A stretch of 64,000 bases of DNA from Pandoraea sp. (GTDB taxonomy: Bacteria; Pseudomonadota; Gammaproteobacteria; Burkholderiales; Burkholderiaceae). The translations under genes and the position numbers were made by a program. Location: positions 1 through 64,000 of the forward strand of contig JARLJF010000097.1 of the NCBI GenBank assembly GCA_031291335.1, in the 5' to 3' direction. The first letter of the stretch is position 1; each line of letters begins with the position of its first letter. Below the pieces are notes generated by a model. That model was not told the origin of the DNA. It saw only the letters and a list, made by a program, of their open reading frames with translations, and did no database searches. Below, piece by piece: positions 1 through 64,000 of the stretch.

Positions 1-48
1 CAACTCGCCAAACGTCTTGGAAACATCCGTCAAAGTCAGGAAAGACAT
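1..48 (-). CDS. ABC transporter ATP-binding protein, N-terminus only (truncated by window edge)
   Basis: Reverse complement of 1-48 reads MSFLTLTDVSKTFGEL, typical of an ABC ATPase N-terminus; GAAGG RBS-like sequence just upstream of the ATG. Confidence 0.6.
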   Translation of the reverse strand, partial: MSFLTLTDVSKTFGEL

Positions 49-164
49 GGTCACTACCTTCGGGCACATGCGTGCCACAAGAAATGCAATTGCATCGAAC
101 AGTAGCGAGCCAAATTGCTTGTCGCAAGATAACGATTCCATTAAATGAGATAAATTTTCAGATT

Positions 165-184
165 ATTTCGTTTGACGGAATATT
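165..184. repeat. direct repeat copy 1 ATTTCGTTTGACGGAATATT
   Basis: Exact 20-nt match to 316-335. Confidence 0.9.
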
Positions 185-315
185 TAATGGATGAACACAA
201 GCTTTCGTTTCACGTCACCGACTCGGGATAATCCCTAACTTATGGTGATTATTGGTTGTTTTTGCGGGTTTCGAGGGATCGCGCCAGTTTTCAAGCCGTA
301 TCGGCTTACGCTAGT

Positions 316-335
316 ATTTCGTTTGACGGAATATT
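316..335. repeat. direct repeat copy 2 ATTTCGTTTGACGGAATATT
   Basis: Exact 20-nt match to 165-184, ends 10 bp before iclR ATG. Confidence 0.9.
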
Positions 336-345
336 CGAGACCCTG

Positions 346-1215
346 ATGAACACCTCCGATTCACCCCGCGAACCGAAGTCGTCGACGCTGGAATCAGCTG
401 GCGCGGGCATTTTGCAACGCACCTTCGCCGTGATTCGCGCCCTGGGCGTCGCCAAGCCCGAGGGCGAGCGCGTCACCCACATTGCCAAGGCCGTCGGCCT
501 GAGTCAGGCCACGGTGCACCGGATTCTGCATGGGCTCATTGCCGAACAAGTCGTGGAACAGGACGAGACGTCCAAGTTGTATCGGCTGAGCATCGATTTC
601 TTCGCGATGGCCGCGCAGGCGGGCAACCCGAGCGGTATGCGCACGTTGTGCCGCCCGTCGCTGCTGCGCCTTTGCGCGAGCCTGGGCGACACGATCTTCC
701 TGCTTGTGCGCAGCAGCTTCGATGCCGTTTGTCTGGACATGTGCGAGGGCCCCTTCCCGATCCGCTCGTTCACCGGCGATATCGGCGGACGCGTCGCCCT
801 GGGCGTCGGCCAGGGAAGTCTGGCGATTCTGGCGTTCCTGCCGGAAGCCGAGCGCGAAGAGATCATTCGCTTTAACGTACCGCGGCTGCGCGGCTATGGC
901 GTGCTTGACGAGGTCTACCTGCGCACCGAGATCGAACGCGTGCGTCAGTTGGGCTACGCGGGCAGTAACAGCGGGGTGCTCGACGGCATGGCCGGGGTCG
1001 CCGTACCGGTGTTCGACCGTATGGGACATGCCGTTGCCGCCCTGAGTGTCGGCACGCTGGCCGCGCGGTTGTCGCAGGATCGTCTGCCGATGGTGGTGGA
1101 GTTGCTGCGCCGTCAGGCCGAGTTGATCGGCCCGCAGACCAACCCCTTCGACGTTGCGATGCGCCGTCCGATGCACGGCCTCACGCGGGCGCTGACGACC
1201 GAGCCGCTGGCTTGA
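346..1215 (+). CDS. IclR family transcriptional regulator
   Basis: ORF 256..1215; HTH 'ERVTHIAKAVGLSQATVHRILHGL' plus IclR effector domain; start at ATG 346 preferred. Confidence 0.88.
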   Translation: MNTSDSPREPKSSTLESAGAGILQRTFAVIRALGVAKPEGERVTHIAKAVGLSQATVHRILHGLIAEQVVEQDETSKLYRLSIDFFAMAAQAGNPSGMRTLCRPSLLRLCASLGDTIFLLVRSSFDAVCLDMCEGPFPIRSFTGDIGGRVALGVGQGSLAILAFLPEAEREEIIRFNVPRLRGYGVLDEVYLRTEIERVRQLGYAGSNSGVLDGMAGVAVPVFDRMGHAVAALSVGTLAARLSQDRLPMVVELLRRQAELIGPQTNPFDVAMRRPMHGLTRALTTEPLA

Positions 1216-1387
1216 CGCACTCGCGAGCGAACGCGGGGCGCATCACAAGGCAGAATCCGACCTATTGATGGCCGAAAATGGCCAGCCGAGGACGCGCGCA
1301 ACTGCGAGAATTCGCAGCGGGACCGGCCGCGCGCACCTCCCCCACTCCCCTATCTCTTTGGCTGCCGGCCCTCTGCGGAGACATGAC

Positions 1388-1864
1388 ATGGCATCAGGCG
1401 AACACCAGTACCGGATCGGCGTCGAATGGACCGGCAACCAGGGCAGCGGCACGTCGGGTTACCGGGAATACGGGCGCAATCACGAGATTCGTGCCGAGGG
1501 CAAACCAACGATCGCCGGCTCGGCCGATCCGGCCTTTCGCGGCGACCCGGCGCGCTGGAATCCTGAAGATCTGCTGGTCGCCTCCGCGAGCGCCTGCCAC
1601 AAGCTCTGGTACCTGCACCTCTGCGCAGAAGCGGGCGTGATCGTCGAGCGATATGCCGACGACGCCCTCGGCACCATGCTCGACACCGCGCAGGAAGGCC
1701 GCTTCACGCGCATTCTCCTGCGCCCGCACGTCACGATTCGTGCGGGCGGCGACGCCGCGCTGGCAGCCGAACTGCACCATCAGGCGCACGCCAAATGCTA
1801 TGTCGCCAACTCGGTCAACTTCCCGATCGACTGCGAGCCACGCATCGACGTTCTGCCCGACTGA
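1388..1864 (+). CDS. OsmC family protein
   Basis: 'RWNPEDLLVASASACHKLWYLHLCAEAGV...HAKCYVANSVNFPIDCEP' OsmC/Ohr-like pattern; ATG at 1388. Confidence 0.85.
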   Translation: MASGEHQYRIGVEWTGNQGSGTSGYREYGRNHEIRAEGKPTIAGSADPAFRGDPARWNPEDLLVASASACHKLWYLHLCAEAGVIVERYADDALGTMLDTAQEGRFTRILLRPHVTIRAGGDAALAAELHHQAHAKCYVANSVNFPIDCEPRIDVLPD

Positions 1865-1880
1865 TTCACGGGCCACCGAA

Positions 1881-2519
1881 TCACGCAGCGAGCTGCTTCG
1901 CTAGTTCCGCGTCTCGCTGCTGCGCCCGCGCGAACGAGTCGCGGGCACGAAAGCGCTCCACGTATGCCTTCACGGAAGGCGTCTCCGGCACGAGCTTGAA
2001 ATGGGTGAGGAAGTGCATGGCGTTGCCCCACAGGGCGTCGGCCGCCGTGAACGACTCGCCTAGCCACCACGGACCGGCGTCCTGCGCCAGATGCCGCTCG
2101 AGCGTCCACATGACCGAATCGTAGTCGCCATACGGCGAGCGGGAGCGCTCGGCGCCGTCACGCCCAAGCGACTTGTCGACCACCGCCGGCTCCACACACG
2201 ATCCATAGAACACCATCCAGCGCAGATAAGGCCCGCGACGCGGGTCACCCGGCATGGGCGCCAGCCCCTTCTCCGGATACAACTCTGCGAGATACATGTA
2301 GACGGCCGCCTGCTCGGTGATGATCGCATCGCCGTGGCGGATCGCCGGCACCTTGCCCATCGGATTGAGGTCCAGATACTCCGAGCCACGCTGCTCGCCA
2401 GTGGCAAAGCGCAGCAGGTGAAGGTCATGCTCGGCTTGCAGTTCGTCCAACAATACGAGCACGCCCGAGGAGCGCGTGTTGGGAGCGTGATAGAACGTAA
2501 TGCGCCGGTCAGTCGTCAT
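1881..2519 (-). CDS. glutathione S-transferase family protein
   Basis: Thioredoxin-like N-terminus 'ITFYHAPNTRSSGVLVLLDEL', 'NPMGKVPAI'; start at MTTDRR. Confidence 0.88.
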   Translation of the reverse strand: MTTDRRITFYHAPNTRSSGVLVLLDELQAEHDLHLLRFATGEQRGSEYLDLNPMGKVPAIRHGDAIITEQAAVYMYLAELYPEKGLAPMPGDPRRGPYLRWMVFYGSCVEPAVVDKSLGRDGAERSRSPYGDYDSVMWTLERHLAQDAGPWWLGESFTAADALWGNAMHFLTHFKLVPETPSVKAYVERFRARDSFARAQQRDAELAKQLAA

Positions 2520-2610
2520 GTCGTGTCTCCAGTCCATCGTCGATCCTCTGCGGGGAGTGCTGGCGCGTCGGCACAATGCGCCGATCACCGCCTGCACGTC
2601 TGCGAAAATG

Positions 2611-3666
2611 TTACTTCATCGCGTCGGGCGCGGGCGGACTGTTACGAGAGTCGGCCAGATCGGCATCGAGCGCGGCGTCGCCCAACCGCCGCATGAGTTC
2701 GCGCGCATTGCGTTGCCCCTGATCTTCATAGTTGTTGTTGAACACCACGTAGACGCGGGCGACCTGCTTCGCAATGACGCGAATCGGATCGACCAGCGCC
2801 GCCAGCTCCGCGTCTCGGTAATCGTAGTTGAAGCGATCGGACGCCGCCGTACTCTCGCGCACATTCCACGTCTGCTGATTGCGCCCGTGCATGCGCACGA
2901 CAGCCGCGAGCGACGTGGTCGTCGTCCACCCCAACGGAATACTGTTGACGAAGCCTTGAGGCTCGTCGACGGTGGTATTGACCCAGCCCAACTCCCGCAA
3001 CCATGCCAGCGTGGCGTCGCCCTGTGTGCCGTCGAACCAGCCACGATGGCGAAACTCGGCCGCCACGCCGTAGCCCGCCATTCGTTGCGCACAGACCTCG
3101 ACGTGCGCGCGGCTCGCACGATCTCCCGTCAGCCACGGCGGGAACTGAAAATGCACCAGTCCCAGTTTTCCCGCCAGCCTCAACGGCGCCAACGCTTCGA
3201 GATAGCGCCGCCAGATCTCGTCGATGAGCGGCGCCGGAAGGTCCTTGTAGTAAACGTTTGCACGCGGGCCGGACGGCAACTCGGATTGCAAGTCTTTCGG
3301 CAGCGCGACGCGCGGTGTCTGGTGCCCGGTGAGCAGCCGGAAAGCCTTGATGTTGAAGACGAACGCGTCGGGCGTGCGCTCGGCCCAAAGCTGCGCATTC
3401 GATCCCGACGGCATGGCGTAGTAGCTGCTGTCGACCTCGACCATCGGAAACTGGCTCGCGTAGTAACGAAGCCGCGCCTCGGCCGACGTATGTCCCGGCG
3501 GATAGAAACGTTTGCACGCGATGAGCGACTTGTCCGTCCAGGACGCCGTGCCGACATACACGTTGCCGACGGCGGTCGCCGGGTTCACGGAATTCTCCGG
3601 GGTGTCGGACGCGTCGAACCTCAGCGCATCGACCGGCCCCGTGATTGACGATCGCGACGGACTCAT
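2611..3666 (-). CDS. DUF72 domain-containing protein
   Basis: 'VYVGTASWTDKSLIACKRFYPPG...YYASQFPMVEVDSSYYAMPS' is the DUF72 signature; start 3666 or 3681. Confidence 0.88.
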   Translation of the reverse strand: MSPSRSSITGPVDALRFDASDTPENSVNPATAVGNVYVGTASWTDKSLIACKRFYPPGHTSAEARLRYYASQFPMVEVDSSYYAMPSGSNAQLWAERTPDAFVFNIKAFRLLTGHQTPRVALPKDLQSELPSGPRANVYYKDLPAPLIDEIWRRYLEALAPLRLAGKLGLVHFQFPPWLTGDRASRAHVEVCAQRMAGYGVAAEFRHRGWFDGTQGDATLAWLRELGWVNTTVDEPQGFVNSIPLGWTTTTSLAAVVRMHGRNQQTWNVRESTAASDRFNYDYRDAELAALVDPIRVIAKQVARVYVVFNNNYEDQGQRNARELMRRLGDAALDADLADSRNSPPAPDAMK

Positions 3667-3711
3667 GCGGAATTGCCTCATCCAGGATTGCGTCAGGCGG
3701 TAGACGTCGGG

Positions 3712-3741
3712 TTGACGCCGCGCGCTTCGCCTCAGTATAGG
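3712..3741 (+). promoter_or_regulatory. candidate sigma70 promoter TTGACG-N18-TATAGG
   Basis: TTGACG at 3712-3717, TATAGG at 3736-3741, upstream of a small ORF and terminator. Confidence 0.4.
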
Positions 3742-3780
3742 AGCCCCTCGGGAGACCACCCGGGAGGCCATTCGAAAGAC

Positions 3781-3870
3781 ATTGTCTTCAGGCGATTTCG
3801 CAAGGCGCTTTCACGCATCGTATGGGGACTGGACTGGGACGAACGCATGAAATACTGCGAGCACATCTGA
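3781..3870 (+). CDS. candidate small ORF (~29 aa, IVFRRFRKALSRIVWGLDWDERMKYCEHI); start codon unresolved (ATT?)
   Basis: C-terminal part of ORF 3673..3870; lies between a candidate promoter and a strong terminator. Confidence 0.35.
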   Translation: MVFRRFRKALSRIVWGLDWDERMKYCEHI

Positions 3871-3904
3871 TCCGGCACGCGCTCCCCGCATCGTGCCGTT
3901 TGTA

Positions 3905-3937
3905 CGGCCCGCAGCTCACCCTGCGGGCCGCCTTTTT
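3905..3937 (+). terminator. Rho-independent terminator
   Basis: CGGCCCGCAG-CTCACC-CTGCGGGCCG perfect 10-bp stem followed by CCTTTTT. Confidence 0.75.
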
Positions 3938-4033
3938 CGGATGTCAGCTTTCGTCGTGGGCATCATCGGTGCATGATTGATTTTTCCCGCCCGCGCTATC
4001 ATGGGCCGCCTGACATAACACCCCGTCTGCCGA

Positions 4034-4609
4034 GTGCCCGTCATGACCGAACGCCTACCCGTCGAACTTCCCAAAGCCTACCGCCTGCTCAACCACGGCC
4101 CGACCGTTCTCGTGGGAAGTGCCCACGATGGCCGCCGCAATGTCATGGCCGCCGCCTGGTCGATGCCGCTGGATTTTTCACCGCCGAAAGTCGCCGTCGT
4201 CATCGACCGCAACACGCTCACGCGCGAGCTGGTCGAGGCCTCCGGCGAGTTTTCGCTGAACGTGCCCGCACGCGCCATCGCCCGTGAGACGCTGGCCGTC
4301 GGCTCGATCTCCGGACGCGACACCGACAAGTTCGCCGAAGGCAGCGGCGTGCGGGCCTTCGACGGCACGCACATCGCCGCACCGCTCATCGACGGATGCC
4401 TCGCGTGGCTCGAATGCCGCGTGATCCCGGAGCCGCACAATCAGGATCGCTACGATCTGTTTCTCGGCGAGGTCGTGGCGGCCTGGGCCGATCCGCGCGC
4501 GTTCCGCGACGGGCATTGGCAGTTCGAGCCCGGCGCGTCGCGCAGTCTTCACTACATTGCCGGCGGCAACTTCTTCGAAACCGGCGAAGCATTCGAAGTC
4601 AAACCATGA
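4034..4609 (+). CDS. flavin reductase family protein
   Basis: 'PTVLVGSAHDGRRNVMAAAWSMPLDFSPPKVAVVID' flavin reductase-like fold. Confidence 0.85.
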   Translation: MPVMTERLPVELPKAYRLLNHGPTVLVGSAHDGRRNVMAAAWSMPLDFSPPKVAVVIDRNTLTRELVEASGEFSLNVPARAIARETLAVGSISGRDTDKFAEGSGVRAFDGTHIAAPLIDGCLAWLECRVIPEPHNQDRYDLFLGEVVAAWADPRAFRDGHWQFEPGASRSLHYIAGGNFFETGEAFEVKP

Positions 4610-6072
4610 GCCATTCTCTGCCCGCGTCAGACAACCTCGACCCCATGCGCGACAGCCCGCACGACGTCGCGCAAGCCGCTCGCGCCCTCTGGCACGCGAA
4701 CGGCGCCATCAGCTTGAATGGATCGATGTCGTCGCATTTGCCAAGTGGCGACAGGCGCGGCAGAATTGACGTCGCTATCGGTGCTATCGAACCTATTACC
4801 CCTATCGACGTTATTGGTGTTATCGACGCCATCGAGATACTGGATCGGGCGTCGCCTTTGACGCAGGCCGCATCACACGCATCACCCGAGCAGTTTGCGA
4901 AGTCAGCATCTCCTTTCGTGCAGTCGCCGAACGCGTGGCCAGAGCCCGCGTCCCCGGCACTGCTGTCGTCCAACCGCCGGCCCTTGCCCGCACGCCACGA
5001 CATGAACGCATCCGGAGCCGACTCACACGCGTCACCCGACGAATCACCCGCACTTGCCTCGATCGCCAGCGCCAACCTGAACGAGGCCGAGCGTCTCGCG
5101 GCACTGCGCCGTTACGAGATTCTCGACACCCCGCCCGAGCCCGCGTTCGATCGCATCGCGCGTCTGGCGTCTTATGTCCTCGGCGCGCCGATCTCTCTCG
5201 TCTCGCTGATCGACGAAACCCGACAGTGGTTCAAGGCACGCCAGGGCATCGAGACCACGCAGACCCCGCGCTCGATGGCCTTTTGCGCCCATGCGATTCT
5301 CAGCGACGACGTGCTCGTCGTGCCCGACGCCCGTGCCGACCGTCGCTTCGCCGATAATCCGCTGGTCACGGGCGAGCCGAACATTCGGTTCTACGCCGGC
5401 GCACCGCTGCGTACGCCGGAGGGGCATCGTCTGGGCACGCTATGCGTGATCGACCGTCGTCCCCGCACACTCGACGACGAGAAGCGCGCCCTGCTCGCGG
5501 ACCTCTCGGCGCTCGTCGTCGACGAACTCGAACTGCGGCGCGTCAACCAGGTGCTGGGCGACATGGCCATGCGCGACGGCCTGACCGGCACGCTCAACCG
5601 CCGTGCCTTTCTCATGCAGGCCGAACGTCTGTTCGCCAACGCCCGCGCACAGCAGCGGCGGCTGGCCGTGCTGATGCTCGACATCGATCACTTCAAACTG
5701 GTCAACGACACGTGGGGCCATGCGGTCGGCGACCGCGTCATCGTGGAGTTGACACTGGTCCTGCGGGCAACGCTGCGTAAGGGCACCGTGATCGGCCGCC
5801 TGGGTGGCGAGGAATTCGCCGTGCTGCTGCCCGAAGCCGATGCACAGCGCGCTGAGCAGGCGTCTGAACGCCTGCTCAGCGCGATCAGCGGCGCCAGCGT
5901 GCCGGGCCCCAATGGGCCGGTCCGCTTCTCCGCAAGCATCGGTGTCAGCAGCCTCACCCCGGACGACGCCGATTTCGGCCCCCTGCTGCAACGGGCCGAC
6001 CGGGCGCTGTATACCCGCCAAGCAAGCTGGCCGCAACCGCGTAGCGGTGCTTTGATGCCAACCCGAGACTGA
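4606..6072 (+). CDS. GAF-GGDEF sensor diguanylate cyclase
   Basis: Start ATG 4606 overlaps the previous stop (ATGA); GAF 'LASYVLGAPISLVSLIDETRQWFKARQG', GGDEF 'GRLGGEEFAVLLPE'. Confidence 0.88.
   Translation: MSHSLPASDNLDPMRDSPHDVAQAARALWHANGAISLNGSMSSHLPSGDRRGRIDVAIGAIEPITPIDVIGVIDAIEILDRASPLTQAASHASPEQFAKSASPFVQSPNAWPEPASPALLSSNRRPLPARHDMNASGADSHASPDESPALASIASANLNEAERLAALRRYEILDTPPEPAFDRIARLASYVLGAPISLVSLIDETRQWFKARQGIETTQTPRSMAFCAHAILSDDVLVVPDARADRRFADNPLVTGEPNIRFYAGAPLRTPEGHRLGTLCVIDRRPRTLDDEKRALLADLSALVVDELELRRVNQVLGDMAMRDGLTGTLNRRAFLMQAERLFANARAQQRRLAVLMLDIDHFKLVNDTWGHAVGDRVIVELTLVLRATLRKGTVIGRLGGEEFAVLLPEADAQRAEQASERLLSAISGASVPGPNGPVRFSASIGVSSLTPDDADFGPLLQRADRALYTRQASWPQPRSGALMPTRD
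4774..4836 (+). repeat. degenerate 9-nt tandem repeat, 7 units, in frame
   Basis: gctatcggt/gctatcgaa/cctattacc/cctatcgac/gttattggt/gttatcgac/gccatcgag encoding AIG-AIE-PIT-PID-VIG-VID-AIE. Confidence 0.8.
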
Positions 6073-6090
6073 CGACAAGCGACGAGCACG

Positions 6091-6672
<582 letters not shown>

Positions 6673-6758
6673 GACAGCGATCCGCCTTCCCGGCGGCAGG
6701 CGTCGGCACGCAGCAGCAGTCGACGCGCACCGGGTTTTTACGTAGTATCCGGTCCATC

Positions 6759-6977
6759 ATGCAAAACGTAACTTTTGAACTCACTGGCGAATTCGTCGCC
6801 CTGAACGACTTGCTCAAGCTCACCGGCGTTGTGGATTCCGGCGGCGCGGGCAAAGTCCTGGTGGCCAACGGCGCGGTCAGCGTCGACGGTCAGCTCGAGA
6901 CCCGCAAAACCTGCAAGATCCGCGCCGGCCAGACCGTTGCGGTCGAAGGGGTGCGAATCCGCGTCAAAGCGGCCTGA
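6759..6977 (+). CDS. RNA-binding S4 domain-containing protein (YbcJ-like)
   Basis: 'FVALNDLLKLTGVVDSGGAGKVLVANGAVSVDGQLETRKTCKIRAGQTV'. Confidence 0.88.
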   Translation: MQNVTFELTGEFVALNDLLKLTGVVDSGGAGKVLVANGAVSVDGQLETRKTCKIRAGQTVAVEGVRIRVKAA

Positions 6978-7077
6978 CGTCAACGTGCCGCTCAAGGCCC
7001 ACGCCACACGTCAGCCTACCTTCTTGCTGTCTGCCCGGAACCGCGTCGCCGTCTGACGTTCTCCCGGTTTCTCCCAT

Positions 7078-9816
7078 GTGAGCCTGCGCCCGCAGGTCGC
7101 TATACTTGAAAGCGTTTTTGGCGTGTCAGCCCAAGTCACACCCGACAATGTCCACAGGACGTCCGAGGAGGCCCTTGCGATGGTCGTGCCCGGTTCACCG
7201 TCCGCTGTTGGCGCCACGCCGGCACCCGGGCGCGAGGCGCTGCTGGAGGCGCTCGACCGCTCGTTGGGCATGCTCACGCTCAGGCCGGACGGCATCATCG
7301 TCGACGTCAACGACAAGCTGCTCGGCGTGTTCGGCTACACGCGCGCCGACCTGATCGGCAAACCCCATGCCTTGTTGTGCGTACCGGGCGACGCCACTTG
7401 CGGCGATGCCCTGGCCCAGGTCGTCAGCACTCAACGCTCGCACACCGGACAAATCCATCGCCGTCGTCACGATGGCAGCGCCGTCTGGCTCGAAGCGACC
7501 TACAACCCGGTATTCGACGACGCAGGCAAGCTCGCCTTCGTGATCAAGCTCGCCGTGGACGTGACCGCCCGCGTAGAGCGTCAGGCCGCCGACGACGCCC
7601 GGCTGCATCTCCTCTCGCTCGGCGTCGACGAGACGGACAACGCCGTACTCATCACCGACGCGCAAGGCCGCGTGTGCTACATCAACGCGGGCTTCACGCG
7701 CATGCTCGGGTACGCTGCGAGCGAGGTTGTCGGGCAGTCCGTGCACGTCCCGTCTGGCGAGACTCCGGTCGGCGGACTCGCTGACGGCACGTCGGCTGTC
7801 GATGTCAGGCAGGCGCTCGCCGGCTGCCTTGTCTCGGCCCGCGACGGCCGAAGCAGCCATTGCGAAGTGCTCGTGCGCACCGCGCAGCGTCAGCCGCTGT
7901 GGGTCTCCGTCGTGACGAACCCGATGCTCGACACGAACGGCAAGCTCCTCAATGCCGTGGTGCTGTTCACGGACATCACGCAATCGAAGATCCAGGAAGT
8001 GCTGCAACACAAGGCACTCGCCGCGATGGTGCGCGATGCGCCCCTCGTGGAAGTGCTCACGCTCGTTTGCCGGGAACTGGAGCAGATCGCCCCCGAGGTG
8101 ATGGCCTCGGTCGTGCGAGTCGACGCGGAGGGTCGGCTGCGTCCGCAAGCCGGGCCGAGCCTGCCTTCGCAGTATCACCAGATGGTCGACGGCGTGGCCA
8201 TCGGCCCGAATGTAGGCACCTGCGGCACGGCGGCTTTTCAGGCTCGGCCGGTGATCGTGACCGACATCGCGCACGACCCGCGCTGGGCCGATTTCCGTGG
8301 CATGGCGGCCGAGTTCGGGCTAGCCGCCTCGTGGGCCATGCCGATCATCGCAAACGATGGGCGCGTGCTCGGTGTGCTCGCATTCTATTACCGCACCGTG
8401 CGCGGCCCGGATGCCCTGCATGAACGACTCGTCGACGTGTGCGTACACCTTTGCAAGCTGGCCTTCGAGCGCGACGAATCGCGTACCCGCATCCGTCAAC
8501 TGGCCTTCTCCGACAGCCTCACCGGCCTGCCCAATCGAAGCATGCTCGGCGTGCTCGCGGCGCAGGCCATCGCCAGCGCCGGCGAGTTGAACTCGCGCAT
8601 GGCCGTCATCTTCATCGATCTGGATCGCTTCAAGCAGGTCAACGATTCGCTGGGTCATCAGGCCGGTGACGTGCTGCTGCGCACAATCGCCCAGCGCCTG
8701 CGGCGCGCACTGCGCGGGGCGGATATCGTCGCGCGCCTGTCGGGCGACGAGTTCGTGGCCGTGCTCACCGAGTGTGACCCCGAGCGACTCGATATCGCTA
8801 TCGAACGCATGCGCAGCGCACTGACCGCACCGTGCCAGGTCGACGGCGTGACGCTCGCGCCGTCGGGCAGCTTCGGCATCAGCCTGTATCCGAATCACGG
8901 CAAGGAGTTCGACCTCCTGCTGCAACGCGCGGACATGGCGATGTATCAGGCGAAGATGACCAGCCCGGGCAGCGTGCGGTTCTACAACGAAGACATGAAC
9001 GTCCACGCGCAGGAGCGGCTTGAGCTGGAAACCGCCATGCGCGACGCCCTGCGCCGTGACACGCTCCAGCTCTTCTACCAACCGCAGATCAATCTGCTCG
9101 ACGAATCGGTTTACGGCGCGGAGGCGCTGACCCGGTGGACGCATCCCCAATATGGCGAGGTGCCACCGTCGCGCTTCATTGCGCTGGCCGAGGAATGCGG
9201 TCTGATCGGGGAACTGGGCATGTGGACGCTGCGCGAGTCGTGCCGTCAGTTAGCGGACTGGCGGCGGCGCGGTGTGGGTATCCATAACGTGTCGGTCAAC
9301 CTCTCGCCGACCAACTTCCACGATCACGACCTGCCGCGCATGATTGCCGAGGCGCTCGCCGATCATGAGTTGCCGCCGTCGTGCCTGGCCATCGAGATCA
9401 CGGAAAGCGTGCTGATGGATCACAACCCGAGCACGCTGCGCATCATCGACGAAGTCCACAGCATGGGCGTGCGCCTGTCGATGGACGACTTCGGCACGGG
9501 CTACTCCAGTCTGGGCTATCTGCGTCGGTTGCCGGTCTCGGAATTGAAGCTCGACCGCAGTTTCGTGCACGACATAACGCGTGATGAGACGGTGCGGGCG
9601 CTGACCAATGCGATCATCAGCATCGGCCGCAATCTCCATCTCACCGTGGTTGCGGAAGGGGTGGAAGACGAAGCCCAGCGCGCCCTGCTCGTCGCCCAGG
9701 GCTATCGCGTGGCGCAAGGGTATCTGTTCTCCCCCGCGCTATCGGCTGGCGACCTCGAACACTGGCTCGAACGGTGGTCGACACGACGCCACTCACCGAA
9801 CGCCGTTCAATCCTGA
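7078..9816 (+). CDS. PAS-GAF-GGDEF-EAL bifunctional c-di-GMP signalling protein
   Basis: PAS repeats, GAF, GGDEF-type 'ARLSGDEFVAVL' and EAL 'GAEALTRWTHPQYGEVPPSRFIALAEE' motifs; exact start uncertain. Confidence 0.9.
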   Translation: MSLRPQVAILESVFGVSAQVTPDNVHRTSEEALAMVVPGSPSAVGATPAPGREALLEALDRSLGMLTLRPDGIIVDVNDKLLGVFGYTRADLIGKPHALLCVPGDATCGDALAQVVSTQRSHTGQIHRRRHDGSAVWLEATYNPVFDDAGKLAFVIKLAVDVTARVERQAADDARLHLLSLGVDETDNAVLITDAQGRVCYINAGFTRMLGYAASEVVGQSVHVPSGETPVGGLADGTSAVDVRQALAGCLVSARDGRSSHCEVLVRTAQRQPLWVSVVTNPMLDTNGKLLNAVVLFTDITQSKIQEVLQHKALAAMVRDAPLVEVLTLVCRELEQIAPEVMASVVRVDAEGRLRPQAGPSLPSQYHQMVDGVAIGPNVGTCGTAAFQARPVIVTDIAHDPRWADFRGMAAEFGLAASWAMPIIANDGRVLGVLAFYYRTVRGPDALHERLVDVCVHLCKLAFERDESRTRIRQLAFSDSLTGLPNRSMLGVLAAQAIASAGELNSRMAVIFIDLDRFKQVNDSLGHQAGDVLLRTIAQRLRRALRGADIVARLSGDEFVAVLTECDPERLDIAIERMRSALTAPCQVDGVTLAPSGSFGISLYPNHGKEFDLLLQRADMAMYQAKMTSPGSVRFYNEDMNVHAQERLELETAMRDALRRDTLQLFYQPQINLLDESVYGAEALTRWTHPQYGEVPPSRFIALAEECGLIGELGMWTLRESCRQLADWRRRGVGIHNVSVNLSPTNFHDHDLPRMIAEALADHELPPSCLAIEITESVLMDHNPSTLRIIDEVHSMGVRLSMDDFGTGYSSLGYLRRLPVSELKLDRSFVHDITRDETVRALTNAIISIGRNLHLTVVAEGVEDEAQRALLVAQGYRVAQGYLFSPALSAGDLEHWLERWSTRRHSPNAVQS

Positions 9817-9817
9817 A

Positions 9818-10051
9818 TCACGGCGCGAGGCCCAGTTCCATCTGGTGCAGAGCCGTTTCGATGGCCTGGCTTTGCTCGGCGTTGAGCGCGTCGGCCGCAA
9901 CGCTCGTCTCGCGGCGATAGATCATCTCGCCATAAACGTTGGCCAGTGCGCGGGCCGACTGGCACAGTGACCAATGACTATCGGCGGCCTGACGGCCAGT
10001 CCAGTAGTTGATCGCCTGTTCGATCTCGGCGATGGAATAATTGGCTTTCAT
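9818..10051 (-). CDS. DUF3717 domain-containing small protein
   Basis: MKANYSIAEIEQAINYWTGRQAADSHWSLCQSARALANVYGEMIYRR..., start at ATG 10051. Confidence 0.78.
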   Translation of the reverse strand: MKANYSIAEIEQAINYWTGRQAADSHWSLCQSARALANVYGEMIYRRETSVAADALNAEQSQAIETALHQMELGLAP

Positions 10052-10080
10052 GAGAGGTTCTGTCTCGCCGTGGAGTGGAA

Positions 10081-10100
10081 TACTGTAATTATATACAGTA
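10081..10100. promoter_or_regulatory. candidate LexA (SOS) box
   Basis: TACTGTAATTATATACAGTA: CTGT-N8-ACAG palindrome, 18/20 identical to TACTGTATATATATACAGTA. Confidence 0.7.
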
Positions 10101-10333
10101 TTGAGGGGCACTGAAAATCGCTTCGTGCTCTGGTCCGCGCATCGTCGATTCTCCGGCGCACGTTTCGGAACTGCAACACTTGATGAGAGGCAATCGGTGT
10201 CGGTGCGCCGTCACACGCCAACAATCCCATAAAAATCAGCAGCTTATGATTTCCGGCACGATATTGGCTTCTGGATCGGGAAAATGCCGTGCGCCGTGCA
10301 GTGTCTTGCCATGCTCGCCCTGCCGACGTTCCC

Positions 10334-10804
10334 ATGATCGCCCCGACGGAGCCTGCCATGCCGCCGAGACACGCCACGCCCCAGACCCAGCCTGCTATCT
10401 GCGCGATTCGTGCGATCGCCTCGCTGCGGTTCGGTCTCATCGCGCTCTGCCTGCTGCTGGCGTCCGGCGTAGCTCGCGTTCACGCACAATCGATGCCGCC
10501 AGCCGTCGCGACACCCGCCGATCCGTTCCATCAACCGTGCGTCGAGGTGCGCGTCTCGCCGCAGGCGGTCGGTGTGCCGCGTGTCGTCACTCATCTGGGG
10601 ATCGCTGTGACGACGCCGCCTCAGCGTCCCCTCGTGCGCAAGCAATACGTCGACCTCGATGACCGCTGTGCCTCGCCTCCCGCGTTCGCGCCGACGCGTG
10701 ACATCGACTCCACTTCCGTCTGGTATGTGGATGCCCCCGCCGGTGGCCTACAGGCCACCTCGCGGCTCACCGACGCACGGGCCTTGCGCGGCCTCGCGTC
10801 CTGA
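10334..10804 (+). CDS. hypothetical exported protein
   Basis: N-terminal signal-like segment 'LRFGLIALCLLLASGVARVHAQS'; start uncertain (10334 or 10358). Confidence 0.5.
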   Translation: MIAPTEPAMPPRHATPQTQPAICAIRAIASLRFGLIALCLLLASGVARVHAQSMPPAVATPADPFHQPCVEVRVSPQAVGVPRVVTHLGIAVTTPPQRPLVRKQYVDLDDRCASPPAFAPTRDIDSTSVWYVDAPAGGLQATSRLTDARALRGLAS

Positions 10805-10888
10805 GCGGTGACGGGCGACGTTTGTTATGCTGCGTCTTTCGCGTGCCGGCCTCGCCTCGTCGCACGCCCCCGATTTTCCGGAACTTCA

Positions 10889-11227
10889 ATGCCCGCCAAT
10901 ACGCCAGACACCCCTGACACGCCGGACACACCCAACGCCTCTGGGAAGTCACGCAACGCCAAACCGGCACCCGCCAATGTCGCCCCGCCTCCGCCCGGCG
11001 CAATGCCTCTCGCCTGGATCGGATTGGTGGCCGCGGCCGCATGGGTGCTCAAGAGTCCGCATCCGACGTGGGGCGTCGGGGTGCTGTGTCTTTGCGCCGG
11101 CCTGATCTCATCGTTCGGTGCCCGCCGCCGGGGCCGTGCGCCCTGGCCCGCATTCTTCACCGGGTTGCTGCCCGTTGGGGTCGCACTGTTCTTCGCGCTG
11201 CTCATGTTGCGTCCGCTGTTCCGGTGA
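10889..11227 (+). CDS. hypothetical membrane protein
   Basis: ATG at 10889 (MPANTPDTPDTPDTPN...), hydrophobic segments. Confidence 0.55.
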   Translation: MPANTPDTPDTPDTPNASGKSRNAKPAPANVAPPPPGAMPLAWIGLVAAAAWVLKSPHPTWGVGVLCLCAGLISSFGARRRGRAPWPAFFTGLLPVGVALFFALLMLRPLFR

Positions 11228-11653
11228 CAGTTCATGGGCGGGTCACGGCGCTGACACCGTCATCGCGCCGATCGCACTTCGAAGAGTTACCCACAACTTC
11301 TGTGGATAACCCACTGGATAACCTGGCAACACCCCTTCGAAACGCCCGCCATTACACGCTGTCAAGAGGATTGCCCGTTTCGGCGTCAGCCTTGGATAAA
11401 TTTTTAACGCTTGACGTTTCGCCCCGCTTCTGTGCGTCGATGTCATGGCTTTGACATGCCGCAAGCCGGGAAGAAATACCGGGTGGGTTCGCGTGAAAGC
11501 GCGGGATGTCGCGCAGATGGGAGGGTTCGCAGCGTCGGCGAATCGGCCTATGATGGAGTCACGCGATACCTCGCCATGCATGACTTGGGATCTTCGCAGA
11601 TCCGCCGCTCAGCGGTCGTCTCGCTTTTCAGTGACTTCGGGAGAACGTCTCGT

Positions 11654-11971
11654 ATGACCCAATCCGACAAACCGTCCGTTACCTCCACCTCTTCGCCTTT
11701 GCCTGCCGACGCGCCCCTCACCGAGGCGGAACGTGTCCACCTGGACGATCTGCTCGCCCATCACTCGGTGACGGAAACCGTCGATCGGGCGTCGGTGATC
11801 GACCTGATCAAAGAGCTGCGCTCGCCTGAGGTGAAAACGCCGGAAGACCGCGAGCGCGTGGTCAAGGAAAGCCGGTTGTGGAGGGAGGTGTCGCATCGCG
11901 ATACCGCCATGTCGCTGCTCAATTCGCTCGCGCAGATGGCGCCGATTTTCCTCAACCAGATTCACTGGTAA
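11654..11971 (+). CDS. hypothetical protein
   Basis: ATG at 11654, MTQSDKPSVTSTSSPLPADAPLTEAERVHLDDLLAHHSVTETVDRASVIDLIKELRSPEV... Confidence 0.55.
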   Translation: MTQSDKPSVTSTSSPLPADAPLTEAERVHLDDLLAHHSVTETVDRASVIDLIKELRSPEVKTPEDRERVVKESRLWREVSHRDTAMSLLNSLAQMAPIFLNQIHW

Positions 11972-12169
11972 TGGCTGTCGCGCCGGTCACCACCGGCGCG
12001 CGTCCCTCCCCTCTGCCATTTCCTTCAGCAACGCCCTTCCCCGCAGCAGCCATTCCCGTCAATTGATCTGGATTAACTTTGCGCTCGGACGTCGGTCCGT
12101 GAGCGGGACGTTGTCCGTCGCGTGCCTTACAATGCGGGTCGCGTAAGTTACCCCCGTTGATCCGACACC

Positions 12170-12364
12170 ATGACCACCACGCTGGACACCCCGACCGAAT
12201 TCAAGAGCTGGATCTGCCTGATCTGCGGCTGGATCTACAACGAAGCCGAAGGCGCACCGAATGACGGTCTCGCCCCCGGCACGCGCTGGGCCGACGTGCC
12301 GGCCGACTGGCGCTGCCCGGAATGCGACGTCTCCAAGGAAGATTTCGCGCTGTCGGAGTTCTGA
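12170..12364 (+). CDS. rubredoxin
   Basis: 'WICLICGWIYNEAEGAPNDGLAPGTRWADVPADWRCPECDVSKEDF' with both CxxC(G) metal motifs. Confidence 0.95.
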   Translation: MTTTLDTPTEFKSWICLICGWIYNEAEGAPNDGLAPGTRWADVPADWRCPECDVSKEDFALSEF

Positions 12365-12422
12365 GTCCGACAGTCGCCATGCGTTTGAGGCCGATGCCGC
12401 GAGCTAACCCGCCGGCACGGCA

Positions 12423-12689
12423 TTAGTGATGCCAGCCCCAACCGCGGCCCCGGCCACCCCATCCCCGGTAATATCCACCACCGTAGTAGCCGCCCCCCAC
12501 TCCGAAGGTGACCACCGGCGCGGGCACAACCGCGTAGCCCGGCGCATAGCCTGCGTCGTAGCCCGGGGCATAGCCGTAACCGTCGTAGTAGGCGCCACCG
12601 TATGCGGGTGAGCCGTACGGTACGGCAACGCAACCGGCCATCATCACCGCGACAGCGGCGCCACCTGCCAGCATGAGTAAGCGTTTCAC
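12423..12689 (-). CDS. Gly/Tyr-rich putative lipoprotein
   Basis: Lipobox-like 'MMAGC', low-complexity Y/G-rich mature region; GTG start at 12689 preferred over ORF start 12716. Confidence 0.65.
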   Translation of the reverse strand: MKRLLMLAGGAAVAVMMAGCVAVPYGSPAYGGAYYDGYGYAPGYDAGYAPGYAVVPAPVVTFGVGGGYYGGGYYRGWGGRGRGWGWHH

Positions 12690-12906
12690 GATGCACCTCC
12701 CGCATGAGCGATTCAACGCGCGGAGAGATCATCGCCGGATGTCCGGCACGCCATCGGTCTTTACCGCGCCTGCATGACTCGTTAGACATGCGGGTTCCCG
12801 CGAAATGCGGGTGGGAGTGCCCCTTCTTTAGTTACCAAACGTGACATTGGTAACGACCATGGAATATCACTTGCCGGCAGTCCCCGGCGGACGTCGGGAT
12901 TTCGAC

Positions 12907-14490
12907 TCAGAACACCCAGCAACGGTCGCGGCCGGCGCGTTTAGCGCGGTACAACGCCATGTCGGCGCGCTCGATCATATTCATCGGCGAATCTTCGTCC
13001 TGCCACTCCGTGATGCCGAAACTCGCCGAGAAGCGCAGCGGGGGTTCACTGCCGTCAAGCGATTCCCGCTTGCAACGCTCGCGGATACGATCCGCCACGC
13101 GCAGCGCGTCGCGCCCGCTGGCTCCCGGCAACAGAATCGCGAACTCCTCACCGCCGATGCGGCCGATCAGATCGTCACCGCGCAGCGTCGACGAACACAC
13201 CAGCACAAAGCGGCACAGCACCTGATCGCCGATGGCATGCCCGTAGGTATCGTTGATCGACTTGAAGTGATCGAGATCGGCGACGATGAGGCTCATCGGC
13301 TCGTTCTTGCGTTGTGCCGCTTCCAGCAACTGATCGAAGCGATGGAAGAAGTAACGACGCGTCAGGCTGCCCGTCAGCTCGTCGTAACTCGCCTCGAATG
13401 CCAGTTGATTGTTCGCGGCTCGCAATTCCTCGTTCGACTGGCGCGTCTCGCGATGTTGCGTACGCTCACGCCAGTAGGTCCAGCCCGCGAGCACGATGAT
13501 GACGACCCCACCCAGATACAGCAGGAAACACAAGGCGAGGTCTTTCGCGTGCTGGCGGGTAAGCGCCTCCCAGGCGTCGACCTGCTCCACGGCATAGACG
13601 ATCAAATCGTTGCTCGAACTCGGGCGCGACGTAATGATGAAAGGCTTACGTAACTCGTCGAACTCCGACATCTGATCGAGGAGTTCCTGCGGCACCCAGG
13701 CATTCGACCGGCCCGGCGCGCGCTTGAACTGCGCAATCGGCATGCGTGCGAAGTCGTTGCGCTGGTACAGCGCCAGACGTTCGGCGTCCGACAGCGAGCC
13801 TACCTTGCCGTCAAGCATGAAACGATTCTCGAAGCGTGGGTCGTTGGCCATGATGACTACGCCGTTGCCGTCGGTGACAAACGACTCGCCGCTGCCCACC
13901 CAATGGCGCAAACGCGTGAGTCCGATCTTGGTCATCACGACACCGATGAGCACACCATCGCGATACACCGGAGCGCTGAAATAAAGGCCGGGCGCCTGAT
14001 GCTCCCAGCCTGCGGCATAGCTCTCGAAACGCGTGCCCAGCAGCGCATTGGTGACATACGGCTTATCGGCGACCGACTGACCGATGGGAGACGGCGTATC
14101 GCGGAAATTACTGGCGGCCACACACACGCCGCGCGCGTCGATCACCCACACCCGGTCAACGCCGAAGTATCCCTGGGCACCGCGTAGAAATTCGTTGGCA
14201 CGATCAACGACCTCGGTCGCGGCGGCCCCGCCGCCCGCAGGGTTCAGGACATCGCGCAGCAGATCCACTTCGGCCAACGTGGAAGGAATGGCCCGCACCA
14301 TCGCCAGATCCGTGTTGATCGCGTGAATCATGCCGTCGGCAACGCGGTCGGCCACCGTTTGCCCGGCGTCGACACTCTGTGCGAGCTTGTCACCGACCAG
14401 CGACGTGGCCGTCCTGTCCGCCGCAACCCAGCAGGCGACCAGCACGCCGACCGAGACGCAGGCGGCATAAAGCCAATGCCTTATCCTCAT
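12907..14490 (-). CDS. membrane-anchored sensor diguanylate cyclase (Cache-like + GGDEF)
   Basis: TM segments flank an extracytoplasmic domain; 'GRIGGEEFAILLPGASG'. Confidence 0.88.
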   Translation of the reverse strand: MRIRHWLYAACVSVGVLVACWVAADRTATSLVGDKLAQSVDAGQTVADRVADGMIHAINTDLAMVRAIPSTLAEVDLLRDVLNPAGGGAAATEVVDRANEFLRGAQGYFGVDRVWVIDARGVCVAASNFRDTPSPIGQSVADKPYVTNALLGTRFESYAAGWEHQAPGLYFSAPVYRDGVLIGVVMTKIGLTRLRHWVGSGESFVTDGNGVVIMANDPRFENRFMLDGKVGSLSDAERLALYQRNDFARMPIAQFKRAPGRSNAWVPQELLDQMSEFDELRKPFIITSRPSSSNDLIVYAVEQVDAWEALTRQHAKDLALCFLLYLGGVVIIVLAGWTYWRERTQHRETRQSNEELRAANNQLAFEASYDELTGSLTRRYFFHRFDQLLEAAQRKNEPMSLIVADLDHFKSINDTYGHAIGDQVLCRFVLVCSSTLRGDDLIGRIGGEEFAILLPGASGRDALRVADRIRERCKRESLDGSEPPLRFSASFGITEWQDEDSPMNMIERADMALYRAKRAGRDRCWVF

Positions 14491-14952
14491 CCGAAAATCA
14501 AACGCCCGTTCTAATATTTTTCACTTCTTACGTTGGCAAAGCATCCGCCTGTTTCGAGTCGCGTTTCTGCCTTTTCCCCGGACAGAAGTTCTGGTCGCGA
14601 CCGGCATCCCTGGTGCCGGCGAATTCCCGCCAATTCTGGTCTGCGCGTCAAACTCTTTTCCTCGTTCCAGATCCCCGGCTTGTCGCGCCCCGCGCCTTCG
14701 GATCCTGACTACCTCGCATTGTCCACCCCGACAATTGCAAGCTGTTGACAACCTGCCGTCCTCGCCGTCGATCACGGCTGGCGGTGGCTCGCGGCCAGCC
14801 GACGCTATCGATCGATATCATCGCGAAAACGAGGTAATTCTATAGTACTCCGACGATGAAGCCGTACGAAAAACCGTCGGACGATCGATTTATTACGAAT
14901 GCCTATTTAATCTATTAACTAGCCGGCTAATACATTTTCATTTACACGCGCT

Positions 14953-17223
14953 TTATCGGCAAATACCGAAACGGTCGATTACCGAATCGAGCACTTCGAT
15001 TTCCACGGGTCGGGAAAACAAATAGCCTTGCGCACATAGCGGCACAAAATGACGTAGCCAATCGAGTTGCCGTTCGTTCTCCACACCTTCGACGATCAAT
15101 TCAATGCCCAACGAGCGTGCAATGTTGACGATGTTGTAAATCATGAGACACGAGCGCGACGAATCGGGAATCGACTCTACGAACGATCGATCGACCTTGA
15201 GCGTGTCGACGGGAAAGCGCGTCAGGTAGGACAACGACGAGTAGCCGGTACCGAAGTCGTCGAGCGCAATGCGCACGCCGGCACGCTTGAACTGCTCGAT
15301 CTTCATTTCCACGAGCGCGGGATTCTTGACCATCACGGACTCGGTGATTTCCAGTTCGAGACGATTCGGCTCGATCTCGTATTCCTTCATGAGACGTTCG
15401 ACAAGCTCGCCAATGTCGCCACGCCAGAACTGCACGGACGAGACATTGACGGCCAGCCGCAGCGAGGCCATCGCGGTCCCTCGCCAGGCTTTCAACTGAC
15501 GACACGCCTGCGTCAGCGCGAACTCGCCGATCGCCACAATCTGTCCGGTCGTCTCAGCCAAAGGGATAAACTCGCCAGCGCTCAGCACACCGCGCTCCGG
15601 GTGACGCCAGCGAATCAATGCCTCCACACCCCGCACGCAATCGGCTTCGAGCGCCACAATCGGTTGATAGGCGAGGAAGAATTCGCCGTTGGCCAGCGCC
15701 TGCTCCATCTGGCGCTCCCACACGACAAGCTGATGCGCCTGATAGGTCATCTGCTGCGTATAGACACGCACCACGCTCTTGCCAGCCTCCTTCGCGGAGT
15801 ACATGGCAAGATCCGCCTTCTTGATGAGATCCGCCTCGGTCTCATCGGCCTTGGACCAGAACGTCACCCCGATACTGGCGTGCAGCGCGAACGACGTCCC
15901 ATCGGCCACCATTGGCGCCTTGAGGGCCGCGAGCAGCGTCTCGCCGAGCGGTTCGGCCTGCGCCGGTGCACCGTCACCTTGCAACAGCACCATGAACTCG
16001 TCGCCGGCAAACCGTGACAGCATGGCGCCCGGCGGCATGCGCGGCGCGAAGCGCTCGGCTACCTGACGGATGATCTCGTCGCCCTGCGCATGGCCCAGCG
16101 TGTCGTTCACGCTCTTGAAGTTGTCGAGATCGATGTGCAGCAACGCGACTTTGCCGACCTGATCGGGATTCGCCAACGCGCGCCGCAGCGACTCCATCAA
16201 CGCATAGCGGTTGGGAAGTCCGGTGAGCGCGTCGTATGAAATCAGACGCGTGAGTTGCTGGTCGCGGCCGATGAGCCGCTGCATCAGGTAGGCGATCAGC
16301 GCGAAGAACACGACGAGCGCGACCGACACGAAGGTCGCCATCGTCAGATACACGCGCTCCACGTGCCGATACTCGGCCAGTTCCTCGTCCATCGATAGCC
16401 CGACTTGCACCGCCAGCGGGTAGTCGCGCAAATGACGATATGCCGCGATTCGCTCGACACCATCGATGGGATCGCGCTGGACGCCGGAATTGCGTTGCTC
16501 TGCCGCGAAGAGGGGCAACTCCCCGGTACTGGTGATCGCCACGCTCGCGCCGGTGCTTCGCGCGAGTAACGCGCCGTCATCGGCGATCACGGCGATCTGC
16601 CCGTATTGCCCGAGCACCGCGTTCGTATAGAAATCAGTGGTGAAGTAACTCGGCTCTTGCGACACGACAACCACGCCCGCGAAGCTGCCGTCGGGATGAT
16701 TCAGTCGCCGGCTGAACTGGAGTACCCACTTGTGCGAGACGCGGCCGAAGACCGGATGGCTGATGAACAGACCGTCACTCGTGTTATCCAGGTGCACCCG
16801 GAAGTGCTCGCGGTCCGCAATGTTCACCCCGGCGGCGCCTGGCATCGTCGCGGCAATGACATTGCCGTTGGCATCCGCCAGACTGACCAGCACCATGAAA
16901 CGGTCAGTGACGATGCCGTCGTTCAGCGTGCGCGTCAAATCGAAGTCGCGGCGACGTCGCTCGTACTCGTACTTCACGAAACGCGTGATCTGATCGACCT
17001 GACGGATGGCGCGCAGCGTCTGCTGCTCGAGTGCGGTGGCTACGGTCGACGCTGACGCCGCCGTGTCGCGCAGAATGGCCTTGTGCTCGAGGGAGATACG
17101 CCAAAGCACCGCGGTCCAGACGAGGACCAGGATCAGGAAACCGAAAATCAGAATCGCGACGATTGAGCGATAGGACGTCGCCCAACGCCAGCGTCGCGCT
17201 CCCGTCGTGCTCGGTTCCGCCAT
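14953..17223 (-). CDS. Cache-like-GGDEF-EAL membrane c-di-GMP protein
   Basis: N-terminal TM + sensor domain, GGDEF-like 'SRFAGDEFMVLL', EAL 'GVEALIRWRHPERGVLSAGEFIPLAE'. Confidence 0.9.
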   Translation of the reverse strand: MAEPSTTGARRWRWATSYRSIVAILIFGFLILVLVWTAVLWRISLEHKAILRDTAASASTVATALEQQTLRAIRQVDQITRFVKYEYERRRRDFDLTRTLNDGIVTDRFMVLVSLADANGNVIAATMPGAAGVNIADREHFRVHLDNTSDGLFISHPVFGRVSHKWVLQFSRRLNHPDGSFAGVVVVSQEPSYFTTDFYTNAVLGQYGQIAVIADDGALLARSTGASVAITSTGELPLFAAEQRNSGVQRDPIDGVERIAAYRHLRDYPLAVQVGLSMDEELAEYRHVERVYLTMATFVSVALVVFFALIAYLMQRLIGRDQQLTRLISYDALTGLPNRYALMESLRRALANPDQVGKVALLHIDLDNFKSVNDTLGHAQGDEIIRQVAERFAPRMPPGAMLSRFAGDEFMVLLQGDGAPAQAEPLGETLLAALKAPMVADGTSFALHASIGVTFWSKADETEADLIKKADLAMYSAKEAGKSVVRVYTQQMTYQAHQLVVWERQMEQALANGEFFLAYQPIVALEADCVRGVEALIRWRHPERGVLSAGEFIPLAETTGQIVAIGEFALTQACRQLKAWRGTAMASLRLAVNVSSVQFWRGDIGELVERLMKEYEIEPNRLELEITESVMVKNPALVEMKIEQFKRAGVRIALDDFGTGYSSLSYLTRFPVDTLKVDRSFVESIPDSSRSCLMIYNIVNIARSLGIELIVEGVENERQLDWLRHFVPLCAQGYLFSRPVEIEVLDSVIDRFGICR

Positions 17224-17631
17224 AGGTCGAGATCCTTTCAGCCTTCGCGCCCCCGCGCAAAAAGGTCGGTGTTGGCCCGCTAATCAATAGGATCCTGGGG
17301 GCGCCACAGACGGACGCCGTTGTTTCCGGCAAGTGTAAGGCAATCGCAGCGCCCCCGGAAGTCGTTCGACGTCACCTCAATCGGGGGATGTATTGCGCTC
17401 ATCATGCCAGGCGAACACTGCCCTGCCCGAGAACAGGGCCATATCTCGGATTACGGACATTTCGGCCACCGCCGCATTAGGAGAATCCCGAGGTGTGCCG
17501 AACCGGCCGAATACCACGAGACGACGGCTCACCTCGGCGACCGCCAATACGGGGGTAGCCCATGACCGAGAAATTCGGAAAAGGACGAGAAAGCGGAGAA
17601 GAACGCTCCCACCATCGGTGCGCCCCGATGC

Positions 17632-18027
17632 TCAGGACTTGAGCAGATCGCGAAGGGCTTCGAGGCGGCGACGCAGATCACCCACGTCGAGTGCGGCATC
17701 CGCTTCGACGGCAGATGCCTGCGCACCTCCGTCTGCGGCAGCGCCCGACGACGAGCGGCCGCCACGTGGCGTGTCAGCTTCGAGGCGGTTACGCGCGCCA
17801 TTGATGGTGAAGCCCTGCTCATAGAGCAACTCCCGGATACGCCGGATCAGCAGGACTTCGTGGTGTTGATAGTACCGTCGGTTACCGCGCCGCTTGACCG
17901 GGCGCAGTTGCGTGAATTCCTGTTCCCAATAGCGCAGAACGTGCGGCTTGACGCCACACAGTTCGCTCACTTCACCGATGGTGAAGTAACGCTTGGCGGG
18001 AATCGGCGGCAAGGCAACGTGATCCAT
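17632..18027 (-). CDS. MerR family transcriptional regulator
   Basis: 'KRYFTIGEVSELCGVKPHVLRYWEQEFTQLRPVKRRGNRRYYQHHEV'. Confidence 0.92.
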   Translation of the reverse strand: MDHVALPPIPAKRYFTIGEVSELCGVKPHVLRYWEQEFTQLRPVKRRGNRRYYQHHEVLLIRRIRELLYEQGFTINGARNRLEADTPRGGRSSSGAAADGGAQASAVEADAALDVGDLRRRLEALRDLLKS

Positions 18028-18106
18028 CGCGGCGTTGGCGGAATCGGACGACGGTTAGATTGCGGACGAAAAACCAGCGGCCGCCACAGAATGCGGCGGC
18101 CGGGAT

Positions 18107-18508
18107 TTACTTGCTCACTGCGCCAGACTCGACGATCGACTTGAACTTCTGGCTGGCGTGGAAGGTGACGACGCGACGCGCGGCAATCGGAATCGCCTCG
18201 CCGGTCTTCGGATTCCGACCTGGCCGTTGCGGCTTGTCGCGCAACTGAAAGTTACCGAAGCCGGAAAGCTTGACGCTGTCCCCCGACTCAAGCGCATCGC
18301 GGATCGATTCGAAAAACGCCTCGACCATATCCTTCGCTTCGCGCTTGTTCAGACCGACGTGCTCGAACAGCAACTCGGCCAGTTCGGCCTTGGTCAGCGT
18401 CGGCGCCTCGGTCGAGACCTCGTTCACTTCGTTGCGTCCCAGCGCGATGCGCTGCGCCGCAAGCATGGCTTCAAATTCACCAGGATTCATTTCGTTCATA
18501 CGTCCCAC
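18107..18508 (-). CDS. ihfA: integration host factor subunit alpha
   Basis: '[72 protein letters not shown]'; adjacent to pheST. Confidence 0.95.
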
Positions 18509-18562
18509 GCGATGGCGATGACAGTGCGATGACCTACTCGCAGCCGGATCTTTTACTGAGTT

Positions 18563-21001
18563 TCAGGCGCGCAAACGTGCGCCGAACCCTTCTACCCGTT
18601 GTACCAGTGCGTTAATGGCGCCCTGGACCGTCTCGTCCTGCAACGTACCCGAGGGGTCTTGCAGAGTAACACGAAACGCTACGCTTTTGTCCTGCGCGCC
18701 CAGCGAGCCCGACGCCGCGCCAGCCTTCGGCCGGAACTCGTCGAACAGTCGCACAGACTGCACGATTGCGCACGCCGGATCGTCATGGCGCGCGGCCAGC
18801 ATGGCATCGAGCAGCCCTTGCACCGGCTGCGCCTGATCCACCACCAGCGCGATATCGCGTGTGACCGGGGGGAACTTCGAGATGTCTTCGTAGCTTGCGA
18901 CGTCGCGCACGAAGAGTGCCTCTGCTTCGATCTCGAACAGCACCGGCGCATGGGGCAGATCGTACTTCTGCTGCCAACGCGGATGCAGCTCGCCGATGAA
19001 GCCGACACGCTTGCCGTCGACTTCAATGGCCGCGCTGCGTCCCGGATGCAATGCCGGGTGCTCGGCCTTCACGAAGCGTGCGGTACGCGGAGACAACAAA
19101 GCTTCGAGATCGCCCTTCACGTCGAAGAAGTCGACCGAGCGCGTCGCGACGCCCCATTGCTCTTCGAGCACCGGGCCGTAGGCCAGCGCCGCGACGGTGA
19201 GCGGTTGACGGTACCCGCCAACGCTCAACTCGCCCGAGGCCACCGTGTTGTCGCGATGGTAGGTGCGGCCAATTTCGAACACACGCACGCGCGATGCCTT
19301 ACGGTTCAGGTTGTAGCGCGTGGTCGCGATCAGGCTACCGATCAGCGTCGAACGCATCACCGCAAGGTGGCTGGCGATTGGATTGAGCAACTTGATGGGG
19401 TTGTCGTTGCCGGCGAAGTCCGCTTCCCACTCAACGTCGACGAAGCTGAAACCGACCGTCTCGTGGTAATCACGCGCAGCCACGGCGTGACGCACAGCGT
19501 GCTGCGAACGACGGCCTTCCTGCGTCGGGCGCATGGCGCTCGCAGCCACCGGCGGATTGGCAGGAATGCGATCGAAACCGTAAATGCGAGCAATCTCTTC
19601 GATCAGATCTTCTTCGATCTCGATGTCGAACCGATACGACGGCGGCGTGACTTCGAACACACCGTCTTGCAAGGTGAACGGCAGACCCAGACGCGTGAAG
19701 ATGGCGCTCATCTCCGGCTCCGAGACCGGCACGCCCAGAATTTTGACGGCGCGCGCGACACGCATCGTCACCGGCTTGCGCTCGGGCAACTTCGCGACCT
19801 GATCTTCCAGCGGACCCGCCTGGCCGCCGCAGATATCGAGCACCAGTTGCGTTGCACGCTCAAGCGCACGCACGTTTCCGGCGAAGTCGACACCCCGTTC
19901 GAAGCGATGCGACGCATCGCTGGTGAAGTTGTACTTGCGCGCACGGCCCTGAATGGCTTGCGGGAAGAAGAACGCACCTTCGAGGAAGATGTTTTGCGTT
20001 TCCAGACCCGCCTTGGTCGAATCGCCGCCCATGATGCCGGCCAGGCCGATCGGGCCGCTGGCATCGGTAATGGCGAGCACGCTCTCGTCGAGCGTCACGC
20101 TCTGTTCGTTCAGAAGCTTGAGCGTCTCGCCCGCGCGGCCGAAGCGCACGTCGATACCGCCTTGCAAACGATTCAGATCGTAGACGTGCAGCGGCTGCCC
20201 CAGCTCGAGCATCACGTAGTTGGTGATGTCCACCAGTGCGGAAATGCTGCGCTGACCGGCACGTTCGAGGCGTTCCACCATCCAGCGCGGCGACGGGGCC
20301 GCAGCGTTCACATGACGGATGATGCGGCCGCCAAAACGCCCGCAGCCGTCCGGCGAACTGATGCGCACCGGCAGCGTATCGGCAATCGTCGCCGGCTGCG
20401 TACTCTGCCCCGGCAGATCCTTGAGCGGTGCGCCGGTAATCGCGGCGACTTCACGAGCGATACCGAGCAGCGACAGGCAATCGGCCTTGTTCGGGGTGAG
20501 CTTGACGACGAATACCGTGTCGTCCAGATCGAGGTACTCGCGGATGTTCATGCCAACCGGTGCATCTTCCGGCAGGATCATGAGACCCGCATGGTCTTCC
20601 GAGAGCTTCAGTTCGCGTGCCGAGCACAGCATGCCGAAACTCTGCACGCCGCGCAGCTTGCCGATCTTGATCTGGAACGGCGCGCCGCCGGCTTCAGCCG
20701 GGGGCAGCGCGGCGCCAACGGTCGCGCACGGCACCTTGATGCCCGGTGCCACGTTCGGTGCACCGCACACGATGGTGAGGGTCTCGCCGGTGCCGGCATC
20801 GACCTGGCAAACATTCAGGCGGTCGGCATCCGGATGACGGGCGACTTCGAGCACCTTGGCCACGACCACACCGGCAAACGGCGGGGCGACCGGGTCGGTT
20901 TCTTCGACTTCGAGCCCGGACATCGTCAGGGCATGCGCCAACGCGTCCGTCGACAAATCCGGGTCGACCAGGGTACGCAGCCACGATTCAGAGAATTGCA
21001 T
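18563..21001 (-). CDS. pheT: phenylalanine--tRNA ligase subunit beta
   Basis: Full-length PheT-like sequence (812 aa) downstream of pheS. Confidence 0.97.
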
Positions 21002-21087
21002 GGATCAGTTCGCTCGCAGTTAAGTCTTCACTTCCGAGAGCCCGGCGGCTGCGACTTCGCGCGCCAGCTCGGGGTCATCGGCATCGA

Positions 21088-22101
21088 TTACATGAATTGG
21101 CGCAGGAAGCGCAGGTCGTTCTCGTAGAACAGGCGCAGATCCTGCACGCCGTAGCGCAGCATCGTCAGACGCTCAAGTCCCGAGCCGAAAGCAAAGCCGA
21201 TGTAACGCTCCGGGTCGAGACCCATATTGCGCACCACCGACGGATGCACCTGCCCCGAGCCCGAAATTTCCAGCCACTTGCCGGCGTTCTTGCCGGTTTC
21301 GAACTGCATGTCGATCTCGGCGGACGGTTCCGTGAACGGGAAATACGACGGGCGGAAACGCACCTGAATGTCATCGCGCTCGAAGAACTTGCGCAGGAAA
21401 TCGGTGTACACGCCCTTGAGGTCGGCGAAGCTGATGTCTTCGGCAATCCACAGACCCTCGACCTGATGGAACATCGGTGAGTGCGTGGCATCGGAGTCAA
21501 CGCGATACGTGCGGCCCGGTGCGATCACCTTGATGGGCGGCTTGTTCATGCGCGCGTAGCGCACCTGCATCGGGCTCGTGTGTGTGCGCAGCAGCAGCGG
21601 CTTGCCGGCATCGTCATTACCTTCCACGTAGAAGGTGTCCTGCATCGAGCGCGCCGGGTGATTCTCGGGGCTGTTCAATGCCGTGAAGTTGAACCAGTCG
21701 GTTTCGATTTCGGGGCCATCGGCCACGTCGAAACCAATGGAACGGAAAATCTGTTCAACGCGCTCCCAGGTATTGAGCACGGGGTGCAGGCTGCCAGCGC
21801 CCAAGCCTCGGCCGGGCAGCGTGACGTCGATGGCTTCGGCGGACAGGCGCGCGTCGAGCAGCGCGTCGGCCATAGCCTGGCGGCGCGCCTGCAGGGCGCC
21901 TTCGATCTGTTGCTTGGCCGCGTTGATCCGTGCGCCTTCGCTCTTGCGCGCTTCGGGATCAAGCTTGCCGAGGCCCTTGAGCAACTCGGTCAGTTGGCCG
22001 GTCTTGCCGAGAAAGCGGGCTTTCTCGTTTTCCAGCGCGGCAGCGTCGGGAGCGGCGGCGAACGCACGCTGCGCATCGCTGACGATAAGTTCCAGATCCA
22101 T
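21088..22101 (-). CDS. pheS: phenylalanine--tRNA ligase subunit alpha
   Basis: '[46 protein letters not shown]', class II motifs. Confidence 0.97.
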
Positions 22102-22182
22102 ATGCTACAGACTCAAGTTAGGCGGTCGGTATGGCCGCATGTTCAAGCAAAAAAAGCGAGCGAAAAGGCAAGCTAAAAACAA

Positions 22183-22207
22183 AAGGGGGCTCCGATGAGA
22201 GCCCCCT
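22183..22207 (-). terminator. Rho-independent terminator/attenuator between rplT and pheS
   Basis: Minus strand GGGGGCTC-TCATCG-GAGCCCCC followed by TTTTGTTTTT. Confidence 0.75.
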
Positions 22208-22253
22208 CCTGGCGAATGGCGCGCGGTAAAACGCGCTATACGCTATTTACAGC

Positions 22254-22613
22254 TTAGGCTGCGACGGCGGCTTTCACCTGGGCGACAATCGCGGCAAATG
22301 CCGGCTTGTCGTTGATGGCCATGTCGGACAGCACCTTGCGGTCGAGTTCGATCGAGGCCTTCTTCAGACCAGCGATGAACACGCTGTAGGTCATACCGTG
22401 CTGACGCACACCTGCATTGATACGCGCAATCCACAAAGCGCGGAACACGCGCTTCTTGTTGCGGCGATCGCGATAGGCGTATTGCCCAGCGCGCATGACC
22501 GCTTGCTTGGCGATGCGGAAGACGTTATTGCGGCGGCCGCGGAAACCCTTGGCTGCTGCGATGACTTTCTTATGGCGGGCCCGTGCGGTGACCCCACGTT
22601 TGACTCGAGGCAT
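22254..22613 (-). CDS. rplT: 50S ribosomal protein L20
   Basis: [55 protein letters not shown]. Confidence 0.98.
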
Positions 22614-22638
22614 ATTTCTCTCCTATCTAAGTCGGGGT

Positions 22639-22836
22639 TTAAGCGAAGGGCAGCATTGCGCGTACGGAGTTCAGATCAGACTCATGAACGCCGACGGCAC
22701 CGCGCAGGTGACGCTTATTCTTGGTGGTCTTCTTCGTCAAAATGTGACGCTTAAAGGCCTGACCACGCTTAACGGTACCGCCAGGACGCACGCGAAAGCG
22801 CTTCTTGGCACCGCTCTTGGTTTTCATCTTAGGCAT
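22639..22836 (-). CDS. rpmI: 50S ribosomal protein L35
   Basis: [46 protein letters not shown]. Confidence 0.98.
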
Positions 22837-23012
22837 GAAAAACTCCGAGTTTTTAACATGATCACAGGTGTGACGCCAAAATCGCGCCCCTTGTAGAACC
22901 CGGGATCACTTGTGTTCAGGGTCAGACTGCACCCTGCATCGCTGCCACGCCCTTGCAGGCGATGGCGGCAATTCCTTACAACCCGGCGGTGTCACTCGAC
23001 ACCGCCACGGCA

Positions 23013-23531
23013 TTACTTCTTCTTCGGCGCGATGACCATGATCATCTGACGGCCTTCCATCTTCGGCATCTGTTCCGGCTGGCCAACCTCTTCGAGGTCA
23101 GACTTCAGACGTTCCAGCATACGGGCGCCGATTTCCTGGTGGGCCATCTCACGACCGCGGAAACGCAGCGTGATCTTGGTCTTGTCACCGTCTTCGAGGA
23201 ACCGCTTCAGATTGCGCAACTTGACGTTGTAGTCGCCGTCGTCGGTGCCAGGTCGGAATTTGACTTCCTTGATCTGAACAACCTTCTGCTTCAGCTTGCT
23301 TTCGTGCGCTTTCTTCTGTTCCGAGTACTTGAATTTGCCGTAATCCATCAGACGGCAAACCGGCGGATTCGCAGTCGGTGCAATTTCCACCAGATCGACA
23401 TCAGCCTCTTCGGACAGGCGGAAAGCGTCTGCCAGTTTCACAATGCCGAGTGGCTCGTTGTCGACGCCATTGAGACGCACTTCGGGCGCAGTAATTTCGC
23501 CGTTAATGCGATGCGACTTGTCGGTAGCGAT
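23013..23531 (-). CDS. infC: translation initiation factor IF-3, non-canonical ATC start
   Basis: ORF track starts at GTG 23480, but in-frame upstream reads (ATC)[32 protein letters not shown] after an SD-like gaggat; N-terminal IF-3 residues need the upstream start. Confidence 0.92.
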
Positions 23532-23583
23532 GTTGCTTATCCTCGAAAAAAGTCAAAAATTTAGCCGCGCTGTCCGACAGGCG

Positions 23584-25491
23584 TTATTGGAACGTTGCGC
23601 ATTCCTGCGCAATACGTTCGATGAGCGCGTCAACGGGCATCACACCCAGATCCACGCCGCCACGGGCACGCACGGCTACCGTATTCGCCTCCTGCTCCTT
23701 GTCCCCCACTACAACGAGATAGGGAACTTTCTGCATGGAGTGCTCGCGTATTTTATAGCTAATTTTCTCGTTGCGCAAATCGCTCCGCGCCCTAAGCCCT
23801 TGTTCTTTCAACTTTTTCGTTACTTCCTGGGCGTAATCGGCCGTTTTTTCGGACACATTCATCACAATTACCTGTTCCGGCGCGAGCCAGGCCGGCATTG
23901 CACCAGCATGGTGCTCGATCAGAATACCGATGAAACGCTCGAGCGAACCGAGGATTGCGCGGTGAAGCATGACCGGGCGCTTGCGGCTGTTGTCTTCGGC
24001 CACATACTCGGCATCCAGGCGCTCAGGCATCGAGAAATCGACCTGCATCGTGCCACACTGCCATTGGCGGCCGAGCGCGTCCTTGAGCGTGTATTCGATC
24101 TTCGGGCCGTAAAACGCCCCGTCGCCCTCGGCGATCACGAATTCGCAGTTCGAACGGCGCAGCGACTCCATCAGCGCAAATTCGGCCTTATCCCAATTCT
24201 CATCCGTCCCAACACGATGCTCAGGGCGCGTTGCGACCTTGTAAATCATGTCCGTGAAGCCAAAATCCTTGTACACGGCATGCAACAGCGCCGTGTAGTT
24301 CACGCACTCGTCGAGAATCTGGTCTTCCGTACAGAAAATATGACCGTCGTCCTGCGTGAAGCCGCGCACGCGCATCAGACCGTGCAAACCACCCGACGGC
24401 TCGTTGCGGTGGCATTGGCCGAATTCACCGTAACGGAGCGGCAGGTCACGGTAGCTATGCAGCGCCGAGTTGAAAATCAGCACATGACCAGGACAGTTCA
24501 TCGGCTTGAGCGCATAGGCGCGGTTCTCCGATTCCGTCGTGAACATGTTGTCCTTGTAGTTCTCCCAGTGCCCCGACTTCTCCCAGAGCGAGCGGTCCAG
24601 GATCTGCGGCCCCTTCACTTCCTGATAGCCGTTGTTGCGATAGACGCGGCGCATGTACTGCTCGACCTGCTGCCAGAGCGTCCAACCCTTCGGGTGCCAG
24701 AAGATGAGGCCCGGCGCCTCTTCCTGCATGTGGAAGAAGTCCAGTGCGCGGCCGAGCTTGCGGTGATCGCGCTTCTCTGCCTCTTCGAGCATATGCAGGT
24801 ACGCGTCCTGATCTTCCTTCTTCGTCCAGGCCGTGCCGTAGATGCGCTGGAGTTGCTCGTTCTTGGCGTCCCCACGCCAGTAGGCGCCGGCGACCTTCAT
24901 CAGTTTGAAGACCTTGAGCTTGCCCGTCGACGGCACGTGCGGACCCCGGCAAAGGTCGACGAACTTGCCTTCGCGATACAGACCGATTTCGTCCGTGGCC
25001 GGAATCGATTCAATGATCTCGGCCTTGTACTTTTCACCCATCGACATGAACAGACGCACGGCGTCGTCACGCGAAAGCACTTCGCGCGTGACCGGCTCGT
25101 CCTTCTTGGCCAGTTCGTGCATCTTCTTCTCGATAGCCTCGAGATCTTCCGGCGTGAAGGCGCGGTGGAACGCGAAATCGTAGTAAAAGCCGTTGTCGAT
25201 CACCGGACCGATCGTGACTTGCGCCTCGGGGAACAGCTCCTTGACAGCGTAAGCCAGCAAGTGAGCCGTCGAGTGGCGAATGATGTCCAGGCCGTCGGCG
25301 TCCTTGTCCGTGACGATGGCGAGACTTACGTCGCGATCGATCAGATAAGACGTATCGACGAGCTTGCCGTCAACGCGGCCCGCCAGGGCAGCCTTGGCCA
25401 GACCCGTGCCGATCGAACCGGCGACTTGCGCCACCGTCAGCGGGGCTTCGTACTGGCGTTGCGAACCATCAGGCAAACGTACCGAAATCAT
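23584..25491 (-). CDS. thrS: threonine--tRNA ligase
   Basis: TGS + catalytic domains: '[34 protein letters not shown]', '[10 protein letters not shown]'. Confidence 0.97.
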
Positions 25492-25557
25492 GTCGCACTC
25501 CCATGCGCAAAAACGTCACGCGCGGCCAACGCCACGCGGCAAAACCACGAAAAAAAA

Positions 25558-25581
25558 CGGCCTCGACTGATGTCGAGGCCG
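25558..25581 (-). terminator. strong intrinsic terminator / putative thrS attenuator
   Basis: Minus strand CGGCCTCGAC-ATCA-GTCGAGGCCG perfect 10-bp stem followed by T8. Confidence 0.85.
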
Positions 25582-25621
25582 TCTCTTCATTCCTTACATC
25601 CAGACGAAAAACACCCTCGAC

Positions 25622-25669
25622 TTAACGTCGCACCTTCACCACTGTGAAAGTTCGGGCGATCATGAACAT
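25622..25669 (-). CDS. putative leader peptide MFMIARTFTVVKVRR
   Basis: 15-codon ORF with two Thr codons, its stop directly abutting the candidate antiterminator strand upstream of thrS. Confidence 0.4.
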   Translation of the reverse strand: MFMIARTFTVVKVRR

Positions 25670-25731
25670 GAGTGTTTTTTCCAGCGCCTGTGTCTGCGGG
25701 GTTTTCGCGGACTGTAATGCATCAAATTCGT

Positions 25732-25808
25732 TGGTAGGCTCGATTGGACTCGAACCAACGACCCCCACCATGTCAAGGTGGTGCTCTAACCAGCTGAGCT
25801 ACGAGCCT
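25732..25808 (-). tRNA. tRNA-Val(GAC)
   Basis: Cloverleaf AGGCTCG TA GCTC...CTTGACATG...GGTTCGAGTCC...CGAGCCTACCA with encoded CCA; anticodon GAC. Confidence 0.95.
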
Positions 25809-25995
25809 ACTGCAAGAGAACGAGATTCTAGCAAGGTTTCAGCAGGTCGCCAAGCGATTATTGTGCCTGCTGACGAAAAACCGCATCAGGCAAGGTGTTT
25901 GCGCCGATTCCCCCGCAGAGTGGCCGGCACTCGCCCCACACGTTTCCGGTGGTCCGACCGGGCATCGGCCCACCGACAATCATGCAGAAGCCGGA

Positions 25996-28293
25996 TCAGC
26001 GCCGACGCGACGACACTACGCCCGTCACGCCGGTGAGTTGCGCAAGCGCTCGCTGCAACTGTCCGCCGTCACGCACCTCGACAGTGAACTGCATGAACGC
26101 CTGAGCCCCTCGCGACTGCGTACTGACGCCCGTGACGTTGAGCTTCTCCCGCGAAAACACTTCGGAAATATCACGCAATAACCCTTGACGATCCGTCGCC
26201 TCGATCTGGATATTCACCGGATACGCCGCGACGCCGCGGCCTTCGAGCACGTCAGCCGACCAGGCCGTCTGAATCACCCGCTCCGGCGAGCGCTCCCTCA
26301 TGGACTGAAAGCTCGAGCAATCCTGGCGGTGAATCGATACCCCCTTGCCACGCGTGACGAACCCGACGATCGGGTCCGGCGGCGCCGGTCGGCAGCACTT
26401 GGCGAGTTGCGTGAGCAACGCGCCGACGCCGACCACGAGCACCCCGCTCTTGGCCCCTTGGGCGACACTCGTATCGAGACTCTTCTTCGCGACGAGCGTA
26501 TCTTCATCGCGCGGTTCCGGCCCCGGCAAATTACCCGAAAGCGCCTGCTCGACATGCCGCAGGCTGAACTCGTCCTTGGCAATGGATGCATAGAGATCGT
26601 CGGGCGTGCGAAATCCCAGACGAGTCGCCAGCTCTTCCAGATTGACCGACGTCTTGCCCTCTCGCTGCAACGTTTTGTCGATGAGCGTGCGGCCGTGAGC
26701 AATCGTCTCTTCCAGATCGATGGCATTGAACCACTGGCGCACCTTCTGGCGCGCCCGATGGCTCTGCAAGTACCCCAACTGTGAATTGAGCCAGTCGCGC
26801 GACGGACCACCCTGCTTGACCGTCACGATCTCGACCGTCTGCCCGTTCTGCAGCGGCGTATTAAGCGGCACCATCGCGCCGTCGACGCGCGCGCCGCGGC
26901 AGCGATGCCCCAGCTCGGAGTGCAGGTGATACGCAAAATCGACCGGTGTCGACGCTTGCGGCAACGAGATCACCCGCGCCTGCGGCGTCAGCACGTAGAT
27001 ATGGTCATCGATCGTCGCACGCTTGAGCTGCTCCCACGGCTGGACGGCACCTTCCGCACCCACCGTATCGGCCACGTCGTCCTTCCAGGCGAGCAACTGG
27101 CGCAGCCACGCGATCTTCTCGTCGTAGGCCTCGCTCGCCGAAAACGCGCCGCCGTAGCCGCGCTGCCCCGCCTCTTTGTAACGCCAGTGAGCCGCGATGC
27201 CGTACTCGGCGAAGTGGTGCATTTCGTGCGTGCGGATCTGCACCTCGAACGCCCGTCCGTCGTCGCCAATCACCACGGTATGCAGCGACTTGTAGCCATT
27301 GGGCTTGGGCCGCGAGATGTAGTCGTCGAACTCTTTCGGAATTGGCTGCCACAGGTTATGGACAATACCCAGCACCGTGTAGCAATCCTTGATGTCGTCG
27401 ACAATCACGCGAAACGCTCGCACGTCGTACAGCTCTGCGAAATCGACCGCCTTGCCGCGCATCTTCTTCCAGATGCTGTAGATGTGCTTCGGCCGACCGG
27501 AGACCTCGGCCTTGACCTCTGAGCGCGCCAACTCATCTTGAAGACGTTGGATTGCCCCTTCGATGAAAGTCTGACGCTCAACCCGCTTCTCTTCGAGCAG
27601 CTTGGCGATCTGCTTGTACGTCACGGGCTCCAGGAAGCGGAAAGCGAGGTCTTCAAGCTCCCACTTCAGTTGCCAGATACCAAGACGGTTCGCGAGCGGC
27701 GCGTAGATCTCGAGCACGTCATGCGGCATGTCTTCAGGCGGCGCCTTCTTCTGCGCCGCATACCAGCGCAACGATTGCAAACGCGACGCCAGCCGGATCA
27801 TCACGACACGGATATCCTGTGCGAACGCGAGCAGCATCTTGCGCAAGCCTTCGACCTGCGACTTGCGCTCGGCCGAGGCGTCACGATCGCGTCCATCGGA
27901 AGGCATGGCCTGCGCAGCGCGCGAACCGGCGCCCGAGAGTCGTTGCAGCTTGCGCACGTCGATCACGAGCGCGGCGACTTCGGCGCCAAAGGTCTGGGTC
28001 AGTGTGGCTTGCGCATCGGGCAGAAACTCGGCGGCCGAGAAAAGCGCCGCCGCCTGATGCGTCGCTTCGTCCACGCGCAGCGTGTCGAGAATCGCGAGCA
28101 TGCCACGCGCATGCGCCATGATCGGCTCGCCGGACGAGAGCACATGCGCCGCGCACAGCGTCTCGGCGAACGCGAGTGCGTCGCCAAGCGTGGCGGGCAA
28201 TGGTGCTTCACCCACACCCGTTGTCGAATTCGTAGCGCCGGGCGCCGTTACCGAATTTGTACCAGCAGATGTCGGTGTTTGATGTTGGTTCAT
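25996..28293 (-). CDS. relA: RelA/SpoT family (p)ppGpp synthetase, RelA-like
   Basis: RelA/SpoT synthetase 'YDVRAFRVIVDDIKDCYTVLGIVHNLWQPIPKEFDDYISRPKPNGYKSLHT', TGS and ACT domains; HD region appears degenerate. Confidence 0.9.
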   Translation of the reverse strand: MNQHQTPTSAGTNSVTAPGATNSTTGVGEAPLPATLGDALAFAETLCAAHVLSSGEPIMAHARGMLAILDTLRVDEATHQAAALFSAAEFLPDAQATLTQTFGAEVAALVIDVRKLQRLSGAGSRAAQAMPSDGRDRDASAERKSQVEGLRKMLLAFAQDIRVVMIRLASRLQSLRWYAAQKKAPPEDMPHDVLEIYAPLANRLGIWQLKWELEDLAFRFLEPVTYKQIAKLLEEKRVERQTFIEGAIQRLQDELARSEVKAEVSGRPKHIYSIWKKMRGKAVDFAELYDVRAFRVIVDDIKDCYTVLGIVHNLWQPIPKEFDDYISRPKPNGYKSLHTVVIGDDGRAFEVQIRTHEMHHFAEYGIAAHWRYKEAGQRGYGGAFSASEAYDEKIAWLRQLLAWKDDVADTVGAEGAVQPWEQLKRATIDDHIYVLTPQARVISLPQASTPVDFAYHLHSELGHRCRGARVDGAMVPLNTPLQNGQTVEIVTVKQGGPSRDWLNSQLGYLQSHRARQKVRQWFNAIDLEETIAHGRTLIDKTLQREGKTSVNLEELATRLGFRTPDDLYASIAKDEFSLRHVEQALSGNLPGPEPRDEDTLVAKKSLDTSVAQGAKSGVLVVGVGALLTQLAKCCRPAPPDPIVGFVTRGKGVSIHRQDCSSFQSMRERSPERVIQTAWSADVLEGRGVAAYPVNIQIEATDRQGLLRDISEVFSREKLNVTGVSTQSRGAQAFMQFTVEVRDGGQLQRALAQLTGVTGVVSSRRR

Positions 28294-28340
28294 GTCGGAA
28301 CACGGGGCGACAAGCGCCCCTGATGATGCGGGTCGGGCAC

Positions 28341-28697
28341 TCAGCTTTCGCGTTGAGCCGCCACAACCACGATTTCAACGAGCATGGCAGGGTCGGCAAG
28401 CAACGCCTGTACCGTCGCGCGCGGGGGCGCATTGCCAGCAGGCACCCACTCATCCCACACCTGATTCATTTCACCGAAATACTTCATATCCGAAATGAAG
28501 ATCTGGCAGGAAAGAATCAGCGACTTGTCGCTGTTTGCTTCAGCAAGAAGACGGTCGATATGCGCGAGCACCTGACGCGTCTGACCCGCCATGTCCTGCG
28601 AGCGGTCATCGGGTGTCTGGCCGGCCAGATAGACGGTGCCGTTATGCACGGCCATGTCCGACCAGCGCTTTTCGACATAGAAACGTTGTACTGCCAT
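28341..28697 (-). CDS. RidA family protein
   Basis: 'MAVHNGTVYLAGQTPDDRSQDMAGQTRQVLAHIDRLLAEANSDKSLILSCQIFISDMK'. Confidence 0.88.
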   Translation of the reverse strand: MAVQRFYVEKRWSDMAVHNGTVYLAGQTPDDRSQDMAGQTRQVLAHIDRLLAEANSDKSLILSCQIFISDMKYFGEMNQVWDEWVPAGNAPPRATVQALLADPAMLVEIVVVAAQRES

Positions 28698-28763
28698 GAT
28701 GTAAGACTCCTCGTGTTCTTCTAACTTCGGACCGCCCTCGCGCACTACGCCACCCGGCGAATG

Positions 28764-29642
28764 TCAGTCAGCGGTTCCATCAAAAAATTGGCGTGCGATC
28801 TCGATCTGATCGGCATGCACAAACGTCGGCGCATGTCCCACACCGGCGATTTCCACGGCGCGCGCGTGTTGCGCGTGCGCCAGCATTTGTTCCAGTGTCG
28901 CGCGGGAGAGCAGATCCGACTGCTCACCACGCACCACCAGCGTGCGCCCTGAAAACGCCGCAAGCGACGCCCAAAGTATGGCTTCGCCCGCCGCAATGGC
29001 CTCGGGCGGAACCGCTGAAAAGGCGGCGCCAATAGACGGATCGTAGCGCAATACATACCCATCCCCCTCGGCCTTGAGCAACGGCTCGCACAGCGCCAGC
29101 CATTCATCGCGCGTATGCGGCCCGAATGCTGACGAGATTGACCACAGGTAATCGGCCCCCTCGTCCATCGATGCAAAACGCTTCGGAATGCCGACATATT
29201 GTCCGATACGAGCTAGCGCAGAAGCGTCGATATGCGGCCCCACGTCGTTCAGCAGCAAGCTGCGAATCGGCGTATCCGGCAGGCCCGCGAGCCCCATGCC
29301 AATCAAACCGCCCATCGATGTACCGAGCCAGTCCACTGACGTCACATCAAGTCGCGCGAGCAGCGTCACCATATCGGAGACGTATTGCGGCACGACATAA
29401 CCGGCCGGGTTGGCCAGCCACGACGACTGCCCGCGCCCGACCACATCGGGACATACGACACGGTAGTCGTTAGCGAATGCCTTCGCCAGCGCGTCAAAAT
29501 CGCGCCCGCATCGGGTAAGTCCGTGCACGCACACCAGCACACGAGGGTTCTCGGGGTCGCCCCACTCCGCATACGCCATCCGATGCAGACCAGACGGACT
29601 CAGACACTGAACGTTCGACAGACGCGGCACGTGGCTCGACAT
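28764..29642 (-). CDS. alpha/beta hydrolase
   Basis: 'VLVCVHGLTRCGRDFDALAKAFANDYRVVCPDVVGRGQSSW', nucleophile elbow 'GTSMGG'; ATG at 29642. Confidence 0.88.
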   Translation of the reverse strand: MSSHVPRLSNVQCLSPSGLHRMAYAEWGDPENPRVLVCVHGLTRCGRDFDALAKAFANDYRVVCPDVVGRGQSSWLANPAGYVVPQYVSDMVTLLARLDVTSVDWLGTSMGGLIGMGLAGLPDTPIRSLLLNDVGPHIDASALARIGQYVGIPKRFASMDEGADYLWSISSAFGPHTRDEWLALCEPLLKAEGDGYVLRYDPSIGAAFSAVPPEAIAAGEAILWASLAAFSGRTLVVRGEQSDLLSRATLEQMLAHAQHARAVEIAGVGHAPTFVHADQIEIARQFFDGTAD

Positions 29643-29805
29643 GGCAGACTCATCAGATCGGTTTCCAGACTCGAATTCTACCGCGCTTGCCAGGAACCGT
29701 AAGCTAGAATGAGGCGACTCATGAGCCGCATCAAACCGCAGTTTGCGGCCTCGCTCATCGACATCGGGCCAATCCTCCCCCCTCCATCCGCACGGAGACG
29801 ACGCA

Positions 29806-30597
29806 ATGCTGAAAGGAAAAATCGCCCTCGTGACCGGCTCAACCAGTGGCATCGGTCTGGGCATGGCACAGGCGCTCGCGGCACAAGGAGCCAACCTCAT
29901 TACGAACGGTTTCGGCGATGTGGAAGCCGCACGCAAGGCCATTGCCGACACTGCGGCGAGGGCGGGCCACACCGGCACCCAGGTCGGGTATCACGGTGCC
30001 GATATGAGCCGTGCCGGCGAGATCGAAGCGTTGATGCAATATGCCGAATCAGAGTTCGGTGGCGTGGATATTCTGGTCAACAATGCGGGCATTCAGCACG
30101 TTGCCGAGATTCAGGATTTTCCGACGGACAAATGGGACGCGATCATCGCGATCAACCTGACGTCGGCATTCCACACCACGCGGCTTGCCCTTCCCGGCAT
30201 GCGTCAGCGCAATTGGGGACGGATCATCAACATCGCTTCGGTGCACGGACTCGTCGGCTCGGCCGGTAAATCTGCATATGTGGCCGCCAAGCACGGCATT
30301 GTCGGCCTGACGAAGGTCACCGCACTGGAGAACGCGCACACGGGTGTCACAGCGAATGCGATCTGCCCTGGCTTCGTGCTCACACCACTCGTGCAAAAGC
30401 AAATCGACGACCGCGCGGCACGCGACCATCTTTCCGGCGACGAAGCGAAGCGATCGCTGCTCGGCGAAAAGCAGCCCTCGGGCGACTTCGTCACCCCCGA
30501 GCAGCTTGGTGCTCTGGCTGTCTTCCTGTGTAGCGATGCCGGCTCGCAGGTGCGCGGCGTGGCATGGAATATGGATGGCGGCTGGGTCGCACAGTAA
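29806..30597 (+). CDS. 3-hydroxybutyrate dehydrogenase
   Basis: SDR motifs 'VTGSTSGIGLGMAQALAAQGANL' and 'YVAAKHGIVGLTK', closely resembling D-3-hydroxybutyrate dehydrogenases; next to CoA transferase genes. Confidence 0.88.
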   Translation: MLKGKIALVTGSTSGIGLGMAQALAAQGANLITNGFGDVEAARKAIADTAARAGHTGTQVGYHGADMSRAGEIEALMQYAESEFGGVDILVNNAGIQHVAEIQDFPTDKWDAIIAINLTSAFHTTRLALPGMRQRNWGRIINIASVHGLVGSAGKSAYVAAKHGIVGLTKVTALENAHTGVTANAICPGFVLTPLVQKQIDDRAARDHLSGDEAKRSLLGEKQPSGDFVTPEQLGALAVFLCSDAGSQVRGVAWNMDGGWVAQ

Positions 30598-30672
30598 GCA
30601 AGACAGCGCCTGCAGCTCACGCAGACAGCCAACACGCAGAACCTGCTGAGGGCTCGCAGGCTTCACCAAAAC

Positions 30673-30702
30673 AAAACGGGCGGGGAAATCCCCGCCCGTT
30701 TT
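30673..30702. terminator. bidirectional Rho-independent terminator
   Basis: AAAACGGGCGGGG-AAAT-CCCCGCCCGTTTT between convergent genes. Confidence 0.85.
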
Positions 30703-30808
30703 GCCTTCTACCGATTACCGGGCTCAACGACCACGGCAATCCTCAGCAAGGCGATGTGTCAGCCGCCACTGCCCGAAAGCGGCGAGCGCCCGACACGTCG
30801 CTCAAGTA

Positions 30809-31447
30809 TCAGACAGCGCTCGTATCAAGCGGCGCCCCGGTCTTGCTCGAAATTTCTTCCTTCGTCACGCCCGACGCCAACTCAATCACCTTCAGGCCGT
30901 CCGGCGTCACATCGATCACGCCGAGATCGGTGATGATGCGGTTGACCACGCCAACACCGGTCAGCGGCAGATCACAGGCCTTGAGGATCTTGTGCGCATC
31001 GCCCTTGGCCACGTGCTCCATGAGCACGACCACGCGACCGACACCCGCGACGAGATCCATCGCACCGCCCATGCCCTTGATCATCTTGCCCGGAATCATC
31101 CAGTTCGCCAGATCACCCTTTTCGCTGACCTGCATCGCCCCGAGGATTGCCAGATTGATGTGACCACCGCGAATCATCGCGAACGAGTCCGCCGACGAGA
31201 AGATCGACGAGCCCGGCAGCGTCGTGACCGTCTGCTTGCCCGCGTTGATCATGTCGGCATCGACCTCATCTTCGGTCGGGAACGGGCCGATACCGAGCAG
31301 GCCGTTCTCCGATTGCAGCCAGACTTCCATGCCTTCGGGCACATGGTTCGCCACCAGCGTGGGCAAACCGATGCCGAGATTCACATAAAAGCCATCTTCC
31401 AGCTCACGCGCCGCGCGCGCAGCCATTTCATCACGATTCCATGCCAT
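30809..31447 (-). CDS. scoB: CoA transferase subunit B (3-oxoacid/succinyl-CoA type)
   Basis: '[45 protein letters not shown]'. Confidence 0.92.
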
Positions 31448-31470
31448 GGTTATCTCCTTGATCTCGGCGC

Positions 31471-32169
31471 TTACTTGGCACGTACCGTGCGCTGTTCGAT
31501 GCGTTTTTCCGGATGTGCGTTCAGCACGATGCGCTGAACGAAGATGCCGGGCAGGTGCACGTCGTCCGGATCGATGGAACCGGTCTCGACCAGTTCTTCG
31601 ACTTCGACGATCGTGATCTTGCCGGCCATGGCGGCCATCGGGTTGAAGTTACGGGCGGTGCGATTAAATACAAGATTACCGGCACGATCGGCCTTGGCGG
31701 CCTTCACGAGCGAGACGTCGGCGCGCAGCGAACGTTCCATGACGTACGTCTCACCGTCGAATTCGCGCGTTTCCTTGCCCTCGGCAACCACAGTACCCAC
31801 ACCGGTCTTCGTGAAGAATGCCGGGATACCAGCGCCACCGGCGCGCAGCTTTTCGGCGAGCGTGCCCTGCGGCGTGAATTCAAGTTCGAGTTCGCCGGCC
31901 AGATACTGGCGTTCGAATTCCTTGTTTTCACCGACGTACGACGAGATCATTTTTTTGATCTGACGCGTCTCGAGCAGCAGACCCAGACCAAAGCCGTCCA
32001 CCCCGGCGTTATTGCTGATACAGGTGAGCCCCTTGACGCCCGAGTCGCGCAACGCGGCGATCAGGGCCTCCGGAATGCCACACAGGCCGAAGCCACCGAC
32101 GGCGAGCGTTTGCCCGTCTGCGACGACACCGGCAAGCGCCTCCTTGGCGCTGGCGTATACCTTGTTCAT
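31471..32169 (-). CDS. scoA: CoA transferase subunit A (3-oxoacid/succinyl-CoA type)
   Basis: '[45 protein letters not shown]'. Confidence 0.92.
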
Positions 32170-32401
32170 CGTTTGTCCCTTTCCCTCGGTTGAGAATTGA
32201 AATTATGCCGCGCTCTCACACGTTGCGAGGCTTACGTCGCTTCGCAAACCTCTGCGACAACGCACCTCATGCAATCATAGAGCTTACGGTGGCGTGCAAA
32301 TGGGGCACAATACGTGAAATTACATATCTTCCCGCTCGCCGAGCCGCAACCGCAGCCGCGTTGCACCGGCACGCGGCCCGACCGGACCTGCCCCATCCCC
32401 C

Positions 32402-32947
32402 ATGCCGACGTTCGATTACCAGACAGCTTTCCATATCGCGCCAGTCGGTTTGGTCATTTCTCGTCAGCGCATCATCGAGGACTGCAATCGTCAGCTCGGC
32501 AAAATCTTCGGCTACGAACATGAAACGCTCATCGGTCAGTCGTTTCAGGTGCTCTATCCGTCACCGAAGGAGTTCGAGCGCATTGGCGAGCGCATCCCGC
32601 CAATCATGACGACGCAGGGCGTCTATTCCGACGAGCGCATCATGCGCCGCGCCAATGGCGAGCTGTTCTGGTGCCACGTAACGGGACGGTCGCTCGATGT
32701 GCAGGCCCCTCACGCGGCAGGCCTTTGGACCTTCGAAGACATGTCGGCCACACGCCGTGTCGCCGTTGCGCTGACAGCCCGCGAGCGTGAAATCGCCGCG
32801 CAACTCGTGCAAGGCAAGACAAGCAAGCAGATCGGCAAGATTCTCGAGATCAGCCCGCGCACGGTCGACATCTATCGTGCCCGCCTGATGCAGAAGTATG
32901 GCGCCGGCACGGCCACGGAACTCGTTCAGCGCCTGCTCGGAAACTGA
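32402..32947 (+). CDS. PAS domain-containing LuxR-type response regulator/transcription factor
   Basis: N-terminal PAS, C-terminal 'LTAREREIAAQLVQGKTSKQIGKILEISPRTVDIYRARLMQKYG'. Confidence 0.9.
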   Translation: MPTFDYQTAFHIAPVGLVISRQRIIEDCNRQLGKIFGYEHETLIGQSFQVLYPSPKEFERIGERIPPIMTTQGVYSDERIMRRANGELFWCHVTGRSLDVQAPHAAGLWTFEDMSATRRVAVALTAREREIAAQLVQGKTSKQIGKILEISPRTVDIYRARLMQKYGAGTATELVQRLLGN

Positions 32948-32949
32948 CC

Positions 32950-33363
32950 TCAGGCCATCAGCACCCGCACAGCCTCCGGCAGCGGCACTGATTTCTCTTC
33001 CTTGTAGTTCACCCAGACGATCTTCGCGCCGCCCTCGGCAACGATCACGTCAGGCGTGTCGGCACGGCGCAGTTCAAAGCGCGTGTCGACGCTGCTTCGC
33101 CCCGGTGCGCCCACAAACATGCGGCAATCGATATCCCCCGGATAGCGCAACTGACGCAAGAACGTCATGTTCGCGTTGATGATGACCGGCCCCTCTCCCG
33201 TCGAACTTTCCTCCGACGCGATGCTCAGCGACTCCAGCCACGAGATACGCACCTGCTCCATGTAGCGGAAATACACGGTGTTGTTGACATGCCCGAATGC
33301 GTCCATATCGCCCCAGCGAATGGGCATGCTCATACGAAAGACTTCTTTATATTCTGACGACAC
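32950..33363 (-). CDS. acyl-CoA thioesterase (hot-dog fold)
   Basis: 'IRWGDMDAFGHVNNTVYFRYMEQVRISWLESL'. Confidence 0.9.
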   Translation of the reverse strand: MSSEYKEVFRMSMPIRWGDMDAFGHVNNTVYFRYMEQVRISWLESLSIASEESSTGEGPVIINANMTFLRQLRYPGDIDCRMFVGAPGRSSVDTRFELRRADTPDVIVAEGGAKIVWVNYKEEKSVPLPEAVRVLMA

Positions 33364-33546
33364 TGCAAATTCCCCATGTTGAAAATCAACGCCCTGTCGT
33401 GCAATGACAAGGCGCCATGGGAATAAAGTGTAGCGCTTCGGATGGATTGGCGTACGGCAAGACGCGGCGATTTGCCGGAACCCACCGACTTTTCGGAGTG
33501 GCGTAAGAGCACCGCCTCAGACATTTCCGAAGCGGTAGCGCACCCC

Positions 33547-34611
33547 CTACCTGCGCGCGCCGATGTCGTTCGGTTTTGTCATCGGCGAGTCGTCTTTCAC
33601 CGCGGCCTCCGCCTTCTCGACCAGATCGCGCCCGACAAGCGCTTTCCATTTCGTATAGACATGACGTGTCGCATCGACAAAGCGTTGACGTTGATCCGGG
33701 GTGAGTCGCGTGACCTTCACCCCGCGGGCCTCCAGGTCTTCCCAAGTGCCGCGCCCGGTGCTCAGCAGATCTTCACGCGCCAGCGTCACCTCGAAGCGGG
33801 CCGCTTCCATCGCCGCCTCACGAACGATGTCGCGATCCTGTGGCGACCAACTATCCCAGACCTGCCGGTTGACCACGAACAGGATGGGATCGGCGACGTA
33901 GTCCCACACCGTGATGTAGCGCTGCCCCAGCGTATCGAGTCGCACATTGTTATAGATCGTGATCGGATTTTCCTGACCATCGATCTTGCGCGCGCGCAAC
34001 GCTCGCACGGCTTCGTTCCATGTCATCTGCGTCGGCACAGCGCCGAGCGCCGTGAAGATGTCATTGAACAGCAATGATCCGACGACGCGAAAGCGCAAAC
34101 CGCGCATGTCCTCCGGCGAGCGGATCGGACGGCGCGAATTGCTCAGTTGCCGGAAACCATTTTCGCCCCACGCCAGCGGCACGACGCCCTGCTCTTCCAC
34201 ACGACGGAATAGTTCACGGCCCACGTCGCCCTGTGTGAGTGCGTCGAGAGACCGGTAGCCATGCAGCAGGAATGGCAGCGAGAAGACATTGAATTCGGGG
34301 ATGGCCGAAGACCAGTTGATCGTCGAGCCGACCGCGATGTCGATGACGCCCTGACGCAGCGCCGTAAATTCGCGCGTCTGGTCGCCACCGACGAGCGTGG
34401 CGCCCGGGTGCAGCCGTATGTTGATGCGTCCGCGAGTACGCTCGCGCACCATGTCGGCCCAGAGTTGTGTGCCCTTGCCCCAGGGTGTGCCCGCGTCGGG
34501 CACGATCGACAGCGTGTATTCGGCCTTATAGGGTTGCGCGGCCACCGGCAGCGCGATGACGGCGAGGGCAAGCGCGACTCCGACGAGCCCCCGCCAGCCT
34601 TGATTACGCAT
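33547..34611 (-). CDS. TRAP transporter DctP-like substrate-binding protein
   Basis: Signal peptide; 'GTPWGKGTQLWADMVRERTRGRINIRLHPGATLVGGDQTREFTALRQGVIDIAVGS'. Confidence 0.9.
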   Translation of the reverse strand: MRNQGWRGLVGVALALAVIALPVAAQPYKAEYTLSIVPDAGTPWGKGTQLWADMVRERTRGRINIRLHPGATLVGGDQTREFTALRQGVIDIAVGSTINWSSAIPEFNVFSLPFLLHGYRSLDALTQGDVGRELFRRVEEQGVVPLAWGENGFRQLSNSRRPIRSPEDMRGLRFRVVGSLLFNDIFTALGAVPTQMTWNEAVRALRARKIDGQENPITIYNNVRLDTLGQRYITVWDYVADPILFVVNRQVWDSWSPQDRDIVREAAMEAARFEVTLAREDLLSTGRGTWEDLEARGVKVTRLTPDQRQRFVDATRHVYTKWKALVGRDLVEKAEAAVKDDSPMTKPNDIGARR

Positions 34612-34790
34612 GTTGTCCTCGAGATGATTCGGGATCCGACGTCAACACGACGCCCTTCAAGACCCCGTGAGCATCAGCAAATTATGCGCTCGTCGTCACG
34701 AGGCTGACTGCCTCGTACAATCCCCGATTGCCGCATTGCTGCCGGCCTGCGCAATTCCCCGAATCATCACGGCACGCGACCTGCCAACGC

Positions 34791-35567
34791 TTAGCCGACC
34801 GCCAGGCCATCGTCGATGGTCATGATCGAGCCATTGATAAATCTGGAATCGTCCGAGGCAAGAAGCAGAATCAGCCCGTCGAGATCGCTTGGCTCCCCGA
34901 CACGCTGACGAGGCAACATCTGAATCAGCTTGCGGCCGGCTTCGGTCTGCCAGTGTTCGTGATTGATCTCGGTATCGATATAGCCAGGACACAGCGCATT
35001 CACGTTGATATTGAAGCGCCCCCACTCGAGCGCCATCGCACGCGTCATCTGGATGACGGCCGCCTTGCTGACACAATACACGCCAAGCATGGGAATCGCG
35101 CGCTGTCCGGCCACCGACGCCACGTTGATGATCCGGTGCTGACGCTGCGGATCGCCTTTGGCGCGGCGGATCATGCGCTTGGCAACTTCCTGCGCCATAA
35201 AGAACGCGCCGCGCGTGTTCGTGTTCAAAACGTAGTCGTATTCCTGAGGCGTGACATCGACCAGCCGTTGCTGCGCCGAAACCCCTGAATTGTTGATGAG
35301 AATGTCGATCGCGCCAGCCTCGGTCTCAGCGTGAGCCACCGCGGCGCGGATGCTGTCGTAATCCGTCACGTCAAGCGGGACAAAATGGGCCGCACCGCCC
35401 TGCGACTCGATCTCCGCACGCAATTCCTTGAGCCGCTCAACGCGGCGGCTGGCAAGCACCACCTTCGCCCCGGCCTGGGCGAGCACCTTGGCAAACTGCA
35501 TGCCTAGTCCGCTCGATGCCCCTGTCACCATCGCCACTTTGCCTTCCAGATTCAGCGAACGCCCCAT
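34791..35567 (-). CDS. SDR family oxidoreductase
   Basis: 'VAMVTGASSGLGMQFAKVLAQAGAKVVLASRR', 'YCVSKAAV'. Confidence 0.9.
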   Translation of the reverse strand: MGRSLNLEGKVAMVTGASSGLGMQFAKVLAQAGAKVVLASRRVERLKELRAEIESQGGAAHFVPLDVTDYDSIRAAVAHAETEAGAIDILINNSGVSAQQRLVDVTPQEYDYVLNTNTRGAFFMAQEVAKRMIRRAKGDPQRQHRIINVASVAGQRAIPMLGVYCVSKAAVIQMTRAMALEWGRFNINVNALCPGYIDTEINHEHWQTEAGRKLIQMLPRQRVGEPSDLDGLILLLASDDSRFINGSIMTIDDGLAVG

Positions 35568-35745
35568 CGTCTTCTCCCTCGAGCCCGCACACCTATTGAA
35601 AAACGGCACCGCCGCAAGGCCCGCCGCTAGAGCTTCCTACCTACCAAACTGAACGATCGTGCTATTAATATGCGGTTGCGAGGTGTTCCCCATTCCCGGA
35701 AAATGGCCGCACCCACGAATTCTAACGTTTATAACAGGAGCATCA

Positions 35746-37416
35746 ATGGATCCCAAGCTGCTTGAGCAGTACGGCCCAAGGGAGTCGATGGAATATGACG
35801 TCGTCGTTGTTGGCGGCGGTCCGGCCGGCCTGTCCACGGCTATCCGTTTGAAGCAGCGTGCCCAGGAAGCAGGCAAGGAAATTTCCGTTTGCGTGCTGGA
35901 AAAAGGCTCGGAAATCGGCGCCCACATCCTGTCCGGCGCAGTAATGGATCCGCAAGCCCTGACCGAACTCATTCCCAACTGGAAAGAACTCGGCGCACCG
36001 CTCGACACCCCGGTCGTAGAAGATCGTTTCCTGTTCCTGAACGAGACGGGCGCAACCTCCACCCCGTCGTGGCTGCTGCCCGCCTGCTTCCAGAACCATG
36101 GCAATTACGTCATCAGCCTGGGCAATGTCGTGCGTTGGCTCGGCCAGCAGGCCGAAGCGCTGGGCGTTGAGATCTTCCCGGGCTTCCCCGCCGCCGAGAT
36201 TCTGTACGACGAGACGGGCGCGGTCATGGGCGTGGCGACCGGCAACATGGGCGTTGGCAAGGACGGCGAGCCGACCGAGAACTTCCAGCTCGGCATGGAG
36301 CTGCATGCGAAGTACACGATCTTCTCGGAAGGCGCACGCGGCAGCCTCGGCCGCCAGTTGATGCGCAAGTTCAATCTCGATGAAGGTCGCGATCCGCAGG
36401 CTTACGGTCTGGGCATCAAGGAACTGTGGGAAATCGATCCGGCCAAGCACAAGGAAGGCCTCGTCATCCACACCGCTGGCTGGCCCCTCAATTCGCAAAC
36501 CTACGGCGGCTCGTTCCTCTATCACCTGCCGAACCATCAGGTTGCCGTGGGCTTCATCGTCGGTCTCGACTACAGCAATCCGTATCTGTCGCCGTTCGAA
36601 GAGTTTCAGCGCTACAAGACGCACCCGTCGATTCGTCACTTCCTCGAAGGTGGCAAGCGTCTCTCGTATGGCGCACGCGCTATCACGGCGGGCGGACTGC
36701 TGGCACTGCCGAAGCTCGTGTTCAAGGGCGGCGCACTGGTCGGTTGCGAAGCAGGTTTCCTCAACGTGAGCCGCATCAAGGGCAGTCACGCTGCCATCAA
36801 GAGCGGCATGCTGGCCGCCGACGCAGCCTTCGATGCGCTGGTCGCCGACCGTCAACGCGATGAACTCGCCGCCTACCCGGTGGCGTTCGAACAATCGTGG
36901 CTGCACGAAGAGCTGAACAAGGCGCGCAACTTCAAGCAATGGTTCAAGAAGGGCCTGACCGTTGCAACGCTCATGACCGGCATCGAACAGAAGCTGCTGG
37001 GCGGCAAGATGCCGTGGACGATCCACCGCAAAAAGGCCGATCACGAAAGCCTGTTGCCGGCCGCGCAATGCCAGCCGATCGTCTATCCGAAGCCGGATGG
37101 CAAGCTCACATTCGACCGCCTGTCGTCGGTCTTCATCTCGAACACCAACCACGAAGAGAACCAACCTGCGCACTTGACGCTCAAGGATCCCAGTGTGCCG
37201 GTGGGTATCAATCTGGCTGAGTACGCCGGCCCCGAGCAGCGGTATTGCCCGGCCGGCGTGTACGAGTTCGTGAAGAACGACGACGACTCCGCACGCCTGC
37301 AGATCAACGCGCAGAACTGCGTGCACTGCAAGACGTGCGACATCAAGGACCCGACGCAGAATATCGTGTGGGTCACGCCGGAAGGCGGTGGCGGGCCGAA
37401 CTACCCGAACATGTAA
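35746..37416 (+). CDS. electron transfer flavoprotein-ubiquinone oxidoreductase
   Basis: FAD motif 'YDVVVVGGGPAGLSTAIRLKQ', C-terminal 4Fe-4S 'NAQNCVHCKTCDIKDPTQNIVWVTPEGGGGPNYPNM'. Confidence 0.96.
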   Translation: MDPKLLEQYGPRESMEYDVVVVGGGPAGLSTAIRLKQRAQEAGKEISVCVLEKGSEIGAHILSGAVMDPQALTELIPNWKELGAPLDTPVVEDRFLFLNETGATSTPSWLLPACFQNHGNYVISLGNVVRWLGQQAEALGVEIFPGFPAAEILYDETGAVMGVATGNMGVGKDGEPTENFQLGMELHAKYTIFSEGARGSLGRQLMRKFNLDEGRDPQAYGLGIKELWEIDPAKHKEGLVIHTAGWPLNSQTYGGSFLYHLPNHQVAVGFIVGLDYSNPYLSPFEEFQRYKTHPSIRHFLEGGKRLSYGARAITAGGLLALPKLVFKGGALVGCEAGFLNVSRIKGSHAAIKSGMLAADAAFDALVADRQRDELAAYPVAFEQSWLHEELNKARNFKQWFKKGLTVATLMTGIEQKLLGGKMPWTIHRKKADHESLLPAAQCQPIVYPKPDGKLTFDRLSSVFISNTNHEENQPAHLTLKDPSVPVGINLAEYAGPEQRYCPAGVYEFVKNDDDSARLQINAQNCVHCKTCDIKDPTQNIVWVTPEGGGGPNYPNM

Positions 37417-37544
37417 TGTCGTATTGCCGCCGGTTCGCCCGGCGGTTTTTGTTTGCGAGCTGTCCGCGACACGCCGTTTTGCAACCCGCTTGCTGAATGG
37501 CGGTCATATCGGTTTCGGATCAACGCCAATGGCAAGGAGGCACG

Positions 37545-37859
37545 ATGTCGAGAACTTCCGCATGGCTGTCGGGTGTCGCGTTGACGGGCACCCTCGCGCT
37601 CACTTGTGGCGCGGTGCAGGCGAAGTCGGTGTCCTACCTGTGTGACAACACGCATGTCGCGCTGGTCGTCTACGACGATCGCAACCTCGGCGGCAATGTC
37701 ACGCTGTACTGGATGGGCAAGCGCGAGGTCCTCAAGCCTGCGCGTGCAGCGAGCGGCGAAAAGCATGTCGGGCCAACGCTCGTCTGGTGGAGCAAGGGGC
37801 CGGAGGGCACGCTTTACACCGCCAAAGATGAACGCCCTATCACCCAATGCAAGGAATGA
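37545..37859 (+). CDS. MliC/PliC-like periplasmic lysozyme-inhibitor domain protein
   Basis: Signal peptide then 'VSYLCDNTHVALVVYDDRN..VTLYWMGKREVLKPARAASGEKHVGPTLVWWSKGPEGTLY'; RBS aaggagg before ATG 37545. Confidence 0.6.
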   Translation: MSRTSAWLSGVALTGTLALTCGAVQAKSVSYLCDNTHVALVVYDDRNLGGNVTLYWMGKREVLKPARAASGEKHVGPTLVWWSKGPEGTLYTAKDERPITQCKE

Positions 37860-37866
37860 CGCATAA

Positions 37867-37897
37867 AAAAACGCCAGACAATTCGTCTGGCGTTTTT
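37867..37897. terminator. bidirectional Rho-independent terminator
   Basis: AAAAACGCCAGAC-AATTC-GTCTGGCGTTTTT between convergent genes. Confidence 0.9.
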
Positions 37898-37962
37898 CAT
37901 CACTCCGACTGATGACGCCACACACGCCCAGCGTGTGCCTGGCAAATCGTCAGCCGGCATCC

Positions 37963-39066
37963 TTATTCCGGTGCGCGTGCTGCGATGACAGGCGTATCCA
38001 CCTGCACGTCGCCGCACTGAGCACGGTGGCGCAGTGCGTGATCGATCAGCACAAGCGCCAGCAATGCTTCGGCAATCGGCGTTGCACGGATACCCACGCA
38101 GGGATCATGACGACCGAAAGTCTCCACCGTTGACGGCTGACCCGCGACATCGATCGAACGACGCTGCGTACGAATGCTCGACGTCGGCTTGATCGCGATC
38201 GAGACATCAATGTCCTGCCCCGTGGAGATGCCGCCCAGAATGCCACCGGCGTTGTTACCGACGAAGCCTTCCGGGGTCAGCTCATCGCCATGCTCCGATC
38301 CCTTCTGCGTAACGCTGCGGAAACCTGCCCCGATCTCCACACCCTTGACGGCGTTCAGCCCCATCATTGCGTGGGCGATATCCGCGTCCAGACGGTCGAA
38401 CAACGGCTCTCCGAGCCCGACCGGAACCCCCGTCGCCACGACACGCAGCTTGGCGCCGACGGAATCCCCGGCTTTGCGAAGATCGTCCATATACGCTTCG
38501 AGCTGCGGCACGACCTCTGCGTTAGCCGCGAAGAACGGATTTTGCGGCACTTGCGACCAGTCGGTTTGCGGGATCTCGATGTCACCCAGTTGCGTCATGC
38601 AACCGTGCACCTGCACACCGTAACGTTCGGCCAGCCACTTTTTGGCGACAGCCCCGGCAGCCACGACCGGCGCCGTCAGACGCGCCGACGAGCGACCACC
38701 GCCGCGATAGTCGCGAACGCCGTATTTTTGCAGATAGGTGTAGTCGGCATGCCCGGGACGGAACGTCTGGACGATGTTGCCGTAGTCCTTGCTGCGCTGA
38801 TCGGTGTTGCGGATGAGCAGCGCGATCGGCGTGCCCGTCGTTACCCCTTCGAACACCCCAGAGAGGATCTCGACGGCATCCGGCTCATTCCGCTGCGTGA
38901 CGTGACGCGAGGTGCCGGGACGGCGACGATCCAACTCCACCTGAATGTCGGCTTCCGTGAGCGCCATTCCGGGCGGGCAGCCATCGATGACGCAGCCAAT
39001 GGCCGGGCCATGCGATTCGCCGAAAGTGGTGACGGTAAACAGGGTTCCAAGCGTATTGCCAGACAT
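37963..39066 (-). CDS. aroC: chorismate synthase
   Basis: [34 protein letters not shown]... canonical. Confidence 0.97.
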
Positions 39067-39243
39067 ACGGGGATCAGGTTCGGGTGAGACGGGAGAGCCC
39101 TATTATGCCAGCGATCCCGCCGCACCGCCCCACCCTGAGCGGCATACCGTGACGCCAAATGCCCGAATGACGGCATTTTGGGCGCCATTCGAGGGCTGGC
39201 TCGGAGATATCCGAACCGTGCAACGCTTCTGTCCGGACGTCTT

Positions 39244-41163
39244 TCAGACCGGCCACGGACCGCGAAGCTTGAGCACCTTTTCGCGCAGCGCCTCAGGCGT
39301 AGCCTGGGCAGGCGCGACCGGCTCCCCAATGACAAGCTCCAGTCGATTCAGAATGCCGCGCTTGAACGGCCGCGTCATCGCCGCACCGCCATGTCGTGAG
39401 AAGAAGCTTCCCCACAGACCACGCAGCGCCATCGGCACGACCGGCACCGGGCTGCGCTCGATGATGCGCTGTACCCCCTGACGGAACACCTGCAGATCAC
39501 CGGACGCCGTGAGCTTGCCCTCAGGGAAGATACAAACGACCTCGCCCGCTTCCAGCGCCTTGGCGATCAGTTCGTAGGCCTTGTTGAGCCCCCCTGCGTC
39601 TTCATGCGCCGGGGCAATCGGAATCGCCCCCACGGTGCGGAAGAACCACGACAGCACGGGGATGCGGAAAATCCGATGGTCCATCACGAAGCGCACCGGC
39701 CGCCGGATCGACGCCCCGATCACCACGGCATCGGCGAAGCTCACGTGATTGCAGACCAGCACGCACGGTCCGTCCTCCGGGATCTGGTCCGCCCCTTTGA
39801 CGTCGATACGGTAGACGGTGTGCAATAGCAGCCACATCACGAAGCGAATCAGAAATTCCGGGAGCAACGTGTAGAGATAGACCGCGACAAGCGCATTGAG
39901 AATGCCGGTGACGAGATACAACTGGTCGATGGTGAATCCGGCTCTCGTGAGCGCCATCGCCATGAGCGCCGACACGACCATGAACAGCGCGTTGAGAATA
40001 TTGTTCGCGGCGATGATGCGCGCACGATGCGACGGTTTGCTGCGACTCTGGATCAAAGCGTACAGCGGCACGCTATAGAAGCCGCCGAACATCGCCAACA
40101 GGAACAGATCCGCCAGAATACGCCAATGCGCCGGCTGCGAAACGAACTGGCCGACGCTCTGCAGGGTAGCGCCACTGGCACCGCCCCGGCTGGCGAAATA
40201 CAGATCGACCGCGAACACGGTCATGCCGATCGAGCCGAAAGGCACCAGACCGATTTCCACCTTGCCCGCAGAGAGCCGCTCGCACAGGAGCGAGCCCACG
40301 CCGATACCGACGGAAAACATGGCCAGCAACAGCGTGACGACATCGGGGTCGGCCCCCAACACGTCGTGGGCAAAATTGAAGAACGATGCGAGGAAAGTTG
40401 CGCCGAGGAACCAGAGCCAGGAAATGCCGAGCAGGCTCTGGAATACCGCCCGGTCCGTGCGCGCGATGCGCAGATTTCTCCACGTTTCCGTGAACGGATT
40501 CCAGTTGATACGCAGATCAGGCTGCGCAGCGGGCGTTTGCGGCACCCATGTCGACACCAGACGCCCTAACAGCGCAAGCCCGAGGCAGATACCGCCGAGC
40601 CAAGGCAGCGAGCGAGCGCCGGCACCGGCAATCTCGCCCCCGATGATCGTGCCGATCAGAATCGCTACGAACGTGCCCATTTCAACGAGGCCGTTGCCAC
40701 CCACCAGTTCGTGATCGGCGAGATGCTGCGGCAAATAAGCGTATTTCACGGGCCCGAACAGCGTCGAGTGCAGCCCCATCAGGAACGTGCAAACAAACAG
40801 CAATGGCGCGCTTGTCCAGAGGAACCCGGCCGCGCCGACGATCATGATCGCGATCTCCAGCGTCTTGACCAGGCGGATCAGGCGTGCCTTGTCCCACTTG
40901 TCCGCAATTTGCCCACTGGTCGCAGAAAACAGGAGAAATGGCGCAATGAAGATGGCCGAGATCAGAAACGCCGCAGTCTTGCCGTCGACGTTTTGAAAAA
41001 GCGATGCATGGTAGGTGACAAGCGACGTGAACGCGATCTTGAACACGTTGTCGTTCATCGCGCCCAGAAATTGCGTCCAGAAGAACGGCGCAAAGCGTCG
41101 TTCTCTCAGCAGACGTGATTGATGGCCCTCGCCGCGTGCCCCGCGCTGGCTGGCCTCACTCAC
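39244..41163 (-). CDS. MFS transporter fused to 1-acylglycerol-3-phosphate acyltransferase (LplT-PlsC type)
   Basis: N-terminal MFS, C-terminal 'VLVCNHVSFADAVVIGASIRRP...FPEGKLTASGDLQVFRQG'. Confidence 0.9.
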   Translation of the reverse strand: MSEASQRGARGEGHQSRLLRERRFAPFFWTQFLGAMNDNVFKIAFTSLVTYHASLFQNVDGKTAAFLISAIFIAPFLLFSATSGQIADKWDKARLIRLVKTLEIAIMIVGAAGFLWTSAPLLFVCTFLMGLHSTLFGPVKYAYLPQHLADHELVGGNGLVEMGTFVAILIGTIIGGEIAGAGARSLPWLGGICLGLALLGRLVSTWVPQTPAAQPDLRINWNPFTETWRNLRIARTDRAVFQSLLGISWLWFLGATFLASFFNFAHDVLGADPDVVTLLLAMFSVGIGVGSLLCERLSAGKVEIGLVPFGSIGMTVFAVDLYFASRGGASGATLQSVGQFVSQPAHWRILADLFLLAMFGGFYSVPLYALIQSRSKPSHRARIIAANNILNALFMVVSALMAMALTRAGFTIDQLYLVTGILNALVAVYLYTLLPEFLIRFVMWLLLHTVYRIDVKGADQIPEDGPCVLVCNHVSFADAVVIGASIRRPVRFVMDHRIFRIPVLSWFFRTVGAIPIAPAHEDAGGLNKAYELIAKALEAGEVVCIFPEGKLTASGDLQVFRQGVQRIIERSPVPVVPMALRGLWGSFFSRHGGAAMTRPFKRGILNRLELVIGEPVAPAQATPEALREKVLKLRGPWPV

Positions 41164-41615
41164 TTCGCGTTTTCCGCTTCCTCAGCCGGCCAGTCGCGAA
41201 TGTAGGCCTTGAGCATGCGGTTCTCGAAGGACTGCTCCTCGACGACCGCGCGCGCGACATCATAGAAAGAAATCACGCCCATGAGCGTGCGATTGTCCAT
41301 GACCGGCAGATAGCGGGCGTGGCGCTCGAGCATCATGCGCCGCACCTCATTCACGTCCGTCTCCGGCGTGCAGGTGAGCGGGTGATCATCCATCACCTTG
41401 CGAATCGTGGAGGCACCGACGGTGCCGCCGTTCTTGCTGATCGTATTGATGATTTCGCGGAACGTGAGCATGCCCACGAGATCGCCGTATTCCATCACGA
41501 CGAGCGAACCGATGTCGTGCTCCGCCATCGTGTCGACGGCATCGGCCAGCGACGTCTCCGGGGTCACGGTGAAAAGGGTGTTGCCCTTTACTTTCAGGAT
41601 GTCAGATACACGCAT
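41160..41615 (-). CDS. CBS domain-containing protein
   Basis: Two CBS motifs; MRVSDILKVKGNTLFTVTPETSLADAVDTMAEHDIGSLVVM. Confidence 0.92.
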   Translation of the reverse strand: MRVSDILKVKGNTLFTVTPETSLADAVDTMAEHDIGSLVVMEYGDLVGMLTFREIINTISKNGGTVGASTIRKVMDDHPLTCTPETDVNEVRRMMLERHARYLPVMDNRTLMGVISFYDVARAVVEEQSFENRMLKAYIRDWPAEEAENAK

Positions 41616-42027
41616 GGCACACACTCCTCTTTGTGATGCTCGGGCAACCGTGGCGGAACGCTGCCGCCAGACGGATTGCCGGACTTCGGCCAGACTTCGG
41701 CTTGCGAGACGGAACGCTGGCGCGCACGCCGTTGTCTCCGCGTAAATAGTGATTAGAACATGTTCAAAGGATGCTATCGGAAAGCGCCTGAAAAGGAAAG
41801 GCGCACGACGCGCACATGTCCGTATGGCGCGGGTTTTCGGCCGATTCCTGACTTGTGCTCGGACACGGCCGTACCTCAGGCATCGGACAACACCGCAATT
41901 TCCCTGATGAGGCTCGCAAAGCCTGTCGGCGCGTACGACGGTGGTGCTAGGATTGCCGTATACGTAAAGTCCGCGTTACGAGTCAGCGCCAAGTCAACGT
42001 CAAGCCAACCGCGAGGCCCTCTCCGAC

Positions 42028-43335
42028 ATGTCAGTACCGCACTTCGACACGCTCGCCCTGCACGCCGGGGCCGCCCCCGACCCTGTCACGGGAGCGCGCG
42101 CCACCCCGATCTATCAAACCACGTCGTTCGTCTTCTCCGACGCCGATCAGGCCGCCGCGCTCTTCAACATGGAGCGCGCCGGGCATGTCTATTCGCGCAT
42201 TTCCAATCCGACCAATGCCGTCTTCGAAGAGCGCATGGCAGCATTGGAAAACGGCGCTGGCGCCATCGCAACGGCGAGCGGTCAGGCCGCGCTGCATCTG
42301 GCCATCGCCACGCTGATGGGCGCGGGCGCGCACATCGTAGCATCGAGCGCGTTGTACGGTGGTTCGCACAATCTGTTGCATTACACGCTGCGTCGTTTCG
42401 GCATTGAGACGACGTTCGTGCGTCCTGGTGATCTGGATGGCTGGCGCGCTGCCGTGCGCCCCGAGACCCGGCTATTCTTCGGCGAAACGCTCGGCAACCC
42501 GGGGCTCGATGTTCTCGACATTGCACAAGTTGCCCAGATCGCGCACGACGCCGGGGTGCCCCTGCTCGTCGACAGCACCTTCACTACACCGTGGCTCATT
42601 CGCCCCTTCGATCATGGCGCGGATCTCGTGTATCACTCGGCCACCAAATTCCTCGGTGGTCACGGCACGACCATCGGCGGCATTCTGGTCGACGGCGGCA
42701 CCTTCGATTTCGAGAAGAGCGGCAAATTTCCCGAGTTGACCGAGCCGTATGACGGATTTCACGGCATGGTTTTCGCGGAAGAGAATTCGGTCGCACCGTT
42801 CCTGCTGCGCGCGCGACGCGAGGGACTGCGAGACTTTGGCGCGTGCCTGCATCCGCAGGCGGCATGGCAACTGCTGCAAGGGATCGAAACGCTGCCGCTG
42901 CGCATGGCCCGGCACGTGGACAACGCGCGTCGTGTGGTGGAATTCCTCGCGGGGCATGAGGCCGTCGCGAGCGTTGCCTATCCCGAGTTGCCATCGCATC
43001 CCGATTACGCATTGGCCAAGCGCCTGCTGCCCCGTGGCGCGGGCGCCGTGTTCAGTTTCAATCTGAAGGGAGACCGCGCTGCTGGACGTCGCTTTATCGA
43101 GTCGTTGCAACTCTTTTCCCACTTGGCGAACGTCGGGGACGCGCGTTCGCTCGTCATTCACCCCGCCTCGACCACGCACTTCCGCATGGACGCCGCAGCG
43201 CTCGCGGCCGCCGGTATCGGGGAAGGCACCGTGCGTCTGTCGATCGGCCTGGAAGACCCCGACGACCTGATCCAGGATCTCAAGCGCGGCCTGAAGGCGG
43301 CAGCCAAATCCTCCTCCAAGGGGCAAGCCCGATGA
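42028..43335 (+). CDS. O-acetylhomoserine aminocarboxypropyltransferase / Cys-Met metabolism PLP enzyme
   Basis: 'FDTLALHAGAAPDPVTGARATPIYQTTSFVFSDADQAAALFNMERAGHVYSRISNPTNAVFEERMAALE', PLP Lys context 'VYHSATKFLGGHGTTIGG'. Confidence 0.92.
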   Translation: MSVPHFDTLALHAGAAPDPVTGARATPIYQTTSFVFSDADQAAALFNMERAGHVYSRISNPTNAVFEERMAALENGAGAIATASGQAALHLAIATLMGAGAHIVASSALYGGSHNLLHYTLRRFGIETTFVRPGDLDGWRAAVRPETRLFFGETLGNPGLDVLDIAQVAQIAHDAGVPLLVDSTFTTPWLIRPFDHGADLVYHSATKFLGGHGTTIGGILVDGGTFDFEKSGKFPELTEPYDGFHGMVFAEENSVAPFLLRARREGLRDFGACLHPQAAWQLLQGIETLPLRMARHVDNARRVVEFLAGHEAVASVAYPELPSHPDYALAKRLLPRGAGAVFSFNLKGDRAAGRRFIESLQLFSHLANVGDARSLVIHPASTTHFRMDAAALAAAGIGEGTVRLSIGLEDPDDLIQDLKRGLKAAAKSSSKGQAR

Positions 43336-44147
43336 ACTTCGACATCGCAGGCCATAACGTCTACGCCTACACCGCCGGCAAAGCGATCGATCCCGGGCAG
43401 CCAACGGTCGTTTTTCTGCATGGCGCGCAGCACGATCACAGTGTCTGGGGGTTACAGAGCCGATATCTTGCCCATCACGGCATGAACGTGCTCGCGCTGG
43501 ATCTGCCGGGGCATCACCGCAGCACGGGCGAACCACTGAAGACGATCGGCGAAATGGCCGATCGCGTGGTGGCCGTGCTCGATGCGGCGGGGGTTGGCAA
43601 TGCCGCCTGGGTCGGGCACAGCATGGGGTCGCTGATCGCGCTCGACGCCGCAGCTCGCTATCCGTCGCGCGTGTCGCGCATCGCCCTCGTGGGCACCGCG
43701 TACCCGATGAAGGTCTCCGATGCTCTGCTCGAAGCCGCCGCCGAGCGCGAGCCGGAGGCCATCGCCCTGGTCAATGCGTGGTCGCACAGCACGCTCGCCG
43801 CCAAGCCCTCGGCGCCCGGCCCGGGCTTCTGGACTTGGGGCGGAAATCAACGATTGATGGAACGAGTGTCGCAGCGCAATCCCGCCAAGGTGTTCCTCAC
43901 CGACTTCGAGGCGTGCAATCGCTACGATCAAGGTACGGAAGCGGCTGCGCGGGTCAAATGTCCGGTGCTCGCGGTGCTCGGTCAGCGTGACCAGATGACA
44001 CCGCCCCGGGCCGCGCAAGCGCTGCTCGACGCCCTGCGCGAGGCCGGGGCGCCGGTCACGGTGGAGGTCGTCAATGCGGGCCACGCCATCATGACCGAGC
44101 AGCCGGACGCCCTACTCGATGCCCTCGTGAAATTCATGCGACACTGA
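43332..44147 (+). CDS. alpha/beta hydrolase
   Basis: 'VVFLHGAQHDHSVWGLQSRYLAHHGMNVLALDLPGHHRS', 'GHSMGS'; overlaps upstream stop (ATGA). Confidence 0.9.
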   Translation: MNFDIAGHNVYAYTAGKAIDPGQPTVVFLHGAQHDHSVWGLQSRYLAHHGMNVLALDLPGHHRSTGEPLKTIGEMADRVVAVLDAAGVGNAAWVGHSMGSLIALDAAARYPSRVSRIALVGTAYPMKVSDALLEAAAEREPEAIALVNAWSHSTLAAKPSAPGPGFWTWGGNQRLMERVSQRNPAKVFLTDFEACNRYDQGTEAAARVKCPVLAVLGQRDQMTPPRAAQALLDALREAGAPVTVEVVNAGHAIMTEQPDALLDALVKFMRH

Positions 44148-44212
44148 GTACGTCGCCTTCGTTGTCAGCTTGTGTCACCTTGCTGTCACCTTGGCTATCG
44201 AGGAGGCTTGTC

Positions 44213-44536
44213 ATGCGAGATACGCACGATGCCGCACCGACATTTCACCGGTTTGCGGACTTTTATCCGTTCTATCTCGGTGAGCACCGCAACCCCATCT
44301 GCCGGCGGCTGCATTTCGTCGGTTCGTGGGGGGTGATCGCCTTTCTGGTGACGTTTGCCGTGACAGGCAACCCGTGGTGGCTACTCGCCGCTGTCGTCTG
44401 CGGCTACGCGTTCGCGTGGGTGGGTCACTTCTTCTTCGAGAAGAACCGGCCCGCCACGTTTCGCCATCCGCTCTACAGCCTGATGGGAGATTGGGTCATG
44501 TTTCGAGACATCTGTCTGGGACGCATCAAGCTCTAG
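44213..44536 (+). CDS. Mpo1/DUF962-like family protein
   Basis: 'FADFYPFYLGEHRNPICRRLHFVGSWGVIAFLVTF...VGHFFFEKNRPATFRHPLYSLMGDWVM'. Confidence 0.9.
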   Translation: MRDTHDAAPTFHRFADFYPFYLGEHRNPICRRLHFVGSWGVIAFLVTFAVTGNPWWLLAAVVCGYAFAWVGHFFFEKNRPATFRHPLYSLMGDWVMFRDICLGRIKL

Positions 44537-45866
44537 CGCCCTCGCGGTCTCCGCCTCCCCCGTGACCCTCCTGGCCTTCGTGGCTGGGCTTTGCATCCTC
44601 GCCTGGCAGGTCGGCGCAGTCATCGTCGGGCCCGACGTCGCGCGGTAGCGCGTCTGCGAGCAGCACGTCCCATTTACCCTCGCGCAGCATCTCCGCGACA
44701 TGGGCCCCGTCGAGCGCATGGCGCTCCATTTGCCTTGCCAGTTCGTCAACGTTGAGCGCGAGTTGCGCGACCAGCGGCGCCAGTGTGGTCGTACGCGGGT
44801 TCGCAAGCAGCAGCCAACGTTCGGCCGGCGGTTGCATCGTCAGGCGGCCGACCCAACCCATGCGTTCAAGCCTGGCGAGCAAGTCGCTGGCGTGGTCCAG
44901 GCTCGTGCGCATCGTGCGCGTCAATTGCGCCGTAGTGCGTCCTTTACCGCCGTTTTCGCGATCCTGATTGAGCAGGTGGATGAGCGTCAGACCATCAAGC
45001 AGATCGCTGCCCGGAAACCGGGGATATTGGAAATGGCCAAGGCGCAACGCGGGGAGGACCGACGTAATCGTCGCGCCGAGTAACGCCACCAGCCACGAGA
45101 GATAAATCCAGAGCAGAAAGATCGGCACTGCCGCGAATGCCCCATACACCGCCGTGTAGGTCGGGAACTGGCGGATGTACATGCCGAAGCCCCGCTTGGT
45201 CAGATCGAACGCCAGCGCCGCGACGATGCCGCCGACCAGCGCATCGCGCCAGTCCACTTTGCAGTTCGGCATGTAGATATACATCAGCATGAAAGCCACG
45301 CTGGTCAGCGCAGGCGGAATCAGGCTGAGCATCGACGCTACGGCGGGCGGCAGCGTGCTCACCAACGACATCGACTGCGTGAACACATACGAGCTAATCG
45401 ACAGGCTCACACCAAACAGCAGCGGGCCAAGCGTCAGCAGGCTCCAGTAAATGAGCAAACGCTGCCCAAGCGGGCGCGGACGCGGCACGCGCCAGATCAC
45501 ATTGAACGCCGATTCAACGGTCATCAACGTCAACACAGCCGTCACCAGCAAGCCGATCAGACCGAACGCCGTCAGGCTTGTCGCTTTCGACGCAAACTGG
45601 TTCAGGTAATTGAATATCTGCGCATTGACGCTCTCAGGCATCAGATGCTCGAGCAGAAACCCCTGTAGGGCGTCGCGAAACGAATTGAAAATCGGGAAAG
45701 CCGTGAACAGCGCGAACATCACGGCGAACAGTGGCACGATCGACAGGATCGAGGTAAACGTCAGACTACCCGCCACTTGCGGAATCCGGTCGTCCTGCGC
45801 CCGCGCAAGCGCGTATCTCAGCAGTTGGCGAACGTTGTTCCAGTTGATGCGGGACAGTTTGAGCAA
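44526..45866 (-). CDS. YihY family inner membrane protein
   Basis: 'QVAGSLTFTSILSIVPLFAVMFALFTAFPIF', multi-TM YihY/UPF0761 architecture. Confidence 0.9.
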   Translation of the reverse strand: MLKLSRINWNNVRQLLRYALARAQDDRIPQVAGSLTFTSILSIVPLFAVMFALFTAFPIFNSFRDALQGFLLEHLMPESVNAQIFNYLNQFASKATSLTAFGLIGLLVTAVLTLMTVESAFNVIWRVPRPRPLGQRLLIYWSLLTLGPLLFGVSLSISSYVFTQSMSLVSTLPPAVASMLSLIPPALTSVAFMLMYIYMPNCKVDWRDALVGGIVAALAFDLTKRGFGMYIRQFPTYTAVYGAFAAVPIFLLWIYLSWLVALLGATITSVLPALRLGHFQYPRFPGSDLLDGLTLIHLLNQDRENGGKGRTTAQLTRTMRTSLDHASDLLARLERMGWVGRLTMQPPAERWLLLANPRTTTLAPLVAQLALNVDELARQMERHALDGAHVAEMLREGKWDVLLADALPRDVGPDDDCADLPGEDAKPSHEGQEGHGGGGDREGARA

Positions 45867-45928
45867 ATCGGGCTCCTGAATGAGAATGCTGGCGCGGCAG
45901 GCGCTAGCCCGATCCGTTACGCCAATAG

Positions 45929-46624
<696 letters not shown>

Positions 46625-46709
46625 GCATCTGCGCCACGCCACACGCGTGGCGCGCGGCACTTTGCAGTTCTTCGCTCTTCGCAGTAGTTCCGGCCATCGA
46701 GACACGCCC

Positions 46710-47159
46710 ATGACTGCCACACCGCCCGACCTGCCCCAAGGCGTCAATACTCGCGACGCACACACGCCGCGCCAGACGCCCTCCCGCCCGGATGGCGCGC
46801 AAGGGTTGCGTCTGGTGAGCATTGCGAGTCTGCTGGCGCTGATCGCGCTGTCGGTCGCGTGGGAGTTGTGGCTCGCGCCGCTGCGTCCGGGCGGCTCGTG
46901 GCTGGTGCTCAAAGCGTTGCTCCTGCTGCTGCCGCTACGCGGCGTGCTGCGCGGCAATCTCTATACGCTTCAGTGGTCGAGCATGTTCATTCTGCTGTTT
47001 CTCGCGGAAGGCGTGGTTCGCGGCATGTCCGACACCGGCCCGTCCGCCTCGCTCGCATGGATCGAGACGGCACTGTCTGTCGTGTTTTTCTTCTCGACGA
47101 TCTTTTATCTGCGGCCCTTCAAGCGGGCGGCGAAAGCCCGTGCCGCTACGGCACGATAG
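46710..47159 (+). CDS. DUF2069 domain-containing membrane protein
   Basis: 'LLLLLPLRGVLRGNLYTLQWSSMFILLFLAEGVVRGMSD'. Confidence 0.85.
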   Translation: MTATPPDLPQGVNTRDAHTPRQTPSRPDGAQGLRLVSIASLLALIALSVAWELWLAPLRPGGSWLVLKALLLLLPLRGVLRGNLYTLQWSSMFILLFLAEGVVRGMSDTGPSASLAWIETALSVVFFFSTIFYLRPFKRAAKARAATAR

Positions 47160-47216
47160 TCCCGTGCCTCATCGGCCGATATCGCGAACCGTGCGATTGG
47201 TGCGAAGCCCCCTGCC

Positions 47217-48647
47217 ATGAACAATGCCCCCTTCCTCACCGCATGTCGCGACCTGTTGGGCCGCGACCATGTTCTGCTTGAGAGCGCCGGGAACGCCGAT
47301 CTCGACACCTACCTGATCGACCAACGCAAGCGCTACACGGGGCGTGCCCTCGCCGTGCTGCGTCCCGCCAACGCCACACAGGTCGCCGCACTCGTGCGTC
47401 TGTGTGTCGCCCATGGCGTGCCGATGGTGCCTCAAGGGGGCAACACGGGCCTTGCCGGCGGCGCAACCCCCGACGTAAGCGGACGCCAGGTCGTCATCAG
47501 TCTGCGTCGTCTTGACCGCATCCGGCAGGTGGATGCCGACAACATGACGTTGACCGCCGAAGCCGGTTGTCTTCTCGCGAACGTGCAGTCGGCGGCCGCC
47601 GCGGCAGAACGGCTATTCCCCTTGAGCCTTGCCGCCGAAGGCAGTTGCACGATTGGCGGCAATCTTGCGACGAACGCGGGCGGCACCGCCGTCTTGCGTT
47701 ATGGCAACGCGCGCGAACTCTGTCTCGGACTGGAAGTGGTCACGCCGCAAGGCGAGCTTTGGGACGGTCTGCGCGGGCTGCGCAAGGACAACACCGGTTA
47801 CGACCTTCGCGACCTGTTCATCGGTGCGGAAGGCACCCTGGGGCTGATCACCGCCGCGACGCTCAAGCTCTTCGCACAACCGGCCGCCCGCATGACGGCA
47901 CTGGCCGCACTGGACAACCCGGCACAAGCGCTCGCGCTGCTGAATCTGGCACAACGCATGGCGGGCCCCCTGCTGACAGGCTTCGAGTTGATGTCGAACT
48001 TCTGCCTGCAACTCGTGGCGCAAGTCTTCCCGCAGCAGCGCTACCCGTTTGCCCATCCTTACGCGCAAGCCGTGTTGCTTGAACTCTCCGACAACGAGAG
48101 CGAAGCCCACGCCCGCGATCTGCTGGAGCGCCTGCTGAGCGCCGCCGTCGAACAAGGCATCGTGCGTGATGCCATCGTCGCGAACAGCCTCGCACAGTCG
48201 AATGCCCTCTGGCATCTGCGCGAAAGCATCCCGCTCGCCCAGTCGGCAACAGGGCTCAACATCAAACACGACATCGCCGTGCCCGTGTCACAAGTCCCGG
48301 CATTTCTCAATGCCACCGATCCGATCGTCCAGCGCGTTGCGCCGGGCGCCCGCATGGTCACCTTCGGCCATCTCGGCGACGGAAATCTGCACTACAACGT
48401 GATGGCGCCCGAGGGCGTCGATCCTGCCGGCTTCCTTCGTCAGTATCAGGCGACAGTCACCGCCGCCGTGCACGACAGCGTGCATGCGCACCATGGCACC
48501 ATCAGCGCAGAGCACGGCCTTGGCCAACTCAAGCGCGACGCCTCGGCGACATACAAGTCGCCCGTCGAACTGGCACTGATGCGCACCCTGAAGACCGCCT
48601 TCGATCCGCTCGGATTGATGAATCCGGGCAAGGTGCTGCCGGACTGA
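47217..48647 (+). CDS. FAD-binding oxidoreductase (GlcD/D-2-hydroxyacid dehydrogenase type)
   Basis: 'VPMVPQGGNTGLAGGATPD', 'FGHLGDGNLHYNV', 'SAEHGLGQLKRD'. Confidence 0.92.
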   Translation: MNNAPFLTACRDLLGRDHVLLESAGNADLDTYLIDQRKRYTGRALAVLRPANATQVAALVRLCVAHGVPMVPQGGNTGLAGGATPDVSGRQVVISLRRLDRIRQVDADNMTLTAEAGCLLANVQSAAAAAERLFPLSLAAEGSCTIGGNLATNAGGTAVLRYGNARELCLGLEVVTPQGELWDGLRGLRKDNTGYDLRDLFIGAEGTLGLITAATLKLFAQPAARMTALAALDNPAQALALLNLAQRMAGPLLTGFELMSNFCLQLVAQVFPQQRYPFAHPYAQAVLLELSDNESEAHARDLLERLLSAAVEQGIVRDAIVANSLAQSNALWHLRESIPLAQSATGLNIKHDIAVPVSQVPAFLNATDPIVQRVAPGARMVTFGHLGDGNLHYNVMAPEGVDPAGFLRQYQATVTAAVHDSVHAHHGTISAEHGLGQLKRDASATYKSPVELALMRTLKTAFDPLGLMNPGKVLPD

Positions 48648-49267
48648 GGCGCCCGGCGCGGGGGAGGCGAATCGCAGACAAATCACAAAAACCCATCAAA
48701 ATCAGAAGAAATGTCGTCAATTTCGCGACAAAACGCCGCGAAACGCCGCCGTTTCCTTTACAGACGCGCATCAAATCCCTAAACTGGCGTCTTCCTAATA
48801 ACGACGGAGTTTTCCGTGGGCAGTTGCTCTAGTAGCACGCAAGCGTCGGCAATGTCCGGCGAGGCGTTGGCCCGGTAACCCGCAGTCGTCACAGACTGCC
48901 GCTGCCGGTCTCCATGCCGCAGCGGTAGTGCATTGATCGTTTCGATTCCTGATGGCTTCACGGCCACCAGCGACCTCACGAGGCGATCCTGTTTTACGCA
49001 CCCCCTGAGCGCAGTTCAGCGATTGACGAATGTGTCCGCACATTCGGAACATGGCACGTTTGGCACCTCTGTTTGACCTCAAGTCGATCCGTCGACGGCA
49101 AACAACGTGCGAAGCCTGCCGACGCTTGCGTCGAATTCATGCATTGTCTTGTGCGTCGCGCGCACTTCGTGTGTCCTTGCGGACCATGAAGTCTGCGCGT
49201 CGCCCATCGCCATGCGTCGCCAAGCCCCGGCATCCGCCGTCCCAGGCCCTTGATTCAGGAGGACACC

Positions 49268-49648
49268 ATGACGCTGCACATGCTTATCCCTACGTTGTTC
49301 GATCGCGCCCGCGCTCGCCTCACACCGGCGTCGAGCCCATTGAACCCCGTCACCTCGTCGGCCGACGCCCTTGCCTCGCCGCAGTACCGGCTCGTGGTGC
49401 TCACGCTCGCGTCGAAAGCGGACGCCATCGACGCCAAGGTGCGCCACGCCCTCCGCTCGCAAAAGCTCATGCCCGAGTCGGCCGCCCGTCTCGAACGCTC
49501 GGGGGGCTACCTGCTGGAACTCGACTACGTGCTGCGATGCGATCGTAGCCGTCGCGCGGCACTCGTCCACCTTGTTTCGACATTGGGCGACACGCCCGGC
49601 GTTCGGGCTATCCGCTGGGAGACGGCGCCGAACCTGGCGGTCCGCTGA
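49268..49648 (+). CDS. hypothetical protein with MgtC C-terminal (ACT-like) domain resemblance
   Basis: RBS tcaggagg before ATG 49268; 'YRLVVLTLASKADAIDAKVRHALRSQKLMPESAARLERSGGYLLELDYVLRCDRSRRAALVHLVSTLGDTPGVRAIRWE'. Confidence 0.6.
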   Translation: MTLHMLIPTLFDRARARLTPASSPLNPVTSSADALASPQYRLVVLTLASKADAIDAKVRHALRSQKLMPESAARLERSGGYLLELDYVLRCDRSRRAALVHLVSTLGDTPGVRAIRWETAPNLAVR

Positions 49649-49788
49649 GGCCGCGCCAGCACACCACCCATCCGCAATCCATAACGCTTTCGGCCCGGCC
49701 GGTGCGCACGCTCACGCGTCAGTGCCGGCCGGGCCGACGCATTTCCACCTCCGCAATCCCTCCTTTCGCCTCAGCACCCACCCAAACC

Positions 49789-49804
49789 TGTACGTTCACG
49801 TACA
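49789..49804. promoter_or_regulatory. perfect palindrome TGTACGTTCACGTACA, candidate MerR-family operator
   Basis: 7-bp arms, 2-nt centre, 45 bp upstream of merR-type gene start. Confidence 0.6.
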
Positions 49805-49848
49805 CGTTGTGCTAACATTTCGCTCATCTTCTGATCGGAGGCAAGCAC

Positions 49849-50370
49849 ATGCCCGCAGATCTCGCACCCCCGACATCCACGGAAACCCCGTCCGATGACG
49901 CTCACCTGTTGACCGTCGGCCAAGCCGCCACAGCGCTTGGCGTGACGGCTCGCACGCTGAAGTACTACGAGGAACTGAACCTCGTCGTGCCGGCCCGCAG
50001 CAGCGGACGCTATCGCATGTACACCGAGGCGGATCTGGCAACGTTCGGCCGCATTCTGCGCATGCGCTCGCTTGGCTTTTCGATCGCTGCGATCACGGAA
50101 ATGCTCAAGCGCCCAATGCGCCTAGTCGAATCCGGCAAATCGCGCATGAACGAGGAAGACCTGCAAGTCGTTCGCAACGCCCTGCATTCGCAGCTTGAGA
50201 CGTTGCGCGAGCGGACGGCGCAAGTCCGACGCGAATTGCGGGAAGCCGAAAAGCTTGAAGCGCAGATCACGCACGACCTGCAGTACATCGAACAGCGTCT
50301 TGACGGCGTGCCAGCCGACGAATTGCTGGCCGAGCGCGCAGCAAGACTCCGCAAGCATTCATCTCCATAA
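49849..50370 (+). CDS. MerR family transcriptional regulator
   Basis: 'LTVGQAATALGVTARTLKYYEELNLVVPARSSGRYRMYTEADLATFGRI'. Confidence 0.92.
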   Translation: MPADLAPPTSTETPSDDAHLLTVGQAATALGVTARTLKYYEELNLVVPARSSGRYRMYTEADLATFGRILRMRSLGFSIAAITEMLKRPMRLVESGKSRMNEEDLQVVRNALHSQLETLRERTAQVRRELREAEKLEAQITHDLQYIEQRLDGVPADELLAERAARLRKHSSP

Positions 50371-50427
50371 CGCCACGTCCCCTACGCCACCCACGCCCGC
50401 CAGCGCATCTCGTCCTCGTCGCTCGTC

Positions 50428-52005
50428 ATGACATCAGCCGCCTCACCGACCGGTTCTACTGCATCGCCACCATCCGACCCGTTACGGCCGATGCGTGTCG
50501 AGGCGTACCGTTACGCGCTTGGTCTGATCCCGGGGCTCGAGTTCTTCGAGAATGCATTGCTCGTCTACTTTGCCGTCTATGTCTCTGGCGGTGTCGACGC
50601 CTCGCCCAAAGAATTCGTGTGGATGACGACCGCGTACGGCATCGCGTCGGTCCTCGCCATCCTCAAGCAGCAGTGGTTTGTCGAGCGCATCGGCTATCGC
50701 CGCTATCTGACGGCGTCGTTGTTGCTCTACGCGTGCGGCGCCGTGCTCGCGGGCACGAGTGAGAGCGTGACACAACTCGTCATCGCCCGGGCATGTCAGG
50801 GCTTTTGCGCCGGAAGCTGGATGAGTTCGTGCCGCATTCTCGCGCAGGTGAGCGTACCGGTGGAGCGTCGCGGCAAGACGGTGCAGACGTTCGCCCTTCT
50901 GCTGTTCACCGGCTCGGCCGCCGCCCCGCTCATTGGCGGGTTGCTCGTCTCCGAATACACATGGCGCACGCTGTTCCTGTGCACCGCGCCGCCCGCCGTG
51001 CTGCTCGCGGGGCTGGCCTGGTTCTCGGTACCTGACGTTGGGCGCCTGCGCGAGCGCGTCACCGGTGGCAGTTACCCATTCGCCCCTTTCATGGCCTTCG
51101 CGCTGGCAATGGGGGCGTTTCAGGTCGTGCTTCAGGAAATGCGCTACTCGCTGTGGCTGCAAACACCGTGGTTGCCACTGCTCACGGTCGCCGGTGTGGG
51201 CGCGCTCGTGTGGTTCGGCTATCACCAGTGGCAGCATCCGACACCGTTCATCCGCCTGCAATCGCTGCGCCGACGCGAGTTTCAGGTCGGACTGGTGCTG
51301 TACGCCGCTTATTACTATCTGGCGAACACGCAAAGTTATCTGATGCCGCGCATGCTCGAGCAAGGGCTGGGGTTCACGGTCGAGCGCACCGGCCAATTGC
51401 TCGGCTACTCGGCGCTGCTCACCGTGTTCCTGCTGCTGGCTTACTTCCGCGTCGCCAAATACATTACGCACAAGAAGTTGCTGATCGTGAGCGGGTTCGT
51501 GATGACGATCGCCACCAGCTTGTGGCTCGGCGCCATGCCGCCCGACGCCGGTCAGTCGCAGCTCTACGGCGTGCTGGCGCTCAAGGCCGTGTTCGGCATC
51601 TTCACCGTGCTGCCCGTCGCCAACCTGACATTCCGCACCTTCGATCACGAGAGCTTCGTGCACGGCTATCGGCTGAAGAACATTCTGCGCCAGGTCTCCG
51701 GCTCGTTTGCCGTGTCGACCATCGTGGCGTTCGATCAGCATCGAGAGGCGCTGCATCGCACTCGCCTGACGGAAGTGGCCAATCCATTCAATCCGGTCTT
51801 CACACAGACGCTCGACACCCTCGCCAATGCGCTCACGCACGCCGGCGTCGCCGCCTCGCAGGCCCATGGCGCCGCCCTCGCCCAAATTGCCCAGATGATT
51901 CAGCGGCAGGCGTCGTTCCTGTCGTTCATCGACGGCTTTCACTTCATTGCGATCGTTGCCCTGTGCGGCGCAATCTTTGCGGCAATTCAAAAGCAGCTAA
52001 ATTAG
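50428..52005 (+). CDS. MFS transporter
   Basis: Multi-TM, MFS-like; 12-14 TM range by hydrophobic pattern. Confidence 0.88.
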   Translation: MTSAASPTGSTASPPSDPLRPMRVEAYRYALGLIPGLEFFENALLVYFAVYVSGGVDASPKEFVWMTTAYGIASVLAILKQQWFVERIGYRRYLTASLLLYACGAVLAGTSESVTQLVIARACQGFCAGSWMSSCRILAQVSVPVERRGKTVQTFALLLFTGSAAAPLIGGLLVSEYTWRTLFLCTAPPAVLLAGLAWFSVPDVGRLRERVTGGSYPFAPFMAFALAMGAFQVVLQEMRYSLWLQTPWLPLLTVAGVGALVWFGYHQWQHPTPFIRLQSLRRREFQVGLVLYAAYYYLANTQSYLMPRMLEQGLGFTVERTGQLLGYSALLTVFLLLAYFRVAKYITHKKLLIVSGFVMTIATSLWLGAMPPDAGQSQLYGVLALKAVFGIFTVLPVANLTFRTFDHESFVHGYRLKNILRQVSGSFAVSTIVAFDQHREALHRTRLTEVANPFNPVFTQTLDTLANALTHAGVAASQAHGAALAQIAQMIQRQASFLSFIDGFHFIAIVALCGAIFAAIQKQLN

Positions 52006-52080
52006 AATCGATGCGCCACTGGTGCACGAATGCGCTGCGCGATCCGTCGCTGCGGCGCTCAATTTCCGGCTACGTTCGTC

Positions 52081-52890
52081 ATGCTCAAAACCCTGCTTGC
52101 CCGCCTCCGGCTCGCGCCCCCGCGCCCGGACATCGACGATGCCCTGTGGCATGAGGTCGTGAACGCCCTGCCATTCCTCACGCACCGCAGCCCGTCCGAC
52201 CTGGACAAGCTCCGCGAACTCGCGACCGACTTTCTGGCCAGCAAGCATTTTTCGACCGCACACGATCTGCCGTTGACCGAAGCCATGTGCGTCTCGGTGG
52301 CCGCGCAGGCCTGCCTGCCGATTCTCAACCTGCCGAGCGCGCTCTATCGCGGATGGACAGGCATCGTGCTGTACCCCGGCGAATTCCTGATCCGCAAGAC
52401 CGTGCAGGACGAGGCAGGCGTGGTGCACGACGTCGAACAGGAAGCGAGTGGCGAAGCCTGGGAAGGCGGCCCCGTGGTGCTGTCGTGGCAAGACGTGCAG
52501 GCGAGCGACGTGCTGGCGTACAACGTCGTGATTCACGAATTCGTCCACAAGCTGGACATGGAAGGCGGCGATGCGGACGGCGTGCCGCCGATGTTGCGGC
52601 GCCTGCACGGCGACCTGACGCCCGAGGTCTGGTGCGACGTCTTTGACCCGGCGTACGAGGAGTTCTGCCACCACGTGGCCAATGTCCCCGACGCCCGCTG
52701 GGACGCCTTTGCCTCGACATCGCTGCTCGACCCCTATGCCACCGAGCACGAGTCGGAGTTTTTCGCCGTATGCGCCGAGGCGTTCTTTGTCGCCCCGGAG
52801 GCCTTTCGCGACGAGTATCCGGCCCTGTACACGCTGTTTTCCCGTTATTTCCTGCAAGATCCGGCCACGGCGTCCGGCAGGGACAACTGA
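52081..52890 (+). CDS. mtfA: zinc-dependent peptidase, MtfA/M90 family
   Basis: 'NVVIHEFVHKLDMEGGDADGVPP' HExxH-type motif; 'ATEHESEFFAVCAEAFF'; ATG at 52081. Confidence 0.92.
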   Translation: MLKTLLARLRLAPPRPDIDDALWHEVVNALPFLTHRSPSDLDKLRELATDFLASKHFSTAHDLPLTEAMCVSVAAQACLPILNLPSALYRGWTGIVLYPGEFLIRKTVQDEAGVVHDVEQEASGEAWEGGPVVLSWQDVQASDVLAYNVVIHEFVHKLDMEGGDADGVPPMLRRLHGDLTPEVWCDVFDPAYEEFCHHVANVPDARWDAFASTSLLDPYATEHESEFFAVCAEAFFVAPEAFRDEYPALYTLFSRYFLQDPATASGRDN

Positions 52891-52937
52891 GCCAGCGCCC
52901 GTACGCCGGCCGCCCTGGCCGCAACCCTATGAAAACT

Positions 52938-52967
52938 TTGCGAAAGTCGCTGTTTTCATGGCATAAT
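52938..52967 (+). promoter_or_regulatory. candidate sigma70 promoter TTGCGA-N18-CATAAT for rpmE2
   Basis: Motifs at 52938-52943 and 52962-52967 upstream of rpmE2. Confidence 0.4.
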
Positions 52968-53117
52968 GCGCGTTTTACTCACCCGGAAAGTGGTTGACGC
53001 CATCCAGTCACATGACAGTGACGGCGTTAGCGGGCCAACGGGACGCCTTCTGGGGCAATCAACCCAGGCGAACGTCCTCCCGCGCAGACTGGCTACCGAC
53101 CTAACCCAAGGTACATC

Positions 53118-53384
53118 ATGAAAGAAGGCATCCACCCGGATTACCGCGAAGTCCTGTTCCGTGACATGACGCCCGGCGTCGACTTCGAATTCGTTACCCG
53201 CTCGACGATCCACACCAAGGAAACCGCCGAGAAGGATGGCAAGACCTACCCGCTCGTGAAGATCGAAACGTCGTCGGCTTCGCACAACTTCTACACCGGC
53301 GAACAGCGCATCATGGACACGGCTGGCCGTGTCGACAAGTTCCGTCAGAAGTTCGGCAACCGCGCCGGCGGCAAGATCGCCTAG
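53118..53384 (+). CDS. rpmE2: 50S ribosomal protein L31 type B
   Basis: [31 protein letters not shown]..., no Cys motif (C- form). Confidence 0.95.
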
Positions 53385-53483
53385 TTTCATCGGCGACGCG
53401 CCACGCAACGCGATGCGGGGCCCGGCAGATTCTGGCGGGCCAGCACATCAGGAGGAAGACTCCGGCGTTGTGGAAAGCATCGG

Positions 53484-53511
53484 AAAGGGGCAGCTCAGGC
53501 TGCCCTTTTTT
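53484..53511 (+). terminator. Rho-independent terminator after rpmE2
   Basis: GGGCAGC-TCAG-GCTGCCC followed by TTTTTT. Confidence 0.8.
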
Positions 53512-53690
53512 GTTGGGTCTGACCTGCGCCACCGCAGCGGTTACTGTCATACTGTCGGCTTTTCCGGTTTCCCCGAGTTTTCCCTTAGCGTTACCCCGAG
53601 TTTCGCCTCAGGTTTCACCCTCGAGCCAGTTCCGGCTCGCTCTCTGAGTCTTCCCGATCCGGCTTTCATGCCGGTCTTGTCGTCCGGCCT

Positions 53691-55421
53691 ATGAAACGAG
53701 TTCGCATCACCGCCTCCGCCACCAGCGCGCTACCGCGTTCGCTGCTGATCGCCATTTGTGTCATCTATGTGCTGGCGGGGTTGTTCGGTCGCGATCCGTG
53801 GAAGAACGAAGATGCTGCCGGTTTCGGCGTCATGTGGACGATGGCGCACGGTCAGTTGTCTGATTGGTTGCTGCCGAACATCGCCGGCAAGCCTATCTAC
53901 GACAGTGGTCCGCTCGTCTCGTGGCTCGGTGCGCTCGCCATTCGCGCTTTCTCCTGGCTCGACGCGCCCGACGCCGCACGCATCGTCACCGGCCTTTGCT
54001 TTTACATCACCTGCACGTTCATCTGGTACGGCACCTATCTGCTTGGCCGCCGCCCGGAAGTACAACCGTTCAAATACGCCTTCGGTGGTGAACCGGAACC
54101 GCGCGACTATGGCCGCACGCTCGCCGACGGCGCACTGCTGATTCTGCTCGCCTGCTTTGGGCTGGCCGAACGCGGACACGAAACGACCTCCGCCGTCGGA
54201 CAGCTCACGCTCATCTCGATGGCCATTTACGGCCTCGTACGCAGCCTCGACAAGCCGCGCCAGGGCGCCGTGTGGTTCGGCCTTGCGCTTGGCGGCATGG
54301 CGCTCGCGTCGTCGCCGCTGATGACGCTCTCGCTCTGGATCGCCGGCATTGCCACGGCCATCGTGTGCCGCGCCCTGCCGTTGCGGATGCTGCTGCTGAT
54401 CTCCACACCGATCGCGCTGCTCATCGCTTGCACGTGGCCGCTCGCCGCACTCAAGTTTGCCGATGGCGCCCGCCGCTGGCTCGGCGAGTGGGCGGATATC
54501 GGCGTAGACGCATTCAGTGGCCCGACGCTCGACTCGCTCGGCTACATCGCCAAGAACCTGGCGTTGTTCGCCTGGCCAGCCTGGCCGCTTGCCGCGTGGT
54601 CGCTGTACTCGTGGCGCGGCATGCGACGTGCACCGCACATTGCGATCGCCCTGGCCTTTACCATCGCGATTCTCGTGCTGATCGTGCTGCAAGCGCATCA
54701 GGGCAACCAGCTCTTCATGCTCGCCCTGCCCCCGCTGTCGATCATCGCCGCATTCGGCCTGCCCACGCTCAAGCGCGGCACAGTCAACGCCATCGACTGG
54801 TTCGCCGTGCTGTCATTTACCGTGCTGGCCGGCTTCGTCTGGATCGTCTGGCTGGCAGGCGTTACGGGCTTTCCGGCACAGATAGCGCGCAACCTGCGCC
54901 GCTTGGTGCCGGGCTTCGCCCCTGAATTCAGTTGGATTACGCTCTTCAGCGCCCTGCTCGTGACCGGCGCCTGGGTCGCGTTAGTGGCATGGCGTGTGTC
55001 GCGCAGCCCGAAGGTGCTGTGGCGCAGCGTGGTGCTATCGTCCGGTGGCACCACCCTCATGTGGGTGCTGCTCATGACGCTCTGGCTGCCGGTCGTGAAC
55101 TACGGCAGAACGTACCGCGACGTGGCCGCGCAGATCGCCGCGCATCTGCCGGCCGATTACACCTGCATCCGCACCGCGCGCGTGGGTGACGCTCAACTCG
55201 CCTCGTTCGCCTACTTCGGCAAGATGCGCTTCGGCTCGGCCAGCGACGATTGCGATGTGCTGCTGCGTCAGGACTCGCAGGACTACAGCGAACCGCTCTC
55301 GCTCGCGCCATATGAATGGCGTCAGCTTTGGGAAGGCCGCCGGGCGGCGGACCGTGACGAGCGCTTCCGCCTCTACGTGTTGCAAGAGCGTCCGTGGCGC
55401 CGAGCCGCTCGTCCGCGCTAA
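53691..55421 (+). CDS. ArnT-like/PMT family membrane glycosyltransferase
   Basis: Multi-TM; 'GLFGRDPWKNEDAAGFGVMWTMAHGQLSDWLLPNIAGKPIYDSGPLVSWLGAL'. Confidence 0.75.
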   Translation: MKRVRITASATSALPRSLLIAICVIYVLAGLFGRDPWKNEDAAGFGVMWTMAHGQLSDWLLPNIAGKPIYDSGPLVSWLGALAIRAFSWLDAPDAARIVTGLCFYITCTFIWYGTYLLGRRPEVQPFKYAFGGEPEPRDYGRTLADGALLILLACFGLAERGHETTSAVGQLTLISMAIYGLVRSLDKPRQGAVWFGLALGGMALASSPLMTLSLWIAGIATAIVCRALPLRMLLLISTPIALLIACTWPLAALKFADGARRWLGEWADIGVDAFSGPTLDSLGYIAKNLALFAWPAWPLAAWSLYSWRGMRRAPHIAIALAFTIAILVLIVLQAHQGNQLFMLALPPLSIIAAFGLPTLKRGTVNAIDWFAVLSFTVLAGFVWIVWLAGVTGFPAQIARNLRRLVPGFAPEFSWITLFSALLVTGAWVALVAWRVSRSPKVLWRSVVLSSGGTTLMWVLLMTLWLPVVNYGRTYRDVAAQIAAHLPADYTCIRTARVGDAQLASFAYFGKMRFGSASDDCDVLLRQDSQDYSEPLSLAPYEWRQLWEGRRAADRDERFRLYVLQERPWRRAARPR

Positions 55422-55433
55422 TCCGATAGCGCC

Positions 55434-56786
55434 ATGTGGCACGACATCAAACGCATTGCCGGGCTGGCCTGGCCGGTCCTGATCGGCCAGTTGGCTGTCA
55501 TCGCCTTCGGGGTGATGGACACGGCGATGGTTGGCCGCGCGTCGGCGTTCGATCTCGCATCGCTCGCGCTCGGCGGGTCGATCTACATCACCGTGTATGT
55601 CGGCCTGATGGGGATCCTGGTCGCACTCTCTCCGATCGCCGCACAACTCTTCGGCGCAGGAGAGCGCAAAGCCATTGGCGAGGAAGTCCGTCAGGCATTC
55701 TGGCTCGCGCTGTTCCTCGCCGTGCCGGGCTTTCTGCTGTTATCGCATCCGCAGTTCATTCTGCAACTCTCCGAAGCGACGCCCGAACTCGAAGCACGCG
55801 CGAGCGCGTATCTTCAGATTCTCGCGTTCGGCCTGCCTGCCGCCCTGCTTTTCCGCGTGTACTCGTCGCTGTCCACCGCCGTGGCGCAGCCGCGCATCGT
55901 CATGATCATTCAGTTGACGGGACTCGCGCTGAAAGTGCCGCTGAATCTTGCGCTGATTTACGGTGTCGATCGACTGGGAATTCCGGCCCTCGGCAGTACG
56001 GGCTGCGCCATTGCCACGACCGCCATCAACTGGGTGTCATGCGCGCTGGGACTCACGCTGATGGCGCGTCACTCGACGCTGCGCGAGTTCGGCATCTTCT
56101 CCCGATTCTGCTGGCCGCAGTGGCAAGCCATTCGCGCGCTGCTCAAGCTCGGTGTGCCGATGGGGCTGAGCTATCTGATTGAAGTGACGGCGTATTCGTT
56201 CATGGCAATCTTCATTGCCCGCCTGGGCGATGTGACGCTCGCCGGCCATCAAATCGCCGCGAACCTCGGCGCGCTCATGTACATGCTGCCGATGTCGATC
56301 GCCATTGCGACGGCGACGCTGACCGCACAGGCCATCGGCTCACGCGACTTCCAGTTGGCCCGCATGGTCGGACGCCGGGGTGTCGAGTTTGCCGGCACGC
56401 TGGGACTGGTGCTGGCCGCCCTCATGTGGTTCTGCCGCCCTCTGATTCTGGCGGCCTATACGTCAGATCCGCAGGTCGCGATGGTCGCCACACCTTTACT
56501 CGCCATCGTCGCGTTCTACCATCTGTTCGACGCCTTGCAAGTGAACGCCGTTTTCGTGCTGCGCGCATGGAAGGTGGCGGTTGTGCCGACCATCATCTAT
56601 GCGATCTCGCTCTGGGGCGTGGGCCTGGGAGGCGGATACGTGCTGGGCTTCAACGTCGGCGACCTGTCACCTCCATGGCTCTATGGCGCGGCGGGCTTCT
56701 GGTTCGCCAATACGGCGAGCATCGCAATCGCCGCCGTGGGCCTGCTGCTCTATCTGCGCTGGGTGGTGCGGATCAAGGTGCAATAA
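55434..56786 (+). CDS. MATE family efflux transporter
   Basis: 'LAWPVLIGQLAVIAFGVMDTAMVGRASAFDLASLALGGSIYI'. Confidence 0.92.
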   Translation: MWHDIKRIAGLAWPVLIGQLAVIAFGVMDTAMVGRASAFDLASLALGGSIYITVYVGLMGILVALSPIAAQLFGAGERKAIGEEVRQAFWLALFLAVPGFLLLSHPQFILQLSEATPELEARASAYLQILAFGLPAALLFRVYSSLSTAVAQPRIVMIIQLTGLALKVPLNLALIYGVDRLGIPALGSTGCAIATTAINWVSCALGLTLMARHSTLREFGIFSRFCWPQWQAIRALLKLGVPMGLSYLIEVTAYSFMAIFIARLGDVTLAGHQIAANLGALMYMLPMSIAIATATLTAQAIGSRDFQLARMVGRRGVEFAGTLGLVLAALMWFCRPLILAAYTSDPQVAMVATPLLAIVAFYHLFDALQVNAVFVLRAWKVAVVPTIIYAISLWGVGLGGGYVLGFNVGDLSPPWLYGAAGFWFANTASIAIAAVGLLLYLRWVVRIKVQ

Positions 56787-57022
56787 CGCGACTGGCCACG
56801 TAGCCAGCAACGTCAGTGGCTGGCCGTGGCGGTGGCTGGCTGGGGCGGTGGCTTCGCGCCACCCTTGAGCGACATGTCGACACCACGTTGTACGACAACC
56901 ATGCAACAATCAGAGCGAACGCTACGCTCCGACGGAACACCACCCTCGAACCCATAAATTGCAGTCTTCTGGCTGAAAACGGGTATACCCGCAAAGGCAT
57001 TCGGCGGAACTTTCCTTAGAAT

Positions 57023-57042
57023 GTTGTCTGACGACATACAAC
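57023..57042. promoter_or_regulatory. candidate operator (GTTGT-N10-ACAAC) upstream of gudD
   Basis: GTTGTCTGACGACATACAAC, directly downstream of TAGAAT (-10-like, 57017-57022). Confidence 0.45.
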
Positions 57043-57096
57043 GAGGGTGTATGTCACGCGACTCCATTCCTCTTGCTCCGATCTACGTCCACCGCC

Positions 57097-58425
57097 ATGA
57101 GCCGAACCCCCATCGTCACCGATCTGCGCGTTGTTCCCGTCGCCGGCCGCGACAGCATGCTGCTGAACCTGAGCGGCGCGCACGGCCCCTTCTTCACCCG
57201 CAACCTCATCATTCTTCAGGACAGCGCAGGTCACACGGGGGTCGGCGAGGTGCCCGGTGGTGAAGCGATCCGCAAGACACTCGAAGACGCGCGCCCCTAT
57301 GTGGTCGGACAGTCGGTCGCCAACATTCAGGCGATTCTTGGCCAGACACGACGCGTCTTCGCCGATCGCGATTCGGGCGGACGAGGCTTGCAAACGTTCG
57401 ACCTGCGCACGACGATTCATGCAGTGACCGCACTTGAAGCTGCGTTGCTCGACCTGCTCGGCCAGCACCTTGAAGTGCCGGTGGCCGCATTGTTGGGCGA
57501 AGGGCAGCAACGCAGTGAAGTCGCCATGCTCGGCTACCTGTTCTTCATCGGCGATCGCCACTCCACCGACCTCCCCTACGAAGACAATCGCGCCGCACGC
57601 GACGATTGGGAGCGCGTACGCACAGAAGTCGCCATGACGCCCGATGCTGTCGTGCGCCTCGCCGAGGCTGCCCATGCTCGCTACGGATTCCAGGACTTCA
57701 AACTCAAGGGCGGCGTGCTGGAAGGCGACGCCGAGATGGAAGCCGTCACTGCGCTCGCCAAGCGCTTCCCGCAGGCACGCGTCACGCTCGATCCCAATGG
57801 TGCCTGGTCACTCGCCGAAGCCATACGCCTGTGCCGTGACAAGCACGACGTGCTCGCCTACGCCGAAGATCCGTGCGGCGCCGAGAACGGCTACTCGGGC
57901 CGCGAAGTGATGGCCGAATTCCGTCGCGCGACCGGCTTGCCGACGGCAACCAACATGATTGCGACGGACTGGCGCCAGATGGGCCACGCGATTCAGTTGC
58001 AGTCGGTCGACATTCCGCTGGCTGACCCGCACTTCTGGACGATGCAGGGCTCCGTACGCGTGGCGCAGATGTGCCATGACTGGGGCCTGACGTGGGGCTC
58101 GCACTCGAACAATCACTTCGATGTCTCCCTCGCGATGTTCACGCACGTGGCCGCTGCCGCACCCGGCAAGATCACCGCGATCGACACGCACTGGATCTGG
58201 CAGGACGGTCAGTACCTCACAAAGCACCCGCTGCAAATCGTCGGCGGTAACGTTCAGGTGCCGGCGGTACCCGGCCTCGGCGTCACGCTCGACATGGACG
58301 CCGTGGAAGCCGCCCACGCTTTGTACCTCGAACACGGCCTCGGTGCACGCGACGACAGCGTCGCCATGCAGTACCTCATTGCGGACTGGAAATTCGACCC
58401 GAAACGGCCCTGTCTGGTGCGCTGA
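57097..58425 (+). CDS. gudD: glucarate dehydratase
   Basis: '[69 protein letters not shown]' enolase superfamily GudD. Confidence 0.95.
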
Positions 58426-58641
58426 TCGAGCGGAATCAGGGCGTCGCGGATCGAAAATTTGCCTCGCCCTGCCATCGATAGAACACAATGCGCCAGAATT
58501 GCAAATTTTTCCGAAACAGCGCGAAAAATCCGCACGCATCATTGAGACAACATCAATAGGGAAGAAAACGATATCGGAGCGCCCTGAAAGCCTCGTTGCA
58601 AGGCCCCGAAACCCGGACGACACAGGCATCCGGAAATAAAA

Positions 58642-58667
58642 AAAGCCCAGGCATCAGCCTGGGCTTT
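58642..58667. terminator. intrinsic terminator between gudD and tRNA-Asp
   Basis: AAAGCCCAGGC-ATCA-GCCTGGGCTTT. Confidence 0.8.
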
Positions 58668-58674
58668 CTTCGTT

Positions 58675-58751
58675 TGGCGGAGCGGACGGGGCTCGAACCC
58701 GCGACCCCCGGCGTGACAGGCCGGTATTCTAACCAACTGAACTACCGCTCC
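58675..58751 (-). tRNA. tRNA-Asp(GTC), copy 2 in transcription order
   Basis: GGAGCGGTAGTTCAGTTGGTTAGAATACCGGCCTGTCACGCCGGGGGTCGCGGGTTCGAGCCCCGTCCGCTCCGCCA. Confidence 0.97.
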
Positions 58752-58850
58752 AAACTTGCTGCAGCATCGTGATGTCAATCACTTTGCTTTCCTGCTAGTT
58801 GTCCGGCATTGCCGCGTTTTCACGCGCAGATCACCGAACTTCGTAGGTTT

Positions 58851-58927
58851 TGGCGGAGCGGACGGGGCTCGAACCCGCGACCCCCGGCGTGACAGGCCGG
58901 TATTCTAACCAACTGAACTACCGCTCC
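58851..58927 (-). tRNA. tRNA-Asp(GTC), copy 1 in transcription order
   Basis: Identical 77-nt sequence to 58675-58751. Confidence 0.97.
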
Positions 58928-59024
58928 AAAACCGACAAAAAAACCCGCCTAACTTTCAGCGGGCTTTAAGCCACTCACTGCTGGCATTTTCAAATTGATA
59001 CCGACTCGCTACCGGCACCAATTC

Positions 59025-59100
59025 TGGCGTCCCCTAGGGGATTCGAACCCCTGTACTCACCGTGAAAGGGTGATGTCCTAGGCCTCTAGACGAAGGGGAC
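59025..59100 (-). tRNA. tRNA-Glu(TTC)
   Basis: GTCCCCTTCGTCTAGAGGCCTAGGACATCACCCTTTCACGGTGAGTACAGGGGTTCGAATCCCCTAGGGGACGCCA. Confidence 0.97.
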
Positions 59101-59264
59101 AAAATCGTCAAAACTTTGTCTGTTTCGCTTTACTGCATTTCGCGAAGAACGCCATTCTAAACAACATTTCTTCGCTTGTGAAGCTTTATTTTCAAGTTTT
59201 TTGCATCGTTTTTGCAAGAATCTTGCTCGTCCGACGCAGCCTGAAAATCAAGCTTCTGAATCCG

Positions 59265-59340
<76 letters not shown>

Positions 59341-59436
59341 CGAACAGAGAAATGAGATTCTAAAGACAAACCCATTTCCTGTAAATACCCTTCTCGCATT
59401 TTTTCCGCATTATTTTGCCGATCCGTGCGATAGATG

Positions 59437-59469
59437 AAAAAACGGCGACTCCTGAGAGTCGCCGTTTTT
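59437..59469. terminator. bidirectional intrinsic terminator downstream of pnp
   Basis: AAAAACGGCGACTC-CTGA-GAGTCGCCGTTTTT. Confidence 0.85.
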
Positions 59470-59524
59470 CCTTTCCATCACGGCGCGCACGAGGCACGCC
59501 GTCAGGCTCGTGCCAACGTCGGAG

Positions 59525-61675
59525 TTATTGGGCGTCGCCCTCGCGCTTCACGATCGCCGGGCTACCCTGCTTTTCGTCTTCCGTCAGGGCCTTGTGCGAC
59601 AGGCGCAGACGGCCCTTGTCGTCCTGCTGGATCACCTTCACACGCACCGGCTGACCTTCCTTCAGGTAGTCGTTGATGTTATTGATGCGCTCGTTCAGGA
59701 TTTCCGAGATGTGCAGCAGGCCGTCCTTGCCCGGGAGCACCGAGACAATTGCGCCGAACTCGAGAAGCTTCAGCACGGTGCCGTCGTACACCTGGCCCAC
59801 TTCGACTTCCACGGTGATCAGCTCGATGCGACGCTTCGCTTCGGCGATACCTTCAGCGCTCGGGCTGGCGATCGTCACGACGCCGTCGTCCGAGATGTCG
59901 ATGCTCGTACCGGTTTCTTCCGTCAGTGCGCGGATCACCGAACCACCCTTGCCGATCACGTCGCGGATCTTTTCCGGATTGATCTTGATGGTGACCATGC
60001 GCGGTGCGAATTCCGACAGCTCCGTACGCACGCCCGACTGGGCTTCCGTCATCTTGGCGAGGATATGCAGACGGCCTTCCTTGGCTTGCGCCAGCGCGAC
60101 CTGCATGATTTCCTTCGTGATGCCCTGGATCTTGATGTCCATCTGCAGTGCGGTCACGCCATTCGACGTACCTGCCACCTTGAAGTCCATGTCGCCCAGG
60201 TGATCTTCGTCGCCGAGAATGTCGGTCAGCACGGCAAACTTGTTGCCGTCGAGGATCAGGCCCATGGCGATACCGGCGACCGGCGAGGTCATCGGAACAC
60301 CGGCGTCCATCATGGCGAGGCTACCGCCGCACACCGATGCCATCGACGACGAACCGTTCGACTCGGTGATTTCCGACACCACACGCACGGTGTAGCCGAA
60401 ATCGTCCGCGCCCGGCAGGCATGCCACGAGTGCGCGCTTGGCCAGACGACCGTGACCGATTTCGCGACGCTTGGGCGAACCCACGCGACCCGTTTCACCC
60501 GTCGAGAACGGGGGGAAGTTGTAGTGCAGCATGAAGCGATCGCGGTACTCGCCTTGCAGCGCGTCGATGATCTGCTCGTCGCTCTTGGTGCCCAGCGTGG
60601 CCACCACGAGGGCTTGCGTTTCGCCGCGCGTGAACAGTGCCGAACCGTGGGCACGCGGCAGAACGCCGGTGCGGATCGAGATCGGACGCACGGTGCGCGT
60701 GTCACGGCCGTCGATACGCGGCTCGCCCGCCAGAATCTGGCTACGCACGATCTTGGCTTCCAGATCGAACAGGATGTTGCCGACTTCGATGTCGTCCGGA
60801 GCGGCTTCGCCCTTGGCGCTTGCGGCTTCACCCAGCTTGGCGATGACGTCGCTGCTCACGGCACGCAGTTGTTGCGTACGTGCTTGCTTTTCACGCGTCT
60901 GATAAGCGGCGCGCAGTTGGCCTTCGGCCAGTTCGTTCACGTGCGCGATCAGCGCGTCGTTCTTGGCAGCCGGGGCCCATTCCCACTCGGCCTTGCCGCC
61001 GTCACGCACGAGTTCGTGAATGGCGTTGATCGCCGTTTGCATTTGCTCGTGACCGAACACCACGGCGCCCAGCATCACGTCTTCCGGCAGTTCCTGTGCT
61101 TCCGACTCGACCATCAGCACGGCTTGTTCCGTACCGGCGACGACCAGGTCGAGCTTCGACTTGGCGATCTGTTCGCGCGACGGGTTGAGCACGTACTGGC
61201 TGTCGACGTAGGCAACGCGCGCAGCGCCGACCGGGCCGTTGAACGGCAGCCCCGAGATGGCCAGTGCAGCCGAAGCGCCGATCAGGGCCGGAATGTCAGC
61301 CGGCACTTCCGGGTTCAGCGAAACGACCTGCACCACGACCTGGACTTCGTTGTAGAAGCCTTCCGGGAACAGCGGGCGGATCGGACGGTCGATCAGGCGC
61401 GACGTCAGCGTTTCGCTTTCCGACGGACGGCCTTCACGCTTGAAGAAGCCACCCGGAATCTTGCCGGCGGCGTAAGTCTTTTCCAGATAGTCGACGGTCA
61501 GCGGGAAGAAGTCCTGACCTGCCTTGGCCTTCTTGGCGCCCACCACCGTGGCGAGCACGACGGTATCGTCCATGTCGACGAGCACAGCACCGGATGCCTG
61601 ACGGGCAATCTCACCGGTCTCCATGCGAACCGTGTTTTGTCCCCATTGGAAAGACTTCACGACTTTATTGAACAT
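59525..61675 (-). CDS. pnp: polyribonucleotide nucleotidyltransferase
   Basis: [48 protein letters not shown] and S1 domains at C-terminus. Confidence 0.97.
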
Positions 61676-61934
61676 TTGCACTCCTATATCGAATCGCGCG
61701 AATGCAGCAGCGGCGCGATATCGCTGCCGGGGTGATCCCGACGCCTTACAGGGGGGAGTGTTATGCCATTCCAGCGTTGCTCGGCGCGTTGCCGTGCGTG
61801 TCAGAGGCGACCCTGGAATGACACAAGCCCTGCTTGTCGACGAGGCCCCGTAAATCGGGAACCCGGCACAACGGCCAGGTTGACACCCTGAAAGACGTCC
61901 TTATGACATCCATCAGGCAGCGCCCAAAAACAAA

Positions 61935-61964
61935 ATGCCTGCATCAGCACGCTGATACAGGCAT
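61935..61964 (-). terminator. intrinsic terminator between rpsO and pnp
   Basis: Minus strand ATGCCTGTATCAG-CGTG-CTGATGCAGGCAT followed by TTTTGTTTTT; one G-U pair. Confidence 0.8.
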
Positions 61965-61984
61965 CTCGTCGTAATCGTAATCGC

Positions 61985-62254
61985 TTACTTACGCAGACCC
62001 AGCTTCTCGATCAGGGCGCGGTAGCGGTCCGCATCCTTGCCCTTGAGGTAATCGAGCAGCTTGCGGCGACGGCTCACCATGCGCAGCAGACCGCGGCGGC
62101 TGTGGTGATCCTTCATGTGTGCCTTGAAGTGCGGCGTCAGTTCGTTGATGCGCGTGGTCAGCAGCGCAACTTGCACTTCGGGCGATCCGGTATCGTTGGC
62201 GGCGCGGGCGAATTGCGCCACGACGTCCGACTTCTTGGTGTTTTCGACAGTCAT
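61985..62254 (-). CDS. rpsO: 30S ribosomal protein S15
   Basis: '[50 protein letters not shown]'. Confidence 0.98.
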
Positions 62255-62531
62255 TTGATTTCCTTTGGATACATACACGCGGTCACGGAAGAATGGCCGT
62301 GCCGTGAACTTTCAAATACATGCGCGGCGTTGCCGCACATAAACAAAACTGCAAGTGCGCGATTATACGGGACTTGCCATCCCGACGCCACATCTTTCCA
62401 CGTCCCGCCGCCTCGGGCGGCCCTGAACGACGGATTCAGACGTCGAAAATCGAGATATTTTCAGAATAATCATGGAAATATCAACCAATTATCCGAAAAA
62501 TCACGACAAATCGACGCCCAGCCCTGCCGCG

Positions 62532-63806
62532 TCAGCGCTGGCGGGCCATCCGGCAAGTGCTGGGCAGCGCCACCTTGCTCGCGGGCAACTCCATCACTGT
62601 CTTGAACCCGAAGCCGGAACCTTCATTGTCGAACTTCACGCCCGGCTCTCCCGCGCGACGCATGACCGAGACGTACAGCGGTTCGATCATCTGATGGTCG
62701 TTCGCACGCATCCAGGCATCCGCAGGGGCCTCGCGAATGCGGCGATTCTCAAGTGCGCGCGCCACCGTCGTCACATCGGTCGTCCCCGCCTGCTCCAGTG
62801 CCGCGGCGATCATGTCGATCATCACGCTCATGCGCAGCAGCGGATAGTCGTCGCGTGCCTCCGGATAGCGTGCACGAAACGCCTTGTAGAACGCGTCCGA
62901 CGCCTCGCCACCCACGTTCGGATGCCATTCGGCTACCGCGTACACGCGCCCGACGCCCGCGTCACCCAAGGCCGCCGGCGCGCCAAGCGCATTACCGTAG
63001 AACGTATAGAACTTGAGTTCCATGCCCTGTTCGCGTGCTGCCTTTACCAACAGCGTCAGGTCGTTGCCCCAGCTCCCCGTGACCACCGTATCGGCGCCTG
63101 CTGCGCGAATACGGGCGAGATAAGGGGTGAAATCCTTTACGCGGCCGACCGGACTGAACTGCTCGCCCACGATCTGCACGTCGGGACGCTTTGCCCCGAT
63201 CATCTGACGGGCAAGCCCCGCGACCTGGCGGCCGAAGCTGTAATCCTGGTTGAGCAGGTAGACCTTCTGGATGCTCGGATCTTCCTTGATAGCTTCGGTC
63301 AGCGCCTGCATGCGCATGGCGGCATTGGCGTCGAACGCGAAATGCCAGAAGCTGCACTGCTCGTTGGTGAGTGCGGTGTCGACGGCGGAGTAATTGAAGA
63401 ACAGCATGCGCTGCCCCGGCTCACGCGCGTTTCGCTTGTTGACGGCATCGATCAGCGCCGACGCCACCGCTGAGCTATTGCCCTGCAAGACGAACGGAAT
63501 GCCGAGATCACCGGCGGCCTTGAGCTGCACCAGACTATCTTCGACGGCGCCCTTGCTGTCGAATACCGTCAATTCGAGCGGATGGGCGCCGTCGCGCAAT
63601 TTCACCCCGCCGCGTGCGTTCACGCGATCGATCGCGAAGCGCAGATTGCGCTCGACCATGGCGCCGGCATTACCGAACGGCCCGCTCATCCCTTCGATGA
63701 GCGCGAGGCGGATCGGCGGCGCCGCTTGCGCAAGACCGGCTGCTGCCATCAGGCCGACAGCGCACAAAACCGCGCACGAGCGCGCCAGCAAGACTTGAAC
63801 TTTCAT
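62532..63806 (-). CDS. ABC transporter substrate-binding protein (branched-chain amino acid type)
   Basis: Signal peptide; 'IRLALIEGMSGPFGNAGAMVERNLRFAIDRVNARGGV', LivK-like. Confidence 0.9.
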   Translation of the reverse strand: MKVQVLLARSCAVLCAVGLMAAAGLAQAAPPIRLALIEGMSGPFGNAGAMVERNLRFAIDRVNARGGVKLRDGAHPLELTVFDSKGAVEDSLVQLKAAGDLGIPFVLQGNSSAVASALIDAVNKRNAREPGQRMLFFNYSAVDTALTNEQCSFWHFAFDANAAMRMQALTEAIKEDPSIQKVYLLNQDYSFGRQVAGLARQMIGAKRPDVQIVGEQFSPVGRVKDFTPYLARIRAAGADTVVTGSWGNDLTLLVKAAREQGMELKFYTFYGNALGAPAALGDAGVGRVYAVAEWHPNVGGEASDAFYKAFRARYPEARDDYPLLRMSVMIDMIAAALEQAGTTDVTTVARALENRRIREAPADAWMRANDHQMIEPLYVSVMRRAGEPGVKFDNEGSGFGFKTVMELPASKVALPSTCRMARQR

Positions 63807-64000
63807 CGAGGCCCCATTGACTGTCTCGGCGCGAATCATAACGTCCCGGTCCGCACGCGGCAAGCCGAGATGCCCCACGATGAGGCGCACGGCGGTATGC
63901 TATCGGCATGCCGCCCTGCGGCCTTTTTCCACCAACGCGAGGCCATCCATGAAGCATTTGCCCCGGGCACGCGCGGGCATCGCACCCCCGACAACCTCTG

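Follow-up and report, generated by a model that had tools for sequence, protein, structure and literature searches.

The interval between tRNA-Val and thrS in the Pandoraea genome studied here very probably forms a ribosome-mediated transcription attenuator, which would set the expression of thrS (threonyl-tRNA synthetase, ThrRS) according to the supply of charged tRNA-Thr. The sequence evidence for this consists of conservation of the elements, selection on a short reading frame, specificity for threonine, co-variation of both alternative pairings, and the position of these pairings relative to the stop codon of the leader.

The analysis was centred on a contiguous stretch of 64,000 nucleotides, here called the window, and the features identified are listed in Table 1. 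The gene order derived from the list of open reading frames is thrS-infC-rpmI-rplT-pheS-pheT, with thrS first, and the predicted ThrRS is 99 percent identical to that of P. bronchicola and 98 percent identical to that of P. anapnoica. The putative promoter upstream of tRNA-Val is the sole promoter-like match on the minus strand of the scanned stretch, and is likely to be common to tRNA-Val, the leader and thrS. The downstream genes infC-rpmI-rplT-pheST would probably come under the control of the same attenuator by polarity. An earlier, sequence-only reading had named a short ORF, the strand GTCGAGG, a terminator, tRNA-Val and thrS, and each of these was found on the minus strand where that reading had placed it.

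We note that the gap between rplT and pheS in the window contains a terminator-like hairpin (GGGGGCTCTCATCGGAGCCCCC, positions 22206-22175) followed by a T-rich stretch. No Phe-rich leader resembling E. coli pheM was seen by eye in this gap.

Table 1. Features of the tRNA-Val–thrS region, in order of transcription.
Feature	Positions	Strand	Basis or remark
Sigma-70-like promoter TTGGCG-17-TAGAAT, extended -10	25825..25853	minus	Consensus scan, 9/12 matches
tRNA-Val(gac)	25732..25808	minus	ARAGORN and Rfam RF00005; directly upstream gene
Protector stem, 5' arm AAAAAACACTC	25670..25680	minus	MFE fold; overlaps leader ribosome-binding region
Leader ORF MFMIARTFTVVKVRR + TAA	25622..25669	minus	Sequence; in-frame pN/pS
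CGA, invariant, precedes sensor codons	25654-25652	minus	
Sensor codons ACT(Thr7)-TTC-ACA(Thr9)	25643..25651	minus	Thr at both in 31/31 Pandoraea loci
Hairpin within ORF, ACTTTCAC-AGTG-GTGAAGGT	25632..25651	minus	MFE fold; putative role
Antiterminator strand GTCGAGG, adjoins stop codon	25615..25621	minus	Invariant in 28 closest Pandoraea loci
Protector stem, 3' arm GAGGGTGTTTTTCG	25605..25618	minus	MFE fold; overlaps antiterminator strand
Full antiterminator hairpin, GTCGAGG.. to ..CCTCGAC with inner helix	25572..25621	minus	Predicted at -22.8 kcal/mol prior to synthesis of the terminator 3' arm
Intrinsic terminator, 10-bp perfect core stem (25581-25558) and T8	25550..25588	minus	Sequence, predicted fold; core CGGCCTCGAC-ATCA-GTCGAGGCCG-T8 at 25581-25550
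thrS (threonyl-tRNA synthetase)	23584..25491	minus	ORF; tblastn matches to thrS loci of named Burkholderiales

The threonine-rich leader peptide

The leader ORF, with Thr7 and Thr9 or their equivalents, is kept at all 31 Pandoraea loci once the reduced genome G018 is set aside, and each of these 31 loci has two or more Thr codons in the ORF, a strand for pairing located at the stop codon, and a terminator with a T-run within the tRNA-Val–thrS gap. The leader reads MLKTARTFTVVKVRR in most Pandoraea, and MTTRTFTAVKGRR and MTARTFTEVKARR in more distant members. Of the 31 loci, 25 have a third Thr (codon 4 or its equivalent), encoded by any of the synonymous codons ACT, ACC and ACG; in the window and the five loci most closely related to it, this Thr has been replaced by Ile. 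The reduced-genome relative (G018, locus L033) has lost the leader peptide and has kept a GC-rich terminator-like hairpin with a T-run.

Within Pandoraea, pN/pS (Nei-Gojobori) is 0.23 in the frame of the ORF, as against 13.4 and 2.9 in the other two frames. Judged by these substitutions, the leader frame is under purifying selection, from which we infer that it is translated. The corresponding dN/dS values for the Burkholderia group are weak (0.70 in frame, against 1.23 and 0.97 in the other frames), and the codon argument therefore rests mainly on Pandoraea. The Shine-Dalgarno sequence of the Pandoraea leader is weak, consisting only of ..CTGGAA.. ahead of the ATG, and this counts against an attenuator.

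Searching with BLAST for the leader in genomes other than those of Pandoraea gave nothing convincing. Because the RNA sequence of the leader diverges too fast for BLAST, we used thrS as the search anchor and fetched the regions upstream of it from named and further Burkholderiales. A Thr-rich ORF followed by a terminator precedes thrS at 40 of 50 loci from the rest of the family, at 32 of 47 named Burkholderiales loci, and at 26 of 70 further loci at the level of the order, counted with a strict leader caller. Outside the core families, these counts point to a patchy distribution of the device. The leader peptides include MTPRTLTETTSERR in Burkholderia, MTPRTTTADKRQ in Cupriavidus, MIRAPRTTTASERQ in Ralstonia, MTPRTTTEVFERR in Herbaspirillum, MFFPLARTTTRNFRPMSR in Achromobacter and MFRTTTQAGN in Thauera, and another clade has poly-Thr leaders (for example MTSVFSATTTTTTTPLAW) on an unrelated RNA sequence. 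Across the Burkholderiales, then, the sequence of the peptide changes and its richness in Thr stays.

The enrichment is specific for threonine. At 84 of 172 loci, the region upstream of thrS has a cluster of at least three Thr within five codons, whereas dinucleotide shuffles give 1.65 such loci on average and 4 at most. The runners-up in the same count are Val (31) and Arg (19), neither of them near Thr, and the Val matches are probably false ORFs within the tRNA-Val gene. Some leaders called automatically (MVGVVGS..., L063, L073, L093, L094, L202, L218 and L259) turned out to be false ORFs within tRNA-Val or within coding sequence, and we excluded them manually.

Two further observations concern loci of other kinds. 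One Burkholderiaceae genome has a second, divergent paralogue of thrS (L191), which is also preceded by a poly-Thr leader (..VTTTTTTGNG..) and a terminator. At six mostly xanthomonad-type loci (L105, L114, L116, L119, L122 and L123), a short leader such as MDTTTAQR or MSTTNRPR comes after a conserved GTGCGAC and before a terminator, an arrangement which suggests that thrS may be attenuated there too.

Alternative pairings and the proposed switch

The sequence-only reading had proposed an antiterminator of 7 bp, GTCGAGG:CCTCGAC. This complementarity is present and co-varies across the Burkholderiales, but the predicted antiterminator is far longer, since it combines GTCGAGG with a second helix involving the AATGAAGAGAC side; its segment has a z-score of about -2.7 against dinucleotide shuffles. 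The terminator has a predicted energy of -28.0 kcal/mol in the absence of the antiterminator strand, and once its 3' arm has been made it is predicted to beat the antiterminator at equilibrium (-31.6). The switch must therefore be kinetic, as it is in known attenuators.

Across the Burkholderiales loci, a strand that overlaps or follows the stop codon is complementary to the 5' arm and loop of the terminator. The pairing is kept while its sequence differs: GTCGAGG:CCTCGAC in Pandoraea, TCGAGG:CCTCGA in Burkholderia, GTCAAGG:CCTTGGC in Ralstonia, CTAGTCG:CGGCTAG in Janthinobacterium, and GGTGAGC:GCTCACC at locus L174. Over 77 distinct loci, the native strand from positions -6 to +12 relative to the stop pairs with the terminator 5' arm at an average of -11.5 kcal/mol, compared to -9.1 kcal/mol for permuted partners (z = -8.0, 0 of 2000 permutations, in a test whose z-scores ignore shared ancestry). 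Control windows at -48, -30 and +12 gave no comparable pairing signal at the same loci.

A second pairing joins the start of the leader to the sequence behind its stop. In the window this protector stem pairs AAAAACACTC, just ahead of the ATG, with GAGGGTGTTTTT, just past the stop codon. The start-region and post-stop sequences co-vary (z = -7.2, 0 of 1000 permutations, again with shared ancestry left out of account), and this was the best among the 78 pairs of sequence segments tested. When the leader is untranslated, the predicted stem would hide both the ribosome-binding site of the leader and the antiterminator strand.

The sequence-only reading had also allowed that the terminator might simply end the tRNA-Val transcript. 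On that explanation the hairpin is a constitutive 3' terminator of tRNA-Val, thrS is expressed from its own promoter or by read-through, and the ORF has arisen by chance. A terminator behind a tRNA is an ordinary arrangement, and 108 of the 131 leaders are preceded by tRNA-Val(gac), that of the window directly. However, at about 22 of the 131 loci leader and terminator are both present although the available sequence ahead of them contains no tRNA, and several of these have, in its place, a -10-like hexamer (TATAAT, TACAAT or TAAAAT) before the leader. The terminator persists without an upstream tRNA and is therefore not merely that of tRNA-Val. A chance ORF is contradicted by the selection on its frame, by the specificity for Thr, and by a co-variation that is tied to the position of the stop codon. 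A promoter for thrS downstream of the terminator had been named beforehand as a finding that would speak against attenuation, and a consensus scan of the window found no promoter-like site between the terminator and thrS. The plain tRNA terminator is thus weakened, and we regard it as very unlikely.

The attenuator that we propose would have three states. With the leader untranslated, the start region would pair with the sequence past the stop, GTCGAGG would be hidden, and the terminator would form. With Thr-tRNA plentiful, a ribosome reaching the stop codon would mask GTCGAGG, and the terminator would again form. With Thr-tRNA scarce, the ribosome would stall at the Thr codons and leave GTCGAGG free to pair with the 5' arm of the nascent terminator, so that transcription would read on into thrS. 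It counts against this model that stalling at codon 7 may leave the protector stem physically unblocked, since the 5' arm of the stem lies just upstream of the ribosome footprint. Termination itself, the stalling of the ribosome and the response to threonine are the steps that we infer in this model. The features by which an attenuator is recognized in sequence are present at the locus, namely a short ORF under selection, a cluster of cognate codons, an intrinsic terminator, an antiterminator that excludes it, and a structure that hides the antiterminator strand. The sequence-only reading had first suggested attenuation, and it is supported by the Thr-rich leaders across the Burkholderiales, the selected frame, and the co-variation of the stop-codon strand with the terminator arm. 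It had singled out the peptide, its Thr codons and the partner of GTCGAGG as the elements whose absence in relatives would count against it; all three proved to be conserved.

Operators, riboswitches and the CGA codon

In E. coli, thrS is under translational repression by its own product: ThrRS binds an operator mimicking the anticodon arm of tRNA-Thr, a mechanism that is established for this gene (PMC9976931; PMC11088916). A similar explanation of the Pandoraea locus would have ThrRS binding such a mimic near the start of thrS. Our hairpin scan recovered the E. coli operator (gtgatcTTTCGTGTGggtcac, at -36) as a positive control, and found similar hairpins at 17 of 60 loci from gammaproteobacteria outside the Burkholderiales. 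By contrast, no anticodon-mimic hairpin was found within 140 nt of thrS at any of 201 Burkholderiales loci, the window included. We give an operator of the E. coli type almost no credence here, and the distinction that the sequence-only reading had drawn from E. coli thrS control holds.

The 17 hairpins (L120, L125, L129, L133, L141, L263-L269, L271, L275-L277 and L283) have CGU or GGU in the loop and lie 29-101 nt before thrS; judged by sequence, they appear to be related to the operator of E. coli thrS. tRNA-Val is located ahead of thrS at many of the gammaproteobacterial loci outside the Burkholderiales too. Since tRNA-Val precedes thrS in many members of both groups, the same locus appears to carry two unrelated regulators, depending on the lineage. 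The two share a gene and the aim of matching ThrRS to demand, but the E. coli system is translational repression by ThrRS itself, whereas the Burkholderiales leader would act by attenuation.

A leader that senses a protein or a tRNA directly, as a T-box or other riboswitch would, could carry the ORF as a structural passenger. The tRNA–thrS interval is strongly structured (MFE -72.6 kcal/mol, z = -5.2 against dinucleotide shuffles), and the motif CGAAC is conserved at the nucleotide level, as this explanation would have it. On the other side, Rfam at gathering score identified only the tRNA in the window, and a permissive search of 11 related loci found nothing related: besides the tRNA it returned weak sub-threshold matches to unrelated families, several of them antisense over the tRNA. 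The T-box covariance model had no match in the window at gathering score or at the 11 loci in the permissive search. Moreover, the Thr and other codons drift synonymously under a constraint that is specific to the frame, and the poly-Thr leaders of other clades sit on unrelated RNA sequence. We therefore consider a riboswitch highly improbable, and retain ribosome-mediated attenuation.

The codon before the first Thr deserves comment. Arg is encoded by CGA in 82 of 84 Arg-Thr pairs in the leaders, although only 9 of 214 Arg codons (about 4 percent) in nearby genes are CGA. Among the 132 Thr codons of those genes, ACT (4) and ACA (8) are likewise the two least used. It is conceivable, though we think it unlikely, that the sensor includes CGA itself. 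The ribosome might pause for a set time at CGA, where inosine-dependent decoding would be slow, and thereby become locked to RNA polymerase; alternatively, the leader might integrate two tRNA signals, with decoding of Arg/CGA read beside the charging of Thr. A plainer alternative is that CGAA may be kept through pairing with TTCG past the stop codon. This complement of CGAA occurs after the stop at 46 of 63 loci, compared to 11.3 +/- 3.1 in shuffles, a count that is suggestive only. A permutation of the CGA-codon region against the post-stop sequence gave no signal, in a test left powerless by the invariance of CGAAC.

Relation to known attenuators

The threonine operon of enteric bacteria is headed by a leader (thrL, Rfam Thr_leader) in which a peptide senses threonine through its Thr codons and is followed by a terminator. 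The Pandoraea leader likewise has a Thr-sensing peptide and a terminator, but thrL controls biosynthesis genes rather than a synthetase, and Thr_leader has no Rfam match here. Among synthetase genes, classical attenuators are known for gammaproteobacterial pheST and for Streptomyces trpS and leuS (PMC1262725). The thrS leader resembles these (pheST with its leader pheM) in having a peptide enriched in the amino acid that the synthetase charges, a predicted switch between antiterminator and terminator, and a synthetase gene under its putative control; the synthetase and the amino acid are different. Unlike them, it heads the entire thrS-infC-rpmI-rplT-pheST cluster from behind tRNA-Val, and it has an invariant CGA codon ahead of its Thr codons.

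We found no earlier description of a thrS leader peptide or attenuator in open-access full text, and a description in a subscription journal is possible. No Rfam family for a thrS attenuator was found. If the attenuator is real, it would provide a new RNA family for annotation, and would identify a short ORF in many genomes.

E. coli thrS is the textbook case of a synthetase that represses its own mRNA through tRNA mimicry. If our reading is correct, much of the Burkholderiales, including Burkholderia, Ralstonia, Cupriavidus and Pandoraea, would control thrS by transcription attenuation, and the locus would be a clear example of one regulator taking the place of another at the same position.
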